DNA from: Bacteroidales bacterium
GTDB taxonomy: Bacteria > Bacteroidota > Bacteroidia > Bacteroidales > FEN-979
DNA: 64,000 nt
Assembly (NCBI GenBank): GCA_030681475.1
Contig: JAUXWT010000057.1
Span: forward strand, 36,729 to 100,728
Direction of reading: 5' to 3'
Positions 1-64,000 of this stretch are shown here, one piece after another. The notes beneath the pieces are model-generated. The model was not told the DNA's origin, made no database searches, and saw only the letters and a program-made list of their open reading frames with translations. Positions within the stretch are counted from its first letter, which is position 1. Every line of letters begins with the position of its first letter. A program made the position numbers and the translations under genes.

Positions 1-1301
1 TGTACCTGTGAAGCGGTAACATCGCCTGTCAACTCCAGCGTGAATTTTCCGGGAGTTGGGTTCGGATAGATTTTGAAAAAGGAGTTGTTCGGATTGCCTA
101 TGCCGGGGTTTTCGATGCCGGCGACAACCGGGGCCTGTGCGCCCGGATGAATAAATGGTGTACAAAAAACTCCTGAAATGTAGCCATGCATATAGCCTCC
201 GGAGAGCACCCTGGTACCCGGATAGTAGATGATGTTCGTGCCGGCGATGTGGGTAACACTTCCACCTCCTATCACCACATAATAGGTTCCGTTCCCGGCG
301 ATCAGCATCGTTTGGGTCGCATCAGCACAGTCCGGGCCGCCTGCAATTATTTTATCCTGTAACGAACGAACCGGAGGAGGAACGACAGAATTACCCAGGT
401 TTCCGGTAAATGTGCCAAATGAGGCGAGTCCATGGGCATCCATCTGGTTTGCTACAGGATTCGTTGCATTATAGGCGGTAAATGGTCCGGGAAGGACCCT
501 GAAACAGAAAATATTACCTTCGGCTCCAACCACATCGGCATCCACGTACTGAAAGGTTGAATTACATGAAAAATTTGTAATTCCTGAATGGGTAACATTC
601 CAGTAACGTGTCAGGTAACTCGTAGCAGTACCGGGGTACTGAGCGTCAACAAGGGTAACCCCGGCATAGTTATTAGCGGCGAATGTACCGCTGTTAAAAG
701 CCAGTGTGACGGGTGAGAATTCTGCAACCCCCGTGGCATCCCCAACAGGGTATGTAAATGTACCGCCGGCCGGCGGGAACTCCTTCTGAAGCTGCCCCGA
801 ACTTGTGGGAACCACCATGTTGGTAACGGCTGGCCCGCCTGCAACCGATGAGGTTGGGCCGAGCAGGAAATTGGAAGTACCCAGTGTCACCAATCCGCTG
901 GTCAGGGTTAAAATGCCGTTTACACTGGTATTCCCGGCTACGGAAAGTCCGGCCGCGTTGGCCACTTTCATATTCTGAATTATATTCTGCCCGCTGATCG
1001 CCTGGTTGACAGAGCCCCAGAACTCTACGGCTCCGGATCCAAGGGAATTTGCAGCGGCATTCTGATTCACCAGGTTTTTTTTCAGGATGAGTGTTCCCTG
1101 CACGTCGAGTGTTGCTCCGGCATTAACAACAACATTCTCGGATGAATTCAACAATGACGCCGCGTTTATCCTGACATAGGTGCCATTGGTCAGCGTCATC
1201 TGCGAATATCCGGCAATCCAGCACGTCAACAACAGGATCATCGTTAAAACAGAACTTTTGCGAATCAGGTCTTTAATTGTGTAACGAGGTAATGTCTTCA
1301 T
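1..1301 (-). CDS. T9SS type A sorting domain-containing secreted protein (partial, C-terminus beyond window)
   Basis: Not in ORF track because it runs off the edge; manual translation from ATG at 1301 gives MKTLPRYTIKDLIRKSSVLTMILLLTCWIAGYSQ (signal peptide) and near the edge NNSFFKIYPNPTPGKFTLELTGDV, a typical T9SS CTD. Confidence 0.85.
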   Translation of the reverse strand, partial: MKTLPRYTIKDLIRKSSVLTMILLLTCWIAGYSQMTLTNGTYVRINAASLLNSSENVVVNAGATLDVQGTLILKKNLVNQNAAANSLGSGAVEFWGSVNQAISGQNIIQNMKVANAAGLSVAGNTSVNGILTLTSGLVTLGTSNFLLGPTSSVAGGPAVTNMVVPTSSGQLQKEFPPAGGTFTYPVGDATGVAEFSPVTLAFNSGTFAANNYAGVTLVDAQYPGTATSYLTRYWNVTHSGITNFSCNSTFQYVDADVVGAEGNIFCFRVLPGPFTAYNATNPVANQMDAHGLASFGTFTGNLGNSVVPPPVRSLQDKIIAGGPDCADATQTMLIAGNGTYYVVIGGGSVTHIAGTNIIYYPGTRVLSGGYMHGYISGVFCTPFIHPGAQAPVVAGIENPGIGNPNNSFFKIYPNPTPGKFTLELTGDVTASQV

Positions 1302-1356
1302 GATTTTGGATATTTGAACAAATTCATATACAAATTATCACAACGATAGTCGCGCA

Positions 1357-3930
1357 TCATTTGGGGTTTCCCACGAATGTTCCACGTACTTTAATGACCT
1401 TGCCGGGCATCGGAGCTCCGAGGTTGCACGGGCCGAGTTTTGCCTGGAAAAGATTATTCTCCTTTGCATGAAAACCTGTTAAAAGTTTTACATAATTATC
1501 AGCCTTATACAATACATCTGTCCCTAAACCTCCGGTTATGACACGCGAAGACTGCACATAGTTGCTGGCTTCATAGAACTGGTAACCGGTATAATTCGGA
1601 TTGCTCGGATCGTTTGCAACTGTAAGGCCCCATCCATAAGCGCAAGGAGAATAAAAAGACGATCGCCATAATCCGCGACCGTAGGTTCCGGCAGTAAGAT
1701 AGTTGTTCGTCACTTCAAGATCGAATACCGGAACAGTGGGTAATCCGTTCCTGAACGGGATCCAGTCGGTATGATCTGCATCCCTGTAAAACACTCCGAT
1801 ATCGTTTCCGACATAGAGCGCATCGGCCGGGGCGTAGTTATTGTCTTTGTAAACGATGCAATTTGTGGGCACATTGGGCAGCGAACCGGAAACATTTGTC
1901 CAGGAAGTACCAGCATTATCGGACCTGTAAACTTTTTGGCCTGCTGTATATCCTCCCAGTGTTACAAAAACGGTTAACGACCAGTCGGGGTCGATGGTTA
2001 TATAGGTGATTGTTATTCCGGGTAATCCCGCACTGACGTTGGTCCAGGTGGTTCCTGCATCACTTGTCATATAGATTGTACTCCCGTATGAAGCGTATAA
2101 CCTGCTGGTATTGTTGGTACCAATTGCCATTGCGCCTCTGCCATCCACTCCCATGTTTGTCCAGGTTGATCCGCCATTGATGCTTTTGTAAACATCACTA
2201 TACCCCCCATAGATGGTCGTGCTTGTACTCGGGTTCATCACATACGGGGTCACCCAGCTTCCTGTTGACCCGGCAGGCTTTATACCGGCAAAGGTAGTAC
2301 CTCCATTGATTGATTTGTTCAGTCCGCCGTTTTGCGTGGAATTATAAAGGATAAGCTGATTTGCATGATCGATCATGCAGTCCATGCCGTCGGCGCCGAG
2401 GATGTGCAGCATGGTTGCACCTCCGGTCCATTTGTTCGACCCGTTGTCCTGGGTTCCACCGGTGATCAGATTCGAGTTGCCTTCATAACTTGCAATCCTG
2501 TACCATTGCGTTGTGGCCATGCCATAGGTAAGGTCTGTCCAGTCGACTCCAAAATTTGTTGACCGGAAAATACCACCATCGCTGACGCAATAGAGCCAGT
2601 TATTCAACGGATTGATATCTAATCCATGAATATCTGCATGCGTATAACCAATCCCTCCCGAGTTATCCCACATAGAGGTAATGGTCCACGAGGTTCCCCA
2701 GTCTGCAGAAGTCCAGGTATTTATACCCCCCGACATGATGCTGGCATAGTTGGTTCTCGAAACAGCAATTGCAAGATCGTACGTTGTTTGGTCATCGTCA
2801 TCATTTCCAACACTTGAATAGCCCAGGATGTTGGGGGTTGTTGAACGTGTGGAAAAACTGGCACCGCTGTTTGTGGAGAGAAATGTTCCTACATACGTTC
2901 CGGCAACTGTGGATGGTCCGGTTAACAGGTATACGTAACTTGTAACATGGGGTGTGACCCCGATTGCCATCCTGGAGGCTGTTGTCGGCACACCCGAGAT
3001 GACCTGAGTCCAGTTATCTCCTGTATTTGTCGATCTCCAGAATTGTGTACCGGAGCACGCATAAATGTAAGTCGGATCTCCCGGTTTGAATTCTATATCC
3101 TGGAAGCTTCCTGTTTTGACCTGGGTCCATGTTGTTCCACCGTTGGTTGTTTTCCATATGCCGTTGGTGGCAACGACAAACAGCATCAGACGGTTTGTCG
3201 GGTGCATGAGCAGTTTATACCCTCGCACATTATTTAAAAGGGTATAGGTAAATCCGGTTGCGTTCCAGGTTTCTCCTCCATCCGTGGTTTTCAATACACC
3301 AATGGAGCGGGTATCTCCTCCATCTCCGTCGCCGGTAAGGATATACATGGTATTGGTGTAAGTATAATCAATAGCGATCCCCGACACGCCGATCACCGGC
3401 ATCCCGTCGGTAAGCGGAGTCCAGGTGGTTCCGCCATTAATTGTTTTCCACAGACCGCTGGAAGGTCCGCCTACCCAGAAAATACTTGCATTTGTAGGAT
3501 GGAACGCGATGCAATTGAGCCTTCCCACGCCTCCATTCCATCCATTTCCCCATACAAAACCGTATGGGCCAAGGTTAGACCAATGACCATTTGGCACATC
3601 GGTAGGTTCGCCACTGTCGGTATCGGGGTGTGTTTGCATGTAATTCTGGTATTCTTCCCAGTTTCGCACAGCCCAGTTGGCTACTTTGCCGTCGGGGGTT
3701 AGTCTTCTTTCAGCGAGATACTCCCAGCGTTTCCACTGAACATATCCCGATCCCCGTCCCTGGTCCCGGCCTTCAAAATACTGTTCCATGGTATTTTGAA
3801 TGGTGGCAAAATCATCGGTACCTGCATTTAAATAGAGATCGGAGACGCTATTCTGACCCATGAGCTGTCCCAAACCAACCACAAGGACGAACATCAGGGT
3901 TACTACGATATTTTTTCTCATTTTCCTCAA
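1357..3930 (-). CDS. Secreted BNR/sortilin-like repeat (WD40/YVTN-like) protein
   Basis: 857 aa, signal peptide, many GGTTWTxL/STNxGxxW repeats typical of BNR/VPS10-like beta-propellers. Confidence 0.8.
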   Translation of the reverse strand: MRKMRKNIVVTLMFVLVVGLGQLMGQNSVSDLYLNAGTDDFATIQNTMEQYFEGRDQGRGSGYVQWKRWEYLAERRLTPDGKVANWAVRNWEEYQNYMQTHPDTDSGEPTDVPNGHWSNLGPYGFVWGNGWNGGVGRLNCIAFHPTNASIFWVGGPSSGLWKTINGGTTWTPLTDGMPVIGVSGIAIDYTYTNTMYILTGDGDGGDTRSIGVLKTTDGGETWNATGFTYTLLNNVRGYKLLMHPTNRLMLFVVATNGIWKTTNGGTTWTQVKTGSFQDIEFKPGDPTYIYACSGTQFWRSTNTGDNWTQVISGVPTTASRMAIGVTPHVTSYVYLLTGPSTVAGTYVGTFLSTNSGASFSTRSTTPNILGYSSVGNDDDDQTTYDLAIAVSRTNYASIMSGGINTWTSADWGTSWTITSMWDNSGGIGYTHADIHGLDINPLNNWLYCVSDGGIFRSTNFGVDWTDLTYGMATTQWYRIASYEGNSNLITGGTQDNGSNKWTGGATMLHILGADGMDCMIDHANQLILYNSTQNGGLNKSINGGTTFAGIKPAGSTGSWVTPYVMNPSTSTTIYGGYSDVYKSINGGSTWTNMGVDGRGAMAIGTNNTSRLYASYGSTIYMTSDAGTTWTNVSAGLPGITITYITIDPDWSLTVFVTLGGYTAGQKVYRSDNAGTSWTNVSGSLPNVPTNCIVYKDNNYAPADALYVGNDIGVFYRDADHTDWIPFRNGLPTVPVFDLEVTNNYLTAGTYGRGLWRSSFYSPCAYGWGLTVANDPSNPNYTGYQFYEASNYVQSSRVITGGLGTDVLYKADNYVKLLTGFHAKENNLFQAKLGPCNLGAPMPGKVIKVRGTFVGNPK

Positions 3931-3981
3931 TTTTTAATGAATGATAAAACACGCTTTCACAAAACAAATCGCGTTTTCATT

Positions 3982-4485
3982 TTAACGTTTGGGCTTTTCG
4001 CCTTCAGGTTGTGTTTTTGGTCCGTTGAGGCTCCGACGGTCAATTATACTTGCTTTCGGGGCTTCGGGTTGCGTTTTTGATCCTTTCATATCGCGGCGGT
4101 TCAGGGTTGTTCCCTGTTCCAGCGGAGGAGGCTGTGTACGGGTTGTATTGGCTGAAGGCTTGATCTCCTTCGGAGAACTGCCCGAAGGTGGAACAACCTC
4201 TTTCCTCTCTTCGGCAATCTCATTTACAGGTTTCCAGTTGGTAGGTGCAGCTTCGTTCTGCACTGCAGCCATTTTGGGATCAACCAGCGTCTCTGCCGGG
4301 ATTTTCGCAGGGTTTACAGGCACGGTTTTCTCAAAAGCTGCCTGTTCCTCAGCGGTGCGTCTCGTATCGGTTGGCTTATCCTGTCCATATAAAGCTGAGA
4401 CAGCGAAAAGCAACAACAATATCAGGGTATAATCGATTCTTTTTTTCATCTTTTCAGGTTTAAAGGTCCGCATATGCCTTATCAA
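3982..4485 (-). CDS. Secreted hypothetical protein with internal repeat (RRxxxGxKTQPE)
   Basis: 167 aa, N-terminal signal peptide; duplicated NRRDMKGSKTQPEAPK / DRRSLNGPKTQPEGEK. Confidence 0.6.
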   Translation of the reverse strand: MIRHMRTFKPEKMKKRIDYTLILLLLFAVSALYGQDKPTDTRRTAEEQAAFEKTVPVNPAKIPAETLVDPKMAAVQNEAAPTNWKPVNEIAEERKEVVPPSGSSPKEIKPSANTTRTQPPPLEQGTTLNRRDMKGSKTQPEAPKASIIDRRSLNGPKTQPEGEKPKR

Positions 4486-4512
4486 TAAGGTATATAAACC
4501 AATAATGAACTT

Positions 4513-6024
4513 TTATTTATTTCCGATGGATCTCTTCAGGGATGCATTTTCCGCTTTCAACACATCAATCTCCTTTTTAAACTCCTGCAGCATCTTTCCC
4601 TGTTCCTTTAACAGTTTGCCCTGTTCTATGGTGTAAAGTGTCAGCTCTTCGACTTTTTCCACGACCTGTTTCTGCATATTTCCGAGGTGAAGGCCATTGG
4701 TTTCGATCTCCCTTGCCGAAGGCAGACCTGGCAGGTGTCCATTTTCCCTGATGTTCTGCTCAAGGTTGTCGAGACTCATCAGGTTATATTCCGGCTTGAA
4801 CACATAATCGGGCCATGAGGCCATTGCCTGAACAAGCACCTCGGTACATGCAATTTTTCCATTGACAGAAAGTGCATAGCCCGTGGCCGCAGTCGTAGTT
4901 CCGATGCGGAGGTCGCCACTCATATAGTTTGAACCGACGAAATAGCTTCCCCAGTTCGTTGCTCCGCCATAAGCATAGCCATAAACGCCTACCCTGGTGC
5001 CGGTTCCAGTCCCGCCGCCAATGCCATAAATACCGTACCTTGTGCCTGCGGTACCATATGCATCTCCATATACTCCAACGGTTGTTCCGGTATAATCTGC
5101 ACCATCACCATATCCATAAACACCCCTCCAGCCGCCTTGTCCATAAACTCCAAAACCATATCCCGGCTTGGGAGTAGATATCCCTTCAACCGCACGGGTA
5201 TCGACATACTGGATATGTTTGACCCGGGATGATAAAACGGTTTGTGTTGAATCTGCAGCCAATGATGGTCCTGTATTTCCATCAATGGAAACACGACCTC
5301 TGAAATAGCCGGCAAAGTTTTGATTTGATTTTTCCGCAACAGAATAAATACCATAATTGGTTCCCTGGCTGTAGTTTCCATCTGTATAAAAAAGACCACC
5401 ATAATTCATACTATTGCCATCGTTGTTCCATCCGTAGACTGCGGCACCGTTGGATCCAAGATTGGGTTTTATTCCAAGCACGCCGACGTTGGTAACAGCG
5501 ATCGGAACTCCAAGCGGAGCCGGCACCAGCACACCTAGGTAACCCTCAGCATAAATATAGGAACCTGACTGATCAGCCCCCCTGACTGCCCCCTTGCCAA
5601 TAATATAATTTTGCACATTCAGGCCATTGTTATCTGCTACATTCGTTCCGATGGCAACACGACCTGCGTTGAAATAGATATCCGACCCGTTCGGGTTCCA
5701 GAAGTCGTAGGCAGCGAGGCTCATCTTGTCCCAGCCTGCGCCGTTGTAGAAATAAATCCCCGGGCCAAAGTCGAGCTGGTAAATCATCAGTCCGGTCGTC
5801 GGAGCGGCAGGCCTGGTGGCGAGATTCATCCTGGGAAGCAGAAATCCCCGGGTTGTAGATTTCACTTCAAGCATGGCTGAAGCGTGAGGTGCGCTGCCAT
5901 CATTGTTTATACTTACCTGGGAATAGGTGAGCATGGAAGATAACACTGCAACGAATACCATTATCCACCTGGCCTTTACCAAGGCTGTTGGATTTTTTAC
6001 TTGAATCAATAATTTTGATTTCAT
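4513..6024 (-). CDS. Secreted surface/tail-fibre-like protein with GVYGYG repeats and C-terminal coiled coil
   Basis: 503 aa; N-term SVSINNDGSAPHASAMLEVKSTTRGFLLPRM motif common in Bacteroidota surface proteins; repeated GVYGYGDGADY/GVYGDAYGTAG/GIYGIGGG; C-terminal coiled coil. Confidence 0.65.
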   Translation of the reverse strand: MKSKLLIQVKNPTALVKARWIMVFVAVLSSMLTYSQVSINNDGSAPHASAMLEVKSTTRGFLLPRMNLATRPAAPTTGLMIYQLDFGPGIYFYNGAGWDKMSLAAYDFWNPNGSDIYFNAGRVAIGTNVADNNGLNVQNYIIGKGAVRGADQSGSYIYAEGYLGVLVPAPLGVPIAVTNVGVLGIKPNLGSNGAAVYGWNNDGNSMNYGGLFYTDGNYSQGTNYGIYSVAEKSNQNFAGYFRGRVSIDGNTGPSLAADSTQTVLSSRVKHIQYVDTRAVEGISTPKPGYGFGVYGQGGWRGVYGYGDGADYTGTTVGVYGDAYGTAGTRYGIYGIGGGTGTGTRVGVYGYAYGGATNWGSYFVGSNYMSGDLRIGTTTAATGYALSVNGKIACTEVLVQAMASWPDYVFKPEYNLMSLDNLEQNIRENGHLPGLPSAREIETNGLHLGNMQKQVVEKVEELTLYTIEQGKLLKEQGKMLQEFKKEIDVLKAENASLKRSIGNK

Positions 6025-6179
6025 GGGATTTGGTTTTGTTAATAATACAACTGATTTCGAACGTCAGGTTGTGTCTGCCGTTTTTTTAGAGCGGGTAAAG
6101 ATAGTGATTCAGTTCTCAATTGTCAAGTAAAAAGGAAGTTTTTTTCCAGCCTTAACATTACAATCTTCGTAAATGGTTG

Positions 6180-7226
6180 TTAACGAGGATTTTTAAAACC
6201 CTGCACATGATGCGGATCCTGTGATACTTCAGCCATGTATAGCGCACAGATTGCCCTGATCGAATCCTCTAACGGAATAAATCTGAAATTGAGAGTTTTA
6301 CAAAGTCTCTCACTTGTATAAGCGTACACCTGGGAGGCGGTGATGGCCATTTCGCGGGTAACTTCAGGTTTTGAGCCTTTCAGGAGAGCTCTGACAGCCT
6401 CCATTCGCCAGGCAATTGAGGTCAGGGCCAGCGGGAGGTTGACTGATGGAGCCGGTTTGTCAAGATATTTTGCAATGAAGGCGAAAAAATCCTTGTAATA
6501 TAAATTCCCGCCTGAGCATATAAACCGTTCTCCGAACACATTCTGATCCATCAGGCTTATCATTGCGGTGCTGACATCCCTAACATCCACATACCCATTT
6601 ACACCTTGTGTGTAATATTTCAATCCCTCCATAACCAGGCGGAATAACCCGGAATTGTCGTTCCAGAATCCCGGGCCAAGAATTACCGAAGGATTGATGA
6701 TCACGGCATTCAAGCCCTCTTCCATACCCCTCCATATTTCGCGTTCGGCGCAATATTTACTTATGCTGTAAACAGAATTTTTCCTTGACGGCACCCAATA
6801 GGTATCTTCGGTGCAAACATCAGTATTTTCAGCTCTTCCAAGGGTTGCCACCGAGCTTACATAGCAAAACTTTTTTACCTTGTTTTCTATCGCCAGGTTC
6901 ACCATGTTTGCCGTACCTTCGATATTCGTCTGCAACATTTCTTTGTGGTCTCCCGGATAAAAAGAGACAATTGCGGCGGCGTGGTAAATTTCAGATACGC
7001 CCTGCATGGCATCCCCAATGGCGCCATAGTCCATAAGGTCGGCATCTACCCAGTTTATTTTTCGGGTAAGTTCATCCGGGTTTGAAACATAATACGAGAA
7101 AATCTTCCGCACCATCTCCACATTGCCGGAGGGGCGCTTTATCGCCCTGACTTTCCTTCCTGACCTGACCAGGTCAAGAAGCACATGAGAGCCAAGAAGG
7201 CCGGTACCGCCGGTGAGAAGTATCAT
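6180..7226 (-). CDS. NAD-dependent epimerase/dehydratase (extended SDR) family protein
   Basis: N-terminal MILLTGGTGLLGSHVLLDLVRSG (GxxGxxG) and YSISKYCAE (YxxxK). Confidence 0.9.
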   Translation of the reverse strand: MILLTGGTGLLGSHVLLDLVRSGRKVRAIKRPSGNVEMVRKIFSYYVSNPDELTRKINWVDADLMDYGAIGDAMQGVSEIYHAAAIVSFYPGDHKEMLQTNIEGTANMVNLAIENKVKKFCYVSSVATLGRAENTDVCTEDTYWVPSRKNSVYSISKYCAEREIWRGMEEGLNAVIINPSVILGPGFWNDNSGLFRLVMEGLKYYTQGVNGYVDVRDVSTAMISLMDQNVFGERFICSGGNLYYKDFFAFIAKYLDKPAPSVNLPLALTSIAWRMEAVRALLKGSKPEVTREMAITASQVYAYTSERLCKTLNFRFIPLEDSIRAICALYMAEVSQDPHHVQGFKNPR

Positions 7227-7289
7227 GGGTCAAAGTTGTTTGGCATGGAATGGTTTGAAGCATGCGTTTATAATGATCTGATCGGACAA

Positions 7290-8453
7290 TCAGGCTAAAA
7301 TCCGGTTTTTTTCAGGCGGAATGCGGTGACCAGCAGGTAGAACATGGCAATAAGCAACACAGCCAGCCCGCCCCATGATATCGGAAACAACCCCCATCAG
7401 GGGTGGAATCAGCGCTCCACCGGCAATGCCCATGATCATCAGGCCGGAAATCTCGTTTCCACGCTCTGGTTTAAGCTGCAAGGCTGCTGAGAAAATAATG
7501 GAAAAGACATTCGCCACGGCAAATCCGACAGCGAAAACAAGGACGAGAATAGGCAACAAACCGTGCAGGGGCAGCATGACAGCCATGCTGATGATGGCCC
7601 CGATCATGCTGATAATAAAAAACTTACGTGCTGAATACCTGGCAAGCAGGATCGCCCCGGTGAAAGTCCCGGTGGTGCGGGCAATAAAATACAAGCTTGT
7701 ACCAAGCCCGGCCTGATCGAGGGGGATACTGCATCGTTCCATCAGGAATTTTGGAACCGTGATGTTTAACCCGACATCAATTCCGACCACAGCAAGAATG
7801 CCAAGGAAGAGCATCAGGATGGTCCTATCCTTCAGTAAGCCGAAACAGGCAGCAAAGGACGATGTTTTCCCTTCGGCAGGTACCTCCTCAATGTGGGTGA
7901 AGAAGAGCCACAACGTTGAAAGCAAAGTGACCCCGGCAAAGACCGGGAAGAGCATTTTCCAGTCACCCAGACTTGCTGCAGCAAAGCCTGCCAGAACAGG
8001 GCCAAGGAATGATGCAATTGCCTTGATGAACTGTCCCCAGGTGAGGCTGCTGGTAAGCCGGTTGCCACGCACTACATTGGACAATAGCGGGTTAAGAGAG
8101 ACCTGAAGTATTGTATTGCCGATGCCCAGCAATGCGAAGGCCACCAGTACCATTTCAAACTGATAGGCAACCAATGGTATCAGCAATGCTAAAAAAGTAA
8201 TGGCCATGCTCAGGACGACGGTCTTCTTCCGTCCGATCGTATTCATAAGCAGCCCTGTGGGTACAGCAAATACGGCAAACCACAAAAACACCATCATGGG
8301 CAGCAGGTTTGCAAGGGTATCGCTGAGGGCGAAATCCTGCTTGACGTAGTTTGCAGAGATGCCAACCACATCAACAAAACCCATGATGAAGAACCCGAAC
8401 AGGACGGGGAGCAGTTTTGAGAAAGAGGTTTCTTTTTTCATTAATTTTGTCAT
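7290..8453 (-). CDS. MFS transporter (sugar MFS-like), C-terminus apparently frameshifted
   Basis: 12-TM MFS pattern, GLLMNTIGRKKTV loop; last ~28 aa switch to a non-hydrophobic frame near 7381. Confidence 0.85.
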   Translation of the reverse strand: MTKLMKKETSFSKLLPVLFGFFIMGFVDVVGISANYVKQDFALSDTLANLLPMMVFLWFAVFAVPTGLLMNTIGRKKTVVLSMAITFLALLIPLVAYQFEMVLVAFALLGIGNTILQVSLNPLLSNVVRGNRLTSSLTWGQFIKAIASFLGPVLAGFAAASLGDWKMLFPVFAGVTLLSTLWLFFTHIEEVPAEGKTSSFAACFGLLKDRTILMLFLGILAVVGIDVGLNITVPKFLMERCSIPLDQAGLGTSLYFIARTTGTFTGAILLARYSARKFFIISMIGAIISMAVMLPLHGLLPILVLVFAVGFAVANVFSIIFSAALQLKPERGNEISGLMIMGIAGGALIPPLMGVVSDIMGRAGCVAYCHVLPAGHRIPPEKNRILA

Positions 8454-8532
8454 GTTTACCAGCGCGGCAAATATAATGAAGTTACTTAAATCCTTCTGAG
8501 ATCAATAATTTTTTAAAAAATATTTAAATATT

Positions 8533-8582
8533 TTTGACGTATTATTACGTTATTGTAAAATACAACGTATATTTGCGTCAAA
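8533..8582. promoter_or_regulatory. Candidate ArsR operator: nested dyad TTTGACG..TACGTT..AACGTA..CGTCAAA
   Basis: Arms 8533-8539/8576-8582 and 8546-8551/8564-8569 share the same dyad centre (8557.5), immediately upstream of arsR. Confidence 0.6.
8568..8575 (+). promoter_or_regulatory. Bacteroidota -7 box (TATATTTG) of the arsR-hgcAB-acr3 operon
   Basis: Matches TAnnTTTG; 25 nt before arsR ATG and inside the dyad. Confidence 0.55.
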
Positions 8583-8599
8583 TAATATTTGTCTGATTT

Positions 8600-8956
8600 A
8601 TGGCGTACGCGAAAACGGAGCTCTTTGATCCAGAATTAAATGACACTGCTGTACTGTTTAAAGCCCTTGCACATCCGGCACGTCTTGCCATTTTAAAATA
8701 TCTTGCGGAGATAAAAGTTTGTATGACCGGTGATATTTCCGATGAGTTGCCCTTAAGCCGGACGACCATTAATCAGCACCTGAAGGAGTTGAAAAATGCA
8801 GGGTTGATCCAGGGGACTGTCGATGGGGTCAAGGTTAATTATTGTCTCAATCCGGAAAAGATCGGGGATGTTGTGAATATGGTCAGTTGTTTTTTCGGTG
8901 ACATTATGGGAGAAGGGGAGTTCAGATGTGAGGAGGGTGACAGGGTAACAGGGTGA
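8600..8956 (+). CDS. arsR: ArsR/SmtB-family winged-helix transcriptional regulator
   Basis: ALAHPARLAILKYLAEIKVCMTGDISDELPLSRTTINQHLKELKNAGLIQGTVDGVKVNYCL: ArsR wHTH; adjacent to arsC. Confidence 0.92.
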   Translation: MAYAKTELFDPELNDTAVLFKALAHPARLAILKYLAEIKVCMTGDISDELPLSRTTINQHLKELKNAGLIQGTVDGVKVNYCLNPEKIGDVVNMVSCFFGDIMGEGEFRCEEGDRVTG

Positions 8957-9000
8957 CAGGGTAACAGGGTGACAGGGTAACAGGGTGACAGGGTAACAGG
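8937..9000 (+). repeat. Tandem array A: 8 x 8 bp (gtgacagg/gtaacagg alternating)
   Basis: Exact 64 bp array; contains the arsR stop codon (8954-8956). Confidence 0.95.
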
Positions 9001-9076
9001 TGAACGGGCGGACATGCGGACGGGCGGACAGGGAATTTTGTAAAATTGGAAATGCAAATAGCAAATTGAAAAGATC

Positions 9077-9517
9077 ATGAATATACTTATACTTTGCACG
9101 GGCAACTCGTGCAGGAGCCAGATGGCCGAGGGGTTTTTAAGAGCTTTCGATGCACGACTGGAGGTTTTTTCGGCCGGAACACATCCGGCGGCGCAGTCCA
9201 ATCCTAACGCAGTGGCGGTGATGAAAGAGGAAGGTATTGACATCGCCGGAAACAAACCAAAGAATGTCGATATTTTTATTTCAGAACCCTTTGATTATGT
9301 AATCACGGTTTGTGACGGGGCAAAGGAGGTCTGCCCAGTCTTTACCGGAAATGTTAAAAACCGGCTGCATATCGGATTCGATGATCCCGCTGATGCGACA
9401 GGAACATTTGAGGAGGTAATTGCTGTATATCGCAGGGTCAGGGATGAAATCAAGGCGGGTTTTTACAGCTTCTATGTTGATCAAATCAAAGGTGAGGTTG
9501 ATAAGGGGGTGATGTGA
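9077..9517 (+). CDS. arsC: Arsenate reductase ArsC (low-MW protein tyrosine phosphatase/thioredoxin-type family)
   Basis: MNILILCTGNSCRSQMAEGFLR (CxxNSCRS loop), SAGTHPA, downstream DPADATGT. Confidence 0.92.
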   Translation: MNILILCTGNSCRSQMAEGFLRAFDARLEVFSAGTHPAAQSNPNAVAVMKEEGIDIAGNKPKNVDIFISEPFDYVITVCDGAKEVCPVFTGNVKNRLHIGFDDPADATGTFEEVIAVYRRVRDEIKAGFYSFYVDQIKGEVDKGVM

Positions 9518-9601
9518 CAAGGTGACAAGGTGACAAGGTGACAAGGTGACAAGGTGACAAGGTGACAAGGTAGCGAGGTAGCGAGGTAGCGAGGTAGCGA
9601 A
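9514..9601 (+). repeat. Tandem array B: 7 x gtgacaag followed by 4 x gtagcgag (last one gtagcgaa)
   Basis: 88 bp, strict 8 bp period; first unit contains the arsC stop codon (9515-9517). Confidence 0.95.
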
Positions 9602-9620
9602 ACAGGGAAAAATAACAATT

Positions 9621-9911
9621 ATGACAGAAAAAAAGACAGACAAATTAAATGGCGATCGTCAAAACGATCAGGGTGATTGCGGTTGTGAAGGCAACTGTTG
9701 TCCGCCGAAAAGAAACAACACTCTTGCAAAGATAATTTTTGGGATAATCCTTTTATCTGCGATTGGAATCATTGCAGTAAAGCTGTACGTTAAACCTGCC
9801 CATACGACAAACAAAGAGGCATGTTGCCCCCCGGGATCTTCCGGGGAGTGCGATACCACAATGACGACAACCTGCGATACGGCAAAAAGTTCATCCTGTT
9901 GTCCTAAATGA
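9621..9911 (+). CDS. Small Cys-rich single-pass membrane protein
   Basis: 96 aa: DCGCEGNCCPPKRNN - TM (IIFGIILLSAIGIIAVKLY) - EACCPPGSSGECDTTMTTTCDTAKSSSCCPK; 7 bp before the next gene. Confidence 0.75.
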   Translation: MTEKKTDKLNGDRQNDQGDCGCEGNCCPPKRNNTLAKIIFGIILLSAIGIIAVKLYVKPAHTTNKEACCPPGSSGECDTTMTTTCDTAKSSSCCPK

Positions 9912-9918
9912 GAGCCAG

Positions 9919-10620
9919 ATGGATACATGGATAAATCAGGTATTAAGCAGTGACCATGCAGCCATTTCGGTACTGATCGCCCTGTTTCTGCTGGGGTTGA
10001 TCAGTGTTGTTACATGCGGATGTAATTTCGCAGTGATCGGAGTGGTTGCAGGTTATACAGGAGCAAGCGCTTCACCCTCAAATAGCAAAACCGTATTCCT
10101 GAGGGGATTTTCCTTCCTTGTTGGGACGGTTATTTCAATGGCTGTAATCGGGTTGCTGTTCGGATATGCAGGAAAGTTTGTCAGCAATTCTCTGGGAAAT
10201 TACTGGAAAATAGCAGCAGGGTTGATTGCCATTATTTTCGGACTATATTCCATGGATCTGATCCCCTTTAAATTGCCGGGTTTGACAATCAAACCAGTTA
10301 ATTCAGGGCAAAACATTTTTTCAGCTATCATTTTTGGCCTGACCGTCGGAGGGTTGTCCACTGCGTTAAATTCATGCTGTAACCCGATATTTCCGGTCGT
10401 TCTGGCTACATCGTTCGTAAAGGGAAGCGCCATCTGGGGCTTGACGATGCTTACTTCATTTGCCCTCGGGTATGGAATTCCGCTTGCAGCCATGATGGTA
10501 GGGTTCAGCCTGGGCCTGGGGAAGATTTCAAAGACATTGTCTGTTATCGGCGCCATTGCAAAATATGCCGGAGGAATTGCACTGGTTGCCCTGGGGTTTT
10601 ATTTCCTTTTAACCATATAG
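9919..10620 (+). CDS. CcdA/DsbD-like membrane protein, possibly ArsG-type organoarsenical permease
   Basis: ~6 TM, VVTCGCNFAVIG and ALNSCCNPIFPVV cysteine pairs in paired TM segments typical of the CcdA/DsbD superfamily. Confidence 0.75.
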   Translation: MDTWINQVLSSDHAAISVLIALFLLGLISVVTCGCNFAVIGVVAGYTGASASPSNSKTVFLRGFSFLVGTVISMAVIGLLFGYAGKFVSNSLGNYWKIAAGLIAIIFGLYSMDLIPFKLPGLTIKPVNSGQNIFSAIIFGLTVGGLSTALNSCCNPIFPVVLATSFVKGSAIWGLTMLTSFALGYGIPLAAMMVGFSLGLGKISKTLSVIGAIAKYAGGIALVALGFYFLLTI

Positions 10621-10626
10621 CACCAA

Positions 10627-11664
10627 ATGGCTGAAAAATTTATTACCGGTTATCTTGATTCAGATGAGGGCAAAGTTCCACAGATCTCCACAGCATGGAG
10701 CAATCATGATCGCTGGAGTACGATCAAGGTGAGGTGGTCGGTCGGGAGAATGAACTACAGGATTCAGCCCGGACTCTATGCTGTTGGAATCCCGGACAGG
10801 AATTCCCACATTTTTGTAACAGGAAACTATAAACTCAGCTTCGACCATCTCAGGCGGGCGCTGACCGGTACGCACTCATGGATACTGGTCATCGATACCA
10901 AGGGGATCAATGTATGGTGTGCGGCCGGAAAAGGTACTTTTGGCACAAAGGAGTTAGTGCGTCGTATCCGGATACATCATGTCGCCCAATTGGTTGACCA
11001 CCGGAAAATCATTTTACCTCAACTCAGCGCAACCGGTGTGGCGGCACATGAGGTGAAACGAATGACCGGGTTTTCCATCATATATGGACCGGTCAGGGCA
11101 AACGATATCAAGGCATTTCTTGAAGCCGGTCTAAAGGCCAGCGATTCCATGCGACGAATTTCATTCCCCATCGTTGAACGGTTGAAGGTAATCCCGGTCG
11201 ATGTTTTTTACGGAAAATATTACATGCTGGTTATCCCGGCGGTCTTTCTTTTGCTATCGGGGTTCACCCCTAGCGGGTTTTCGGTTGACCAAACATTAAA
11301 TACGGGGTGGAAGAGTTCAGTAAACCTGTTTGCCGGTTATTTGTCAGGGTGTGTCCTGGTCCCGGTGTTGTTACCCTGGATCCCTTTTCGAAGTTTTTCG
11401 ATGAAAGGATTAGTAATTGGCTGGCTTGTTGCTGGTCTCCTTGCCATATCAGGCACCATGGGCGCGGGTATCGTCGAGGTAGTCTCATGGTTCCTGATGA
11501 TGGGAGGATTATCGTCGTTCATGGCCATGAATTTCACAGGGTCCTCCACCTTTACTTCGCTTTCGGGGGTTCAAAAGGAGATGAAAAAAGCGTTACCGGT
11601 TCAAATTACAATGGTATCATTGGGTGTTGCCGGTTGGATTATTACCAGATTTCTTGAACAATGA
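10627..11664 (+). CDS. hgcA: HgcA, mercury-methylation corrinoid protein
   Basis: RWSVGRMNYRIQPGLYAVG, ILVIDTKGINVWCAAGKGTFGTKELVRRI (cap helix, Cys98), PQLSATGVAAHEV, GFSIIYGPVRANDIKAFL, then multi-TM C-terminal domain ending MNFTGSSTFTSLSGVQKEM. Confidence 0.95.
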   Translation: MAEKFITGYLDSDEGKVPQISTAWSNHDRWSTIKVRWSVGRMNYRIQPGLYAVGIPDRNSHIFVTGNYKLSFDHLRRALTGTHSWILVIDTKGINVWCAAGKGTFGTKELVRRIRIHHVAQLVDHRKIILPQLSATGVAAHEVKRMTGFSIIYGPVRANDIKAFLEAGLKASDSMRRISFPIVERLKVIPVDVFYGKYYMLVIPAVFLLLSGFTPSGFSVDQTLNTGWKSSVNLFAGYLSGCVLVPVLLPWIPFRSFSMKGLVIGWLVAGLLAISGTMGAGIVEVVSWFLMMGGLSSFMAMNFTGSSTFTSLSGVQKEMKKALPVQITMVSLGVAGWIITRFLEQ

Positions 11665-11957
11665 GAGAATTGACTTACCTGCCTGGCGTTGTTACGCTGT
11701 TGCTTGATGTTGAAAAGTGCAACGGTTGCCGGATGTGTCTGATGGTTTGCCCGCATGCCGTTTTTGTGATGGAGAACAAAAGAGCTGTTATCCGCCACAA
11801 GGATTTTTGCATGGAGTGCGGCGCATGCGCAAAAAATTGCCCGGAAGGAGCCATCACTGTACAATCAGGCGTTGGGTGTGCCTCCGGAATCATCAATGGG
11901 TTGCTGCGCAGAACGGAGCCGAGTTGTGATTGTGATTCCGATGGAGGTTGTTGCTGA
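11661..11957 (+). CDS. hgcB: HgcB, 2x[4Fe-4S] ferredoxin of mercury methylation
   Basis: Overlaps hgcA stop by 4 bp; CNGCRMCLMVCP and CMECGACAKNCP motifs, VGCASGIINGLL, C-terminal Cys-Cys. Confidence 0.95.
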   Translation: MRELTYLPGVVTLLLDVEKCNGCRMCLMVCPHAVFVMENKRAVIRHKDFCMECGACAKNCPEGAITVQSGVGCASGIINGLLRRTEPSCDCDSDGGCC

Positions 11958-12019
11958 TTTGATGATTTGATGATTTGATGATTTGATGATTTGATGATTT
12001 GATGATTTGATGATTTGAT
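11956..12019 (+). repeat. Tandem array C: 8 x gatttgat
   Basis: Exact 64 bp array beginning inside the hgcB stop codon (11955-11957). Confidence 0.95.
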
Positions 12020-12022
12020 AAA

Positions 12023-12382
12023 ATGAAGGTTATGAGAAATGACAGGGAGAATCTTATTGTAAAATTATCGCTTGAATTTGCGCTTGAGATTATTAAGTTT
12101 TCAGAATTGCTTGAAGAAAAAAAGAAGTATGTTGTCGCCAGGCAAATATTAAAGTCAGGTACATCGATTGGTGCAAATGTCAGGGAGGCACAGAATGCAG
12201 AAAGTAAAATTGATTTTATCCATAAAATGAAAATCGCCGCAAAAGAGGCTGATGAAACTGAATACTGGTTGATTCTCTGCGAAATGTCAAAAAACTATCC
12301 ATTTAACAAGGACTTAAAAGCAAATCTTCAATCAATAATCAAAATAATATCAAAAATAATCAGCACCTCCAAATCAGGTTAA
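12023..12382 (+). CDS. Four-helix bundle protein (23S rRNA IVS/S23 family)
   Basis: [16 protein letters not shown]...[45 protein letters not shown]: family signature. Confidence 0.9.
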
Positions 12383-12425
12383 TCCTTGCCTAATCTTCAA
12401 ATCTCCAAATTTTCAAATCAATTCT

Positions 12426-13478
12426 ATGAAAACCCGATTAAAGTTTCTCGACCGTTATCTGACTTTATGGATATTTCTCGCCATGGCCATCGGCGTATTC
12501 TGGGGTTGGTTATTTCCCGGTATTGCCGGGTTCTGGAATGCCCTGTCGTCGGGAACAACGAATATTCCCATCGCCATCGGGCTTATCGTGATGATGTACC
12601 CGCCATTGGCCAAAGTAAAATACGAGGAGTTGGGTGATGTGTTTAAAAACACCAAAATTCTGGGATTATCACTGGTTCAGAACTGGCTCATCGGTCCGGT
12701 ACTGATGTTCCTGCTGGCAATAATTTTCCTGCAGTTCAATATCGATTACATGTACGGATTGATTCTTATCGGTCTGGCGAGATGTATCGCCATGGTAATT
12801 GTGTGGAACGAACTCGCAAAAGGGGACACAGAGTATTGTGCCGGGCTGGTTGCCTTCAATTCCATCTTCCAGGTACTCCTTTTTTCGGTTTACGCTTATC
12901 TTTTTATCGCGGTATTTCCGGCCTGGTTCGGGCTGCCTACCAACAGCGCCGTGGAGGCGATCACCATTAAACAGATCGCTGAAAGCGTTTTTATCTACCT
13001 GGGGATCCCTTTCCTGGCTGGATTTCTGACACGATTTATCCTCATTCGTGTCAAGAGCAAGGTTTGGTACCACACGAAATTTGTTCCCAAAATCAGTCCG
13101 CTAACCTTGATTGCCCTTTTGTTTACGATCCTGGTGATGTTTTCGCTGAAGGGTGAGTATATCGTAAAAATCCCGTTTGATGTTGTAAGGATCGCTATCC
13201 CGCTTACGATCTATTTTCTGATCATGTTCATGCTTTCATTCTATATGAGTAAGAAGGCCGGTGCGACTTATGAACAATCGGCTACTCTGTCGTTTACGGC
13301 GGCCAGCAACAATTTCGAATTGGCAATCGCAGTTGCAATCGCAGTTTTCGGCATCGACTCCGGTGAGGCCTTTGCAGCAGTGATCGGGCCGCTGGTCGAA
13401 GTTCCTGTTCTTATATCTCTGGTGAGCGTTGCATTCTGGTTAAAGAAAAAATGGTGGAAAGGAGATCCTTCCATTTGA
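12426..13478 (+). CDS. acr3: ACR3-family arsenite efflux permease
   Basis: 350 aa, 10 [91 protein letters not shown]. Confidence 0.95.
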
Positions 13479-13485
13479 TTTTTTC

Positions 13486-14433
13486 CTATTCCTCTGATGA
13501 ACTTGTATGGATTAAAATGCGGAGGTAAAGTCCGAAGGAGGGTTTGGAATCCGGGTAACCTTCGAGATTAACAGGGTAATAGTGTGCAAAAAAACCGGGT
13601 TCAATACCGAAATTATCGTTCAATGGAATTCCTGCCCCGACACCCAAATAGCCACCAAGCCCGAAAGCGTTCTGGTTGACAGTAAGGGTTTGCTGGTTGA
13701 TCCCTTGCTGAAATCCCTGGCTGCCATAAATGTTTACCAGGTTGAACTCTTTTCCTTCCACTACGAAGATCGTTTTCCTCACCTGGGTGTAACACATGGT
13801 CGCACCACCCTGGATGAATAGGTTTATCCGCGATTTCAGTGGAAATGACCGCTGGTATCCAAGGTCGATCATAACCCGTCCTTCCTTTCCGATGACCTGT
13901 TCAAAACGATAATCCGGATATGTTTGGGGGCCAAGAGGATTGTAGACAAGCAGGGTCACTGCATCCGCGGCCCTTAATTGGGCATAGTTCGCCTGCAGGA
14001 AAATGGCATTCTTACGGTTAAAATTAACCCTTAAAAACAATCCGCCGGAGAAGGCCACATTGTAATGCATATTCGTGGGATAGCCGTCAACAGTAAGTTG
14101 AGTGATTGTGTCAGTCTCGCCAATACCCAGGGCCTGCCTGATGTCCCTCCTGTAATATGCATTTTTAAAAATATCTTCAATGCTGTTGACATTGTCGGGT
14201 GTTCCATTGTAAAAATTGGCGGAATACTTGTTGGCGAAATAGGCGCCAAAATTAATGCCGTACTCAAATTTTCGCAACGGAAAGGGATTCTCGTCCTCCT
14301 CTTCCTCATCCTTCAGACCATGCTTCTGGGTCTTGTCTTTTTCCTTTTGTTTGGAAGTTGATATTTTCTCCTGGCCAGTTACAGGCAGTGACAAGATGAA
14401 AAATGCGATTATAATGATCAGTATGGTTCTCAA
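13486..14433 (-). CDS. Outer membrane beta-barrel protein
   Basis: 315 aa, signal peptide (LIIIIAFFILSLPVTGQ), alternating beta-strands with aromatic residues, F-S/N rich barrel pattern. Confidence 0.65.
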   Translation of the reverse strand: MRTILIIIIAFFILSLPVTGQEKISTSKQKEKDKTQKHGLKDEEEEDENPFPLRKFEYGINFGAYFANKYSANFYNGTPDNVNSIEDIFKNAYYRRDIRQALGIGETDTITQLTVDGYPTNMHYNVAFSGGLFLRVNFNRKNAIFLQANYAQLRAADAVTLLVYNPLGPQTYPDYRFEQVIGKEGRVMIDLGYQRSFPLKSRINLFIQGGATMCYTQVRKTIFVVEGKEFNLVNIYGSQGFQQGINQQTLTVNQNAFGLGGYLGVGAGIPLNDNFGIEPGFFAHYYPVNLEGYPDSKPSFGLYLRILIHTSSSEE

Positions 14434-14488
14434 TGGAATAGCTTTATGTGTCTGTTATTATCCGTTGCAAAAATAGAAATTATTGTGG

Positions 14489-16399
14489 TTACAACATCGG
14501 GATGGTATCAACCCTTTTCAACATCAGTCTTGCGGGTCCTTTCAATTCAACATCAGGGATCAGATTTTCGGTTTCCCGTGGGGTGATCCAGCCCTTTTTC
14601 AGCATTTTCCCTGAAACAAGATTATAGAAACCTGCATTTGATTCGCGGAGGTGGCCGTTTGTGTCGAAGGAGTATTTAAACCATTTAGGCCGGGGGATGA
14701 TGGACGCCATAAAGATGGCCTCGGCCAGTGTGAGTTGTGAGGCATTTTTATTGAAATAGAAATGTGATGCTTCATTGGCGCCATAGATCATCGGTCCCCA
14801 CTCGATTATGTTGAGGTAAACTTCATACATCCGTTCCTTTGTGCTGAGTCCCTGGTTTTCAATGAGCCATACGATCAAGGCTTCTTCCAATTTGCGCGCT
14901 ACTGTTTTATTCCGGCTGAGGAAGACATTTTTCACCAGTTGCATGCTGATGGTACTGCCTCCCCGGGCAAACCGCCGCTCTTTGATATTGGTGATAATTG
15001 ATTCACGAAAGGAGTCCTGCAGGAATCCGCGGTGCTGGTAGAAACCTCCATCCTCACTGGTAAGCACTGCCTTTTGCAGGTAATTTGAAATGTGATCCAG
15101 CGACCTGTAATCTGGATTTTCGGAACCTGCAATAAAAGAGCGAACCGGAATTTGTTGATCATAGGCGGTATACATGAATGGGCCGTTCATTTTAGTCAGG
15201 TCGGCATTGCCATATGACAACACACTGAACTGATGCCGGTCGAGGGAGGTCGAAAATATCAAAGAATCAGGAACTGAGAGATCCACGAAAAAATCGAGGT
15301 ACCAGGAAAGGTTTCCTCTCACCAGTATACCATCAAGATTGGTGAAGAGCCCCGGTGGAAATGAAGAAAACAGGTCCTGTGCCGGAAATTGGGGTTTATG
15401 GATCCGCAAAGTGATTTGTTTTGATGGTTTCGCCCTGAACCGGATAAAAGGATTGAAGTTTATCCTATTAAAAATCACCAGCGTAGCGCTGTCCAATTCG
15501 GCAAAATCAGCGCCTATATTCAGCAGGTACCGGATCTCTGTTTTATCAAATTTCACTGGTCCGGCGGCAATTCTGTGGTGATCGACCCGCAACCCGGTCA
15601 AAGAGGCAAATCCGCTGATCCGGGCAAGATCATTGCTTCCATCCTGTTCGGCAATGCTGAATGCAAGTGTGTCAAAATCCACCAGCGCATTCCACTTAGC
15701 TTCGATATACGGAAGAGATACTTTTGAGGAATCGGCCGGATAAAGTCTGAATTCAGCCAACCTGTTGTGGTTATCCATTTTCCCGGCCATCGTCCATTTT
15801 GCAGCCATATTGTTTTCGCTGACCTCCACTGTCGATCTGAAATAATGGTCTGTCAGGGTAAATTGATCGATGTGAAATCCCACCCGATGGTCCTCCGACA
15901 GGATATTCAAACTGAAGTTCCTGATGTACAGAGAAAGTGGGATTTTATCGAAAGCGAAGCGCACCATCCTCCTGGCGGTTTCCGCATAATTTACCGTTCC
16001 GGTTGCCGAATCTCCCGCATGGTGACCCCGGCGCATTAAAAACCCATAATTGGAGCTGCTGCCATTACTTTCCAGCAAAATGCCGATGTTGATAAGCTTT
16101 ACATCATGCAGTGCGATACGGCCCGCAAACAGTTTCACGATGCCGATGGAGGCGTATGCCGAATCGACCTTCAGCAAGGTGTCGCCCAGGCCGGGTTTGA
16201 GGGTGATGCCGGTCACCAGAATTGAAGCCAAACCCTGGATCCTGACATCGGAAATTTTCAGCACTGCCTGAGCGCGATTGTTAAACCTGTTTATCCGGTT
16301 CTGGATGTACCATGAAGCCAAGGGAGACCGGAACATGAAAGTGAGCAAGCAAAAGAACAGAACACCAAGAGCTGCAAAATATTTAATTTTCCTGATCAT
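14489..16399 (-). CDS. Biosynthetic peptidoglycan transglycosylase (GT51) with AsmA-like N-terminal extension
   Basis: GSTISMQLVKNVFLSRNKTVARKLEEALIVWLIE...EVYLNIIEWGPMIYGANEASHFYF = GT51 motifs; track ORF begins 16447 but MIRKIKYFAALGVLFF at 16399 is a likelier start. Confidence 0.85.
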   Translation of the reverse strand: MIRKIKYFAALGVLFFCLLTFMFRSPLASWYIQNRINRFNNRAQAVLKISDVRIQGLASILVTGITLKPGLGDTLLKVDSAYASIGIVKLFAGRIALHDVKLINIGILLESNGSSSNYGFLMRRGHHAGDSATGTVNYAETARRMVRFAFDKIPLSLYIRNFSLNILSEDHRVGFHIDQFTLTDHYFRSTVEVSENNMAAKWTMAGKMDNHNRLAEFRLYPADSSKVSLPYIEAKWNALVDFDTLAFSIAEQDGSNDLARISGFASLTGLRVDHHRIAAGPVKFDKTEIRYLLNIGADFAELDSATLVIFNRINFNPFIRFRAKPSKQITLRIHKPQFPAQDLFSSFPPGLFTNLDGILVRGNLSWYLDFFVDLSVPDSLIFSTSLDRHQFSVLSYGNADLTKMNGPFMYTAYDQQIPVRSFIAGSENPDYRSLDHISNYLQKAVLTSEDGGFYQHRGFLQDSFRESIITNIKERRFARGGSTISMQLVKNVFLSRNKTVARKLEEALIVWLIENQGLSTKERMYEVYLNIIEWGPMIYGANEASHFYFNKNASQLTLAEAIFMASIIPRPKWFKYSFDTNGHLRESNAGFYNLVSGKMLKKGWITPRETENLIPDVELKGPARLMLKRVDTIPML

Positions 16400-17342
16400 T
16401 TCGGATAAGAACTGGCTGGTTTTCTGGTTTAAACCGATAAATAGCAAACATTAAAACCAAAATCGCTAAAGCGCTAAACACGATAAATATGGTGTTGTTG
16501 GTGGCCCCAAAGTCTTCATAGTCACCATTAAGGAGGCCATGTTGTGCCAGGTATGAAAAAATTACGGCTGAACCATTGTTGATAAAATGTCCGAAGACCG
16601 GCAACCACAGGGAACCTGTCCAGTAGAACAAATACCCGAACATCATCCCGAGCATCATCCGTGGGAAAAAGCCGTAAAACTGCATATGCATCGCCGAGAA
16701 GAGAAATGCCGAGATGAAAATGGCAACATGAATGTTACCCAGCCACTCTTTCAGCATACGTTGCAGCACACCCCGGAACATGAATTCTTCACCAACGGCC
16801 GGCAGCAGAGCGATCATTACCATGTTGAATAAAAAACCTCCGAAGGCTGGCATGTTCATGAAAGTTTCAGTTAGTTTTGCTGCCTCTGCTTCCGTTGTTT
16901 TCATCCACTGCTCGACGACATGTAAAAATCCGGGGAGTTGTATTGCTTCATTTACTGTTATCATCCAGTTGATGAATGGCAGGGAGGCAAACATCAATGC
17001 GAAGGTGATGATGTAAGCGAACAACCTTGATGGTTTATTAAGCTTCAGGTAACGGATACTGTTTCTTTCAAAAAAGTAGCCGGCAAGCATTGCAGGAATT
17101 ATAAACAGGCCGAACGACTGTATTACCTGAAAAAATTTCAGTAACCGGATTGTCCTGGCATCAGAGAAATCGGTCAGGGAGGATATCAGGTCATTCAAAC
17201 CGATCCCGAAAAGGGGACCAGCCACCAATAATCCGATTAAAAATGCCCCTGCAAAACAGGTGATTACCAGCAAAATCAAAAACAGGATCCGGGTGAAAGG
17301 CGTCAGGCCCTGCAGCAAGGGTTGTTTATGGAAGTCCACTAT
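16383..17342 (-). CDS. CPBP family intramembrane glutamic endopeptidase
   Basis: PAVGEEFMFRGVLQRML motif and FGHFINN; start revised from 17426 to GTG near 17342 to avoid the divergent dusB. Confidence 0.85.
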   Translation of the reverse strand: MVDFHKQPLLQGLTPFTRILFLILLVITCFAGAFLIGLLVAGPLFGIGLNDLISSLTDFSDARTIRLLKFFQVIQSFGLFIIPAMLAGYFFERNSIRYLKLNKPSRLFAYIITFALMFASLPFINWMITVNEAIQLPGFLHVVEQWMKTTEAEAAKLTETFMNMPAFGGFLFNMVMIALLPAVGEEFMFRGVLQRMLKEWLGNIHVAIFISAFLFSAMHMQFYGFFPRMMLGMMFGYLFYWTGSLWLPVFGHFINNGSAVIFSYLAQHGLLNGDYEDFGATNNTIFIVFSALAILVLMFAIYRFKPENQPVLIRNDQEN

Positions 17343-17353
17343 TTTGGCTAATT

Positions 17354-18373
17354 TTGCAGCTAAATTACCACAATTTGCCAAAGATCGGAAATATTGACGT
17401 GGGAGACTTCCCGATAATTCTTGCACCCATGGAGGATGTTACCGATTCGCCATTCCGGGTCATCTGCAAGCAACATGGCGCGGATGTGCTGGTCACCGAG
17501 TTCATCGCGGCCGAAGGATTAATCCGGGATGCAGAGAAAAGCAACAACAAGATGAGGTTTGAGCCGGTTGAGCGGCCACTTGGCATCCAGATCTTCGGTA
17601 ATAATATTGAGTCAATGATGAAGGCCGCTGAGGTAGCAGAGGCTGCTAATCCCGATTTCATTGATCTCAATTTCGGATGCCCTGTGCGAAAAATCGTCAT
17701 GAAAGGTGGTGGCGCCGCGTTGCTTCAGGACATCCCGAAGATGGTGAGCATGACGGAAGCCGTGGTCAAATCAACCAGGTTGCCGGTAACAGTAAAGACA
17801 CGCCTCGGATGGGATGATTCCCATAAAGATATTGTCAACATCGCTGAACGTTTGCAAGATGTGGGCATCGCCGCAATTGCCATCCATGGCCGCACCCGCG
17901 CACAACTATACGGGGGCAAGGCCGACTGGACACTCATTGGTGAGGTAAAAAACAATCCTTACATGAAGATACCTGTTTTCGGCAATGGGGATGTCGATTC
18001 CGGGTCAAAAGCCGAAGAGATGAAAAATAGTTATGGTGTCGATGGCATCCTGATCGGCCGGGCTGCCACTGGAAATCCATGGATTTTCAGGGAGATCAAA
18101 GCCTGGCTTTCAGACCATATTATACCTCCTCCTCCATCAATCGCAGAAAGGGTTACCATCGTCAGGCAACACCTCGAAGCTTCAATCCCTTACAAAGGCG
18201 AACGTGCCACCTTGTTTGAGATACGCAAACTCTACAGCGGATATTTCAAAGGCATCCCGGATTTCAAAGCGTGGAGGATGCAACTTGTAACAGCCCTCAC
18301 CACCGCAGAGGTATTCCGATTACTTTCTGAAATTGAGGTTAGTCTTCGCTATCGTCATCTTTTGCGTTTTTGA
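17354..18373 (+). CDS. dusB: tRNA-dihydrouridine synthase DusB
   Basis: ILAPMEDVTDSPFRVICKQHGADVLVTEFI, DLNFGCPVRKIVMKGGGAALLQD, IAIHGRTRAQLYGG. Start is TTG; promoter -7 at 17349-17356 suggests true start TTG 17375. Confidence 0.93.
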   Translation: MQLNYHNLPKIGNIDVGDFPIILAPMEDVTDSPFRVICKQHGADVLVTEFIAAEGLIRDAEKSNNKMRFEPVERPLGIQIFGNNIESMMKAAEVAEAANPDFIDLNFGCPVRKIVMKGGGAALLQDIPKMVSMTEAVVKSTRLPVTVKTRLGWDDSHKDIVNIAERLQDVGIAAIAIHGRTRAQLYGGKADWTLIGEVKNNPYMKIPVFGNGDVDSGSKAEEMKNSYGVDGILIGRAATGNPWIFREIKAWLSDHIIPPPPSIAERVTIVRQHLEASIPYKGERATLFEIRKLYSGYFKGIPDFKAWRMQLVTALTTAEVFRLLSEIEVSLRYRHLLRF

Positions 18374-21212
18374 TCCGTTCCAGCATTTCGGCAGGAAGTT
18401 CATCGGTATAATCTGCTTCCGTTAAATCATCGGTATCCTTTCCCCGGCCATATTTAATCTTCAGATTTTCCATTGTTCCCGTAACCATCAAAGGGATACC
18501 TATGATTCCAAATGGACCCAGGCCGATCCTGATCTTTAACTTCAGTTGATTGTCAAAGGAGGAGGTTCCCGACATTTTAACACGGATTCCCTTCACTTTA
18601 AACTTGAACTGTTCCACGGTGACGATATTATTTTTTATTGTGGATTTGATATCGACCTTCGACAGGTCGGGATTGCTCAATTTCTCCTTTTGCATGCTTT
18701 TGCTGATGTCGTTGAAGAGCCTGAGCCCGGAAACTTTGACTTTACTCACCGAAAAGACCCCTCCACCCTCCAGGGAGGGCAATACCGGGAACATTTCACC
18801 ATTAAGCATCCCCTTTACGCTGTAATCAAGCGAAACGATCCCTTCAGCTTTTCCAGCCGAGGGGGCCATTTCACGGATCATGGCAATTTCATTGTAGGCC
18901 CTTTTAATGTCAAAATCCTCTGCTTTAACCTGGAAATCAAAAAAACCCGCGACCGGCGTCACACTGCCGTATGTGGCATCCATACTCACTTTGCAGCCGA
19001 TCAGTTTCAGCGCGGCATTTTTGAGTACCAGGATTCCTTCTTTCAGGCCGATCTCACCGGTCAGCTCCTTGATTTCAAGTCCCTGAAAAGATGTTTTCTT
19101 CACATCGGCATTGAAATCGATATCAAGGTCGCGGGGGATGATGACCACCCCGGTTTCCGTTGTACTCTCTTTAGAATTAATAGTGCCGGTGGAGGCAAAT
19201 GCCATGAATTCATCGACATTGATGTGGTTTGAATTCAGATGGAAATCCCCAACCAGATTACCTTTCCTGGAAATAAAATAACCGATAGTGTTCCTCATAA
19301 AGCCTTTCAGATTGAAATCGGACACTCCATAGGTTGCCAGAAAGTCTTCAAACCAGATCTTTTCCTGGTCAAACCTGAAGTCACCCGTTTTAATGATAAA
19401 AGGCTTCGGGTAGTCATCGGATGTTAACCTGATATCCTTCAATTTCAGCATTCCTCTGTTTCTGAGACGATTATACCTGCCGGAAGTGGCATCGCTTTGT
19501 GTCCCCTTCAACGACAAGTCTGTTTCGATATAGCCTTTAATGTCCAATCCTTTTTGTGAAAACACCTGATACACCTTGCCAAGATCGATCACTCCCTCAG
19601 ACTGTACATCATACCGAAGATCATCAAAATTTTCCAGTTCCGCATTCAATGTGAATGGTTTTCCCTCAAACAGGAAGGTAAGCGGTTTAACCTTTAAAAC
19701 GAGGTCTTTCATAGCGCCGGTATGGTTTTTCACCTCCATGGCCATTTCCATCTTCTCCAGCGGATGCGGATAATATTTGGTTAGCAGTGATCCGTTTTTC
19801 ATACTGATGCTTGCTGTAGTTACCGGGAACATTTTCTTCTCCGGTGCATAATTTCCATTTATTTTCACATCCATGGTAAGGATCCCGGCAAGCGAAATAC
19901 TCTCCATGGGCACGACTTGCTTTAATTCAGCCAGGTCGCAACTTCCGGTCAGGTTGGCCTCAATGGGAAAATCTATCAGGTTCTTCATCCTGAAAAATCC
20001 TTCAATCTTATTTTTCAGGAAAGTAGCCTGCAGGTTCTCCAGTTGAAGGTTGATATTACGATAGTTGTTATCGGGGCAGGAGGCATTCAGCAGCAAATTA
20101 ATATTGTCGAGTGAATGTGGCAGGTTGACATATTTCAGATAACCGCCGGTCAGTTTTGTCATCAGGTTGAACCTGGGGATACTCACGATAACCGTATCCG
20201 GTTCGTTGCGAATGCCTTTTGTGACCGGTTTTGTAATATAATAACCATCGGCGGTGAGGTTCAGTTCATAAATCCCTTTTACACCCACAGTTTTCACATC
20301 GAAAGCCTTAGCCCATTTTGCCAGGTCAACACTGGCATTGACCTTTGCAAATATCCACATCGTTTCCGATTGCCTGATTTTGAACCTGGCGCTTAGAAAC
20401 TCTTTTTCCATGACCGATAAAAAGTTCAGGTTGACCTGATAACCATTTTTTTCAAAGTCGAATTTTCCGTGAAACTGCAAAGGAATGTCCTTGATCTTCA
20501 AATCGTTCTTTTCAAAATTCACAGACAGGTTCCTGGTATTGACTTTGGTTGACAATTTCGCGGTAACCGGTTTTGCATCAATATATTTCCGATGATCGTA
20601 GATCAGATCAAGGGAGTCGATTTCCACGTTTGATTTAATATTGAAAAAGTCGCCGGTAAGGCTGCTTTTACCTGAGTAGTTGAGTCCGTTGAGGACAATC
20701 CGCACCGGAATCGATTGATCGGCATAAACCACCTTGCAATTGCGAAATATGATGTGTTCAATATTCAGTTCGGCTCCGGCTGAGGCTGTCGTGTCGTTTT
20801 GCGCGGAAATGGTGTCTTTTGGCTGATAAACGTCATAATTGGCTGCTCCCTGGTTATTATACAAGATGTTAATCTTTGCCTTGTCAAAATAGATCCGGGT
20901 GATCAGGATCGTTTTACCAAACAAGCTTTTCACATTCACGCCAAAGGCAATCTCCTTCGCACTGATGAGGGTATCCTGACTGAAAGGAGCAGATGATCGA
21001 AGGGAAAAATCGGTGAGGGTAAGGCTAAGATTCGGAAAATGTTTAAAGAAGGAGAGGTTCATATCGGTGAAATTCAACTCGCTTTTAAGGGTACGGTTGG
21101 CCAGGTTTTTCACCTCCTGTTTGATTCTGTCCTGGAACAGGAAAGGTACGAGGATGAGGATCAATAGAATTGTAATGAGGATGACTCCAGCAATTTTAAG
21201 GGCTTTTTTCAT
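18339..21212 (-). CDS. AsmA family protein
   Basis: 957 aa; N-terminal TM then DRIKQEVKNLANRTLKSELNFTDMNLSFFKHFPNLSLTLTDFSL, AsmA-type C-terminal domain. Confidence 0.85.
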   Translation of the reverse strand: MKKALKIAGVILITILLILILVPFLFQDRIKQEVKNLANRTLKSELNFTDMNLSFFKHFPNLSLTLTDFSLRSSAPFSQDTLISAKEIAFGVNVKSLFGKTILITRIYFDKAKINILYNNQGAANYDVYQPKDTISAQNDTTASAGAELNIEHIIFRNCKVVYADQSIPVRIVLNGLNYSGKSSLTGDFFNIKSNVEIDSLDLIYDHRKYIDAKPVTAKLSTKVNTRNLSVNFEKNDLKIKDIPLQFHGKFDFEKNGYQVNLNFLSVMEKEFLSARFKIRQSETMWIFAKVNASVDLAKWAKAFDVKTVGVKGIYELNLTADGYYITKPVTKGIRNEPDTVIVSIPRFNLMTKLTGGYLKYVNLPHSLDNINLLLNASCPDNNYRNINLQLENLQATFLKNKIEGFFRMKNLIDFPIEANLTGSCDLAELKQVVPMESISLAGILTMDVKINGNYAPEKKMFPVTTASISMKNGSLLTKYYPHPLEKMEMAMEVKNHTGAMKDLVLKVKPLTFLFEGKPFTLNAELENFDDLRYDVQSEGVIDLGKVYQVFSQKGLDIKGYIETDLSLKGTQSDATSGRYNRLRNRGMLKLKDIRLTSDDYPKPFIIKTGDFRFDQEKIWFEDFLATYGVSDFNLKGFMRNTIGYFISRKGNLVGDFHLNSNHINVDEFMAFASTGTINSKESTTETGVVIIPRDLDIDFNADVKKTSFQGLEIKELTGEIGLKEGILVLKNAALKLIGCKVSMDATYGSVTPVAGFFDFQVKAEDFDIKRAYNEIAMIREMAPSAGKAEGIVSLDYSVKGMLNGEMFPVLPSLEGGGVFSVSKVKVSGLRLFNDISKSMQKEKLSNPDLSKVDIKSTIKNNIVTVEQFKFKVKGIRVKMSGTSSFDNQLKLKIRIGLGPFGIIGIPLMVTGTMENLKIKYGRGKDTDDLTEADYTDELPAEMLERIKNAKDDDSED

Positions 21213-21235
21213 GGTAAATAAATTCTGAATATATT

Positions 21236-21946
21236 CTAGAATCGTCTTTCAACCAGTTCCTTAAGCTTTTTAAATGCATTTGAACCGGTATTCCAGAAAT
21301 TTTTCTTGAGCATGAGGTCGAGGAAATCGGCGGCCTGATCGATTGTTTTAAAACCATTCAGGGTTTCAATCGTTTCGTTGTATTCGCGCAGGTTGCCATC
21401 GAAAAGTTCATTGATGAACATAAATTTTTCATTGATGCTGATGGCGGCTTTCAGGTTTTCGATTCGTTCGGCCGGTATTTTCGGGCCAAATGTTTTCTCA
21501 CGGGCCTCTTTAAGTTTTATGCTGAATGCCGGTTCTTCAGACGCAAAAAGGTCAATTTCAGGAGAATTTACTGACTTTTTAGAGGCAACCACTTTTTCGA
21601 GATGAACAGGAGCAGGTCCGGTAGGCTTTACCTGTGCCTGAACAGGTTTTTGCGGTTCAATAACGGTATCAACAGGAGTTTCTGGTTCAGAAACGGGGGA
21701 TACAGGCGCGGGACGAGTTGTTTCGGGCACAGAATCACCGGATTTTTTCTTTTTCTCAGGAAAAGCCATTGGGTCATTCAACCGTTGCAGTAGGTGCATA
21801 TTCTCATAAAACTTTCGCACATTCTCCATCAGGATATCAAATTCAATCTGTGGGATTTTTTCACTATGGCGGTAGATGGCCTCATATTGTTCGTTGATCG
21901 CCTCAAGCAGCCAGTTAATCTCATCCTTTATGATCTTGGTGTTCAT
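21236..21946 (-). CDS. Conserved hypothetical protein (Bacteroidota)
   Basis: 236 aa; helical N-term, Pro-rich linker, C-terminal FINELFDGNLREYNETIETLNGF domain. Confidence 0.7.
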   Translation of the reverse strand: MNTKIIKDEINWLLEAINEQYEAIYRHSEKIPQIEFDILMENVRKFYENMHLLQRLNDPMAFPEKKKKSGDSVPETTRPAPVSPVSEPETPVDTVIEPQKPVQAQVKPTGPAPVHLEKVVASKKSVNSPEIDLFASEEPAFSIKLKEAREKTFGPKIPAERIENLKAAISINEKFMFINELFDGNLREYNETIETLNGFKTIDQAADFLDLMLKKNFWNTGSNAFKKLKELVERRF

Positions 21947-22014
21947 GATATAATCTGGAAATAGTTACTTTTGTGAAAAATAAACTATAAAAATACAAAA
22001 TATTCACCTCCTGA

Positions 22015-22590
22015 ATGCAGATAGAAAAAAATAATCCAATAAATCGCCTTGGCTGGATCGAGGTGATCTGCGGATCGATGTTTTCGGGTAAAACTGAAGA
22101 ATTGATCCGGAGGCTGAAACGGGCAAAGATCGCCCGACAGAAGGTTGAGATTTTTAAACCGGAGATTGATAAACGATATGATGATATCAATGTAGTTTCT
22201 CATGATGAAAATGCCATCATGTCGACACCGGTGCAATCGGCTTCGCAGATCCTGTTGCTGACCAACGATGTAAATGTCGTAGGCATCGATGAAGCTCAAT
22301 TTTTCGACAATGAATTGCCGTCTGTTTGCAATAAGCTTGCCAACAGCGGAATCCGCGTGATCGTGGCAGGCCTCGACATGGATTATCTTGGAAAGCCATT
22401 TGGCCCGATGCCAAGCCTGATCGCGATTTCCGAAGATGTCACCAAGGTCCATGCTGTATGCATGAGTTGCGGCGACCTGGCACACTATACACACCGGATG
22501 GTAAAAGATGATCATTTGGTGATGCTGGGGGAGATGGATTCTTATCAACCGCTATGCCGGAGGTGTTATGTTGAAAACACAACAATTTGA
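22015..22590 (+). CDS. tdk: Thymidine kinase
   Basis: [21 protein letters not shown] (P-loop), [28 protein letters not shown], Zn cysteines. Confidence 0.95.
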
Positions 22591-22678
22591 AGATTCGTGA
22601 ATTTGAAGATTTGAAAATTTCAGGACTACCTATTTTTTATCAATCCCTCACGACTACAAAGCATCACATATTTTTTTG

Positions 22679-22686
22679 TATTTTTG
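22679..22686 (+). promoter_or_regulatory. Bacteroidota -7 box TATTTTTG upstream of peptidylprolyl isomerase
   Basis: TAnnTTTG match 22 nt before ATG. Confidence 0.45.
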
Positions 22687-22707
22687 CCCCTCTAAAATCT
22701 TAAAACC

Positions 22708-23292
22708 ATGAAAAAATTCATCTTCGCCGTTCTGGCAATAATTTTTATGTTTAATCTAACATCAATGTCTCAAACTAAATCCGACAAGAAAGTGGTAAAA
22801 TTTTTAATTCACACCGATTATGGCGACATGAAGGGCATCCTCTACAATGAAACGCCTCAGCATCGCGACAACTTTGTAAAATTAGTAAAATCAGGATTTT
22901 ATGACGGTACATTATTTCACCGGGTTATCAGCGATTTTATGATTCAGGGGGGCGATCCCGACTCAAAAACTGCCAAGCCAGGTCAACCGCTGGGCATGGG
23001 CGGCCCCGGTTATACAATTCCTGCCGAGATGAACCCACAGATCAAGCATAAAAGGGGAGCCCTTGCGGCAGCCAGAACCGGCGGTCCTTCTAATCCGCAG
23101 AAAGCTTCGTCGGGTTCCCAGTTCTACATTGTACACCCTGAAAAAGGAGCTCATTTTCTTGATAACGAATACTCCATTTTCGGCGAAATTACAGACGGTT
23201 TGGCTGTCATTGATAAAATTGCTGCCGTTGAAAAAGATAAGTCTGACCGTCCGGTGAAGGATGTGAAGATGACGGTTAAGATTGTGGAATGA
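22708..23292 (+). CDS. Cyclophilin-type peptidylprolyl isomerase, secreted
   Basis: signal peptide; FHRVISDFMIQGGDPDS..., MANxxxx-like GSQFYIVHPE. Confidence 0.93.
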   Translation: MKKFIFAVLAIIFMFNLTSMSQTKSDKKVVKFLIHTDYGDMKGILYNETPQHRDNFVKLVKSGFYDGTLFHRVISDFMIQGGDPDSKTAKPGQPLGMGGPGYTIPAEMNPQIKHKRGALAAARTGGPSNPQKASSGSQFYIVHPEKGAHFLDNEYSIFGEITDGLAVIDKIAAVEKDKSDRPVKDVKMTVKIVE

Positions 23293-23307
23293 TATTCGTG
23301 ACGCGTA

Positions 23308-24363
23308 ATGCGTGACAAGTTGGAAGAGCAAATTAGGATGAAAGAAAGGATTGAACAGTTAGTTTCTGAAATTGATTCACTTAAAGCGGCCAGTTTGGAA
23401 GAAGTTGAGCAGCTTCGCCTGAAGTATCTCAGTAAGAAAGGGATGGTTTCAGTGTTGTTCGATGATTTTAAAAGTGTGCCGGCAGAGATGAAGCGTGATG
23501 TCGGGCAACTGCTTAACGACCTTAAAACCAGGGCTAATCAGCGGATTGACTCTTTAAAATCAAGTTTTGACAGGGGTGAATCTGTTTCGAAGGTGAACCT
23601 TGACCTGACCAGGCCTGCCGGCCACATTCAACCCGGTTCCCGACATCCCTTATCGGTTGTCAGAAACCGGATCATTAAAATTTTCGACAGGATTGGGTTT
23701 ACGGTCGCCGAAGGGCCTGAAATTGAAGATGACCTGCACAATTTTTCGGCGCTTAATTTCACGCCCGATCATCCGGCGAGGGATATGCAGGATACCTTTT
23801 TCATTGCGACCAATCCCGACATTCTGCTCCGTACGCATACTTCTTCGGTTCAGATCCGGACCATGGAAACCACCAACCCGCCCATCCGGATGATTTTTCC
23901 AGGGCGTGTATTCAGAAACGAGGCTATTTCGGCACGTGCTCACTGTATCTTTCACCAGGTTGAAGGGCTTTACATCAACAAGGATGTCTCCTTTGCAGAT
24001 CTGAAGCAGACGCTGATGTATTTTGCCAAGGAGATGTTTGGAGAGGATACTGAGATCAGGTTAAGACCTTCCTATTTTCCGTTCACTGAACCCTCGGGCG
24101 AAATGGATGTGAGTTGCAATATCTGTGGTGGTACCGGTTGCAATATCTGTAAATACACAGGATGGGTTGAAATCCTTGGTTGTGGCATGGTTGACCCCAA
24201 TACACTCGAACATTGCGGCATCGACCCCCAGGTTTACACCGGTTTTGCCTTTGGGATGGGCATCGAAAGGATCACCATGCTAAAGTACCAGGTAAAGGAC
24301 CTCCGGTTATTTTTTGAGAATGACGTGAGGTTTTTGAGGCAATTTACAGGTTATTCCGTCTAA
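23308..24363 (+). CDS. pheS: Phenylalanine--tRNA ligase subunit alpha
   Basis: RHPLSVVRNRIIKIFDRIGFTVAEGPEIEDDLHNFSALNFTPDHPARDMQDTFF, class II aaRS motifs. Confidence 0.97.
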   Translation: MRDKLEEQIRMKERIEQLVSEIDSLKAASLEEVEQLRLKYLSKKGMVSVLFDDFKSVPAEMKRDVGQLLNDLKTRANQRIDSLKSSFDRGESVSKVNLDLTRPAGHIQPGSRHPLSVVRNRIIKIFDRIGFTVAEGPEIEDDLHNFSALNFTPDHPARDMQDTFFIATNPDILLRTHTSSVQIRTMETTNPPIRMIFPGRVFRNEAISARAHCIFHQVEGLYINKDVSFADLKQTLMYFAKEMFGEDTEIRLRPSYFPFTEPSGEMDVSCNICGGTGCNICKYTGWVEILGCGMVDPNTLEHCGIDPQVYTGFAFGMGIERITMLKYQVKDLRLFFENDVRFLRQFTGYSV

Positions 24364-25993
24364 ATAATTTTACCAGTAACCAGAATCCGAACAGTCCTGC
24401 CACGCAGAATACGATGGCCCCAATCCACCGCGTTTGATCCCATTGTGAAATAATTGATGCGCCGATGATCAAAGCCGCCAATACAATTGCGATCGAGACC
24501 CGCGTACTTGCAACGTCAAGGTGTTCAGAAAGGGGTTCAAGGCCTTTGACTTCTATCTGGGTTTTAAACCGGCCTTCTTTGATTTTATATATTATCTCAT
24601 TCAGGTCGGCAGGGAGTTCTTTCAGCAGTTTGTAATATTCTTTCAGCGAGCCGAAAATCTCTTTTGCAAATTGTTTCGGGCTATATTGCTGTGCAATGAG
24701 TTCAACTGCATAGGGTTGCATTTCGTGGGCAAAATCAATCTTTGGGTACAGCACAACTGCTACCCGTTCAATAGCCATCAGAGATTTCACTAAAAGGTAT
24801 ATCCCTGGAGGAATCCGCAGACCAAATTGTATTAGTATTTCCACTGATTCATTCATCACCTTACCAAAATCCATATCTTCGATGCTAAGGTGCTTGTAAT
24901 GAGCCAGCAAGTCGCCGATTTGATATTCCAGCTCTTTGAATTGTGCGAAACTGCGTTTTCCTGATGCGATCATTAACGCTTCAGCCATGACATAAGGGTC
25001 GCGGTCGATATATCCAATTACATATTTACCAAGGAAATGAAGTTGTTCCTTCCTGAGCGTACCCATCATCCCGAAGTCAATAAAGGAGATGATTTCACCA
25101 TCCATTACAAAGATATTCCCGGGATGAGGGTCGGCATGAAAAAAGCCATGGGTAAAAATCTGGTCAAAAACAAGTCGCATCGCCTTGCGGGCAATCTCTT
25201 TGAGGTCATGACCCGATTTCAGTAAATTATCAAGATCGCTGACTTTAGTGCCCTTTATAAACTCTTCTACCAGTATTTTACCTGTAGTATATTGCGGATA
25301 GACTTTGGGCACCTTGATTTCGGGATTGTCTTTAAAACAGATGTGGAAACGGGCGATGTTTGAGGCTTCATGATGAAAATCGAGCTCCTTTTTTATGGTT
25401 TTCCCAAATTCCTTTACCACCCCCTTAAGATTGATCGCCTCCATTTCAGGATTATTCCGTTGCATCCGGTTTGCAAAGATATTCATCAGGTTCAGGTCGA
25501 GTTGGATCTTTTGATCGATACCCGGCCGCTGAATTTTAATGCATACCTCTTCCCCGTTGAGCAACACTGCCCGGTAAGCCTGTGCGATTGACGCGGAGGC
25601 AATCCTTACAGGATCAAATTCGCGGAAAATTTCCCCCACCGGTCTACCCAGTTCCTTTTCAATCTCTTGAAGGGCTATATCATCAGGCATGGGTTTTGCC
25701 TCATCCTGCAATATTCTAAATTGTGCTCTTAGCTCTTCGGGGACAATATCCGGACGGTCGGCAAGGATTTGTCCGAATTTAATAAAGGTTGGCCCCAACT
25801 CTTCCAATGCCATCCGGATGCGTTCCCATTGGTTATAGCGTTCAATGCGTGCCAGTCTTTTTTTCGAAATGAAAAATTTTCCCAGCCCTGAATTTGTGAC
25901 CCATTCGCTGAGGCCATACTTGACAACTATTCCAATGATTTCGCGCGCCCGACCCAACTCATGGACGGCTAATCCGATCCTTCTTAGTTTCAC
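24344..25993 (-). CDS. ABC1/AarF/UbiB family kinase-like protein
   Basis: LGPTFIKFGQILADRPDIVPEELR, FHADPHPGNIFVMDGEIISFIDFGMMG. Confidence 0.93.
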   Translation of the reverse strand: MKLRRIGLAVHELGRAREIIGIVVKYGLSEWVTNSGLGKFFISKKRLARIERYNQWERIRMALEELGPTFIKFGQILADRPDIVPEELRAQFRILQDEAKPMPDDIALQEIEKELGRPVGEIFREFDPVRIASASIAQAYRAVLLNGEEVCIKIQRPGIDQKIQLDLNLMNIFANRMQRNNPEMEAINLKGVVKEFGKTIKKELDFHHEASNIARFHICFKDNPEIKVPKVYPQYTTGKILVEEFIKGTKVSDLDNLLKSGHDLKEIARKAMRLVFDQIFTHGFFHADPHPGNIFVMDGEIISFIDFGMMGTLRKEQLHFLGKYVIGYIDRDPYVMAEALMIASGKRSFAQFKELEYQIGDLLAHYKHLSIEDMDFGKVMNESVEILIQFGLRIPPGIYLLVKSLMAIERVAVVLYPKIDFAHEMQPYAVELIAQQYSPKQFAKEIFGSLKEYYKLLKELPADLNEIIYKIKEGRFKTQIEVKGLEPLSEHLDVASTRVSIAIVLAALIIGASIISQWDQTRWIGAIVFCVAGLFGFWLLVKLFRRNNL

Positions 25994-26022
25994 TTCAATG
26001 AAATTAAGTACCTGATTTGCTA

Positions 26023-26376
26023 TTATTTAGCTTTTGTAACCGGTCCTTTGGCCACTTTAGGCCCTGGTTTTGCTTTCACTGTGGCTTTTTTACCCGTTTC
26101 CAGTTTCTTGATCCGGATCTCCAGTTTTTTCAAATCATCCTGCGACGGGATGTTCATCTTTTTCAGGCTTTTTTGAATCAGCCCTTGCAAATCATTTTCC
26201 ACTGTCTTTTTAGCTTCCTCTGATTTCGTTAACAGATACTCATAGAGTTTTGTTGCTTCCTCCTTGGTGAGTTTGTTTTCTTTGGCAAGATCTTTTGCTG
26301 CCTTGGCAAGTTTTTCTGCATTCATGAACGCAATATCCAGGCCTTTGTCAATTGTTTTTTTTAAATCTTCAAACAT
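26023..26376 (-). CDS. Phasin-like small helical protein
   Basis: 117 aa, KKTIDKGLDIAFMNAEKLAKAAKDLAKENKLTKEEA...LEIRIKKLE with Lys/Ala/Pro tail. Confidence 0.6.
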   Translation of the reverse strand: MFEDLKKTIDKGLDIAFMNAEKLAKAAKDLAKENKLTKEEATKLYEYLLTKSEEAKKTVENDLQGLIQKSLKKMNIPSQDDLKKLEIRIKKLETGKKATVKAKPGPKVAKGPVTKAK

Positions 26377-26387
26377 AATCGTTCCTC

Positions 26388-26858
26388 CTATTTTTTTAAT
26401 GGTGAATATTTGATTTTCGTCTCCATTTTGATATTCATCAGATGGAGTTCAAGATCGGAAAGTATTAATTGATAATTTTTTATTGTTTCAAAACGTACCT
26501 CAAATGCAGTCAGAACATGTTGAATACCCCTTATTTTTTCCAGCAACCGTTCTTTTTGTGCTTTTTTAAACGGACCCTCGACGAGTAACAGGAAATCGGT
26601 TTGTTTAAGATCCGGCAATAAAATTGCTTCCTGGCCGCGGTTTCCTAATAAATAATAGGCATTGAAACGATCTTCATCACGACAATAATAAAAAGAATAG
26701 CCGCAGAAATCCTCCATTTTAACCAACTCCAGGCCAAGTCTGATATTAAGCAGATATGAGAGCCTGAAATCTTTTAAGTGGCAGGATATGCCAAAAAGTG
26801 TGAAAAGATTTGGTTCTGACCTACTGTCCAGAAATATTTTTTTAGCCATGAGCGGCAC
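26388..26858 (-). CDS. IPExxxVDY-family-like protein (Bacteroidota)
   Basis: 156 aa; position next to rnc/fabF/acpP and FTLFGISCHLKDFRLSYLLN context match that family. Confidence 0.6.
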   Translation of the reverse strand: MPLMAKKIFLDSRSEPNLFTLFGISCHLKDFRLSYLLNIRLGLELVKMEDFCGYSFYYCRDEDRFNAYYLLGNRGQEAILLPDLKQTDFLLLVEGPFKKAQKERLLEKIRGIQHVLTAFEVRFETIKNYQLILSDLELHLMNIKMETKIKYSPLKK

Positions 26859-26893
26859 TTTATAAATTCATAACAAAGGTAACCATTCTCACG

Positions 26894-27640
26894 TTAAAGG
26901 TCAATACTTTCGTAATTTATTTTTTGCCAGGATTTTTCGGCTGCATTTTGTTCAGCTCCTTTTATCGAGTAATCCTGGCCGCGGGCGATGGCTTCCCCGT
27001 CGACAATTAGTTCAACAATGTACTGTTTTTTATACCCTGACCCAATCTCCTGGAGTACTACGAATTGGATCTGTTTCTTTTCGCGCTGGCTCCATTCGAT
27101 AATTTTACTTTTGAAATTCATCTCCTGGTTCATCAGGTCATTCATGTCAAAATAGCGGCCAATTATCCTGTCGAGGATTGTTTTACGGGTAAAATCAAAC
27201 CCCTTATCGAGATACATGGCGCCGATAAGCGCTTCAAATGCATCACCTTTGCTTGACCTGAAAGATCCCGATGATGGATTATCAAGCTGGATAAGTTGGT
27301 CGATCCCCATTTTTTGAGCAAGTTTATTCAGCATGACCCTGCTAACGATCTTCGATCGCATTTCGGTCAGAAAACCTTCATCTTTGGTTGGGAAAATTCT
27401 AAAAAGATAATCGGCGGCTACTGCATCAAGGATGGCGTCACCAAGATACTCCAGGCGTTCATTGTTTATCCTGATGCCATTGTTGGTCTCCTGGGTTGCA
27501 GATTTATGTAAAAAGGCCAGATGATACAAATTAATATTCCCGGGTTTGTACCCGAGAATACCCTTTATCGCTTGTTTAAGATGTTTATCGGATGAAAACT
27601 CAGCACCAGCCGGTTTATACGGTCTGAACCTCAAGGTCAA
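26894..27640 (-). CDS. rnc: Ribonuclease III
   Basis: NNERLEYLGDAILDAVAADYLF signature, C-terminal dsRBD. Confidence 0.96.
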   Translation of the reverse strand: MTLRFRPYKPAGAEFSSDKHLKQAIKGILGYKPGNINLYHLAFLHKSATQETNNGIRINNERLEYLGDAILDAVAADYLFRIFPTKDEGFLTEMRSKIVSRVMLNKLAQKMGIDQLIQLDNPSSGSFRSSKGDAFEALIGAMYLDKGFDFTRKTILDRIIGRYFDMNDLMNQEMNFKSKIIEWSQREKKQIQFVVLQEIGSGYKKQYIVELIVDGEAIARGQDYSIKGAEQNAAEKSWQKINYESIDL

Positions 27641-28891
27641 CTATTCCTTATATTTTGTAAAGATTACAGTGGCGTTGTGTCCTCCGAAACCAAAGGTATT
27701 GCTCAACCCGTAATTGATCACCCGTTTTTGGGCTTTGTTGAATGTAAAATTCAAAGGGGCGATTTCCGGATCATCGGTAAAGTGGTTTATGGTCGGTGGA
27801 ATTATATCATTCACTACCGCCAGTAGCGTAGCGATCGATTCAACTGCTCCTGCCGCACCGAGCAGATGGCCGGTCATTGACTTGGTCGAGTTGATATTTA
27901 TCTTATAAACATGATCGCCAAACAAGCTAACAATTGCTTTAGGTTCGGCAATATCGCCTGCCGGAGTGGCGGTACCATGCGTATTGATATGGTCAATTTC
28001 CTCCTTTTGGATTCCGGCATCTGCTAAAGCTGTGCGCATCGATAAAATGGCGCCCAGTCCTTCGGGATGTGGCGCTGTAATATGGTAAGCATCAGCAGAT
28101 AATCCGCCACCAACGACCTCACCATAGATTTTTGCCCCGCGTGCCAGGGCATGTTCCAGCGCTTCAAAGATCATGGCGCCGGCTCCTTCACCCATCACAA
28201 AACCATCCCGGTCTTTGTCAAAGGGACGGGAAGCAGTGGCAGGATCATCGTTCCTCACTGATAAGGCATGCATGGCGTTGAACCCACCCAAACCAACAGG
28301 GGTGATTGCTGCTTCGGACCCGCCTGCAACGAACACGTCAGCTTTTCCGAGACGAATATAGTTGAAGGCATCAACCAACGCGTTGGCTGAAGAAGCGCAA
28401 GCTGAAACAGTAGCAAAATTGGGCCCGTGAAAACCATATTTCATCGAAATATGCCCTGCCGTAATGTCGGAGATCATTTTCGGGATGAAGAACGGGTTAA
28501 AGCGAGGTGTTCCGTCACCAACCGCAAACGCTGTAACTTCCGCGGCAAAGGTTTCAAGTCCGCCAATTCCGGAAGCCCAAATGACCCCTACCCGGTCGAG
28601 GTCAAGTGTGGACATGTCAAAGCCGGCATCCACAACTGCCTGGTCGGCACATACAATTCCGTATTGCGAACAGCGGTCAAATTTCCTGACCTCCTTACGG
28701 TCAAAGAAATCTTCCGCATTGAAGTTCTTCAATTCGCAGGCAAACCTGGTTTTGAATTTGGAAACATCAAAACGGGTGATAGGTCCAGCGCCACTTACAC
28801 CCCCAATCAGGTTATTCCAGTATTCATCAATGGAATTTCCAATGGGTGTAAGCGCTCCAAGACCAGTTACTACAACTCGCCTTAATTCCAC
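27641..28891 (-). CDS. fabF: Beta-ketoacyl-ACP synthase II
   Basis: RRVVVTGLGALTPIGN, ATVSACASSANAL, THGTATPAGD. Confidence 0.97.
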   Translation of the reverse strand: MELRRVVVTGLGALTPIGNSIDEYWNNLIGGVSGAGPITRFDVSKFKTRFACELKNFNAEDFFDRKEVRKFDRCSQYGIVCADQAVVDAGFDMSTLDLDRVGVIWASGIGGLETFAAEVTAFAVGDGTPRFNPFFIPKMISDITAGHISMKYGFHGPNFATVSACASSANALVDAFNYIRLGKADVFVAGGSEAAITPVGLGGFNAMHALSVRNDDPATASRPFDKDRDGFVMGEGAGAMIFEALEHALARGAKIYGEVVGGGLSADAYHITAPHPEGLGAILSMRTALADAGIQKEEIDHINTHGTATPAGDIAEPKAIVSLFGDHVYKININSTKSMTGHLLGAAGAVESIATLLAVVNDIIPPTINHFTDDPEIAPLNFTFNKAQKRVINYGLSNTFGFGGHNATVIFTKYKE

Positions 28892-28923
28892 GTGTTACAT
28901 TTTTAGGTTCATTGGTTAATGGA

Positions 28924-28946
28924 TAACCCCGCAATACGCGGGGTTA
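28924..28946. terminator. Perfect 9-bp-stem hairpin TAACCCCGC-AATAC-GCGGGGTTA between acpP and fabF
   Basis: Exact inverted repeat in the intergenic gap; could be terminator or processing hairpin. Confidence 0.5.
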
Positions 28947-29004
28947 AATTTCAGTAATTCATTCCGGGAAAAACATCCAAAAGGTTTTGCCAATGCAGGC
29001 AGGT

Positions 29005-29241
29005 TTATTTGGTGTTGTTCTCGATATAGGTAATGGCTTCTCCAACTGTGCCGATCTTTTCAGCCTGATCATCAGGGATGGCAATATCGAATTCTTTTTC
29101 GAATTCCATGATCAGTTCCACCGTGTCAAGGGAGTCAGCACCAAGGTCATTGGTGAAGCTAGCTTCAATAGTAACTTCACTTTCATCAACGCCAAGCTTA
29201 TCAACGATGATAGCTTTTACTTTTGCTGCAATGTCAGACAT
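29005..29241 (-). CDS. acpP: Acyl carrier protein
   Basis: [51 protein letters not shown]; start revised to 29241. Confidence 0.97.
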
Positions 29242-29466
29242 GTTTATTTTTTTTTGGTTAAAACGTTTGCAAAGAAAAGAATATTCTTCCATCTCTACAA
29301 CATTATTTAAGAATTTTTAACAATTGGAAATGTCAAGTTATTGATTTTATGACGTTTAATAAATTAACAAGATTATGTCCATTATTATTATCCGGTGTTT
29401 ATACTTTATTTTCAGTCCGTTGACTATTCCCCGGATCAGAATATCATGGATCAGTGCAGGGTTTTG

Positions 29467-29474
29467 TACCTTTG
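29467..29474 (+). promoter_or_regulatory. -7 box TACCTTTG upstream of purN
   Basis: TAnnTTTG match. Confidence 0.45.
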
Positions 29475-29501
29475 TGCATTACTGAAAAAATTATTCCAAA
29501 T

Positions 29502-30074
29502 ATGGCCCGATTAGCAATTTTCGCCTCCGGGAATGGTTCCAATGCGCAACGGATTACTGAATATTTTACAGGACATCCGACCATTTCGATAAACCTTATT
29601 TTATCCAATCGGCCAGATGCATATGTACTTCATCGAGCTGAAGGCCTCGGGATCCCGGCCAGGGTCTTCAACAGGACTACATTATATGAAACCAGCGATA
29701 TTCCTGCATTGCTCATGAAATACCAAATCGATTTTATTATCCTGGCCGGTTTTCTCTGGCTGATACCGCAAAACCTGTTAACACTTTACACCGGACGGAT
29801 TATCAACATTCACCCTGCCCTACTTCCGAAATACGGGGGAAAAGGAATGTACGGCATGAAGGTACATGAAGCTGTGATTGCTTCCGGCGAGCACGAATCG
29901 GGGATTACAGTTCATTACGTGGATGAGAATTATGATGAGGGGCAGATCATTTTCCAGGCAAAATGCATTGTATCTGAGGCGGATACACCGGAGAGCCTGG
30001 CGTCAAGGATTCATGAATTAGAATACAGGTATTTTCCGGAGGTGATTGAGAAGGTCGTGACAAGTGACAAGTGA
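29502..30074 (+). CDS. purN: Phosphoribosylglycinamide formyltransferase
   Basis: MARLAIFASGNGSNAQRITEYF, INIHPALLPKYGGKGMYG; start revised to 29502. Confidence 0.94.
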   Translation: MARLAIFASGNGSNAQRITEYFTGHPTISINLILSNRPDAYVLHRAEGLGIPARVFNRTTLYETSDIPALLMKYQIDFIILAGFLWLIPQNLLTLYTGRIINIHPALLPKYGGKGMYGMKVHEAVIASGEHESGITVHYVDENYDEGQIIFQAKCIVSEADTPESLASRIHELEYRYFPEVIEKVVTSDK

Positions 30075-30098
30075 CAAGTGACAAGTGACAAGTGACGG
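30057..30098 (+). repeat. Tandem array D: 5 x gtgacaa (+1 degenerate), 7 bp period
   Basis: Overlaps the last codons and stop of purN (VVTSDK*). Confidence 0.93.
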
Positions 30099-30111
30099 GT
30101 CGGTATAAAGG

Positions 30112-31464
30112 TCAGGGTTTTGAGAGTTTTGCGCGTAAGGATGCTGTCTCTTTTTCAAAGCCTGGTTTTCCGAGCAGGGCGAACATGTTCTTCTTGTAGG
30201 CTTCAACGCCGGGCTGGTCGAAGGGGTTTACGCCAAGGGCGTATCCGCTGAGGGCGCAGGCAAATTCAAAGAAGTAGATCAGTTGGCCGAGATTGTATTC
30301 ATTGATGGAGGGAATGATGATTTTTATATTCGGAACACCGCCGTCAACGTGTGCCAGCATTGTGCCAAGTTCTGCCTGGCGGTTTATTTCGGATAACCGC
30401 ATTCCGGAAAGAAAATTCAATCCATCAAGATTTTCCGGGTCATGTGGAACGACCAACGGGGTTGAAGTCTCTCCCACCGATATTACGGTTTCAAACAAAA
30501 GTCGCATCCCGTCCTGAATGTATTGTCCCATTGAATGCAGATCGCATGTAAAGATCACCCCGGCAGGAAAAATGCCTTTGCGCTCCTTGCCTTCACTCTC
30601 ACCAAAAAGTTGCTTCCACCACTCAATCATATATTGCATTCCGGGTTCAAAAGCAACAAGGATTTCCACAAATTTCCCGCTTCGATACAACAGGTTACGC
30701 GCTGCAGCATAATGTGTACATGGATTTTGGTTAAAATCGGATGAATGGAGGGCTGTTTCGCGCATATTCATGGCGCCGTTGACAAGCGCCTCTACATCAA
30801 ACCCGGCAACCGCAATGGGTAACAGTCCAACGGGAGTAAGAACGGAATACCGGCCGCCCACATCATCCGGAATCACATAGCTGCTGTATCCTTCGGTATC
30901 AGAAAGTTTTTTCAATGCTCCGCGGGATGCATCCGTAATGGCGAAAATCCGCTTCCTGGCTTCCGCTTTGCCATACTTTGCTTCAATGTGTTGTCTGATC
31001 AACCGGAAGGCAATGGCAGGTTCGGTGGTTATTCCGGATTTGGAAATGACTGCCACGGCATATTCTTTTTTATCAAGTAACGCCATCAAGTGGGTATGAT
31101 AACTCCCGCTCAGGTTTTCACCGGCAAAAACAACATAAGGGTAATCTGACCCCCCCATCAAATCTTCAAACGGGTTGCCCAGCGCTTCAATCACGGCCTT
31201 TGATCCCAGGTAAGAGCCCCCTATGCCGATAACCACAAACAGTTCGGCCATCTGCCTGATTTTTTCAGCATCGGCCTTGATGCGTTCCAGCAGGGTATTA
31301 TCCAGTTCGGCCGGCAGGTTTAACCATCCGAGGTAATCATTTCCATGGCCGGAATGGGTTATCAGTTGGCGATGATATTCGTGCATTTCATCCTGGACTG
31401 CAAGCCAGTTTTGATTCCCGATAAATGAATTAACCTGGCTTATATCTACTCTTAATTTTGTCAT
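30112..31464 (-). CDS. pgi: Glucose-6-phosphate isomerase
   Basis: VVIGIGGSYLGSKAVIEAL, SKSGITTEPAIAFR, GFGKPxx-like C-term. Confidence 0.96.
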   Translation of the reverse strand: MTKLRVDISQVNSFIGNQNWLAVQDEMHEYHRQLITHSGHGNDYLGWLNLPAELDNTLLERIKADAEKIRQMAELFVVIGIGGSYLGSKAVIEALGNPFEDLMGGSDYPYVVFAGENLSGSYHTHLMALLDKKEYAVAVISKSGITTEPAIAFRLIRQHIEAKYGKAEARKRIFAITDASRGALKKLSDTEGYSSYVIPDDVGGRYSVLTPVGLLPIAVAGFDVEALVNGAMNMRETALHSSDFNQNPCTHYAAARNLLYRSGKFVEILVAFEPGMQYMIEWWKQLFGESEGKERKGIFPAGVIFTCDLHSMGQYIQDGMRLLFETVISVGETSTPLVVPHDPENLDGLNFLSGMRLSEINRQAELGTMLAHVDGGVPNIKIIIPSINEYNLGQLIYFFEFACALSGYALGVNPFDQPGVEAYKKNMFALLGKPGFEKETASLRAKLSKP

Positions 31465-31511
31465 ATTTTAATTATTTTTATTGGACCGAAGATAATGAAA
31501 TGGTTGAATTA

Positions 31512-31640
31512 ATAAAAAAAAGTGTGCTCACTTGCAGGGAACACACTTTTTAAACAATAAACAAAGTCAGAATTACCGTATGGTTTTTGTTGTCTGATGA
31601 AAACCAATAACCAAAAAAACATTTGTTATGAAAGAACTTA
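31512..31640 (-). ncRNA. Candidate pgi leader/attenuator or small RNA ending in an intrinsic terminator
   Basis: Minus-strand -7 box TAATTTTG (31646-31653), hairpin TGGTTTT..AAAACCA (31581-31606), then AAAAAGTGTG..CACACTTTTT stem (31517-31551) with U-run, all upstream of pgi start. Confidence 0.4.
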
Positions 31641-31731
31641 CTGCGCAAAATTAGTCCATTCATACATTGGATAATGTTAATGAATATTAATATACGTTAA
31701 AAAATGTTAAAACAATAAGATGCATTTTAGA

Positions 31732-31739
31732 TACCTTTG
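31732..31739 (+). promoter_or_regulatory. -7 box TACCTTTG just upstream of histidine kinase
   Basis: TAnnTTTG match. Confidence 0.45.
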
Positions 31740-31744
31740 CATGA

Positions 31745-33031
31745 ATGAACCGGCGTATCATTATTTTCACGATCATAGCGATGACGATTGCCCTTATCGG
31801 GTTAATGGGCATTCAGATCTACTGGATCCAGAGCGCTTCGGCCATAAAGGAGGCTAATTTCCGACGCAGTGTCAATGAGGCCATGGCTAAGGTTGTGCAG
31901 AAAGTGGAGTGGATGGAACGAAACAAGTCCATTCCGATCAACCCATACGAACGAATGCTTAACTTCAACCGCCATCTGCCTTACGACAGCGTTCTGACCA
32001 TCGGCGAGCTGGATTCGCTGATCAGGTTACAACTCAACATCCGCGGGGTAGGCACCCGTTATGAATTTTGCATCTATAAGCCCGAGCGGCAGGAGTTTCT
32101 CATGGAACGTTCGCCAAAATTCCGTAAAGAACTTATTGAAAAAGGGAATGCCTTTATCCTGTTTCAGGCCGACATTTATACCAGTCCCGAATATCTGCTC
32201 ATCTATTTTCCACGTGAAAAACAGTTTCTGCTTACTGAGCTTTGGGGAATGCTGCTCATTTCGATCATCCTGATCATTGTCATTGTTTATTCGTTTACTT
32301 ATACCATTGCAACCATCTTCCGCCAGAAACGATTATCGGAGATGAAGAGCGATTTTATCAACAACATGACCCACGAGTTCAGAACGCCGATCTCGACAAT
32401 ATCATTGGCGTGCGAAGCATTGAGCGATAAAGACCTTCGCGGGTCGGGGGAGTTTCTCGACAGCTATCTTTCGATGATCCAGGAGGAGAACAACAGGCTT
32501 GCCGGACTTTCGGAAAAGATTTTGCAAACGGCTGTAATTGACAAGGGACAGCTTAAAATGAACAAGGAGATCATTGATCTGCATGAGATTATCATTGATG
32601 TCATCAAAAATCTGAGGATCCAGGTGGAGATCAAGGATGGTGAGATCAAACGCAGGCTTAAAGCGACAAAACCACAAATTGAAGGCGACAGGGTTCATGT
32701 GACCAACTTAATATACAACCTGCTGGACAATGCCAACAAATATTCACCGCGAAGGCCATTGATACGCATCATTACAGAAAATATTACCAACGGCATTGTT
32801 GTAATCATAGAAGATAACGGAACAGGCATCAGCAAAAATGAACAGAAGAAGATCTTTGACAAACTTTATCGCATCCCTACCGGAAATATCCATGAGGTAC
32901 GTGGTTTCGGCCTGGGACTAAGCTATGTGAAGGCCATCGTGGAGGAACATCACGGGAAAATCAGCCTTGAAAGCGAATTGAACAAGGGGAGCAGGTTCCG
33001 GGTATTTTTGCCCTTTGTGATCAAAGAATAA
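31745..33031 (+). CDS. Sensor histidine kinase (RprX-like)
   Basis: NNMTHEFRTPISTISLACEAL (H-box), DNGTGISKNEQKKIFDKLYR, GFGLGLSYVKAIVEEH. Confidence 0.94.
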   Translation: MNRRIIIFTIIAMTIALIGLMGIQIYWIQSASAIKEANFRRSVNEAMAKVVQKVEWMERNKSIPINPYERMLNFNRHLPYDSVLTIGELDSLIRLQLNIRGVGTRYEFCIYKPERQEFLMERSPKFRKELIEKGNAFILFQADIYTSPEYLLIYFPREKQFLLTELWGMLLISIILIIVIVYSFTYTIATIFRQKRLSEMKSDFINNMTHEFRTPISTISLACEALSDKDLRGSGEFLDSYLSMIQEENNRLAGLSEKILQTAVIDKGQLKMNKEIIDLHEIIIDVIKNLRIQVEIKDGEIKRRLKATKPQIEGDRVHVTNLIYNLLDNANKYSPRRPLIRIITENITNGIVVIIEDNGTGISKNEQKKIFDKLYRIPTGNIHEVRGFGLGLSYVKAIVEEHHGKISLESELNKGSRFRVFLPFVIKE

Positions 33032-33057
33032 AATCGTATCTTGCCCCATAATTAGAA

Positions 33058-33765
33058 ATGACGATGGATAAAAATCAGACCCGATTGCTTTTGGCCGAAG
33101 ATGACCGAAACCTGGGAAATATCCTGAAAAATTACCTGGATGCAAAAGGATTTGCAACCACATTGTGTATTAATGGCCAGGAAGCAACAGATTCCTTTTC
33201 GAAGAAAGAGTTCGATATTTGCATCCTTGACATCATGATGCCTGTCAAAGATGGGTTTGCAGCGGCTATAGAGATCAGGAGCCTCAACAAAAAAGTTCCG
33301 ATCTTGTTCCTTACTGCAAAATCATTGCAGGAGGATAAGCTGAAAGGATTTGAAATCGGAGCCGACGATTACATCACCAAGCCTTTCAGCATGGAAGAAT
33401 TGTTGATGCGGATGCAAGCCATTCTGCGACGTACCGATGAGAACCTTAAATCATCCGGTTCCGACAACATGTATAAAATCGGAAATTACTATTTTGACTT
33501 TAACCGTCAAACACTTATTAAGGATAAAAAGGAACAGAAGCTGACCTCTAAGGAGGCGGGATTGCTGAAGTTGTTGTGTGTACATGCCAACAATGTTCTT
33601 GACCGGCATACCGCCCTGAAAACAATCTGGAATGCCGACAGTTATTTCAATGCCCGCAGCATGGATGTGTACATCGTGAAGTTACGTAAATATCTTAAAG
33701 ACGATCCACGGGTGGAACTGCTCAATGTTCATGGCATCGGGTTCAAGTTGGTGATGAACACCTAA
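33058..33765 (+). CDS. OmpR-type response regulator (RprY-like)
   Basis: LLLAEDDRNLGNIL, DICILDIMMPVKDG, C-terminal winged helix. Confidence 0.94.
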   Translation: MTMDKNQTRLLLAEDDRNLGNILKNYLDAKGFATTLCINGQEATDSFSKKEFDICILDIMMPVKDGFAAAIEIRSLNKKVPILFLTAKSLQEDKLKGFEIGADDYITKPFSMEELLMRMQAILRRTDENLKSSGSDNMYKIGNYYFDFNRQTLIKDKKEQKLTSKEAGLLKLLCVHANNVLDRHTALKTIWNADSYFNARSMDVYIVKLRKYLKDDPRVELLNVHGIGFKLVMNT

Positions 33766-33778
33766 CGGGAGGTTTTTC

Positions 33779-34459
33779 ATGAAGAGCGCAACGCAATTGT
33801 ACATTGTTCCCACCCCTATCGGGAACCTCGAAGATATTACGCTTCGTGCCCTGCGTACGCTGAAGGAGGTTGATTTTATTCTGGCGGAGGATACGCGCAC
33901 TTCCGGAAATCTGCTTAAACATTACGGGATCGAAAAGAAATTGGTGCCACACCACCTTTTTAATGAGCACAAAACCATTGAGTCGATACTGGAGCGCCTC
34001 AGAGATGGCGCAACCTGTGCGCTGGTCAGCGATGCCGGCACACCCGCCATCTCCGACCCGGGCTACCTGCTGGTCCGTTCATGCATACAGGCCGGTGTTC
34101 GTGTCGAGTGTCTGCCCGGACCTACAGCTTTCGTTCCCGCACTTGTAAATTCAGGAATTGCGTCCGACCATTTTGTTTTCGAGGGATTCCTGCCCCATAA
34201 AAAAGGACGGCATACCCGCCTCACAGCCCTGGCCAACGAGGAAAAGACAATGATCTTCTACGAATCGCCACACCGGTTGGTCAAAGCTTTGACACAGTTC
34301 ACGGAATATTTCGGAGAAGACCGTCTGGCCTGCGTTTCACGCGAGCTTACCAAGATCTACGAAGAGAACGTTCGTGGAACGTTAAAAGAACTCATTGCCT
34401 GTTACGCCAATAAAAAAGTAAAAGGCGAGATCGTGATCGTGGTTGCAGGGAAAGATTAA
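33779..34459 (+). CDS. rsmI: 16S rRNA (cytidine(1402)-2'-O)-methyltransferase
   Basis: LYIVPTPIGNLEDITLRALRTLKEVDFILAEDTRTS, DAGTPAISDPGY. Confidence 0.96.
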   Translation: MKSATQLYIVPTPIGNLEDITLRALRTLKEVDFILAEDTRTSGNLLKHYGIEKKLVPHHLFNEHKTIESILERLRDGATCALVSDAGTPAISDPGYLLVRSCIQAGVRVECLPGPTAFVPALVNSGIASDHFVFEGFLPHKKGRHTRLTALANEEKTMIFYESPHRLVKALTQFTEYFGEDRLACVSRELTKIYEENVRGTLKELIACYANKKVKGEIVIVVAGKD

Positions 34460-34472
34460 CAACATATGCGCT

Positions 34473-35132
34473 ATGTGCGGACGTTATTCATTTGCCTTTG
34501 AAGATGCACTGATCCTTGAACGGTTCGGAATCAGGGTGAGCACAGCCATTTATAAAGCCCGCTACAATTGCGCCCCCACCCAACATCTTGCCATCATCGC
34601 CAATGATGATCCGCATACCCTGAAATTTTTCCGATGGGGTCTTATACCTTACTGGGCAAAAGAACTTTCTATAGGCAACAAGCTCATTAATGCCCGGGCC
34701 GAGACCATTACTGAAAAACCATCCTTCAAGAAAGCTTTCCGCAACCGAAGGTGTCTTGTTCCGGCGACGGGGTTTTATGAATGGAGACGGGACGCAGTAA
34801 AGACCCCATTTCACATCGGGATGAAAAACGGCGAGGCGTTTTGTTTCGCGGGCCTTTGGGATAAATGGGTATCCGGCGATGGAGCGATCGTTCATTCCTT
34901 CACCATCATTACCACGGCACCCAATTCGCTTACATCACAAATTCATGACCGGATGCCGGTGATCCTCCACCGGGATGATGAGCAGCGTTGGATTGCCCAA
35001 CAACCTGATCCATCATTGGTTGATCTTCTTAAGCCCTATCCTCCTGACATGATGGAAGCAAGGCCGGTTTCAAAACTGGTAAATTCGGTAAAGCACGATA
35101 CTCCTGAAATTTTAGATCTGGTGATGCGTTAA
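34473..35132 (+). CDS. SOS response-associated peptidase (HMCES/YedK family)
   Basis: Starts MCGRYSFA with catalytic Cys2; NARAETITEKPSFKKAFRNRRCLVPATGFYEW. Confidence 0.95.
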   Translation: MCGRYSFAFEDALILERFGIRVSTAIYKARYNCAPTQHLAIIANDDPHTLKFFRWGLIPYWAKELSIGNKLINARAETITEKPSFKKAFRNRRCLVPATGFYEWRRDAVKTPFHIGMKNGEAFCFAGLWDKWVSGDGAIVHSFTIITTAPNSLTSQIHDRMPVILHRDDEQRWIAQQPDPSLVDLLKPYPPDMMEARPVSKLVNSVKHDTPEILDLVMR

Positions 35133-35191
35133 ATCTCAGATCAGGATAAAAGATGTTGACGCCGCCAAGATGAAAATTCGTAAATCATAAT

Positions 35192-36169
35192 TCAGACTAA
35201 CATGCTACATCCCCGTGATTCAGAAGCATCAAACCGGCCCAGGACTTCAAATTGCCTGTCAACGTGCATGCGGCCAAGATCCTGGGTGGCGATGAAACAG
35301 CATGAGTTTTTGTTGGCAAGATCGATAATATTGATGCCGCCGGTAACTCCTGAATCCACATAACACAACGGGTCATTGGTATCCCTTATCATTACCTTCA
35401 TCCAGGGAGGAGTCGTGAAACGCCCTTCGCCTGTCGACCATGCCTGCGACAACAATTCGGTCATGCCATATTCTGAATGGATCTTATCAACACCAAAGGC
35501 CGGACAAAGCAACGAATGCAATTCGTCCCGGGTGATTTCTGTCCGATGTCCTTTCATGCCGCCGGTTTCGATCACAACGAGCGGCCTGTAATCTCCGGGA
35601 TAGTTGTTTGCAAAATCCACGAGTGCATAGGTAAGGCCGATCAATACTACCTTTTTATTCGCTGCGCGTTGTTGTCGCAACCGGGCGCTTAATCCGGAAT
35701 GGCTGGCCATGAAAAACCCATTTTCCGGACTACTGCTGAGATCCATCAACTTATCGATCATATATACCAGCGATGAATCGGGGGCTTGTTCCGGTGTTGG
35801 TGTCAGCGCTAAAAACTGAATATCTTTCGTTTCACCATAATGCCTTTCAAACCCCTTGATAAACGACCGGCGATAAATGGTGAGGTCGGTTACCAGGTGG
35901 CGGCTTCTTGTCATTCCCGTAGTACCGCTGCTGAGAAAAATGGCCTGGGCAGGAAAATTGCCGCATACCACATTGTGAGTTTTAAAGAATTCGATGGGGA
36001 GGAAAGGAATGTCTTCCACCTTGCCAACATCTTCAGGGGTTATATTCAGGGCATCAACGAATGCCTGGTAAACCGGATTCTGACTGTATTGATACCTGAA
36101 TAATTCCAGCGCACATGTTGAAAATTCCAGATCGGAAGAAATTTCAAATATTTTTTCTGCTAAAGCCAT
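35192..36169 (-). CDS. LuxE-like acyl-protein synthetase/acyltransferase
   Basis: DIPFLPIEFFKTHNVV, FLSSGTTGMTRSRHLV, SEYGMTELLSQAW. Confidence 0.88.
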   Translation of the reverse strand: MALAEKIFEISSDLEFSTCALELFRYQYSQNPVYQAFVDALNITPEDVGKVEDIPFLPIEFFKTHNVVCGNFPAQAIFLSSGTTGMTRSRHLVTDLTIYRRSFIKGFERHYGETKDIQFLALTPTPEQAPDSSLVYMIDKLMDLSSSPENGFFMASHSGLSARLRQQRAANKKVVLIGLTYALVDFANNYPGDYRPLVVIETGGMKGHRTEITRDELHSLLCPAFGVDKIHSEYGMTELLSQAWSTGEGRFTTPPWMKVMIRDTNDPLCYVDSGVTGGINIIDLANKNSCCFIATQDLGRMHVDRQFEVLGRFDASESRGCSMLV

Positions 36170-36279
36170 CTGATATAATTATCCAACGATCAATTTCACC
36201 TGTTTCAACGTTCACCATTCCACTTTTTTTGTACTTTTACGGTCGGCTAAGGTAATAAATTTACGTTGACCCTTTCAGG

Positions 36280-36801
36280 ATGTTATACAGGAAAATAAAT
36301 GGCTTCCGAAATTGCCTGATCATTGCACTGATCACTGGTATGCTGCTTTCCTCATGCATGAAGAAAGAGGTCTTTCCGGATATTCCTGAAATCGCATTCC
36401 AGAATTTTACCCTCGAGTTTGATACAGGCATTTATGCAAAACGTGGTTTTCTCACCATTTCGTTTAAAGACGGAAATGGAGACATCGGTCTTCGTCCTGA
36501 TCAAAAATCGCCCCCCTTTGATACCGGAAGCATCTATTACTACAATTTTATCATTGACTATTTCGAAAAGCAAAATGGCAATTTTGTAAAAATTGACTTA
36601 ACCCCGCCTTACAATGCACGGATTCCTTATCTCACCCCCGACGACCCCAATAAGGCCATCAAAGGAATCATTGTTGATACCCTGATCTTAAACCCATTGC
36701 CTTTGCATGATACCGTAAAATTTAAATTTTTCATTTACGACCGGGCCTTGAATAAAAGTAATATGGATTCAACCCCACCGATCATTTTACGGAGGCGTTG
36801 A
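36280..36801 (+). CDS. Hypothetical lipoprotein
   Basis: Lipobox-like LLSSCMKK; conserved FKDGNGDIGL segment. Confidence 0.65.
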   Translation: MLYRKINGFRNCLIIALITGMLLSSCMKKEVFPDIPEIAFQNFTLEFDTGIYAKRGFLTISFKDGNGDIGLRPDQKSPPFDTGSIYYYNFIIDYFEKQNGNFVKIDLTPPYNARIPYLTPDDPNKAIKGIIVDTLILNPLPLHDTVKFKFFIYDRALNKSNMDSTPPIILRRR

Positions 36802-36807
36802 GGGTAA

Positions 36808-38670
36808 ATGAAACGGATTTACGCTGACCGGAAATACATCATCATCGGGTTTTTCCTGCTGATTGGCCTGCTTTACCTTGCCCGCCTTTTCTATGTACAG
36901 ATCCTGGTGGATAAATATATCCTTTCGGCCAACAACAATGTTTTGCGTTACGTTACCCAATATCCTGCCCGTGGACTGGTGTTTGACCGCTACGGCAAAC
37001 TACTTGTTTATAACGAGGCTGCCTATGACCTGATGGTCATCCCCCGGCAGGTAAAAAACCCTGACACATCGGTGCTGTGCAATTTGATTGGCATTTCAAA
37101 AAAGGAGTTTGTCAACCGGTTGCAGAAGGCCAGAAACTATTCACCATATCGTCCTTCTATTTTTGAAGCCCAGATTACCCGTGACAATTACGGGTTTCTC
37201 GAAGAAAAACTATTTCTTTTCCAGGGATTTTATGTACAACCCCGCACACTGCGAAAATACACCTATCCGGTTGCGGCTCACACTTTCGGATACATCGGTG
37301 AAGCCGGTCCGGATGTGATTGAGAAGAATCCTTATTACCGGGCGGGTGATTACATCGGGATTAACGGTATTGAGAAATCATACGAAGAGATACTGCGGGG
37401 GAAAAAGGGTATGAAAATACGCGTATTCGATGTGCTGAACCGTGACAAAGGAAGTTTTCGCGATGGAAAATATGACACCACTTCCGTAGCCGGGACTGAC
37501 CTGTATTCTTCGCTGGATGCGGAGTTACAGGAATACGGCGAGCTCCTGATGACCAACAAGAAGGGCAGTATTGTGGCTATTGAACCGCAGACCGGAGAGA
37601 TCCTCTGCGTTGTTACCAGTCCATCGTACGATCCTAATCTGCTTGCAGGCAACATTCGGAAAAAGAACTACACGAAACTGCTACAGGACACTGTATTTGT
37701 ACCGTTGTTCAACCGTGCGCTGATGGCCATTTATCCGCCGGGTTCGACTTTCAAATTAGTTGATGCACTGGTGGGTCAACAGGAGGGTGTACTTTTCCCT
37801 GAAACACGATATGGTTGCCCCGGCGGATTTCCGTTGGGCAATGGCAAAATGGTCGGGTGCCATCCCCACCCATCCCCACTTGACCTGAACGGCGCCATTC
37901 AGGTTTCATGCAACACCTATTTCTGCAGGGTATTCAAAACGATCATCGAAAAAAAAACGTATGGAAATACCCGCCAGGCCTATGAAAACTGGCGTAAAGA
38001 GGTAATGAGTTTCGGTTTGGGGAAAAAACTGGGCATCGACATCCCCGGCGAACTCAACGGGAATATTCCTACCCCGGCATACTACGACAGGTATCATGGT
38101 GTCAACCGGTGGCGCGCCATGACGATTATTTCGCTGGCCATAGGCCAGGGGGAGATCGGGATCACTCCAATACAGTTAGCCAACCTGTCGGCCCTGATCT
38201 CAAACCGGGGTTGGTTTTATACTCCGCACCTGATCCGGGCTATCGGCAAAACAGACAGTCTGAATAAAGCTTTCGGCACAAAACATAAAGCGTTGGTTGA
38301 TGAGCGATACTTCGACGTAGTGATTGAAGGGATGGCAAATGTCGTCACCGGAGGCACCGGGGTAATTGCCAGAATAGATTCAATCACCGTGGGTGGAAAA
38401 ACAGGGACTGCGCAGAATCCGCACGGAAAAAACCATTCGATCTTTCTTGCTTTTGCCCCTGTACAAAACACCAGGATCGCGGTTTCGGTCGTGGTTGAAA
38501 ATTCGGGTTACGGGTCTGCATGGGCTGCGCCTATTGCAAGTCTGATAATTGAGAAGTATCTGAACCGTTCAGTCAAACGCAAGGATCTTGAAGAGCGGAT
38601 GATCAACGGAAATCTGATAAACGGAAAACTTGAAAATGAGGGACGACAAGGGAATATTTTACCGGATTGA
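36808..38670 (+). CDS. mrdA: Penicillin-binding protein 2 (peptidoglycan transpeptidase)
   Basis: ARGLVFDRYGKLLVYNEAAYDLMV, PPGSTFKLVDAL (SxxK), SCNTYFC, GGKTGTAQNP (KTG). Confidence 0.94.
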   Translation: MKRIYADRKYIIIGFFLLIGLLYLARLFYVQILVDKYILSANNNVLRYVTQYPARGLVFDRYGKLLVYNEAAYDLMVIPRQVKNPDTSVLCNLIGISKKEFVNRLQKARNYSPYRPSIFEAQITRDNYGFLEEKLFLFQGFYVQPRTLRKYTYPVAAHTFGYIGEAGPDVIEKNPYYRAGDYIGINGIEKSYEEILRGKKGMKIRVFDVLNRDKGSFRDGKYDTTSVAGTDLYSSLDAELQEYGELLMTNKKGSIVAIEPQTGEILCVVTSPSYDPNLLAGNIRKKNYTKLLQDTVFVPLFNRALMAIYPPGSTFKLVDALVGQQEGVLFPETRYGCPGGFPLGNGKMVGCHPHPSPLDLNGAIQVSCNTYFCRVFKTIIEKKTYGNTRQAYENWRKEVMSFGLGKKLGIDIPGELNGNIPTPAYYDRYHGVNRWRAMTIISLAIGQGEIGITPIQLANLSALISNRGWFYTPHLIRAIGKTDSLNKAFGTKHKALVDERYFDVVIEGMANVVTGGTGVIARIDSITVGGKTGTAQNPHGKNHSIFLAFAPVQNTRIAVSVVVENSGYGSAWAAPIASLIIEKYLNRSVKRKDLEERMINGNLINGKLENEGRQGNILPD

Positions 38671-39895
38671 TTGGGTACTGGTTGGGCTCTATCTGGCGCT
38701 GGTCTTCATTGGCTGGCTGAACATCTATGCCTCAGTGTACAATGAAACCCACAACCACATTCTGGATCTTTCTCAAAAATACGGTAAGCAACTGATCTTC
38801 ATTATTGCTGCTTTGTTCCTGGCCCTGGGGATATTGATCATCGATCCGAAGTTTTTCTCACAGTTTGCCTGGTTCATCTATGGTTTTTTCTTATTCCTGC
38901 TGGTACTCGTGATCTTTTCAGGACGGGAAATTTCCGGATCAAGGGGATGGTTTGCCATTGGCGGGTTCGGCATTCAGCCTGCAGAATTTGCCAAGATGGC
39001 TACGGTATTGGCGCTTGCAAAGTACCTGAGCGCCCTGGATGTCAGCATTGCCAGATTCCGCAGCCTGGTGATTGCCTCTGCCATTATCCTTATTCCCGCA
39101 GTGATTGTTCTCTTGCAGCATGATACAGGATCGGCCATCGTATTCCTGACCCTGGTAATCGTGCTGTACCGTGCCGGATTGACCGGATTCATTCCACTGG
39201 CATTTATCTTGTTTCCTATACTTGGCGTTCTTGCGCTCGTGCTGCCCAAACTCATGATGGCAGGTGTTTTGCTCGTCGCAGCAGGTATTTTTTATCTTTT
39301 CAGCAACAAGAGATTTCACTCTGTCGTTTTGATCAGCCTGGTATTTCTTGGTTCGGTCGGATTTGTGTTTTCCGTAGATTACAGCGTGAACCATATCCTG
39401 CAGCCCCACCAGCGTAACCGCATCCATGTATTGCTGGGACAAGACATTGACCTGAAGGGCGCAGGATACAATGTTAACCAGTCACTTATCGCCATCGGAT
39501 CGGGCAGATTTTTCGGAAAAGGATTTTTACAAGGAACTCAAACGAAATACAACTTCGTTCCTGAGCAGAGCACCGATTTTATATTTTGTACCATCGGTGA
39601 AGAGTGGGGTTTCGTTGGTTCGGCCTTATTGTTGTTATTATACCTGGGGCTTTTTACCCGAATCATTTTAAGGGCTGAACGACAAAGATCGCGTTTCAGC
39701 CGTTTTTACGGTTATGGCCTGGCCTCGATCCTTTTTTTCCACTTTGCCATAAACACCGGGATGACCCTCGGGCTGGTTCCGGTCATTGGTATTCCACTGC
39801 CTTTTATCAGTTATGGCGGCTCATCGCTGTGGGCCTTTACCATTTTATTCTTTATCTTTATCCGCCAGGATTCATACCGTTATGATCTTGTATGA
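38636..39895 (+). CDS. rodA: Rod-shape-determining SEDS glycosyltransferase
   Basis: FTSW/RodA/SpoVE motifs: GIQPAEFAKMATVLALAKYL, NFVPEQSTDFIFCTIGEEWGF, PLPFISYGGSSL; follows mrdA. Confidence 0.95.
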   Translation: MRDDKGIFYRIDWVLVGLYLALVFIGWLNIYASVYNETHNHILDLSQKYGKQLIFIIAALFLALGILIIDPKFFSQFAWFIYGFFLFLLVLVIFSGREISGSRGWFAIGGFGIQPAEFAKMATVLALAKYLSALDVSIARFRSLVIASAIILIPAVIVLLQHDTGSAIVFLTLVIVLYRAGLTGFIPLAFILFPILGVLALVLPKLMMAGVLLVAAGIFYLFSNKRFHSVVLISLVFLGSVGFVFSVDYSVNHILQPHQRNRIHVLLGQDIDLKGAGYNVNQSLIAIGSGRFFGKGFLQGTQTKYNFVPEQSTDFIFCTIGEEWGFVGSALLLLLYLGLFTRIILRAERQRSRFSRFYGYGLASILFFHFAINTGMTLGLVPVIGIPLPFISYGGSSLWAFTILFFIFIRQDSYRYDLV

Positions 39896-39904
39896 AACAC
39901 AGAC

Positions 39905-40504
39905 GTGAAGGAGAAATCATTATCACCGGCACGAACCTTACATGTAAAAAACATGGTATGCAGTTGCTGCATTCACTTGTTGCGGAAAGAGTTATCAACA
40001 GACGGGGTTGATATCCAGGAGATAAAAATGGGGATGATTGTTCTTTCCATTGACCGGCAGAAAACAAGCTGGAAAAAGATAGAGCGTATCCTGGGAAGTT
40101 ATGGGTTTGAGATTATCCGTGACAAGGAAAAGATGCTTGTGGATCAGATCAAACAAGCCGTGATCGATCTGGTTCATAACTCCACATTCAATGCGATGGT
40201 ACGCAATTCCGATTACCTCGTGGAGCGGTTCGGGATGTCGTACCCTTATATTTCCTCGCTGTTTTCAAAAAAAGAGAACATCACCCTGGAGAAGTTTATC
40301 ATCCTCCATAAAATTGAGAAAGTTAAAGAACTCATTGAATATGGCGAACTCACACTCAGCGAGATCGCCTATATGATGGGTTACAGCAGCGTCCAATACC
40401 TTTCCACGCAATTCAAATCGGTAACCGGACTTTCTGTGACCGAGTTTAAGGTAACACCGGATAACAGACGCTCTGGTCTGGACAAGGTAATTGACGGTGA
40501 ATGA
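39905..40504 (+). CDS. AraC-family HTH regulator with N-terminal HMA-like segment
   Basis: N-terminal LHVKNMVCSCCIHLLRKELSTDG...; C-terminal LSEIAYMMGYSSVQYLSTQFKSVTGLSVTEFK AraC HTH. Confidence 0.85.
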   Translation: MKEKSLSPARTLHVKNMVCSCCIHLLRKELSTDGVDIQEIKMGMIVLSIDRQKTSWKKIERILGSYGFEIIRDKEKMLVDQIKQAVIDLVHNSTFNAMVRNSDYLVERFGMSYPYISSLFSKKENITLEKFIILHKIEKVKELIEYGELTLSEIAYMMGYSSVQYLSTQFKSVTGLSVTEFKVTPDNRRSGLDKVIDGE

Positions 40505-40598
40505 TTATACGGATATGATCATCATATAATTTCATACATTGTTTCTGGAATATTGTAACATCTGGGAATGTAGATATATGTAATATTGCATGATAAAA

Positions 40599-40620
40599 GA
40601 GCCGCACTGCGGTGCGGCTC
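40599..40620. promoter_or_regulatory. Perfect hairpin GAGCCGCAC-TGCG-GTGCGGCTC upstream of pqqD-like gene
   Basis: 9-bp perfect stem, 14 nt before ATG at 40635. Confidence 0.6.
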
Positions 40621-40634
40621 CAACACACTGAAAC

Positions 40635-40895
40635 ATGAAACTACGAAAAAATGTTGCTGTAAGTGAGGTCGGTCTGATTTTCAACCCGGTTACCGGTGAG
40701 TCCTTTTCGGTGAACCCTATTGGCGTGGAGATCCTCGAACTTATCCGGGAGGAGAAGGACCAGAACCAGATCATGCAGGTTCTTCTGGAAAAATATAGTA
40801 CCGACCAGGCTACGCTTGAGAATGATTACGCCGATTTCATTGACATCCTGAATCATCACCATCTCATTGAAATCCATGAAGAAACGAAAGATTAA
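40635..40895 (+). CDS. PqqD-family peptide-binding protein
   Basis: 86 aa; EVGLIFNPVTGESFSVNPIGVEILELIREEKDQNQIMQVLLEKYSTDQATLENDYADFIDIL = PqqD/RRE fold pattern. Confidence 0.85.
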   Translation: MKLRKNVAVSEVGLIFNPVTGESFSVNPIGVEILELIREEKDQNQIMQVLLEKYSTDQATLENDYADFIDILNHHHLIEIHEETKD

Positions 40896-41922
40896 CATCG
40901 GCGTCACCGGGTTGAATGCCATTGACTCGCCGGGGCCCGGGGTTTCGGTGATCAGGGCGCTGCGCGAAGCCGTTTCTTTTGATGTCAGGATCATCGGACT
41001 TTCTTACGAATCCCTCGAACCCGGCATCTACATGCACGACCTGGTTGACCGGACTTATTCAATCCCCTATCCCGCAGGAGGAGCAGATTTGCTGATGGCA
41101 CGCCTGGAATATATCCATGAAAAGGAAAAGCTCGATGTGATCATCCCGAACTTCGATGCTGAGTTATACCCACTTATCAAACTGGAACCGAAACTCAAGG
41201 CCCTGGGAATTCATATGTTCCTTCCGACATTGACTCAGTTTGAAGAGCGGCAAAAAGTAAACCTCAATGATTTTGGAAAGAAATACAACATCAGTGTTCC
41301 AAAAAGCAAGGTGATCTATGACCTGAATACTGTTCACAGTCTTCCTTCAGAATTTTCATTCCCAATGATCGTAAAGGGGAAATTCTATGATGCCTCGATT
41401 GCGTACAGCATAGAACAAGTGAAGACCTTTTTCAACAAGATCAGCGCAAAGTGGGGACTTCCGATCATTATCCAGGAGTTCATCCACGGTGCCGAATTCA
41501 ATGTGACCGGTCTGGGAGATGGTAATGGCAACACCATCGCGGCGGTTCCGATGCGCAAACAATACATTACCGACAAAGGCAAGGCATGGGGCGGCATTTC
41601 AATTTCCGACGAGAAGATGCTGGACATGACCCGGAAATTTCTGAGAAACACAAAATGGCGTGGCGGTTTTGAACTCGAACTGATGAAAAATAAAGATGGC
41701 GAGCTTTACCTGCTTGAAATCAACCCCCGGCTGCCGGCATGGATCTATCTCTCCGTAGGTGTGGGACAGAATATCCCGGAAGCATTGGTCAACATGGCCA
41801 TGGGAGAAACGGTAACACCATTTGTTACCTATGATGTGGGCAAGATGTTTATCCGCTATGCCTGGGATATGATCGTTGACAGAGAGGAGTTTGAACAGAT
41901 CAGCATGTACGGAGAACTCTAA
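40876..41922 (+). CDS. ATP-grasp domain protein
   Basis: MKKRKINIGVTGLNAIDSPGPGVSVIRAL; FPMIVKGKFYDASIAYS, GGFELELMKNKDGELYLLEINPRLPAWI; start overlaps pqqD by 20 bp. Confidence 0.87.
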   Translation: MKKRKINIGVTGLNAIDSPGPGVSVIRALREAVSFDVRIIGLSYESLEPGIYMHDLVDRTYSIPYPAGGADLLMARLEYIHEKEKLDVIIPNFDAELYPLIKLEPKLKALGIHMFLPTLTQFEERQKVNLNDFGKKYNISVPKSKVIYDLNTVHSLPSEFSFPMIVKGKFYDASIAYSIEQVKTFFNKISAKWGLPIIIQEFIHGAEFNVTGLGDGNGNTIAAVPMRKQYITDKGKAWGGISISDEKMLDMTRKFLRNTKWRGGFELELMKNKDGELYLLEINPRLPAWIYLSVGVGQNIPEALVNMAMGETVTPFVTYDVGKMFIRYAWDMIVDREEFEQISMYGEL

Positions 41923-41962
41923 CGAATATCGAATAACGAATATTGAATAACGAATAACGAAT
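41921..41962 (+). repeat. Tandem array E: 6 x 7 bp (aacgaat/atcgaat/attgaat)
   Basis: Begins inside the ATP-grasp stop codon TAA (41920-41922). Confidence 0.9.
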
Positions 41963-41989
41963 TCAAGGGTGCAAAATTAACTAAACCAT

Positions 41990-43348
41990 ATGAGTAAGAT
42001 GAGATATGAACGACCGGCGATCAAGAAACTTGAAACCGGCTTGCCGAACAAATTCGGGATGAGAACAGAATATGAACCAACGACCCATATCGACGGCGTT
42101 GCCGTGAATGACCTGGTGAAGCAATATGGATCGCCCCTGTTTGTCATTTCTGAAAGAATTATCCGAAGCACCATCAAAAGGGCCAGAAAAGCATTTGAAA
42201 CGCGCTATCCGAAGGTTCAGTTTGCGTGGTCTTACAAGACCAATTACCTGAATGCCGTTTGCAGCATTTTTCATCAGGAGGGATCATGGGCAGAGGTTGT
42301 TTCCGGGTTTGAATATGACAAGGCCATCAGCCTGGGGGTGGATGGAAAAAAAATCATTTTCAACGGGCCGGAAAAGAGCGTTGAAGACCTTACCAAGGCA
42401 ATAAAAAACGACTCCCTGATCCATATTGACCACCTGGATGAGCTTTATACCATTTCGGAACTTGCAGAAAAACACAAATCCCATCCACGAGTTGCCATCA
42501 GGGTTAACATGGACACGGGCGTATATCCGATGTGGGACCGGTTCGGATTCAATTATGAAAATGGTCAGGCGTGGGATGCGATCAACAAGGTGATGCATTC
42601 TGAAAGAATGGAACTGGTAGGGCTTCACTGTCACATCGGTACATTTATGCTGTCGCCTTATGCCTATGGTATCGCCGCATCAAAACTGGCTGAACTCGCA
42701 CTGGCCGTGGAACAGAAATTTAAGCATGAAATCAGGTACATTGACCTTGGGGGTGGGTTTGCATCAAAGAACACCCTGAAGGGCGCTTACCTTCCCGGAA
42801 TCGACACCAACCCGACTTTCGATGATTTTGCCGAAGCCATCTCCACAGCGCTGCTCAACAGTAATTTCAAACAGGACAAACTGCCCCTGCTCATCCTGGA
42901 AACAGGCCGTGCCCTTATTGACGATGCCGGATACCTTCTAGGATCAGTGATCTCCAACAAACGGTCAAGTACAGGCCGCCGCAATACCATCCTTGATGTC
43001 GGCGTTAATATCCTGTTCACTTCATTCTGGTATGATCATAAAATAACTCCTGCACAGTCGTTCTCACAATATTCGGAAGACACCTGTGTATATGGGCCAT
43101 TATGCATGAACATAGATGTGATCCGCGAAAGCACAAATTTACCGCTGCTTAACCGGGGCGACCATGTTGTCATTCACAGTGTGGGCGCATATAATATGAC
43201 CCAGTGGATGCAGTTCATTTCCCTGCGGCCCAATGTAGTGCTTATTGATCCGGAAGAAAAAACGCATGTGATCAGGCTCCGGGAGACACTTGACAACATG
43301 AACAGCATGGAGAAAGTTCCGGCACATCTTGAGAAGTTCAGTATTTAA
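41990..43348 (+). CDS. Fold-type III PLP-dependent decarboxylase (DAP/Orn decarboxylase-like)
   Basis: YPKVQFAWSYKTNYLNAVCSIFHQEGSWAEVVSGFEYDKA (PLP Lys), GLHCHIGTF, YIDLGGGFAS. Confidence 0.9.
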   Translation: MSKMRYERPAIKKLETGLPNKFGMRTEYEPTTHIDGVAVNDLVKQYGSPLFVISERIIRSTIKRARKAFETRYPKVQFAWSYKTNYLNAVCSIFHQEGSWAEVVSGFEYDKAISLGVDGKKIIFNGPEKSVEDLTKAIKNDSLIHIDHLDELYTISELAEKHKSHPRVAIRVNMDTGVYPMWDRFGFNYENGQAWDAINKVMHSERMELVGLHCHIGTFMLSPYAYGIAASKLAELALAVEQKFKHEIRYIDLGGGFASKNTLKGAYLPGIDTNPTFDDFAEAISTALLNSNFKQDKLPLLILETGRALIDDAGYLLGSVISNKRSSTGRRNTILDVGVNILFTSFWYDHKITPAQSFSQYSEDTCVYGPLCMNIDVIRESTNLPLLNRGDHVVIHSVGAYNMTQWMQFISLRPNVVLIDPEEKTHVIRLRETLDNMNSMEKVPAHLEKFSI

Positions 43349-43365
43349 TTTGAGGATTTGAAAAT

Positions 43366-45573
43366 TTGAAAAAAGGCCTCGCATACACCTTTCCTTCTTT
43401 TCTTTCGAGTGTTCTGAACAGCTATTCACAGATCTTCTTTTCGAACAGCAAGTTATTTTCACTCATCCTGATTGCAGTGTCGTTTTTCGACTTATGGGCA
43501 GGAGTGAGTGGAGTTATCGCGGTGATGACCACCAACATCGTTGCGTATCTCATCGGATTTAACCGGATCAACATCAAAAAAGGGTATTATGGATTTAACA
43601 GCCTGCTCGTAGGACTGGGTCTTGGAGTCTATTATCAACCAGGGACAGAGTTTTTTATTATCCTTGGATTTGCCGCACTCCTCACGCTTTTTCTTACACT
43701 TTTGCTTGAAGGGGTCATAGGAAAGTATGGATTACCCTTTCTGAGCCTCTCATTTTTAATGGGAACATGGCTGGTCAGCCTTGCCTCACGGCAGTTTACG
43801 ACGCTGCATGTCAGCGAACGAGGCATCTACATGACCAACGAAATGTTTATGCTGGGCGGACAACAAATGGTAGAATCATACAACTGGCTTACAAATCTGG
43901 GAATCCATGAATCGGTACGACTCTATTTTACCTCGCTGGGAGCCATTTTTTTTCAGTACCATCTGTTTGCCGGAATTTTGATAGCCGTTGGATTGCTGAT
44001 CTGTTCCCGCATTTCTTTCATACTGTCATTGGTGGGTTTCTTTTCAGCGTATGCCTATTACAATTTCATCGGGGCCAATATCCATGAACTCAGTTATAGC
44101 TATATCGGATTTAATTTCATTCTTACTTCGATCGCGATCGGGGGTTTTTTCATCATTCCGTCAAAGTGGTCCTTCCTTTGGGTGATCTTACTTACACCGC
44201 TTATTTCGATCATCCTAACCAGCACTCAGGCGATATTTTCGATCTTCCAGATATCGGTCTATTCGCTGCCATTCAACGTAGTGGTACTGTTATTTCTTTA
44301 CGTACTGAATTTCCGTGAACGCTTTTTTGACAAGCCGGAATTGGTGGTTTACCAACAATTTTCTCCGGAGAAAAATCTTTACTCCCATACAAATTACGCG
44401 GCGCGATTCGGAAAATCTCTCTATTTCCCGTTTATCCTGCCTTTCTGGGGTGATTGGAAAGTAACCCAGGGCCATGATGGCAAATTTACCCATCAGGGTA
44501 ACTGGCGCCATGCATGGGATTTCGAGATAATGGGTGAAGATGGACACAGTTATTCCGGCGATGGCAGCAGCCGCGAAGATTATCATGCTTATAACAAGCC
44601 GGTAATTGCGCCGGCTGATGGCTATGTGGAGGAGATTGTTGATAACGTTGAGGAGAATGAGATCGGGAACGTTGACCTGGAACATAACTGGGGAAATACC
44701 ATCATTTTACGTCACGCAGACCATCTATATTCCAAATTATCACACCTGAAAAACGGAAGTTTCAAGGTAGCTGAAGGGGATGCGGTCAAAAAAGGACAGG
44801 TAGTTGCAGCCTGCGGGAATTCAGGACGTTCGCCGGTTCCACACATTCATTTTCAGATCCAGGGAACTCCCTTTATCGGTTCACGGACACTTGACTATCC
44901 CATAAGCCATTTCATCCGTCATAAAGATGATGTTTTTGAGTTGAAATCTTATGAATTGCCCGGGAATGATGTCGTTGTTTCGAACATCAGCCGAAATACA
45001 TCCCTTGAGAAGGCATTTCACTTCATCCCGGGTCAGGAATTCAGATTCATGGTTACGACTGCAGGCGGCGACGAATATCCGGTTGACTGGGAAGTGCAGG
45101 CCGATGCCGTGAACCAGACCTGTATTTATTGCAGGAAAACAAAATCCAGGGCATGGTTCCGCAATGATGGCGACATTCATTACTTTACCCATTTCGAAGG
45201 AAACAAATCATCATTGTTGTTCAAATTTTTTCTGGGAGCATACAAAATAATGATGGGCTATTACAGAAACCTGCTGGTGAAAGACCGGTATCCCGAAAAT
45301 ACGTTCAACAATATTGTTGTGGGTTTGATCCAGGATGTTGTCGCGCCATTCTTTTTTTTCACCCGGTCGGAATTCAGCCTGAGGTACCTGGGAATGGACG
45401 ATGCCCTGATGCAGACAAATATTCACTTGCGCTCTGAAGTCTCGGCCAGGCTGGGCGGATATGAAATCAGGAAATTATCGTGTGAGATGTTTGTCGGAAT
45501 CAATGGACTTGAACGATTTATCATCCGTGAAAATGAGAAAGAAACTGAAGCCAAACTGGTTACAAGCCAATGA
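43366..45573 (+). CDS. Urea transporter fused to M23-family metallopeptidase domain
   Basis: N-term urea transporter-type TM region (VMTTNIVAYLIGFNRINIKKGYYGFNSLLVGLGLG); C-term HAWDFE...KPVIAPADGYVEEIVD...GNTIILRH...YSKLSHLKNGSFKVAEGDAVKKGQVVAACGNSGRSPVPHIHFQI (M23). Confidence 0.88.
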   Translation: MKKGLAYTFPSFLSSVLNSYSQIFFSNSKLFSLILIAVSFFDLWAGVSGVIAVMTTNIVAYLIGFNRINIKKGYYGFNSLLVGLGLGVYYQPGTEFFIILGFAALLTLFLTLLLEGVIGKYGLPFLSLSFLMGTWLVSLASRQFTTLHVSERGIYMTNEMFMLGGQQMVESYNWLTNLGIHESVRLYFTSLGAIFFQYHLFAGILIAVGLLICSRISFILSLVGFFSAYAYYNFIGANIHELSYSYIGFNFILTSIAIGGFFIIPSKWSFLWVILLTPLISIILTSTQAIFSIFQISVYSLPFNVVVLLFLYVLNFRERFFDKPELVVYQQFSPEKNLYSHTNYAARFGKSLYFPFILPFWGDWKVTQGHDGKFTHQGNWRHAWDFEIMGEDGHSYSGDGSSREDYHAYNKPVIAPADGYVEEIVDNVEENEIGNVDLEHNWGNTIILRHADHLYSKLSHLKNGSFKVAEGDAVKKGQVVAACGNSGRSPVPHIHFQIQGTPFIGSRTLDYPISHFIRHKDDVFELKSYELPGNDVVVSNISRNTSLEKAFHFIPGQEFRFMVTTAGGDEYPVDWEVQADAVNQTCIYCRKTKSRAWFRNDGDIHYFTHFEGNKSSLLFKFFLGAYKIMMGYYRNLLVKDRYPENTFNNIVVGLIQDVVAPFFFFTRSEFSLRYLGMDDALMQTNIHLRSEVSARLGGYEIRKLSCEMFVGINGLERFIIRENEKETEAKLVTSQ

Positions 45574-46931
45574 AAAGTTCTCCGATCCTCCTGGTTATTA
45601 TCTTGATCCTACTCGCCCGGGTACCATCGATGGCCGAAAACAAAATCGATTTCGCAACGGTCGACAGGCTTACTTACAAATATTACAATGAGAAAAAATG
45701 GGACAGCGTTATCATGATCGGCAAACAGGCACTCAGCCATGACATTGATTATTATTACCTGAGAGTTCGCATGGGTATTGCCTATTTTGAAAAAGCAAAA
45801 TATTTTCAGGCTGCCACCCACTTTAAAAAAGCCAGACAGTTCAATTCAGGTGATGCGTTCGTAGCTGATTACCTTTACCGGTCTTTTGTTTATACCAATC
45901 GTAATGAAGAAGCACGAACCCTCAGGTCTGACATGCGGCCGGAGGAACAGGATACAACCCTGCTTTCACACGGATTACTGGAACATGTCCATTTTGAAAC
46001 CGGATATACAATCAGCAGTGAAAAGGCTCCGGAGAAGCTCGGTCCACAGGTGGGGAATGACAGTATTTACAGGGAACAGGACCTTTATGGAAACTATTTT
46101 TACACCAATTTCGGGTTGAAGCTGAGTGTTTCAAACAGGGTTGGTTTATCATTAGCTTACAATTATCTGAATTTCGGGAAAACAAAATACATTCAATATG
46201 GCCGGGGCGAGGATTACCTTCAAAGCGATGATACCAGTTTCAAATATCATGTTGTCCAGCATGAAGCATATATCAGCGCCAAAGTGTTCCTTCCGTGGGG
46301 GATTAAAATCATGCCAGCATTCCATCTTCTTTATGACAGTTATCCGGTTTTCAGCAACAGTAATAGTTTGCTGAAGGGAAATGACACCTCATTCAATAAT
46401 TACCTTGCGGCTTTGGACGTTTCCAAGGACATGGGCAGGTTCAACTTCGTCGTTCATGGAAGTTGGTCAAACCTGAACAATAATAAGCAAAAGCAAATCG
46501 GCCTCTCGCTGACGTACTTTCCCCTGGGCAACCTTAATTTTTACGGAACCTCAACGGTTACAGCTTTCTTTCAGGGTAAAGAAAAACGGCTGTTGTTCAG
46601 CCAGATACTGGGAACAAAAATTACTCCATGGATGTGGGGGGAAGTGAACTTTTATTCGGGTAATTATTCGCATGCAAATATTTTTAATGGTTCGATTGTT
46701 TACAACAACAGCGACATCATCAATTACCGTGGAGGCGCCACTCTGGTTTTTATCGTGGGGAATCATGTCCGGTTATCGCTCATTTACCAGTATTTACGCA
46801 AGGAGAGCCAACAACTTTATTACATTAAAACCCAAGACCAGGTTACCAAAGAGAAGATTGAAATTCAACAGATCAAAAACAACCCCTATAATACAAATAC
46901 AATAATCGGAGGAATCACATGGAAACTTTAA
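45570..46931 (+). CDS. Secreted TPR plus outer-membrane beta-barrel protein
   Basis: N-term TPR-like MGIAYFEKAKYFQAATHFKKARQFN; C-term barrel strands; overlaps previous ORF by 4 bp. Confidence 0.75.
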   Translation: MKSSPILLVIILILLARVPSMAENKIDFATVDRLTYKYYNEKKWDSVIMIGKQALSHDIDYYYLRVRMGIAYFEKAKYFQAATHFKKARQFNSGDAFVADYLYRSFVYTNRNEEARTLRSDMRPEEQDTTLLSHGLLEHVHFETGYTISSEKAPEKLGPQVGNDSIYREQDLYGNYFYTNFGLKLSVSNRVGLSLAYNYLNFGKTKYIQYGRGEDYLQSDDTSFKYHVVQHEAYISAKVFLPWGIKIMPAFHLLYDSYPVFSNSNSLLKGNDTSFNNYLAALDVSKDMGRFNFVVHGSWSNLNNNKQKQIGLSLTYFPLGNLNFYGTSTVTAFFQGKEKRLLFSQILGTKITPWMWGEVNFYSGNYSHANIFNGSIVYNNSDIINYRGGATLVFIVGNHVRLSLIYQYLRKESQQLYYIKTQDQVTKEKIEIQQIKNNPYNTNTIIGGITWKL

Positions 46932-46939
46932 TGAAAGTC

Positions 46940-47006
46940 AAAATGCAAAATGCAAAATGCAAAATGCAATTTTTTTCGCTGCCTCGCTACCTCGCTACCT
47001 CGCTAC
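46940..47006. repeat. Tandem array F: 4 x aaaatgc (46940-46967) and 3 x ctcgctac (46983-47006)
   Basis: ctcgctac is the reverse complement of the gtagcgag unit of array B. Confidence 0.92.
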
Positions 47007-47593
47007 TTTTATTTTATTCCTTTACACTTTTCGGCCAAACGAACTACACCGCGCTGCAGGATGCCTTCAGTAAAAGCTATCTTTCTGAGTCAAAGGGGAA
47101 CTTCACCGACGCTATTGCCGTCCTGAAATCCGTTTATCAGGAAGATTCATATGAAACCAACCTGCGACTTGGGTGGGTTACGTACCTGGGCGGGCTTTTT
47201 ACTGAATCAACGGCCTTTTACCAAAAGGCCATCAAACTGAAACCCTATTCGATTGAAGCAAAACTCGGACTTGCCAATCCGGCTTCAGCTCTTGGCAATT
47301 GGGAGCAGGTCTTATACCAATACAATGAGATACTGAAGATCGATCCTCAGAATACGACCGTTAATTATCGTATGGGTTCGATCTATTATGGAAGAAATGA
47401 TTATGCAAAGGCAGAAAAATACCTGGAAAAAGTAATCAACCTTTATCCTTTTGATTATGACACCATGATCCTCTATGCCTGGACAAATTTTAAACTCGGA
47501 AAATTACGCGAAGCCCAGGTGATGTTCAACAAGGCGTTGCTGAACAAGTCAAATGATGCCTCCGCACTGGAAGGGTTATCGTTGATAAAATAA
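46964..47593 (+). CDS. Secreted TPR protein
   Basis: MQFFSLPRYLATSLLLFYSFTLFGQ signal peptide, multiple TPRs; track ORF starts 46919 but 46964 gives a signal peptide. Confidence 0.8.
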   Translation: MQFFSLPRYLATSLLLFYSFTLFGQTNYTALQDAFSKSYLSESKGNFTDAIAVLKSVYQEDSYETNLRLGWVTYLGGLFTESTAFYQKAIKLKPYSIEAKLGLANPASALGNWEQVLYQYNEILKIDPQNTTVNYRMGSIYYGRNDYAKAEKYLEKVINLYPFDYDTMILYAWTNFKLGKLREAQVMFNKALLNKSNDASALEGLSLIK

Positions 47594-47621
47594 GTGTCTG
47601 ACATTAATAAATCCTACCTGA

Positions 47622-48401
47622 ATGTTGAAAGCAGCAATCCTGGCAGGCGGATTGGGTACCCGCCTGAGCGAAGAGACCCATTCGATCCCAAAACCGATGA
47701 TACAGATCGGAGGGAAACCGATTCTGTGGCATATCATGAAGATTTATTCCCATTATGGATTCAACGACTTCGTAATCCTGGCAGGGTATAAAAGCTATGT
47801 AATCAAGGAATATTTTGCAAACTACTTCCTCCACCAGTCGGATGTGGTTTTCAACCTTTCAACAAACTCTATGGAGATACTCAACTCACAGAGTGAACCC
47901 TGGAAGGTGACCATTCTTGATACCGGGCTGAATACCATGACAGCAGGACGGATCAAGCGCGCCAAAAATATCCTGGGCTACGCACCCTTCTTTTTGACAT
48001 ACGGGGATGGTGTTGCCGACATCAATATCCACAAATTGCTTGATTTCCATAACCGACATGGTAAACAGGTAACCATGACCGCCGTGCAACCCGAGGGTCG
48101 CTTTGGTGCCATCAATCTTGAAGAAGGCAGCGACCGTGTTGCCAATTTTATGGAAAAACCCAAAGGAGACGGTGCCTGGATTAATGGTGGATTCTTCGTG
48201 TGCGAACCGGGAATTTTCGATTTCATCACCGAAGGAGACCAGTCTGTATGGGAGCGTTCGCCTCTGGAAGAGATTGCCCGGAATGATGAGCTTTTCGCGT
48301 TTAAGCATACCGGATTCTGGAAACCCATGGATACCCTGCGAGATAAGGTTCAACTGGAAGAGGTTTGGTTAAAAAACGAGGCCCCATGGAAAGTTTGGTG
48401 A
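47622..48401 (+). CDS. rfbF: Glucose-1-phosphate cytidylyltransferase
   Basis: MLKAAILAGGLGTRLSEETHSIPKPMIQIGGKPILWHIMKIYSHYGFNDF; LTYGDGVADI. Confidence 0.95.
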   Translation: MLKAAILAGGLGTRLSEETHSIPKPMIQIGGKPILWHIMKIYSHYGFNDFVILAGYKSYVIKEYFANYFLHQSDVVFNLSTNSMEILNSQSEPWKVTILDTGLNTMTAGRIKRAKNILGYAPFFLTYGDGVADINIHKLLDFHNRHGKQVTMTAVQPEGRFGAINLEEGSDRVANFMEKPKGDGAWINGGFFVCEPGIFDFITEGDQSVWERSPLEEIARNDELFAFKHTGFWKPMDTLRDKVQLEEVWLKNEAPWKVW

Positions 48402-49507
48402 TGGCCCATCTGTTTGGTGGCATATACCAGGGTAAAAGGGTCCTGGTAACCGGTCATACTGGTTTCAAAGGGTCATGGCTCATCTATTGGCTCTCGGAGC
48501 TTGGTGCCGAGATTTATGGTATCGCCTTGGAACCGCCAACCACACCGAACCACATTTCGACACTTACTATTGATTATCATTCTATTATCCTGGATATTAC
48601 CCGGAAGGATGCATTTGAAAAAGCCGTTGCTGAGATACGCCCGGAGATCATCTTTCACCTCGCAGCACAGCCGTTGGTAAGGCTATCGTATGAACAACCC
48701 TATGAAACATACCTCACCAACGTGATGGGAACAGTTCATGTACTGGAGGCTGCCCGTCATATCGATTCGATCAAAGCAGTGGTGATTATAACCAGCGATA
48801 AATGTTACGACAACAGGGAATGGATATGGGGGTACCGTGAAAATGAACCAATGGGAGGAAGGGATCCGTACAGCTCATCAAAAGGGTGCGCAGAACTTAT
48901 TACTGCAGCCTATCGACATTCCTATTTTAAGCCCGAATCATTGGGAACATTACACAATACGCTAATCGCCTCAGCCCGTGCCGGGAACGTGATCGGAGGG
49001 GGAGACTGGGCACTCGACCGTATTGTACCTGACCTGGTAAAAGCCACTTCATCGAATACCAAACTCATGTTGAGGTTTCCGGGTGCCACCCGACCGTGGC
49101 AACATGTTCTCGAGCCACTAAGCGGGTATCTGATGATCGGCTGGAAATTGTTCCTCGGACAAACCGCCTATGCCCGCAGCTGGAATTTTGGTCCTCCTCT
49201 TTCCTCAAACTTGCCAGTACTTGAACTGGTCAGGGAGGCCGCACTCATATGGCCCGATGTTGTTTACGAAACCGGACCGGAATCAAACCTGCATGAGGCG
49301 GGATTCCTGATGCTTGACAGTTCACTGGCCAAAAAGGAGCTGCTATGGGATACGGTCTGGGACTTTAAGACAACTGTAAGAAAAACAATAGGATGGTATA
49401 AGGACTATTACCTGTACTCTGGAATAAAAACAGGTAACGATCTCTGTGATTTTGTTAATGACGCAACTGAAAATTCAATTATATGGACGGCACCTCAGCG
49501 GGACTGA
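48389..49507 (+). CDS. rfbG: CDP-glucose 4,6-dehydratase
   Basis: GKRVLVTGHTGFKGSWLIYWLSELGAEIYGIALEPPTTPNH; ITSDKCYDNREWIWGYRENEPMGGRDPYSSSKGCAE. Confidence 0.95.
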   Translation, partial: ESLVMAHLFGGIYQGKRVLVTGHTGFKGSWLIYWLSELGAEIYGIALEPPTTPNHISTLTIDYHSIILDITRKDAFEKAVAEIRPEIIFHLAAQPLVRLSYEQPYETYLTNVMGTVHVLEAARHIDSIKAVVIITSDKCYDNREWIWGYRENEPMGGRDPYSSSKGCAELITAAYRHSYFKPESLGTLHNTLIASARAGNVIGGGDWALDRIVPDLVKATSSNTKLMLRFPGATRPWQHVLEPLSGYLMIGWKLFLGQTAYARSWNFGPPLSSNLPVLELVREAALIWPDVVYETGPESNLHEAGFLMLDSSLAKKELLWDTVWDFKTTVRKTIGWYKDYYLYSGIKTGNDLCDFVNDATENSIIWTAPQRD

Positions 49508-50424
49508 ATGACAAGAAAGTGATGATTACCGGCGGAGGAGGCTACCTGGGTTCAAAACTGGCTGAAAGACTTGCTCATTCAGGCATACATTGTTTTCTCC
49601 TCGACAATATTTTTAACAGTACTGCAACGAATCTTTCTTCCAAATTCAGACATGTGCATCTTGTCAGTGCCGATATTACCGATTTAGCGGGACTAAAGAA
49701 CGCATGCAGGACAATTTCCCCACACCGGGTATTTCATTTCGCGGCATCCATTGACAGGACAAGGGATTTTTCAAGGTTCGGTGAGATTTCTGAGATTAAC
49801 GTCACAGGAACACTGAACCTGCTTGAGGCACTGGATGATGTCGCATATGAGGCTTTCTGCTTCTCTGGTTCCAGTGAAGTTTACGGAAACATGACCCCTG
49901 TTCCGTTCAGCGAGGAGCAGCTCCCTGTGCCGGTTTCGCCTTATTCCCTTACAAAATTGATGGCGGAAGAGTTGATTAAGACCTGGTCAGGAATCCATAA
50001 AAAGCCATTCATGATATTCCGTATCTTTCTTTTTATGGGAACTGGGATGCCCCCAGTCACCTTTTTGGCACAGCTTAAAGAGGCCATGGTGAGAAATGAG
50101 GAATTCAGGATGACCGGGGGCAGGCAGAAGCGGGATTATCTGCTTCTTGAGGATCTCTTGTATTGTATCGACACACTTTCCAAAATGAAGGAAGCCTCCG
50201 GTGAGACAATTAACCTGTGCAGTGGAAATTCTGTCTCTATAAAGGAGATTGCGGATACCGTTCGTGAAATAACCGGGAACACGCTCCGGATAAACCATTC
50301 CCTTCCCTACCGCGAAAACGAGATTTGGGAGATCAGGGGTTCAAATGAAAAATTAAAAAAAATTCTTACGGGGTTTGAGCCTCAATCTTTCCTGAAGGGT
50401 ATTCATTCATTATTCGAAAAATGA
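49483..50424 (+). CDS. NAD-dependent epimerase/dehydratase (SDR)
   Basis: KVMITGGGGYLGSKLAERLA; SPYSLTKLMAEELI (YxxxK); adjacent to rfbFG. Confidence 0.9.
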   Translation: MDGTSAGLNDKKVMITGGGGYLGSKLAERLAHSGIHCFLLDNIFNSTATNLSSKFRHVHLVSADITDLAGLKNACRTISPHRVFHFAASIDRTRDFSRFGEISEINVTGTLNLLEALDDVAYEAFCFSGSSEVYGNMTPVPFSEEQLPVPVSPYSLTKLMAEELIKTWSGIHKKPFMIFRIFLFMGTGMPPVTFLAQLKEAMVRNEEFRMTGGRQKRDYLLLEDLLYCIDTLSKMKEASGETINLCSGNSVSIKEIADTVREITGNTLRINHSLPYRENEIWEIRGSNEKLKKILTGFEPQSFLKGIHSLFEK

Positions 50425-51935
50425 AATTTGTCTTGAAAATAAAAACTATTTGTGCATTCATGCTTATTGTTCTGCCGGCAGGAACTGCCTTTGCGCAGGA
50501 TTCCGATACGCTTTTCATAGCCAAAACATTACGAGATCAGACGAAACTCAAAAAGTCGATGGAATTGCTTGAGGCATACCATAAAACCCACCCAAACGAC
50601 CTGTATACCAATTGGATTTATGCACAGGTGGCATACCAGGCACGCCGGTTCCGGCTTTCGGTCGACCTTTTTAATCATGCGGTAACATTGTCGCCAAATG
50701 ATAATGTGCTCCGACTCGATTACGCAAAATGCTTAGTGAATACGGGGAATTTCATGAAAGCGGATGCAGAGTTGAAAAGGCTTACTTCAATCGATATCAG
50801 CAATCCGGAACCGTGGTATTACCTTGCAAAGATCGAATACTGGAAAGGAGAGCACAAGAACGCTCTTGCCCTGCTCGAGAACCTGTTGCTGAATATCCCG
50901 GAATATGTTCCTGCACAGCTGCTCAGGGACCAGATTCAGAAGGATCTGTCACTGTGGCTGAGTCTCGATTTCTCCTATGCCTCCGATGACCAGCCTATGA
51001 AAATTCTGACCACGGCACTCAGAGGAGGATGGTATCGGTCCAACCATATGGGGCTCGATTTCCAGTTCAATAAACCTCTTGTTCTACGTGACAGTGGGAA
51101 TTTCAGTGCGCTTGGGTTTAGTATCGGGAACAAATTCCATTTCAGCCGTGCTAATGTAACCATTTACCTGAACCTCGGCCTTTTCAGACATACTTCTCAA
51201 AATTCTACAGGATGGACAGGTGATCTGAAAATTGAGAAAGGTCTCCTTCGGAAATTGTCAGTCTGGGCTGAGATTCAACGAAAACCGTACATTTCCACCC
51301 TAACCAGCCTGCAACTTCCCCTATTCGAAAATCACCTGACCTTTGCTGCCAGTCTCAACGACCCCGATCATTGGAATGGCCGCCTCAGTTATGAAGGCAG
51401 CACCTTTTCATCCGATAAAAATTACATCACCGCAATTTGTGGCTGGATCTTTGTTCCTGCAATGAAAACCGGGCGATTCGATTTTCACCTGGGATACGGG
51501 TACAACTACAGTACTGCGAAGGAGTCACGTTTTGCCAGTGAGAAAACGCTCAGCGATATCCTTGTAAATTGGGATCTCAATGTCCCTGTGACAGGGATCT
51601 ACAACCCTTATTTTACACCTAAAGACCAGCAGGTTCATTCTCTTCTTACGACCATCAATTTCAGGGTATCCAGGACACTTATATTCTCGGTGAATGTAAA
51701 CGGCGGAGTTTTTGCCACCACCCGGTATCCTTACCTTTATCTTGATAAAGATGCATCCGACTCGGTCATGATCATGAGTAGCTTTATATATAAAACCTTT
51801 TTCCCTGTCACCGTAAATGCCGGTATGAACTGGGATATATCCAAAACACTTGAAATGTTGTTACAATTTAACTACAATTCGACAATTTATTATAGCATGC
51901 ATACCACGGGTATTACCATCCGTAAACGATTTTAA
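50421..51935 (+). CDS. TPR/YaiO-like outer-membrane beta-barrel protein
   Basis: Signal peptide, TPRs (RRFRLSVDLFNHAVTLSPNDNVLRLDYAKCLVNTGNFMKADAELK), C-terminal barrel ending in IRKRF (aromatic terminus). Confidence 0.8.
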   Translation: MKFVLKIKTICAFMLIVLPAGTAFAQDSDTLFIAKTLRDQTKLKKSMELLEAYHKTHPNDLYTNWIYAQVAYQARRFRLSVDLFNHAVTLSPNDNVLRLDYAKCLVNTGNFMKADAELKRLTSIDISNPEPWYYLAKIEYWKGEHKNALALLENLLLNIPEYVPAQLLRDQIQKDLSLWLSLDFSYASDDQPMKILTTALRGGWYRSNHMGLDFQFNKPLVLRDSGNFSALGFSIGNKFHFSRANVTIYLNLGLFRHTSQNSTGWTGDLKIEKGLLRKLSVWAEIQRKPYISTLTSLQLPLFENHLTFAASLNDPDHWNGRLSYEGSTFSSDKNYITAICGWIFVPAMKTGRFDFHLGYGYNYSTAKESRFASEKTLSDILVNWDLNVPVTGIYNPYFTPKDQQVHSLLTTINFRVSRTLIFSVNVNGGVFATTRYPYLYLDKDASDSVMIMSSFIYKTFFPVTVNAGMNWDISKTLEMLLQFNYNSTIYYSMHTTGITIRKRF

Positions 51936-53519
51936 ATGCGAATGAATCAAGATCTTTGGAAATTCCGGGAGGCCCCGGGAGTAAACAGGTTCGACAAGTT
52001 TGTACTGCTTATATTCATCCTTGCGGGTATAATAAGCCTCGTGCGGTTTGCGGATTGGTGGTTCAGAAGGGAGCACATTGACAACCTTTGGTTCTTCATA
52101 ATTTTCAGCCTTGTTTTCTGGTACGGAGTATCCCGGCTTGTACTCATTTGGATAAATTACATGAACATTAAAAAACCATCTCCTGCTGAGCCGGAGGAAA
52201 ATCTTAGTGTGGCGATTTTTACAACCTGTACTGCCGGGGAGCCTCTGTCGATGTTCGAAAAGACCCTTGCTGCCTGCAGGCTGGTGCGATATCCACACAC
52301 CACCTATCTGCTTACCGACAGGTCAGACCCCGAGGTTTGGCAGCTTGCCGAACGTCATGACGTCCGACTGTTGCAACTGACCAATACACCCGATGCAAAA
52401 GCTGGAAAGATCAACCGCGCACTCGGCATGACAGATGAGGATTTTATTTTGATCCTTGATCCCGATCATATACCTTTTCCTGAATTCCTCGACCACACTC
52501 TTGGCTATTTCAGGGATGAGCAAGTCGGATTTGTGCAGGTTTCACAAGCATATTATAATCAATACAGATCCTTTACGGCCAAGGGGGCGGCAGAACAGAC
52601 CTACACCTTTTACGGACCCACGCAGATGGGGCTGCATGGTATAGGGAGTGCCGTGGCCATCGGAGCCAACTGCACTTTCCGACGTAAGGCGTTAGACAGC
52701 ATCGGTGGACATGCAACAGGACTTGCGGAGGACATGCTCACCTCGGTCAGGCTTCACGCATCCGGCTGGAAATCGGTTTACAATCCGGTCATTGTTAGCC
52801 GGGGTCTCGTCCCCGAGGATTTCGGTTCATTCTGTAAGCAGCAACTGAAGTGGTCGCGTGGCGTATTTGAAGTTGCTTTCGTGGAAATTCCAAAGGTATT
52901 TCGCACACTAACAGGCTGGCATAAAATCTCTTATCTGACAATCGGCACCTACTACCTTGTCGGGCTGACCTCTTTCTTTTTTACATTAATCCCGTTCTTC
53001 TTTTTCGCAACAGGGATCCAGCCGGTAAGTATGTCGTTCGTCGATTTTATTATCCATGTGTCCTATGTAGCTGTCATATCGATGATCATCTATCTCTATG
53101 TACAGCGTTGGATGTGTCATCCCGAAACGGAACGCGGATTACAATGGCGCGGTATGTTTTTGAAATACGCTTGTTACCCTGTCTACCTGCTGGGATTCCT
53201 GCTTGCCCTGGTTAATGTTGAAATTCCTTACATTGCTACTGCGAAGAAGGCTGTTACAAATTATACCACACCGTTTATTCGCCCACTCCTGATACAGGTA
53301 ATCCTTTTTGTGATAACCTTTATTGCGGTTTATATTACAAGACGGTTCTTTACCCCCGAAAGCGACCTGGTACTGACCGCTGAAAAAACATGGGGAATGA
53401 TCGGTTTTGCAGCGCTGGCCGCCTTTGTTGCCTCCGGAGGTCTTTTCGCGGCATGGGAATCAAGAAGATTAAAAGATGAGGATCCATGGGATTCGATCGA
53501 TATTCACAAAATGAAATAA
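51936..53519 (+). CDS. Processive glycosyltransferase family 2 (cellulose-synthase-like)
   Basis: LILDPDHIPFPEFL, TGLAEDMLTSVRLHASGWKSVY, QQLKWSRGVFEV, flanking TM helices. Confidence 0.92.
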   Translation: MRMNQDLWKFREAPGVNRFDKFVLLIFILAGIISLVRFADWWFRREHIDNLWFFIIFSLVFWYGVSRLVLIWINYMNIKKPSPAEPEENLSVAIFTTCTAGEPLSMFEKTLAACRLVRYPHTTYLLTDRSDPEVWQLAERHDVRLLQLTNTPDAKAGKINRALGMTDEDFILILDPDHIPFPEFLDHTLGYFRDEQVGFVQVSQAYYNQYRSFTAKGAAEQTYTFYGPTQMGLHGIGSAVAIGANCTFRRKALDSIGGHATGLAEDMLTSVRLHASGWKSVYNPVIVSRGLVPEDFGSFCKQQLKWSRGVFEVAFVEIPKVFRTLTGWHKISYLTIGTYYLVGLTSFFFTLIPFFFFATGIQPVSMSFVDFIIHVSYVAVISMIIYLYVQRWMCHPETERGLQWRGMFLKYACYPVYLLGFLLALVNVEIPYIATAKKAVTNYTTPFIRPLLIQVILFVITFIAVYITRRFFTPESDLVLTAEKTWGMIGFAALAAFVASGGLFAAWESRRLKDEDPWDSIDIHKMK

Positions 53520-53525
53520 AATAAA

Positions 53526-54716
53526 ATGGTAAAGAAAACTCACCGGCTACTATTTGTCCTGCTGGCGTTGGTCGCAGGCATCATCGTTGTATTTCTGCTT
53601 ACTTACCTGGGAACAAAATCGCGGGGGCCGCTCGGCAATCTGCTTGATCATGCAGGGAATATGGTGGCAAACATTGAAAACAGGATAATTCTCGAACAAC
53701 GGTCGGATCCGCGGAAGGAGAGGCTCGGCTGGTTCCAGCCCTACCTTTCGGATATTGATACGTTCAGCAGATCCAAACCCCTTCTCCTGGGCGTTTATGA
53801 TAATCAGTCATCCGAATCATTTGAAAATATTTTTAATCTCGAAAAGTCACTGAACACCACTTTCCCATTGATCCATCTCTATACCGCGTGGGGTAGTAAA
53901 CCGGAACAGAAATTTCCGTATAAACAGGTCCGTGCAATTTATGAACTTGGCTCGGTCCCTGTAATCACCTGGGAACCCTGGCTTACCGATTTCGACGGAG
54001 AGAAATTCCCTGGCCTCAGAAAACCGGAATTGCGCGACAAGGGAGGAATGGCCGATATCGCCAAAGGAAAATACGATGCGTACATAACGGCTTGGGCAAC
54101 GGAGGCAAAAAAAATGAACAACACCCTGTTTATCCGTTTCGGTCATGAAATGAACGATCCTTACCGTTATCCCTGGGGGCCACAAAACAACCCTCCAAAA
54201 GATTTTGTGGCAGCATGGAAACATGTTCACAAGATATTTACAGCCATCGGAGCTAATAATGTCCTCTGGGTCTGGTCGCCCCACCCCTCCTATGGATGGT
54301 TTGATGTATATAATCCCGGACCTCAATATGTTGACTGGGTTGGGGTTAACATCCTGAATTTCGGAACAGTGGCGATCTGGTCCAAATGGTGGAGTTTCGA
54401 GGAGATGTTCGGTTCTTATTACCCGGAACTGTCAAAATTCGGGAAACCCATTATGATAACAGAATTCGGATGTCTTTCCGTCGGAGGCAACAAAGCCAAT
54501 TGGTTCAAAGATGCATTATCAGGAATCCCTGTAAAATACCCTGCTATTAAAGCATTGTTGTTTTTTCATTATTCGGCCGACCAAACTACCACACAACAAA
54601 CGGTCGACTGGACAATTCTTGGTGATACAATGGTGATATCGGTAATTGCACACCAGATTAGTCAGTGGCCTGATACATTAAAAGCTGCGACGAAAAGGAC
54701 CAAGTCCAATCCATAG
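53526..54716 (+). CDS. Glycoside hydrolase family 26-like (beta-mannanase-like), membrane-anchored
   Basis: FIRFGHEMNDPYRYPWGPQNNPPKDFVAAWKHVHKIFTAIGANNVLWVWSPH; ITEFGCLS. Confidence 0.85.
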   Translation: MVKKTHRLLFVLLALVAGIIVVFLLTYLGTKSRGPLGNLLDHAGNMVANIENRIILEQRSDPRKERLGWFQPYLSDIDTFSRSKPLLLGVYDNQSSESFENIFNLEKSLNTTFPLIHLYTAWGSKPEQKFPYKQVRAIYELGSVPVITWEPWLTDFDGEKFPGLRKPELRDKGGMADIAKGKYDAYITAWATEAKKMNNTLFIRFGHEMNDPYRYPWGPQNNPPKDFVAAWKHVHKIFTAIGANNVLWVWSPHPSYGWFDVYNPGPQYVDWVGVNILNFGTVAIWSKWWSFEEMFGSYYPELSKFGKPIMITEFGCLSVGGNKANWFKDALSGIPVKYPAIKALLFFHYSADQTTTQQTVDWTILGDTMVISVIAHQISQWPDTLKAATKRTKSNP

Positions 54717-54748
54717 CAACCGTTCAGGCGACCATGGGTTTATTTTTA

Positions 54749-54756
54749 TACCTTTG
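54749..54756 (+). promoter_or_regulatory. -7 box TACCTTTG upstream of M16 peptidase
   Basis: TAnnTTTG match. Confidence 0.45.
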
Positions 54757-54815
54757 TGGCTTGGGAATTATTTCTAAGTCCCGGATCATCTTTACTTAAT
54801 CCTGAATTTCCGACA

Positions 54816-57782
54816 ATGACCGAAACATATATTCCCGGCACCGTATACCATGGGTTCATCCTTCATGAAAAGCGCTTTGTAAAAGAGTTGAATACCGATT
54901 GTTTTCATTTTTCCCATGTCCGGAGCGGGGCACGTCTTCTGAAGATCGTTTCAGACGACGCGAACAAGACCTTCAGCATCGGTTTTAAAACCTTTCCTGA
55001 ATCTGACAACGGCGCACCACACATCATGGAACATTCGGTACTCAACGGTTCGAAGAATTTCCCCGTTAAAAGTCCGTTCGATGTATTGCTCAAGGGCTCC
55101 CTGAGCACCTTCCTCAATGCATTTACATCGAAGGATTATACCATGTATCCCGTGGCCAGTATGAACGACAAGGATTATTTCAACCTCATGCATGTTTACC
55201 TCGATGCCGTATTTAACCCGATGATTTATGATGATTCGCGAATCCTCATGCAGGAGGGATGGCATTTTGAACTAACCGCAAAAGATGAACCACTCAAGTA
55301 CTCCGGTGTCGTTTACAATGAAATGAAGGGTTCGTTTTCAAATCCGCAGCGGGAACTTTTTTACCAGGTATTCAAGCATCTCTTTCCCGACAACGCTTAC
55401 GGGTATGAGTCGGGCGGGACTCCGGCCGCCATACCTGCACTGACAAATGAGGCGTTTCTGGAGTTTCACCAGAAAAATTATCATCCCGAAAACAGTTACA
55501 TCTTTTTATACGGTAATGCAGACCTTGAGAAGGAACTTGAGTTCATCGATTCAGCTTATCTTTCCAATTTTACCAAAACAGGAAATTTAATCACTGTAGA
55601 GGACCAGTCTCCTTTTCATGGAATGAAGGAGATCACATCTTATTACCCGGTGATGGTGCAATCAGAGATGCTGAACCAAACCTTTCTCACCTATAATTTT
55701 GTTGCCGGTCACAATACCGACCTGGCACTAACCCTGGCGCTGGATATCCTGTGCCAGGTACTGGTGAACCAGGAATCTGCTCCAATTCGCCTGGCTTTGA
55801 CAGAGGCTGGTATCGGACAGGATGTATCCGCATCCTCGTCCAATTTTAAACAGCATGCCGTACAGATCGCCGCCATTAATGCCAATCCGGGAGATAAGTA
55901 TAAATTTTTAGAGATCGTGACAGATACATTGCGGAAAGTCGCTTCCGAAGGGCTCAACAAGGAGGAGATCGAGGGCGTGATCAACCGCATCGAATTCCGG
56001 CTGCGTGAAGGCAATGATGCCCATAAAGGGCTCACTTACCTCAACATGGCCCTGCCAACCTGGTTCTTTGCCAACGATCCGATTACCGGACTTGAATATG
56101 ACACCACGTTAAAAGAGGTAAAAAAAGCGTTGACCAGTGACTACCTGGAAACGATCATCCGCAAATATTTCCTTGATAATCCTCATTCTTTGCTGCTGAC
56201 TCTGGAACCATCCACCGGGCTGGAAAAAGAAAGAAATGATATCCTGGAGGCAGAACTCCTCGCTATCAGGTTATCAATGGACGAAAATGCCACGTCTGAA
56301 ATGATAAGCGAAACACAGGAACTTATCTCATTTCAGCAACGCGAAGACTCACCTGAGTCTCTTGCTTCCATTCCCATGCTTGAGATCAGCGACATTGACC
56401 CCAAGGCCCCTTTTTATAAGGTTTCTGAGGAAACTCACAGTGGCATTCCCGTGCTGGCTTATGAAGAATTCACCAACGACGTGGTTTATGTGAACCTCTT
56501 TTTCGATCTCTGCACGGTGCCCGAGGAGTTGATCCCATATATTTCGCTTTTGTCACATGTGATCGGAACCATGAACACAAACAATTATTCTTACGGTGAT
56601 TTGAATAAAACTTTGAATATTCACACCGGCGGGTTTTTTACATCACTGCGAACCTACCTGGTTAAATCAGACGACAACCAGCTCCTGTCTAAATTTGTGG
56701 TCACTTCAAAAGCCATGAATCATAAGGTTGGGAAGCTTTTTGAACTGGCAGAGGAGATCCTTAATCAATCTATTTTCAATGATGCCGAACGATTGAAAAC
56801 AGTGATTTCCCGTCACCAGTCACAAGTCGAAGCTCAGATAAAGGGGAACGGATATCATGTGGCAAGCCACCGGCTCTCTTCCTATATCAGCAACCAGGGG
56901 ATGTTCAATGAGTTAACCGGAGGACTCGCCTACTATTGGTTTTTAACCGATCTCGTGAAGAATTTCGACACGGATTCAACCGGTATCATTGCAAATCTTG
57001 AAAAAGTCGCCTCTTTGCTTTTTACCCGGAACAACATGGTTGTTTCCGTGATCGGGGAGAAGAAAGACCAGGCGGTTTTTGGAAACGGGTTGAATTTACT
57101 TGCCGGTAAACTCCCGGTCGAAAGCCAGCAGAGGCATGAATGGAATTTCAGTCTCGATAAACAGAATGAAGGTTTGATGGCGGCATCCAATGTGCAATAT
57201 GTTGTAAACGGATATAATTACAAGAGACTGGGTTATGCCTGGGATGCCAGGATGCGTGTACTCAACCAGATTTTATCGACCGACTGGCTTCAAACCCGCA
57301 TCCGGGTCATTGGAGGAGCGTACGGGGGATTCAGCAGCATTTCGCCCGGTGGCAACTTCACCTTCAACTCCTATCGCGACCCCAACCTGGGCAGCACCAT
57401 CGAAAATTTCAGCAACACCCCTAGCTACCTCTCTTCTTTTGACGCTGACCGGCAAAGCATGACCAGGTATATTATCGGGACGATCTCAGAGATGGACTCG
57501 CCACTTACTCCTTCGCAAAAGGGAGAGCAGGCCGTCAGTCTGTTTTTCTCCCGGCGAACTGTCGAAGAAGTGCAACATGACCGCGATGCAGTGCTTTCGG
57601 CCACCCCGGAGGACATACGGGGTTTCTCGCAAATGGTTATGGATGTACTGAATCAGAAGGCGTTATGTGTTTTCGGCAATGCCGAGAAACTTACCAGGGA
57701 CCAGCCATTGTTTAATTCGCTGGTAAAGATTGACGGTTCCGACAACACCGCCAGGGTCATGGCCCCTGAAGTGGTGGTTTAG
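54816..57782 (+). CDS. M16C insulinase-family peptidase (presequence protease-like)
   Basis: GAPHIMEHSVLNGSKNFPVKSPFDVLLKGSLSTFLNAFTSKDYTMYPVAS (HxxEH); start revised to 54816. Confidence 0.93.
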   Translation: MTETYIPGTVYHGFILHEKRFVKELNTDCFHFSHVRSGARLLKIVSDDANKTFSIGFKTFPESDNGAPHIMEHSVLNGSKNFPVKSPFDVLLKGSLSTFLNAFTSKDYTMYPVASMNDKDYFNLMHVYLDAVFNPMIYDDSRILMQEGWHFELTAKDEPLKYSGVVYNEMKGSFSNPQRELFYQVFKHLFPDNAYGYESGGTPAAIPALTNEAFLEFHQKNYHPENSYIFLYGNADLEKELEFIDSAYLSNFTKTGNLITVEDQSPFHGMKEITSYYPVMVQSEMLNQTFLTYNFVAGHNTDLALTLALDILCQVLVNQESAPIRLALTEAGIGQDVSASSSNFKQHAVQIAAINANPGDKYKFLEIVTDTLRKVASEGLNKEEIEGVINRIEFRLREGNDAHKGLTYLNMALPTWFFANDPITGLEYDTTLKEVKKALTSDYLETIIRKYFLDNPHSLLLTLEPSTGLEKERNDILEAELLAIRLSMDENATSEMISETQELISFQQREDSPESLASIPMLEISDIDPKAPFYKVSEETHSGIPVLAYEEFTNDVVYVNLFFDLCTVPEELIPYISLLSHVIGTMNTNNYSYGDLNKTLNIHTGGFFTSLRTYLVKSDDNQLLSKFVVTSKAMNHKVGKLFELAEEILNQSIFNDAERLKTVISRHQSQVEAQIKGNGYHVASHRLSSYISNQGMFNELTGGLAYYWFLTDLVKNFDTDSTGIIANLEKVASLLFTRNNMVVSVIGEKKDQAVFGNGLNLLAGKLPVESQQRHEWNFSLDKQNEGLMAASNVQYVVNGYNYKRLGYAWDARMRVLNQILSTDWLQTRIRVIGGAYGGFSSISPGGNFTFNSYRDPNLGSTIENFSNTPSYLSSFDADRQSMTRYIIGTISEMDSPLTPSQKGEQAVSLFFSRRTVEEVQHDRDAVLSATPEDIRGFSQMVMDVLNQKALCVFGNAEKLTRDQPLFNSLVKIDGSDNTARVMAPEVVV

Positions 57783-57783
57783 A

Positions 57784-59970
57784 TTAATCCAGTTTTAACA
57801 GTTTAATGGTTCCTGTCTTTCCGCTGGCCATAATCCTGACAAAATAGATTCCAGAAGGATTACCTGACAAGGAAAACTCACCCATTCGTTCACCGGTTAA
57901 TACGCCAGACAATACTTTATCTCCCTGAATTCCAAAAACCTCTATATTGATGGCCGGGGATTCAATATCTCCATTTAATTCAACTACAAATTTTCCTGAA
58001 GTGGGATTGGGATAAACTTTGAATAAAGTGGTTTCGGGTGAAGATATCGACAGTTTTTCAGTGTCAATGAGCTCTGACTTACTGGCAAAACTGCCTGGCG
58101 CAGATGCAGCAACGCCACAACACACACCGGAGGTGGTTATGTAACCATACATATAGCCACCTGAGAAAACTCTTGTACCGGGCAAATAAATTATATTCTG
58201 TCCGGCAACCATTGTTGCACTCCCGTCAGTTCGTACCCAAAAATTTGTACTGTTACCAGCGACTGTGATCGTCTGTGTTGCATTATAACATTTCGTCTGA
58301 CCAGAAAGGACAATACCTGAAAGTGAATTCTGATTCGGGACACTAATTACTGAAAGTCCCAAAGTCTGGGCAAGGCTCGGTCCACATGAATTATTGGCTG
58401 TCACCATTATATCCCCACTGTTTGCACCTGCTGTTGCAGTGATGGATGTTGACGAAGAACTACCACTCCAGCCCGCAGGCAAAGTCCAGGTATAAGAAGT
58501 TGCGTCTGGCACCGCCGATATGCTGTAGGTAATGGTTGCATTCTGACAAACAGTTGCCGGACCCGAAATTGAGCCGGGTTGTGAAAGTACATCGGCGACA
58601 GCAATGCTTTTGGATTGAACAGGGCCAGGACCATAGAAATTATTTGCAGTCACTTTTATATTCCCGCCATTTACGCCTGCCATTACGATGATTGATGTTG
58701 TTCCAGAACTACCGCTCCAACCTTGAGGCAAAGTCCAGGAATAAGACGTTGCCCCGGTTACTGCTGAAATACTATAGGTAGCGGATTCATTCACACACAC
58801 CGTTGATGGGCCGGAAATAGTGCCTGGTTGTGAGGGGAGACCTATTTCGACGTTGCATACCTGGATTCTCCAGGTTGTGTGATCACTATGATTGATCACT
58901 CCGTCGCCGTTCAGATCAGATACTGCAGGATTTTTCCAGCGTTCCAAAAATGATTCGGTATAATCTGTATCACCATCATCTTCCAGCTGGTCAGGAATAC
59001 CATCACCGTCCTGAAATCCATTATTGTCGGTCATCCACAAAGCCGGAGTGGATATGTTATTAATCCGCTTATATTCGCGGATCGCCCTCCATATTGCGCG
59101 CATGCAGGAATCTGCATGAGGCTTTGCCCGGATACTGACATCGTATGCAAATTCATGTTCGGAATGATAAGTCAACCCGCAATAAGCATTGCTTGAAGGA
59201 TGTCCGCGAATGGTATCCGATACCATGCATTCTTCATGCGAATAGGCATCGCCCAGGGAATGTATAAAAAGTGCAAAGGCCTGGATCGAATTGGGCTGTA
59301 TAATCTGATACCCCGAACTATTGGCATCGGCATACATCACCTCCACAGGAGTCAGTAAATCCGGCAATCCCGGGTTGCCACCATTGTATAACGCCCAATT
59401 CTTAACATTTTTCAGGTTGTAGGTAATGGGTACCCGCCAAAAATACGGTGGACCTGTAAACGTTGAATAGTTGGTCGGTGCAGGGTAGGTTCCATAAACC
59501 ATTTTACCCGTGAGCGTATCAGCCGGATCACGAAAAGGAAAATGCCAGTATTGCGCGGTAAGTTCTTTTTGTGCATTTGTGGGATAAAAGCTTCCCCGTT
59601 CTGTTCCCGCAATACTTTCATTCCAATCGGGAAACGTATCAGGGATGCTGACACTGTTCAGTGAATTAACGTAAGGATACCCTGACTTTGGGTTGATCTG
59701 GTCTACGAGGGCACAATATCTGGCTAAAATTTCAGCAGTATCCGGTGAAAGTCCCATTTTAATAGCTAAAAGCTTTGTAAGGTCATAGTGAAAAGTACTA
59801 TGTACTCCACCCAAAGAAAAGGCCGTTACAACCGGACCAAGACTGTCTGTTTTTTCTTCATTCCAGGGAGCCACAACCACAGGGCCTTTCACCAATGAAA
59901 GGAAAAGCATCGCTAATGGTAAAAAGATAAGAATTTTCTTATTCATGGATTTTAAATTTAAGGTTAGCAA
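57784..59970 (-). CDS. Secreted zinc-dependent phospholipase C-like/PKD-Ig-like/T9SS type A sorting domain protein
   Basis: HYDLTKLLA..., FIHSLGDAYSHEECM, YHSEHEFAYD His-rich motifs; two ISGPxTVCxNxxxTYSISAV repeats; C-term FKVYPNPTSGKFVVEL. Confidence 0.75.
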   Translation of the reverse strand: MLTLNLKSMNKKILIFLPLAMLFLSLVKGPVVVAPWNEEKTDSLGPVVTAFSLGGVHSTFHYDLTKLLAIKMGLSPDTAEILARYCALVDQINPKSGYPYVNSLNSVSIPDTFPDWNESIAGTERGSFYPTNAQKELTAQYWHFPFRDPADTLTGKMVYGTYPAPTNYSTFTGPPYFWRVPITYNLKNVKNWALYNGGNPGLPDLLTPVEVMYADANSSGYQIIQPNSIQAFALFIHSLGDAYSHEECMVSDTIRGHPSSNAYCGLTYHSEHEFAYDVSIRAKPHADSCMRAIWRAIREYKRINNISTPALWMTDNNGFQDGDGIPDQLEDDGDTDYTESFLERWKNPAVSDLNGDGVINHSDHTTWRIQVCNVEIGLPSQPGTISGPSTVCVNESATYSISAVTGATSYSWTLPQGWSGSSGTTSIIVMAGVNGGNIKVTANNFYGPGPVQSKSIAVADVLSQPGSISGPATVCQNATITYSISAVPDATSYTWTLPAGWSGSSSSTSITATAGANSGDIMVTANNSCGPSLAQTLGLSVISVPNQNSLSGIVLSGQTKCYNATQTITVAGNSTNFWVRTDGSATMVAGQNIIYLPGTRVFSGGYMYGYITTSGVCCGVAASAPGSFASKSELIDTEKLSISSPETTLFKVYPNPTSGKFVVELNGDIESPAINIEVFGIQGDKVLSGVLTGERMGEFSLSGNPSGIYFVRIMASGKTGTIKLLKLD

Positions 59971-60699
59971 TCATGATAAAATCTTCATCACTTCTTCTTT
60001 ATAAATCCTGCCGATTGGCAGGCTTACCTGTTTCAGTTCGACCGTGTTGCCATAGGCGGCTGTAACCTTGTTCACCGCCACGATATAAGATTTATGGATT
60101 CGGAGAAACTTCCCTCGCGGAAGGATCCGCTCGAGCTCCTTCAACGCGGCAAGCTTAACAAATTTCTTGTCACCGGAAGTATAGATGCTTACATATTCCT
60201 TGAGTCCTTCCACATATAGGATATCCTCAAAATTGATTCTGACTGATTTAAAACCGCTTTTCACAAAAAAATAGTCCTTATTGTCAGGCTCCCTGATAAC
60301 CTCAGCCTCACTTGCAGCAAACGATGGGGCGGTACTGGATTGTTGCAGGTCAAACTGCCTGGTTGCCTTGTTCACCGCTTGCAGAAACCGCTCAAATGTG
60401 ACCGGTTTAACCAGGTAATCTACCACATTAAGTTCAAAACCTTCGACTGCATGTTCGGAATACGCTGTTATCAGGATCACCAACGGTTTTACAGGCAATG
60501 ATCTGAGCAGTTCCAGCCCTGTGATACCGGGCATCCTGATATCCAGGAACAGCAGGTCGACCCTGCTTATTAACCCGGGAACATCGGTTGCCTGTTTGCA
60601 ACTTCCAATCAGTTCCAGATGAGGGATCCGGGCTACATAATCTTTAGTCAGTTTAAGTGCAAGCGGTTCATCCTCCGCAATCAGGCATCGGATTTTCAT
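59971..60699 (-). CDS. LytTR-family response regulator
   Basis: MKIRCLIAEDEPLALKLTKDYV, DLLFLDIRMPGITGLELL, C-term LytTR DNA-binding; start revised to 60699. Confidence 0.93.
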   Translation of the reverse strand: MKIRCLIAEDEPLALKLTKDYVARIPHLELIGSCKQATDVPGLISRVDLLFLDIRMPGITGLELLRSLPVKPLVILITAYSEHAVEGFELNVVDYLVKPVTFERFLQAVNKATRQFDLQQSSTAPSFAASEAEVIREPDNKDYFFVKSGFKSVRINFEDILYVEGLKEYVSIYTSGDKKFVKLAALKELERILPRGKFLRIHKSYIVAVNKVTAAYGNTVELKQVSLPIGRIYKEEVMKILS

Positions 60700-61730
60700 A
60701 TTCTGATGGTTAAATTTACATGGTATACCATGCTGGTAGAATTGATTGTCAGTTCTGATTTGCCCGGACACATCAGGTCGAGCCTGGCCCTGGCATTGAC
60801 CAGACCCAAACCTCCGTCTTTTTCCCTCACCCTCGTTGCAGGGATGCTGTTTTCACAGGTAAAAAAAATTCCGCCGTCACGAAATGAAAGAAAAATCTGA
60901 ATGAATCCTTCGGGATCGGTATCAATGCAACTATGTTTAAAAGCATTTTCAACGTAGGCAATGAAAATCAGCGGAAAAACCATCAGGTGACCGGATGGTT
61001 TCTCGATCACCATGGTTACCTTGGAGGGATCTTCAATCCTCAGTTTTTCAAGTTCAACGTAGTTTGTCAGGAACCGGATCTCCTTTTCTACCGGCACTTC
61101 CGATGCTCCTGCTTCATAAACAAGATAACGCATGATCTCCGCGAGTGACATGATAGCTCCGGCAGTTTTTTCAGAACGCTCATACGCCAGCGAATAAAGG
61201 TTATTGAGCGTATTAAACAGAAAGTGCGGATTCACCTGGGCTTTCAGCATCCGGAATTCTGCTTCATTGCGTTGCCTGAGAATCTCCATATTGCGTTGTG
61301 CGGCATCAAAGTGATTTCTTGCCAGTTCATAAAATATGCTTAGTCCGAAGATAAAGATAAAACTGGTAATGATCAGGAATTCGCCCTGGTAAGGTCTTGA
61401 CGAAAATCCAATTCCCGCCGGAACACCGAAGAGATAATCGCGGAAGAGGATACGCATTGTAAAGAAGAAAACGATAAGACCCACACTGGAAACACCATAT
61501 AAGATGTACCGTTTCTTAGAGAAAAAGTGAGGGATCAGGAAAAGTAGGTTGATGTAAAACACGAGGATGAACAAGGATCCGTTCAGTAGTGCACGCAGAA
61601 CGGCTGTTTTCAGCGGCCAAAAGTTGGAAAAGAGAAAAGTGCTCAGGGTCATGAAAATAATCCAGAATCCAACGTGCAGTACTCTGTTGTAATTCTTTCG
61701 TGTTATCATTGAAGACAATTCTGACCGCAT
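60696..61730 (-). CDS. LytS/YehU-type sensor histidine kinase
   Basis: FRMLKAQVNPHFLFNTLNNLYSLA (His_kinase), C-term GGLGLVNARARLDLMCPGK; start likely 61730 or 61709 rather than 61859. Confidence 0.9.
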   Translation of the reverse strand: MRSELSSMITRKNYNRVLHVGFWIIFMTLSTFLFSNFWPLKTAVLRALLNGSLFILVFYINLLFLIPHFFSKKRYILYGVSSVGLIVFFFTMRILFRDYLFGVPAGIGFSSRPYQGEFLIITSFIFIFGLSIFYELARNHFDAAQRNMEILRQRNEAEFRMLKAQVNPHFLFNTLNNLYSLAYERSEKTAGAIMSLAEIMRYLVYEAGASEVPVEKEIRFLTNYVELEKLRIEDPSKVTMVIEKPSGHLMVFPLIFIAYVENAFKHSCIDTDPEGFIQIFLSFRDGGIFFTCENSIPATRVREKDGGLGLVNARARLDLMCPGKSELTINSTSMVYHVNLTIRI

Positions 61731-61925
61731 GGGGATAATCGCATTAAATGTGATGCAATGATACAATAATTGTGAAATCTGCCCTTCATTTATTATATTA
61801 TCAGCGCCTTTCTCTCTATAAACGTCCCATCGGCGCCTATGAACGACGTTCAAGGTCATTTTACCGGTCGTTATACCCGATATGTCGTTAGTTGAATTTA
61901 TTCTTTCCAGCCTGTCGGGGCATGT

Positions 61926-61933
61926 TAATTTTG
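61926..61933 (+). promoter_or_regulatory. -7 box TAATTTTG upstream of 61976 gene
   Basis: TAnnTTTG match. Confidence 0.4.
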
Positions 61934-61975
61934 CCCCGTTATCAAATTAATATTTACTTTTAACTCCTTAAACAC

Positions 61976-62623
61976 ATGAAAACAAAAACAAGATTGCTCA
62001 CAGGATCGGTCGGGATGATCATCCTGTCAATGTTCGGGTTCCTTTTATTCACGGCATTCAAGGCAACTACGGAAAATGACAAAACAAAACTGGTAATGGA
62101 GATCCGCTCCTACCTTGATAAAAATGTAAAGCCCGTCATGAAGCCGCAACGGGTAAAGCTAGACCAGATTCTCAGTCTTCAGGAAAAAAAAGAGTTAGCC
62201 CGGTTAAATAGTCAGCTTCGCCAGCTAATCCTGAAACGGAATGCTATGGATATCGGGTTCATCACCTCACGGGAATTCTCCTTTAATGTGGTACCTGCAT
62301 ATACAGCTAAACAGAAAGCCGGTCAGAAAGAGAGCCGGGATGAAATGCGGCGGATTATGTCGAGTGCATGGTTCATCTTTGACAACCATGAAAAGGAAAT
62401 CGAACAGTTGCTGAATGAAAAATCATCTTTTTTCGGGACCTGGGAAAGAGGAATCTCTGCCATCGTAACAGATTATCTTGATGATAAGTTCCTTTTCATC
62501 GGCAAAAAACAATTTATCAAGCGGTTCGAAAACCGTGAGATTGTTAAATATTACAGCCCCGTGGCCTTTCTGCTCTGGGATCCGGAGCAGCGATTCATAA
62601 GTGACGAACTGATTGGAAAATAA
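61976..62623 (+). CDS. Hypothetical membrane-anchored/secreted protein
   Basis: 215 aa with N-terminal hydrophobic segment; no recognised domain. Confidence 0.65.
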   Translation: MKTKTRLLTGSVGMIILSMFGFLLFTAFKATTENDKTKLVMEIRSYLDKNVKPVMKPQRVKLDQILSLQEKKELARLNSQLRQLILKRNAMDIGFITSREFSFNVVPAYTAKQKAGQKESRDEMRRIMSSAWFIFDNHEKEIEQLLNEKSSFFGTWERGISAIVTDYLDDKFLFIGKKQFIKRFENREIVKYYSPVAFLLWDPEQRFISDELIGK

Positions 62624-62650
62624 ATGTTAACCCCTTAAAAAACCAAAAAA

Positions 62651-63355
62651 ATGAAAAAGTTACGTATTGCAATGATCACACTCCTGGCCATCCTCATGGT
62701 TGCCGGTTGTAAAAAGAAAGAAGAAACCCCTGTCGTTGAGACTACCGCTGAGGAGGCGGTTACGATCATGGCAACCTCATTATGCACCGGAAATGCCGGT
62801 ACGATGACCCAGGTCGATGATGCAGTTACCCTGTCCAAAACAACAATTCTGAAGTCGTCGCTTTACGACTCCTCATTCACCATCACAAACACACCTGGCG
62901 CTGTGATTACCTATCAATACCAGATGAATTACTCATATAGTTTTCTTAATTCCAACAATTTTCAACTTACCTATAATGCAACCGGGAACTACAATGCCCC
63001 GATGGTTTACGCCTCCATTACCACAAATGGATCTCTTAACGTCACAGGCATCCTCAGCGGGAATGATTATATAGTAAATGGTCAGGCGAGCCGCGAAGGC
63101 ACCTTCACCTTGAAGGGCGGGAACCAGAATTCTGTATCAGCCACTGTGACTACAAATCTGATTAATTTAAAGGTCAGTAAAGCCACGGGAGTGGTTGGGA
63201 GTGGAACCGCTACCATTGTTGTGAATGGTAGTACAGCAGCAGGCCGGAATTTCGCATTCACAGGAAATCTTGTATATACAGGCAATTATACAGGAACCCT
63301 TACAATCGTCGGAAAGCAGTATTATATCAACCTTACTACCGGCACAGTCCAGTAA
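62651..63355 (+). CDS. Hypothetical lipoprotein
   Basis: Lipobox LMVAGCKKKEE. Confidence 0.7.
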   Translation: MKKLRIAMITLLAILMVAGCKKKEETPVVETTAEEAVTIMATSLCTGNAGTMTQVDDAVTLSKTTILKSSLYDSSFTITNTPGAVITYQYQMNYSYSFLNSNNFQLTYNATGNYNAPMVYASITTNGSLNVTGILSGNDYIVNGQASREGTFTLKGGNQNSVSATVTTNLINLKVSKATGVVGSGTATIVVNGSTAAGRNFAFTGNLVYTGNYTGTLTIVGKQYYINLTTGTVQ

Positions 63356-63375
63356 CTCAGCAATATCATTTTTCA

Positions 63376-63414
63376 AAAGCCCTTGCAGTACTTTCTGCAA
63401 GGGCTTTTTTTTAT
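63376..63414 (+). terminator. Intrinsic terminator AAAGCCCTTGCAG-tacttt-CTGCAAGGGCTTTTTTTT
   Basis: ~13-bp stem followed by T-run right after the lipoprotein gene. Confidence 0.9.
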
Positions 63415-63553
63415 GATCAGCGCCCGGCTCTGACACCCTGACCAACCCGAAACTCACTAAGGACAACAATTTTTATTTGTTATATTTTTCACGTCATGAA
63501 AATTCCGAACAAAATACATTTTTCCATTACACACGTATTCTTCTAATCTCTTT

Positions 63554-63642
63554 CGGGGTTAGTTCCCCGCCGCTTGCGGCGAATGAAAATAATTCCCGAT
63601 GATACCCCGCTGCTCTGCGGCGGGGAGGTTCATTTATCATCT
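63554..63642. repeat. GC-rich palindromic intergenic element (two hairpins: CGCCGC-TT-GCGGCG and GATGATACCCCGC..GCGGGG..TATCATC)
   Basis: Inverted repeats read directly. Confidence 0.6.
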
Positions 63643-63748
63643 ATTTGCATGAATATTTCATTTTCTGAAATTTTTAAAGCTAAAAAATAATTATTGTTAT
63701 ATTTTTCACATAGAATCAATTGTAAAATTCTGGCATATATTTGTATTA

Positions 63749-64000
63749 GGGCACCTCTAAAAACCAATTGTTAATATATACGTCTGATTGTTAATAACTT
63801 AACCCTGTTTATGTCGTTGGATTTTTTATATTTTCTGTATAAAAAAGCAAGCCATGAAAAACATAAACCCTCTCGGACTTTTTGACGATCATTTTTTATT
63901 GGAAACTCTCAGTAAACTTGGGGATCCTTTGCTAAAATTGAGTGAGTATATTGACTGGAGTATATTTGAAGCTCCTTTAGATCAGGCATTTAGAAATGAA
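63749..64000 (+). mobile_element. Left end of an IS5-like insertion sequence (partial, continues past window)
   Basis: gggcacctctaaaaacc as plausible terminal inverted repeat preceding a transposase start. Confidence 0.6.
63854..64000 (+). CDS. IS5-family transposase, N-terminal fragment
   Basis: MKNINPLGLFDDHFLLETLSKLGDPLLKLSEYIDWSIFEAPLDQAFRNE, typical IS5-type N-terminus; absent from ORF track because it is truncated. Confidence 0.75.
   Translation, partial: MKNINPLGLFDDHFLLETLSKLGDPLLKLSEYIDWSIFEAPLDQAFRNE

Follow-up and report, generated by a model that had tools for sequence, protein, structure and literature searches.

An hgcAB gene pair set in an apparent arsenic-type operon and preceded by a conserved cysteine-rich/CcdA-like membrane protein pair in a Bacteroidales genome

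Within the 64,000-nucleotide stretch of Bacteroidales DNA analysed here (the window), we identify an hgcAB pair that we regard, with a probability of roughly 0.8, as genuine and intact, and as supplying the methylation step in a metal(loid) detoxification operon under ArsR control. The genes lie on the same strand in the order arsR-arsC-CysTM (orf96)-ccdA-like-hgcA-hgcB-(IVP)-acr3, and this apparent arsenic-operon setting, with its conserved accessory genes, was absent from the original prediction, which had dealt with the hgcAB pair. The neurotoxin methylmercury reaches food webs through microbes that carry hgcAB, and the organism may fairly be considered a candidate methylmercury producer.

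The 345 aa open reading frame in which the original prediction had recognized INVWCAAGKGTFGT is present at 10627-11664 (+), and its NVWCAAGK cap-helix motif spans residues 95-102 (10909-10932), with Cys98 encoded at 10918-10920, where the motif had been placed. Its identification as hgcA, encoding a membrane corrinoid protein, draws on profile, fold and tree evidence. The protein scores 430.7 bits (E = 3.4e-129) against the curated NCBIfam equivalog NF040863 (cut-off 275), and the product of the following gene scores 123.5 bits (E = 2.4e-36) against the NCBIfam HgcB model NF040864 (cut-off 99), E-values that exclude a chance origin of the matches. Both proteins hence exceed their curated cut-offs, while the look-alike models fall below theirs: HgcA reaches 204.6 bits with the HgcAB-like fusion model NF043039 (cut-off 285) and 63.5 bits with the CFeSP gamma model PRK04165 (cut-off 306), so that the HgcA profile score lies far above that for CFeSP, the reverse of the refuting condition set in the original prediction. 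An AlphaFold2 model of HgcA (mean pLDDT 77) combines a domain of corrinoid type with one of long helices, and the multi-TM C-terminal half that had been predicted is borne out by a series of such helices between about residues 182 and 343 (182-195/197-210, 220-251, 257-275, 282-306 and 312-343), an arrangement that fits a TM domain of about five helices; cap-helix residues 94-103, including Cys98, are modelled at low confidence (pLDDT < 50). A fold search of this model against the PDB ranks the HgcAB model 9a0b first (E=2e-22; 324 aligned columns, 40% identity), ahead of the corrinoid domains of CFeSP structures. Residue mapping equates Cys98 with Cys93 of ND132 HgcA, at an offset of five, and Thr65, Val96 and Ala158 with the ND132 B12-contact residues Thr60, Val91 and Ala153, while Ser71 stands where ND132 has Thr66, a conservative change.

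The hgcB gene (11661..11957, +) shares 4 bp (ATGA) with the end of hgcA and encodes a 98 aa 2x[4Fe-4S] ferredoxin with two CxxCxxCxxxC motifs and a Cys-Cys end, as originally described. Among its cysteines (20, 23, 26, 30, 50, 53, 56, 60, 73, 89, 91, 97 and 98), the eight cluster ligands (20/23/26/30 and 50/53/56/60) share their numbering with ND132 HgcB. Mutagenesis has shown that full activity needs the cap-helix cysteine (ND132 Cys93), HgcB Cys73 and at least one C-terminal cysteine, and the HgcB tail cysteines have been proposed as carriers of Hg(II) and CH3Hg+ (PMC7305189). Mapping onto ND132 indicates that these methylation-essential residues are kept, as HgcA Cys98 and as HgcB Cys73 and Cys97/Cys98. 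The evidence supports the 345 aa and 98 aa proteins as genuine HgcA and HgcB. The reading of the longer protein as another corrinoid protein, either CFeSP/CdhD or a member of the HgcAB-like fusion family, can point to the weak PRK04165 and NF043039 matches and to a corrinoid fold common with CFeSP, but it is vanishingly improbable and is ruled out by the profile scores: both matches lie far below their cut-offs whereas NF040863 exceeds its own by 156 bits, hgcA is unfused and retains a full TM domain, the NVWCAAGK cysteine is absent from CFeSP, an hgcB with Cys73 and a CC tail comes next, and the fusion form (L095) is a separate protein that has the ferredoxin domain in the same chain. The genome holds a single hgcA copy, and since a PF03599 search of the genome matches hgcA alone, no separate CFeSP/CdhD is detected.

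The source genome (4.24 Mb, 98.67% complete, 0.48% contaminated) belongs to a family in which hgcA recurs: matches above the cut-off were obtained for 25 of the family's 43 genomes, for 19 of the 294 in the order and for 2 of the 388 in the class. An HgcA tree of 108 rows puts the window sequence with same-genus sequences (4 rows, SH-aLRT 97), and this group nests in a 56-row Bacteroidota/Ignavibacteriota clade (SH-aLRT 99), so that the proposed phylogenetic check places the window protein inside the HgcA clade of these phyla. According to the accessible part of McDaniel et al. (2020; PMC7438021), Bacteroidetes and Ignavibacteria HgcAB are monophyletic. Given the agreement of the tree with that report and the frequency of hgcA in the family, the hgcAB pair is of known type, and hgcAB carriers in the Bacteroidota are already published. 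Several variants were observed in related genomes. One genome (G388) carries two full hgcAB loci, L052 and L059, on separate contigs (C3 and C21), each with a CysTM-ccdA pair; another genome of the order encodes HgcA-like and ferredoxin domains in one chain, of the HgcAB-like fusion type (L095); and one locus (L093) has a shortened hgcA with no hgcB adjoining. Regarding the cofactor, MetH is present in the genome and CobS was not found in a search of the same 98.67% complete assembly, suggesting that the organism is a corrinoid user, probably by salvage. A MerB search of the source genome gave no match, and the control genomes were equally without match, which makes the result uninformative.

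The apparent first gene of the operon, arsR (8600..8956, +), encodes an ArsR/SmtB-family metalloregulator (NF033788, 66.5 bits; cut-off 55) and is followed by arsC (9077..9517, +), whose product is a thioredoxin-type arsenate reductase-like protein of the LMW phosphatase fold, above the cut-off for PF01451 and with its best NCBIfam match, TIGR02691 at 123 bits, below the cut-off of 174.3. The apparent last gene, acr3 (12426..13478, +), encodes an arsenite efflux permease (TIGR00832, 445.5 bits; cut-off 282.8). Between hgcB and acr3 lies a gene for a four-helix-bundle protein of the 23S rRNA IVP type (12023..12382, +; TIGR02436, 89.8 bits), which occurs in a minority of the compared loci and whose presence is probably incidental. 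Intergenic distances are short in the central part of the operon (CysTM/ccdA-like, 7 bp; ccdA-like/hgcA, 6 bp; hgcA/hgcB, -4 bp), and the spacing and common strand of the genes, with the conserved dyad before arsR, suggest that arsR to acr3 may be co-transcribed. Short tandem arrays of 7-8 bp units were also observed in the window, at 8934-9000, 9514-9600, 11951-12019, 12392-12419, 30057-30096 and 46939-47006; the unit differs from array to array, many arrays begin at or just past a stop codon, four of them fall in gaps of the ars-hgc operon, and they are sporadic among relatives.

The candidate promoter/operator (8533..8582, +) combines an inverted repeat, ACGTA-N4-TACGT, upstream of arsR (the dyad ACGTA-TTAT-TACGT at 8537-8550) with a subsequent Bacteroidetes-type -7 box, TATATTTG, at 8568-8575, which fits what we take to be the Bacteroidetes -7 consensus, TAnnTTTG. 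This block is kept upstream of arsR in relatives, and in one locus (L073) it precedes CysTM, with no arsR found beside hgcAB. The full pattern of dyad and -7 box occurs once in the genome; a scan with the sigma-70 consensus showed no clear excess over shuffled sequences. A promoter block that is both conserved and unique in the genome makes control by ArsR plausible, and the operon may plausibly be repressed by this regulator. The same conservation bears on whether the hgcAB locus might be intact yet silent, or a decaying remnant, as the interrupted hgcA genes in relatives' assemblies (L077, L076 and L092) could suggest; these broken copies come from MAGs and may be assembly errors, however, whereas in the window the hgcA and hgcB frames are complete, the catalytic residues are kept and the promoter dyad is conserved, all of which make such a state very improbable.

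Two accessory genes separate arsC from hgcA. The first, CysTM (9621..9911, +), encodes a cysteine-rich protein of 96 aa with a CxCxxxCC N-terminal head, one predicted TM helix at about residues 35-53 and a cysteine-rich tail ending in CCPK. Most related loci have a homologue at this position, and these homologues repeat the succession of cysteine-rich head, TM helix and cysteine-rich tail, usually ending near CC; no match to CysTM was found in NCBIfam or Pfam. The second gene, ccdA-like (9919..10620, +), has its stop 6 bp before hgcA and encodes a membrane protein of 233 aa with the motifs CGCN (33-36) and CCNP (153-156). It matches PF02683 at 39.9 bits (cut-off 27.1) and the profile of CcdA (5vkv) with E=2.8e-5, and 5vkv is also the top result of a fold search (E=6.4e-3) based on a low-confidence AlphaFold2 model (mean pLDDT 63). 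Its homologues carry CxCN (or SCCN) and mostly CCNP, and the protein gives no significant NCBIfam match; judged by sequence, it forms a distinct subfamily of the CcdA/DsbD superfamily. An ArsG identity was considered and rejected, there being no NF040495 match up to E=10 and a weak hhalign match (probability 79%). The accessible part of one source describes the superfamily of CcdA-type proteins as taking in both exporters and electron carriers (PMC4608589).

The association of this pair with hgcA extends well beyond the window. Of the 25 full-length loci of the family, 16 have the ccdA-like gene immediately before hgcA, and the same holds for 9 of the 14 loci that come from the order's other families; these counts are minima owing to contig ends. 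A genome-wide profile search identified 19 ccdA-like carriers among the family's 43 genomes, 15 among the 294 of the order and one among the 388 of the class, the last being the window's own genome. Within the order, hgcA is present in 13 of 15 carriers versus 6 of 279 non-carriers (Fisher p = 2e-16), and within the family in 17 of 19 versus 9 of 24 (p = 6e-4), both tests ignoring relatedness. Further afield, the ccdA-like gene directly precedes hgcA in a Planctomycetota locus (L123), in a delta-proteobacterial MAG (L163), where arsM lies upstream, and in a Zixibacteria MAG (L171), and in a second planctomycete (L131) it lies between hgcB and acr3; in all four cases a cysteine-rich ORF with one TM helix is found just upstream of it. 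The CysTM forms of L123, L131 and L171 are long and contain an additional domain of some 120 aa, for which a thioredoxin-like reading made by eye was dropped because Pfam returned nothing. An independent-pairs test on the HgcA tree detected no significant association of the ccdA-like gene with ars genes. Our search of the open-access literature found no description of the CysTM/ccdA-like pair in connection with hgcA or arsM.

Loci that hold one part of the system in place of the whole indicate that the accessory pair is neither strictly required for HgcAB nor exclusive to it. The window's genus provides a set of such loci at one syntenic site, with the full ars set in the window and L071, CysTM-ccdA-hgcAB only in L067 and L073, and arsR-arsC-hgcAB-acr3 in L063, where the CysTM-ccdA pair is missing; L068 is another example of hgcAB in a relative that has no ccdA-like gene. 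Conversely, the pair occurs in the absence of hgcAB (L197, L198, L214 and L215), mostly with arsM or an ArsC-ArsM fusion on one side and acr3 on the other. The genomes G405 and G574, which lack hgcAB, show arsR, the ArsC-ArsM fusion, CysTM, ccdA-like and acr3; G401, likewise, has arsM, CysTM, a frameshifted ccdA-like gene and acr3, and G516 has arsR, arsM, CysTM and ccdA-like. Nearly all loci seen couple the pair with hgcAB or arsM, the exceptions being the second copy in G616 (L216) and locus L199 of G402, in which CysTM and ccdA-like are followed by acr3 and hgcAB lies on another contig. The accessory pair hence tends to go with SAM-dependent metal(loid) methylation, among loci collected mostly via hgcA or via the ccdA-like profile within one order, which do not amount to an unbiased survey. 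Two further features of these loci were recorded. ArsC-ArsM fusions, of which our literature search found no description, appear as single ORFs of about 410-436 aa, in which an arsenate reductase is joined to an arsenite methyltransferase, in the ars/hgc operons of relatives (L197:6839-8146(-), L215:1987-3216(-), L057 and L066), and in the same-genus locus L199 an ArsF-ArsG pair, from families of aromatic arsenical resistance, lies a few genes upstream of CysTM-ccdA-acr3 (L199:1454-2583).

The position of hgcAB between arsR/arsC and acr3 raises the question of whether HgcAB serves mainly arsenic, methylating or handling As(III) or a methylarsenical within the ars operon, with methylmercury as a side product. 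In related operons lacking hgcAB, it is arsM or ArsC-ArsM that the accessory pair and acr3 come after, and the ND132 hgcAB has been described as ArsR-controlled and responsive to arsenic (Gionfriddo, 2023, as cited in the accessible part of PMC10349881). On the other hand, ArsC-ArsM and hgcAB adjoin in L057 and L066, indicating that hgcAB is not a simple substitute for arsM; linear Hg(II) coordination suits the HgcB CC tail; and many phyla have hgcAB with no ars genes in the scanned neighbourhood. We therefore consider a mainly arsenic-directed role rather improbable. The alternative that CysTM-ccdA is an arsenic-operon unit, and that hgcAB became inserted between it and acr3 in the absence of any functional coupling, fares better. 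The empty site of G405 (L197), in which arsR, ArsC-ArsM and CysTM are followed by ccdA-like and then directly by acr3, speaks for such an insertion. Nevertheless, the pair stays with hgcAB in loci where no arsC, arsM or acr3 was detected within a few kb (L067, L073, L082, L088 and L090), and it precedes hgcA in the Planctomycetota, delta-proteobacterial and Zixibacteria loci mentioned above, so that mere neighbourhood, while a serious minority possibility, appears unlikely.

In the mechanism that we favour, with hgcAB as the methylation step of an ArsR-controlled detoxification operon, HgcA would bind a salvaged corrinoid via Cys98, HgcB would donate electrons to bring the cofactor to Co(I), and the Co(I) cofactor would take a methyl group from SAM, as in ND132 HgcAB, where SAM methylates the cob(I) centre (PMC11588087). 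The methyl group would then pass to Hg(II) held by HgcB Cys73/Cys97/Cys98, yielding methylmercury, so that the window HgcAB may methylate mercury in vivo, while arsenic would be dealt with by acr3 and arsC. The juxtaposition of a CcdA-type protein and a cysteine-rich, membrane-anchored protein suggests a thiol-reducing relay or the hand-over of a thiol-bound product. The most likely role of the two proteins together is that of a thiol relay in the membrane, which would either keep cysteine ligands reduced or pass a methylated metal(loid) across the membrane. More tentatively, and against the odds as we see them, CysTM and the divergent CcdA could be a partner module devoted to SAM-dependent metal(loid) methylation and common to HgcAB and ArsM operons in several phyla. 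Such a module might supply reduced thiols to the methylating enzyme or, alternatively, carry methylmercury or trivalent methylarsenicals off that enzyme and across the membrane. We know of no gene for the transfer of methylmercury across the membrane from the methylating enzyme, nor of an established natural function of HgcAB or exit route of methylmercury from the cell. With a candidate accessory pair that accompanies hgcAB or arsM, and with loci in nature that hold only one part, the link to arsenic becomes directly testable, and this natural deletion series, including the syntenic set within one genus, makes the handling of methylated products testable as well.

Compared with known systems, the window HgcAB shares with that of ND132 (Pseudodesulfovibrio mercurii, D. 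desulfuricans) the gene order, the corrinoid and TM domains, the corrinoid-ligating cysteine, and the HgcB cluster cysteines, Cys73 and C-terminal cysteine pair, and differs from it in belonging to the Bacteroidota/Ignavibacteriota clade, in its ars operon, in the CcdA-like/Cys-rich pair and in having Ser71 for Thr66. An ArsR-family gene upstream of hgcA is likewise common to both, to judge from the accessible part of the source citing Gionfriddo (2023; cited in PMC10349881), but the ND132 regulator is reported to lie just upstream of hgcAB, whereas the window arsR is three genes away, separated by arsC, CysTM and ccdA-like. The CcdA-like protein belongs with the transmembrane thiol-electron carriers CcdA (5vkv) and DsbD and with ArsG (NF040495) by superfamily profile and paired intramembrane cysteines, and stands apart from them by its CxCN/SCCN and CCNP motifs, by its lack of a significant NCBIfam match and by its presence in just one of the 388 class genomes. 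With respect to gene neighbourhood, the accessible part of McDaniel et al. (2020; PMC7438021) reports arsenic resistance genes, among them acr3, arsC, arsR and arsM, flanking hgcAB in diverse putative methylators, a neighbourhood of the kind seen in the window, and in that part of the text we found no mention of the CcdA-like/Cys-rich pair, of empty sites, of the ArsC-ArsM fusion or of the promoter dyad. The occurrence of hgcAB beside ars genes is hence already known, and the CysTM-ccdA unit before hgcA is the less explored part of these operons.
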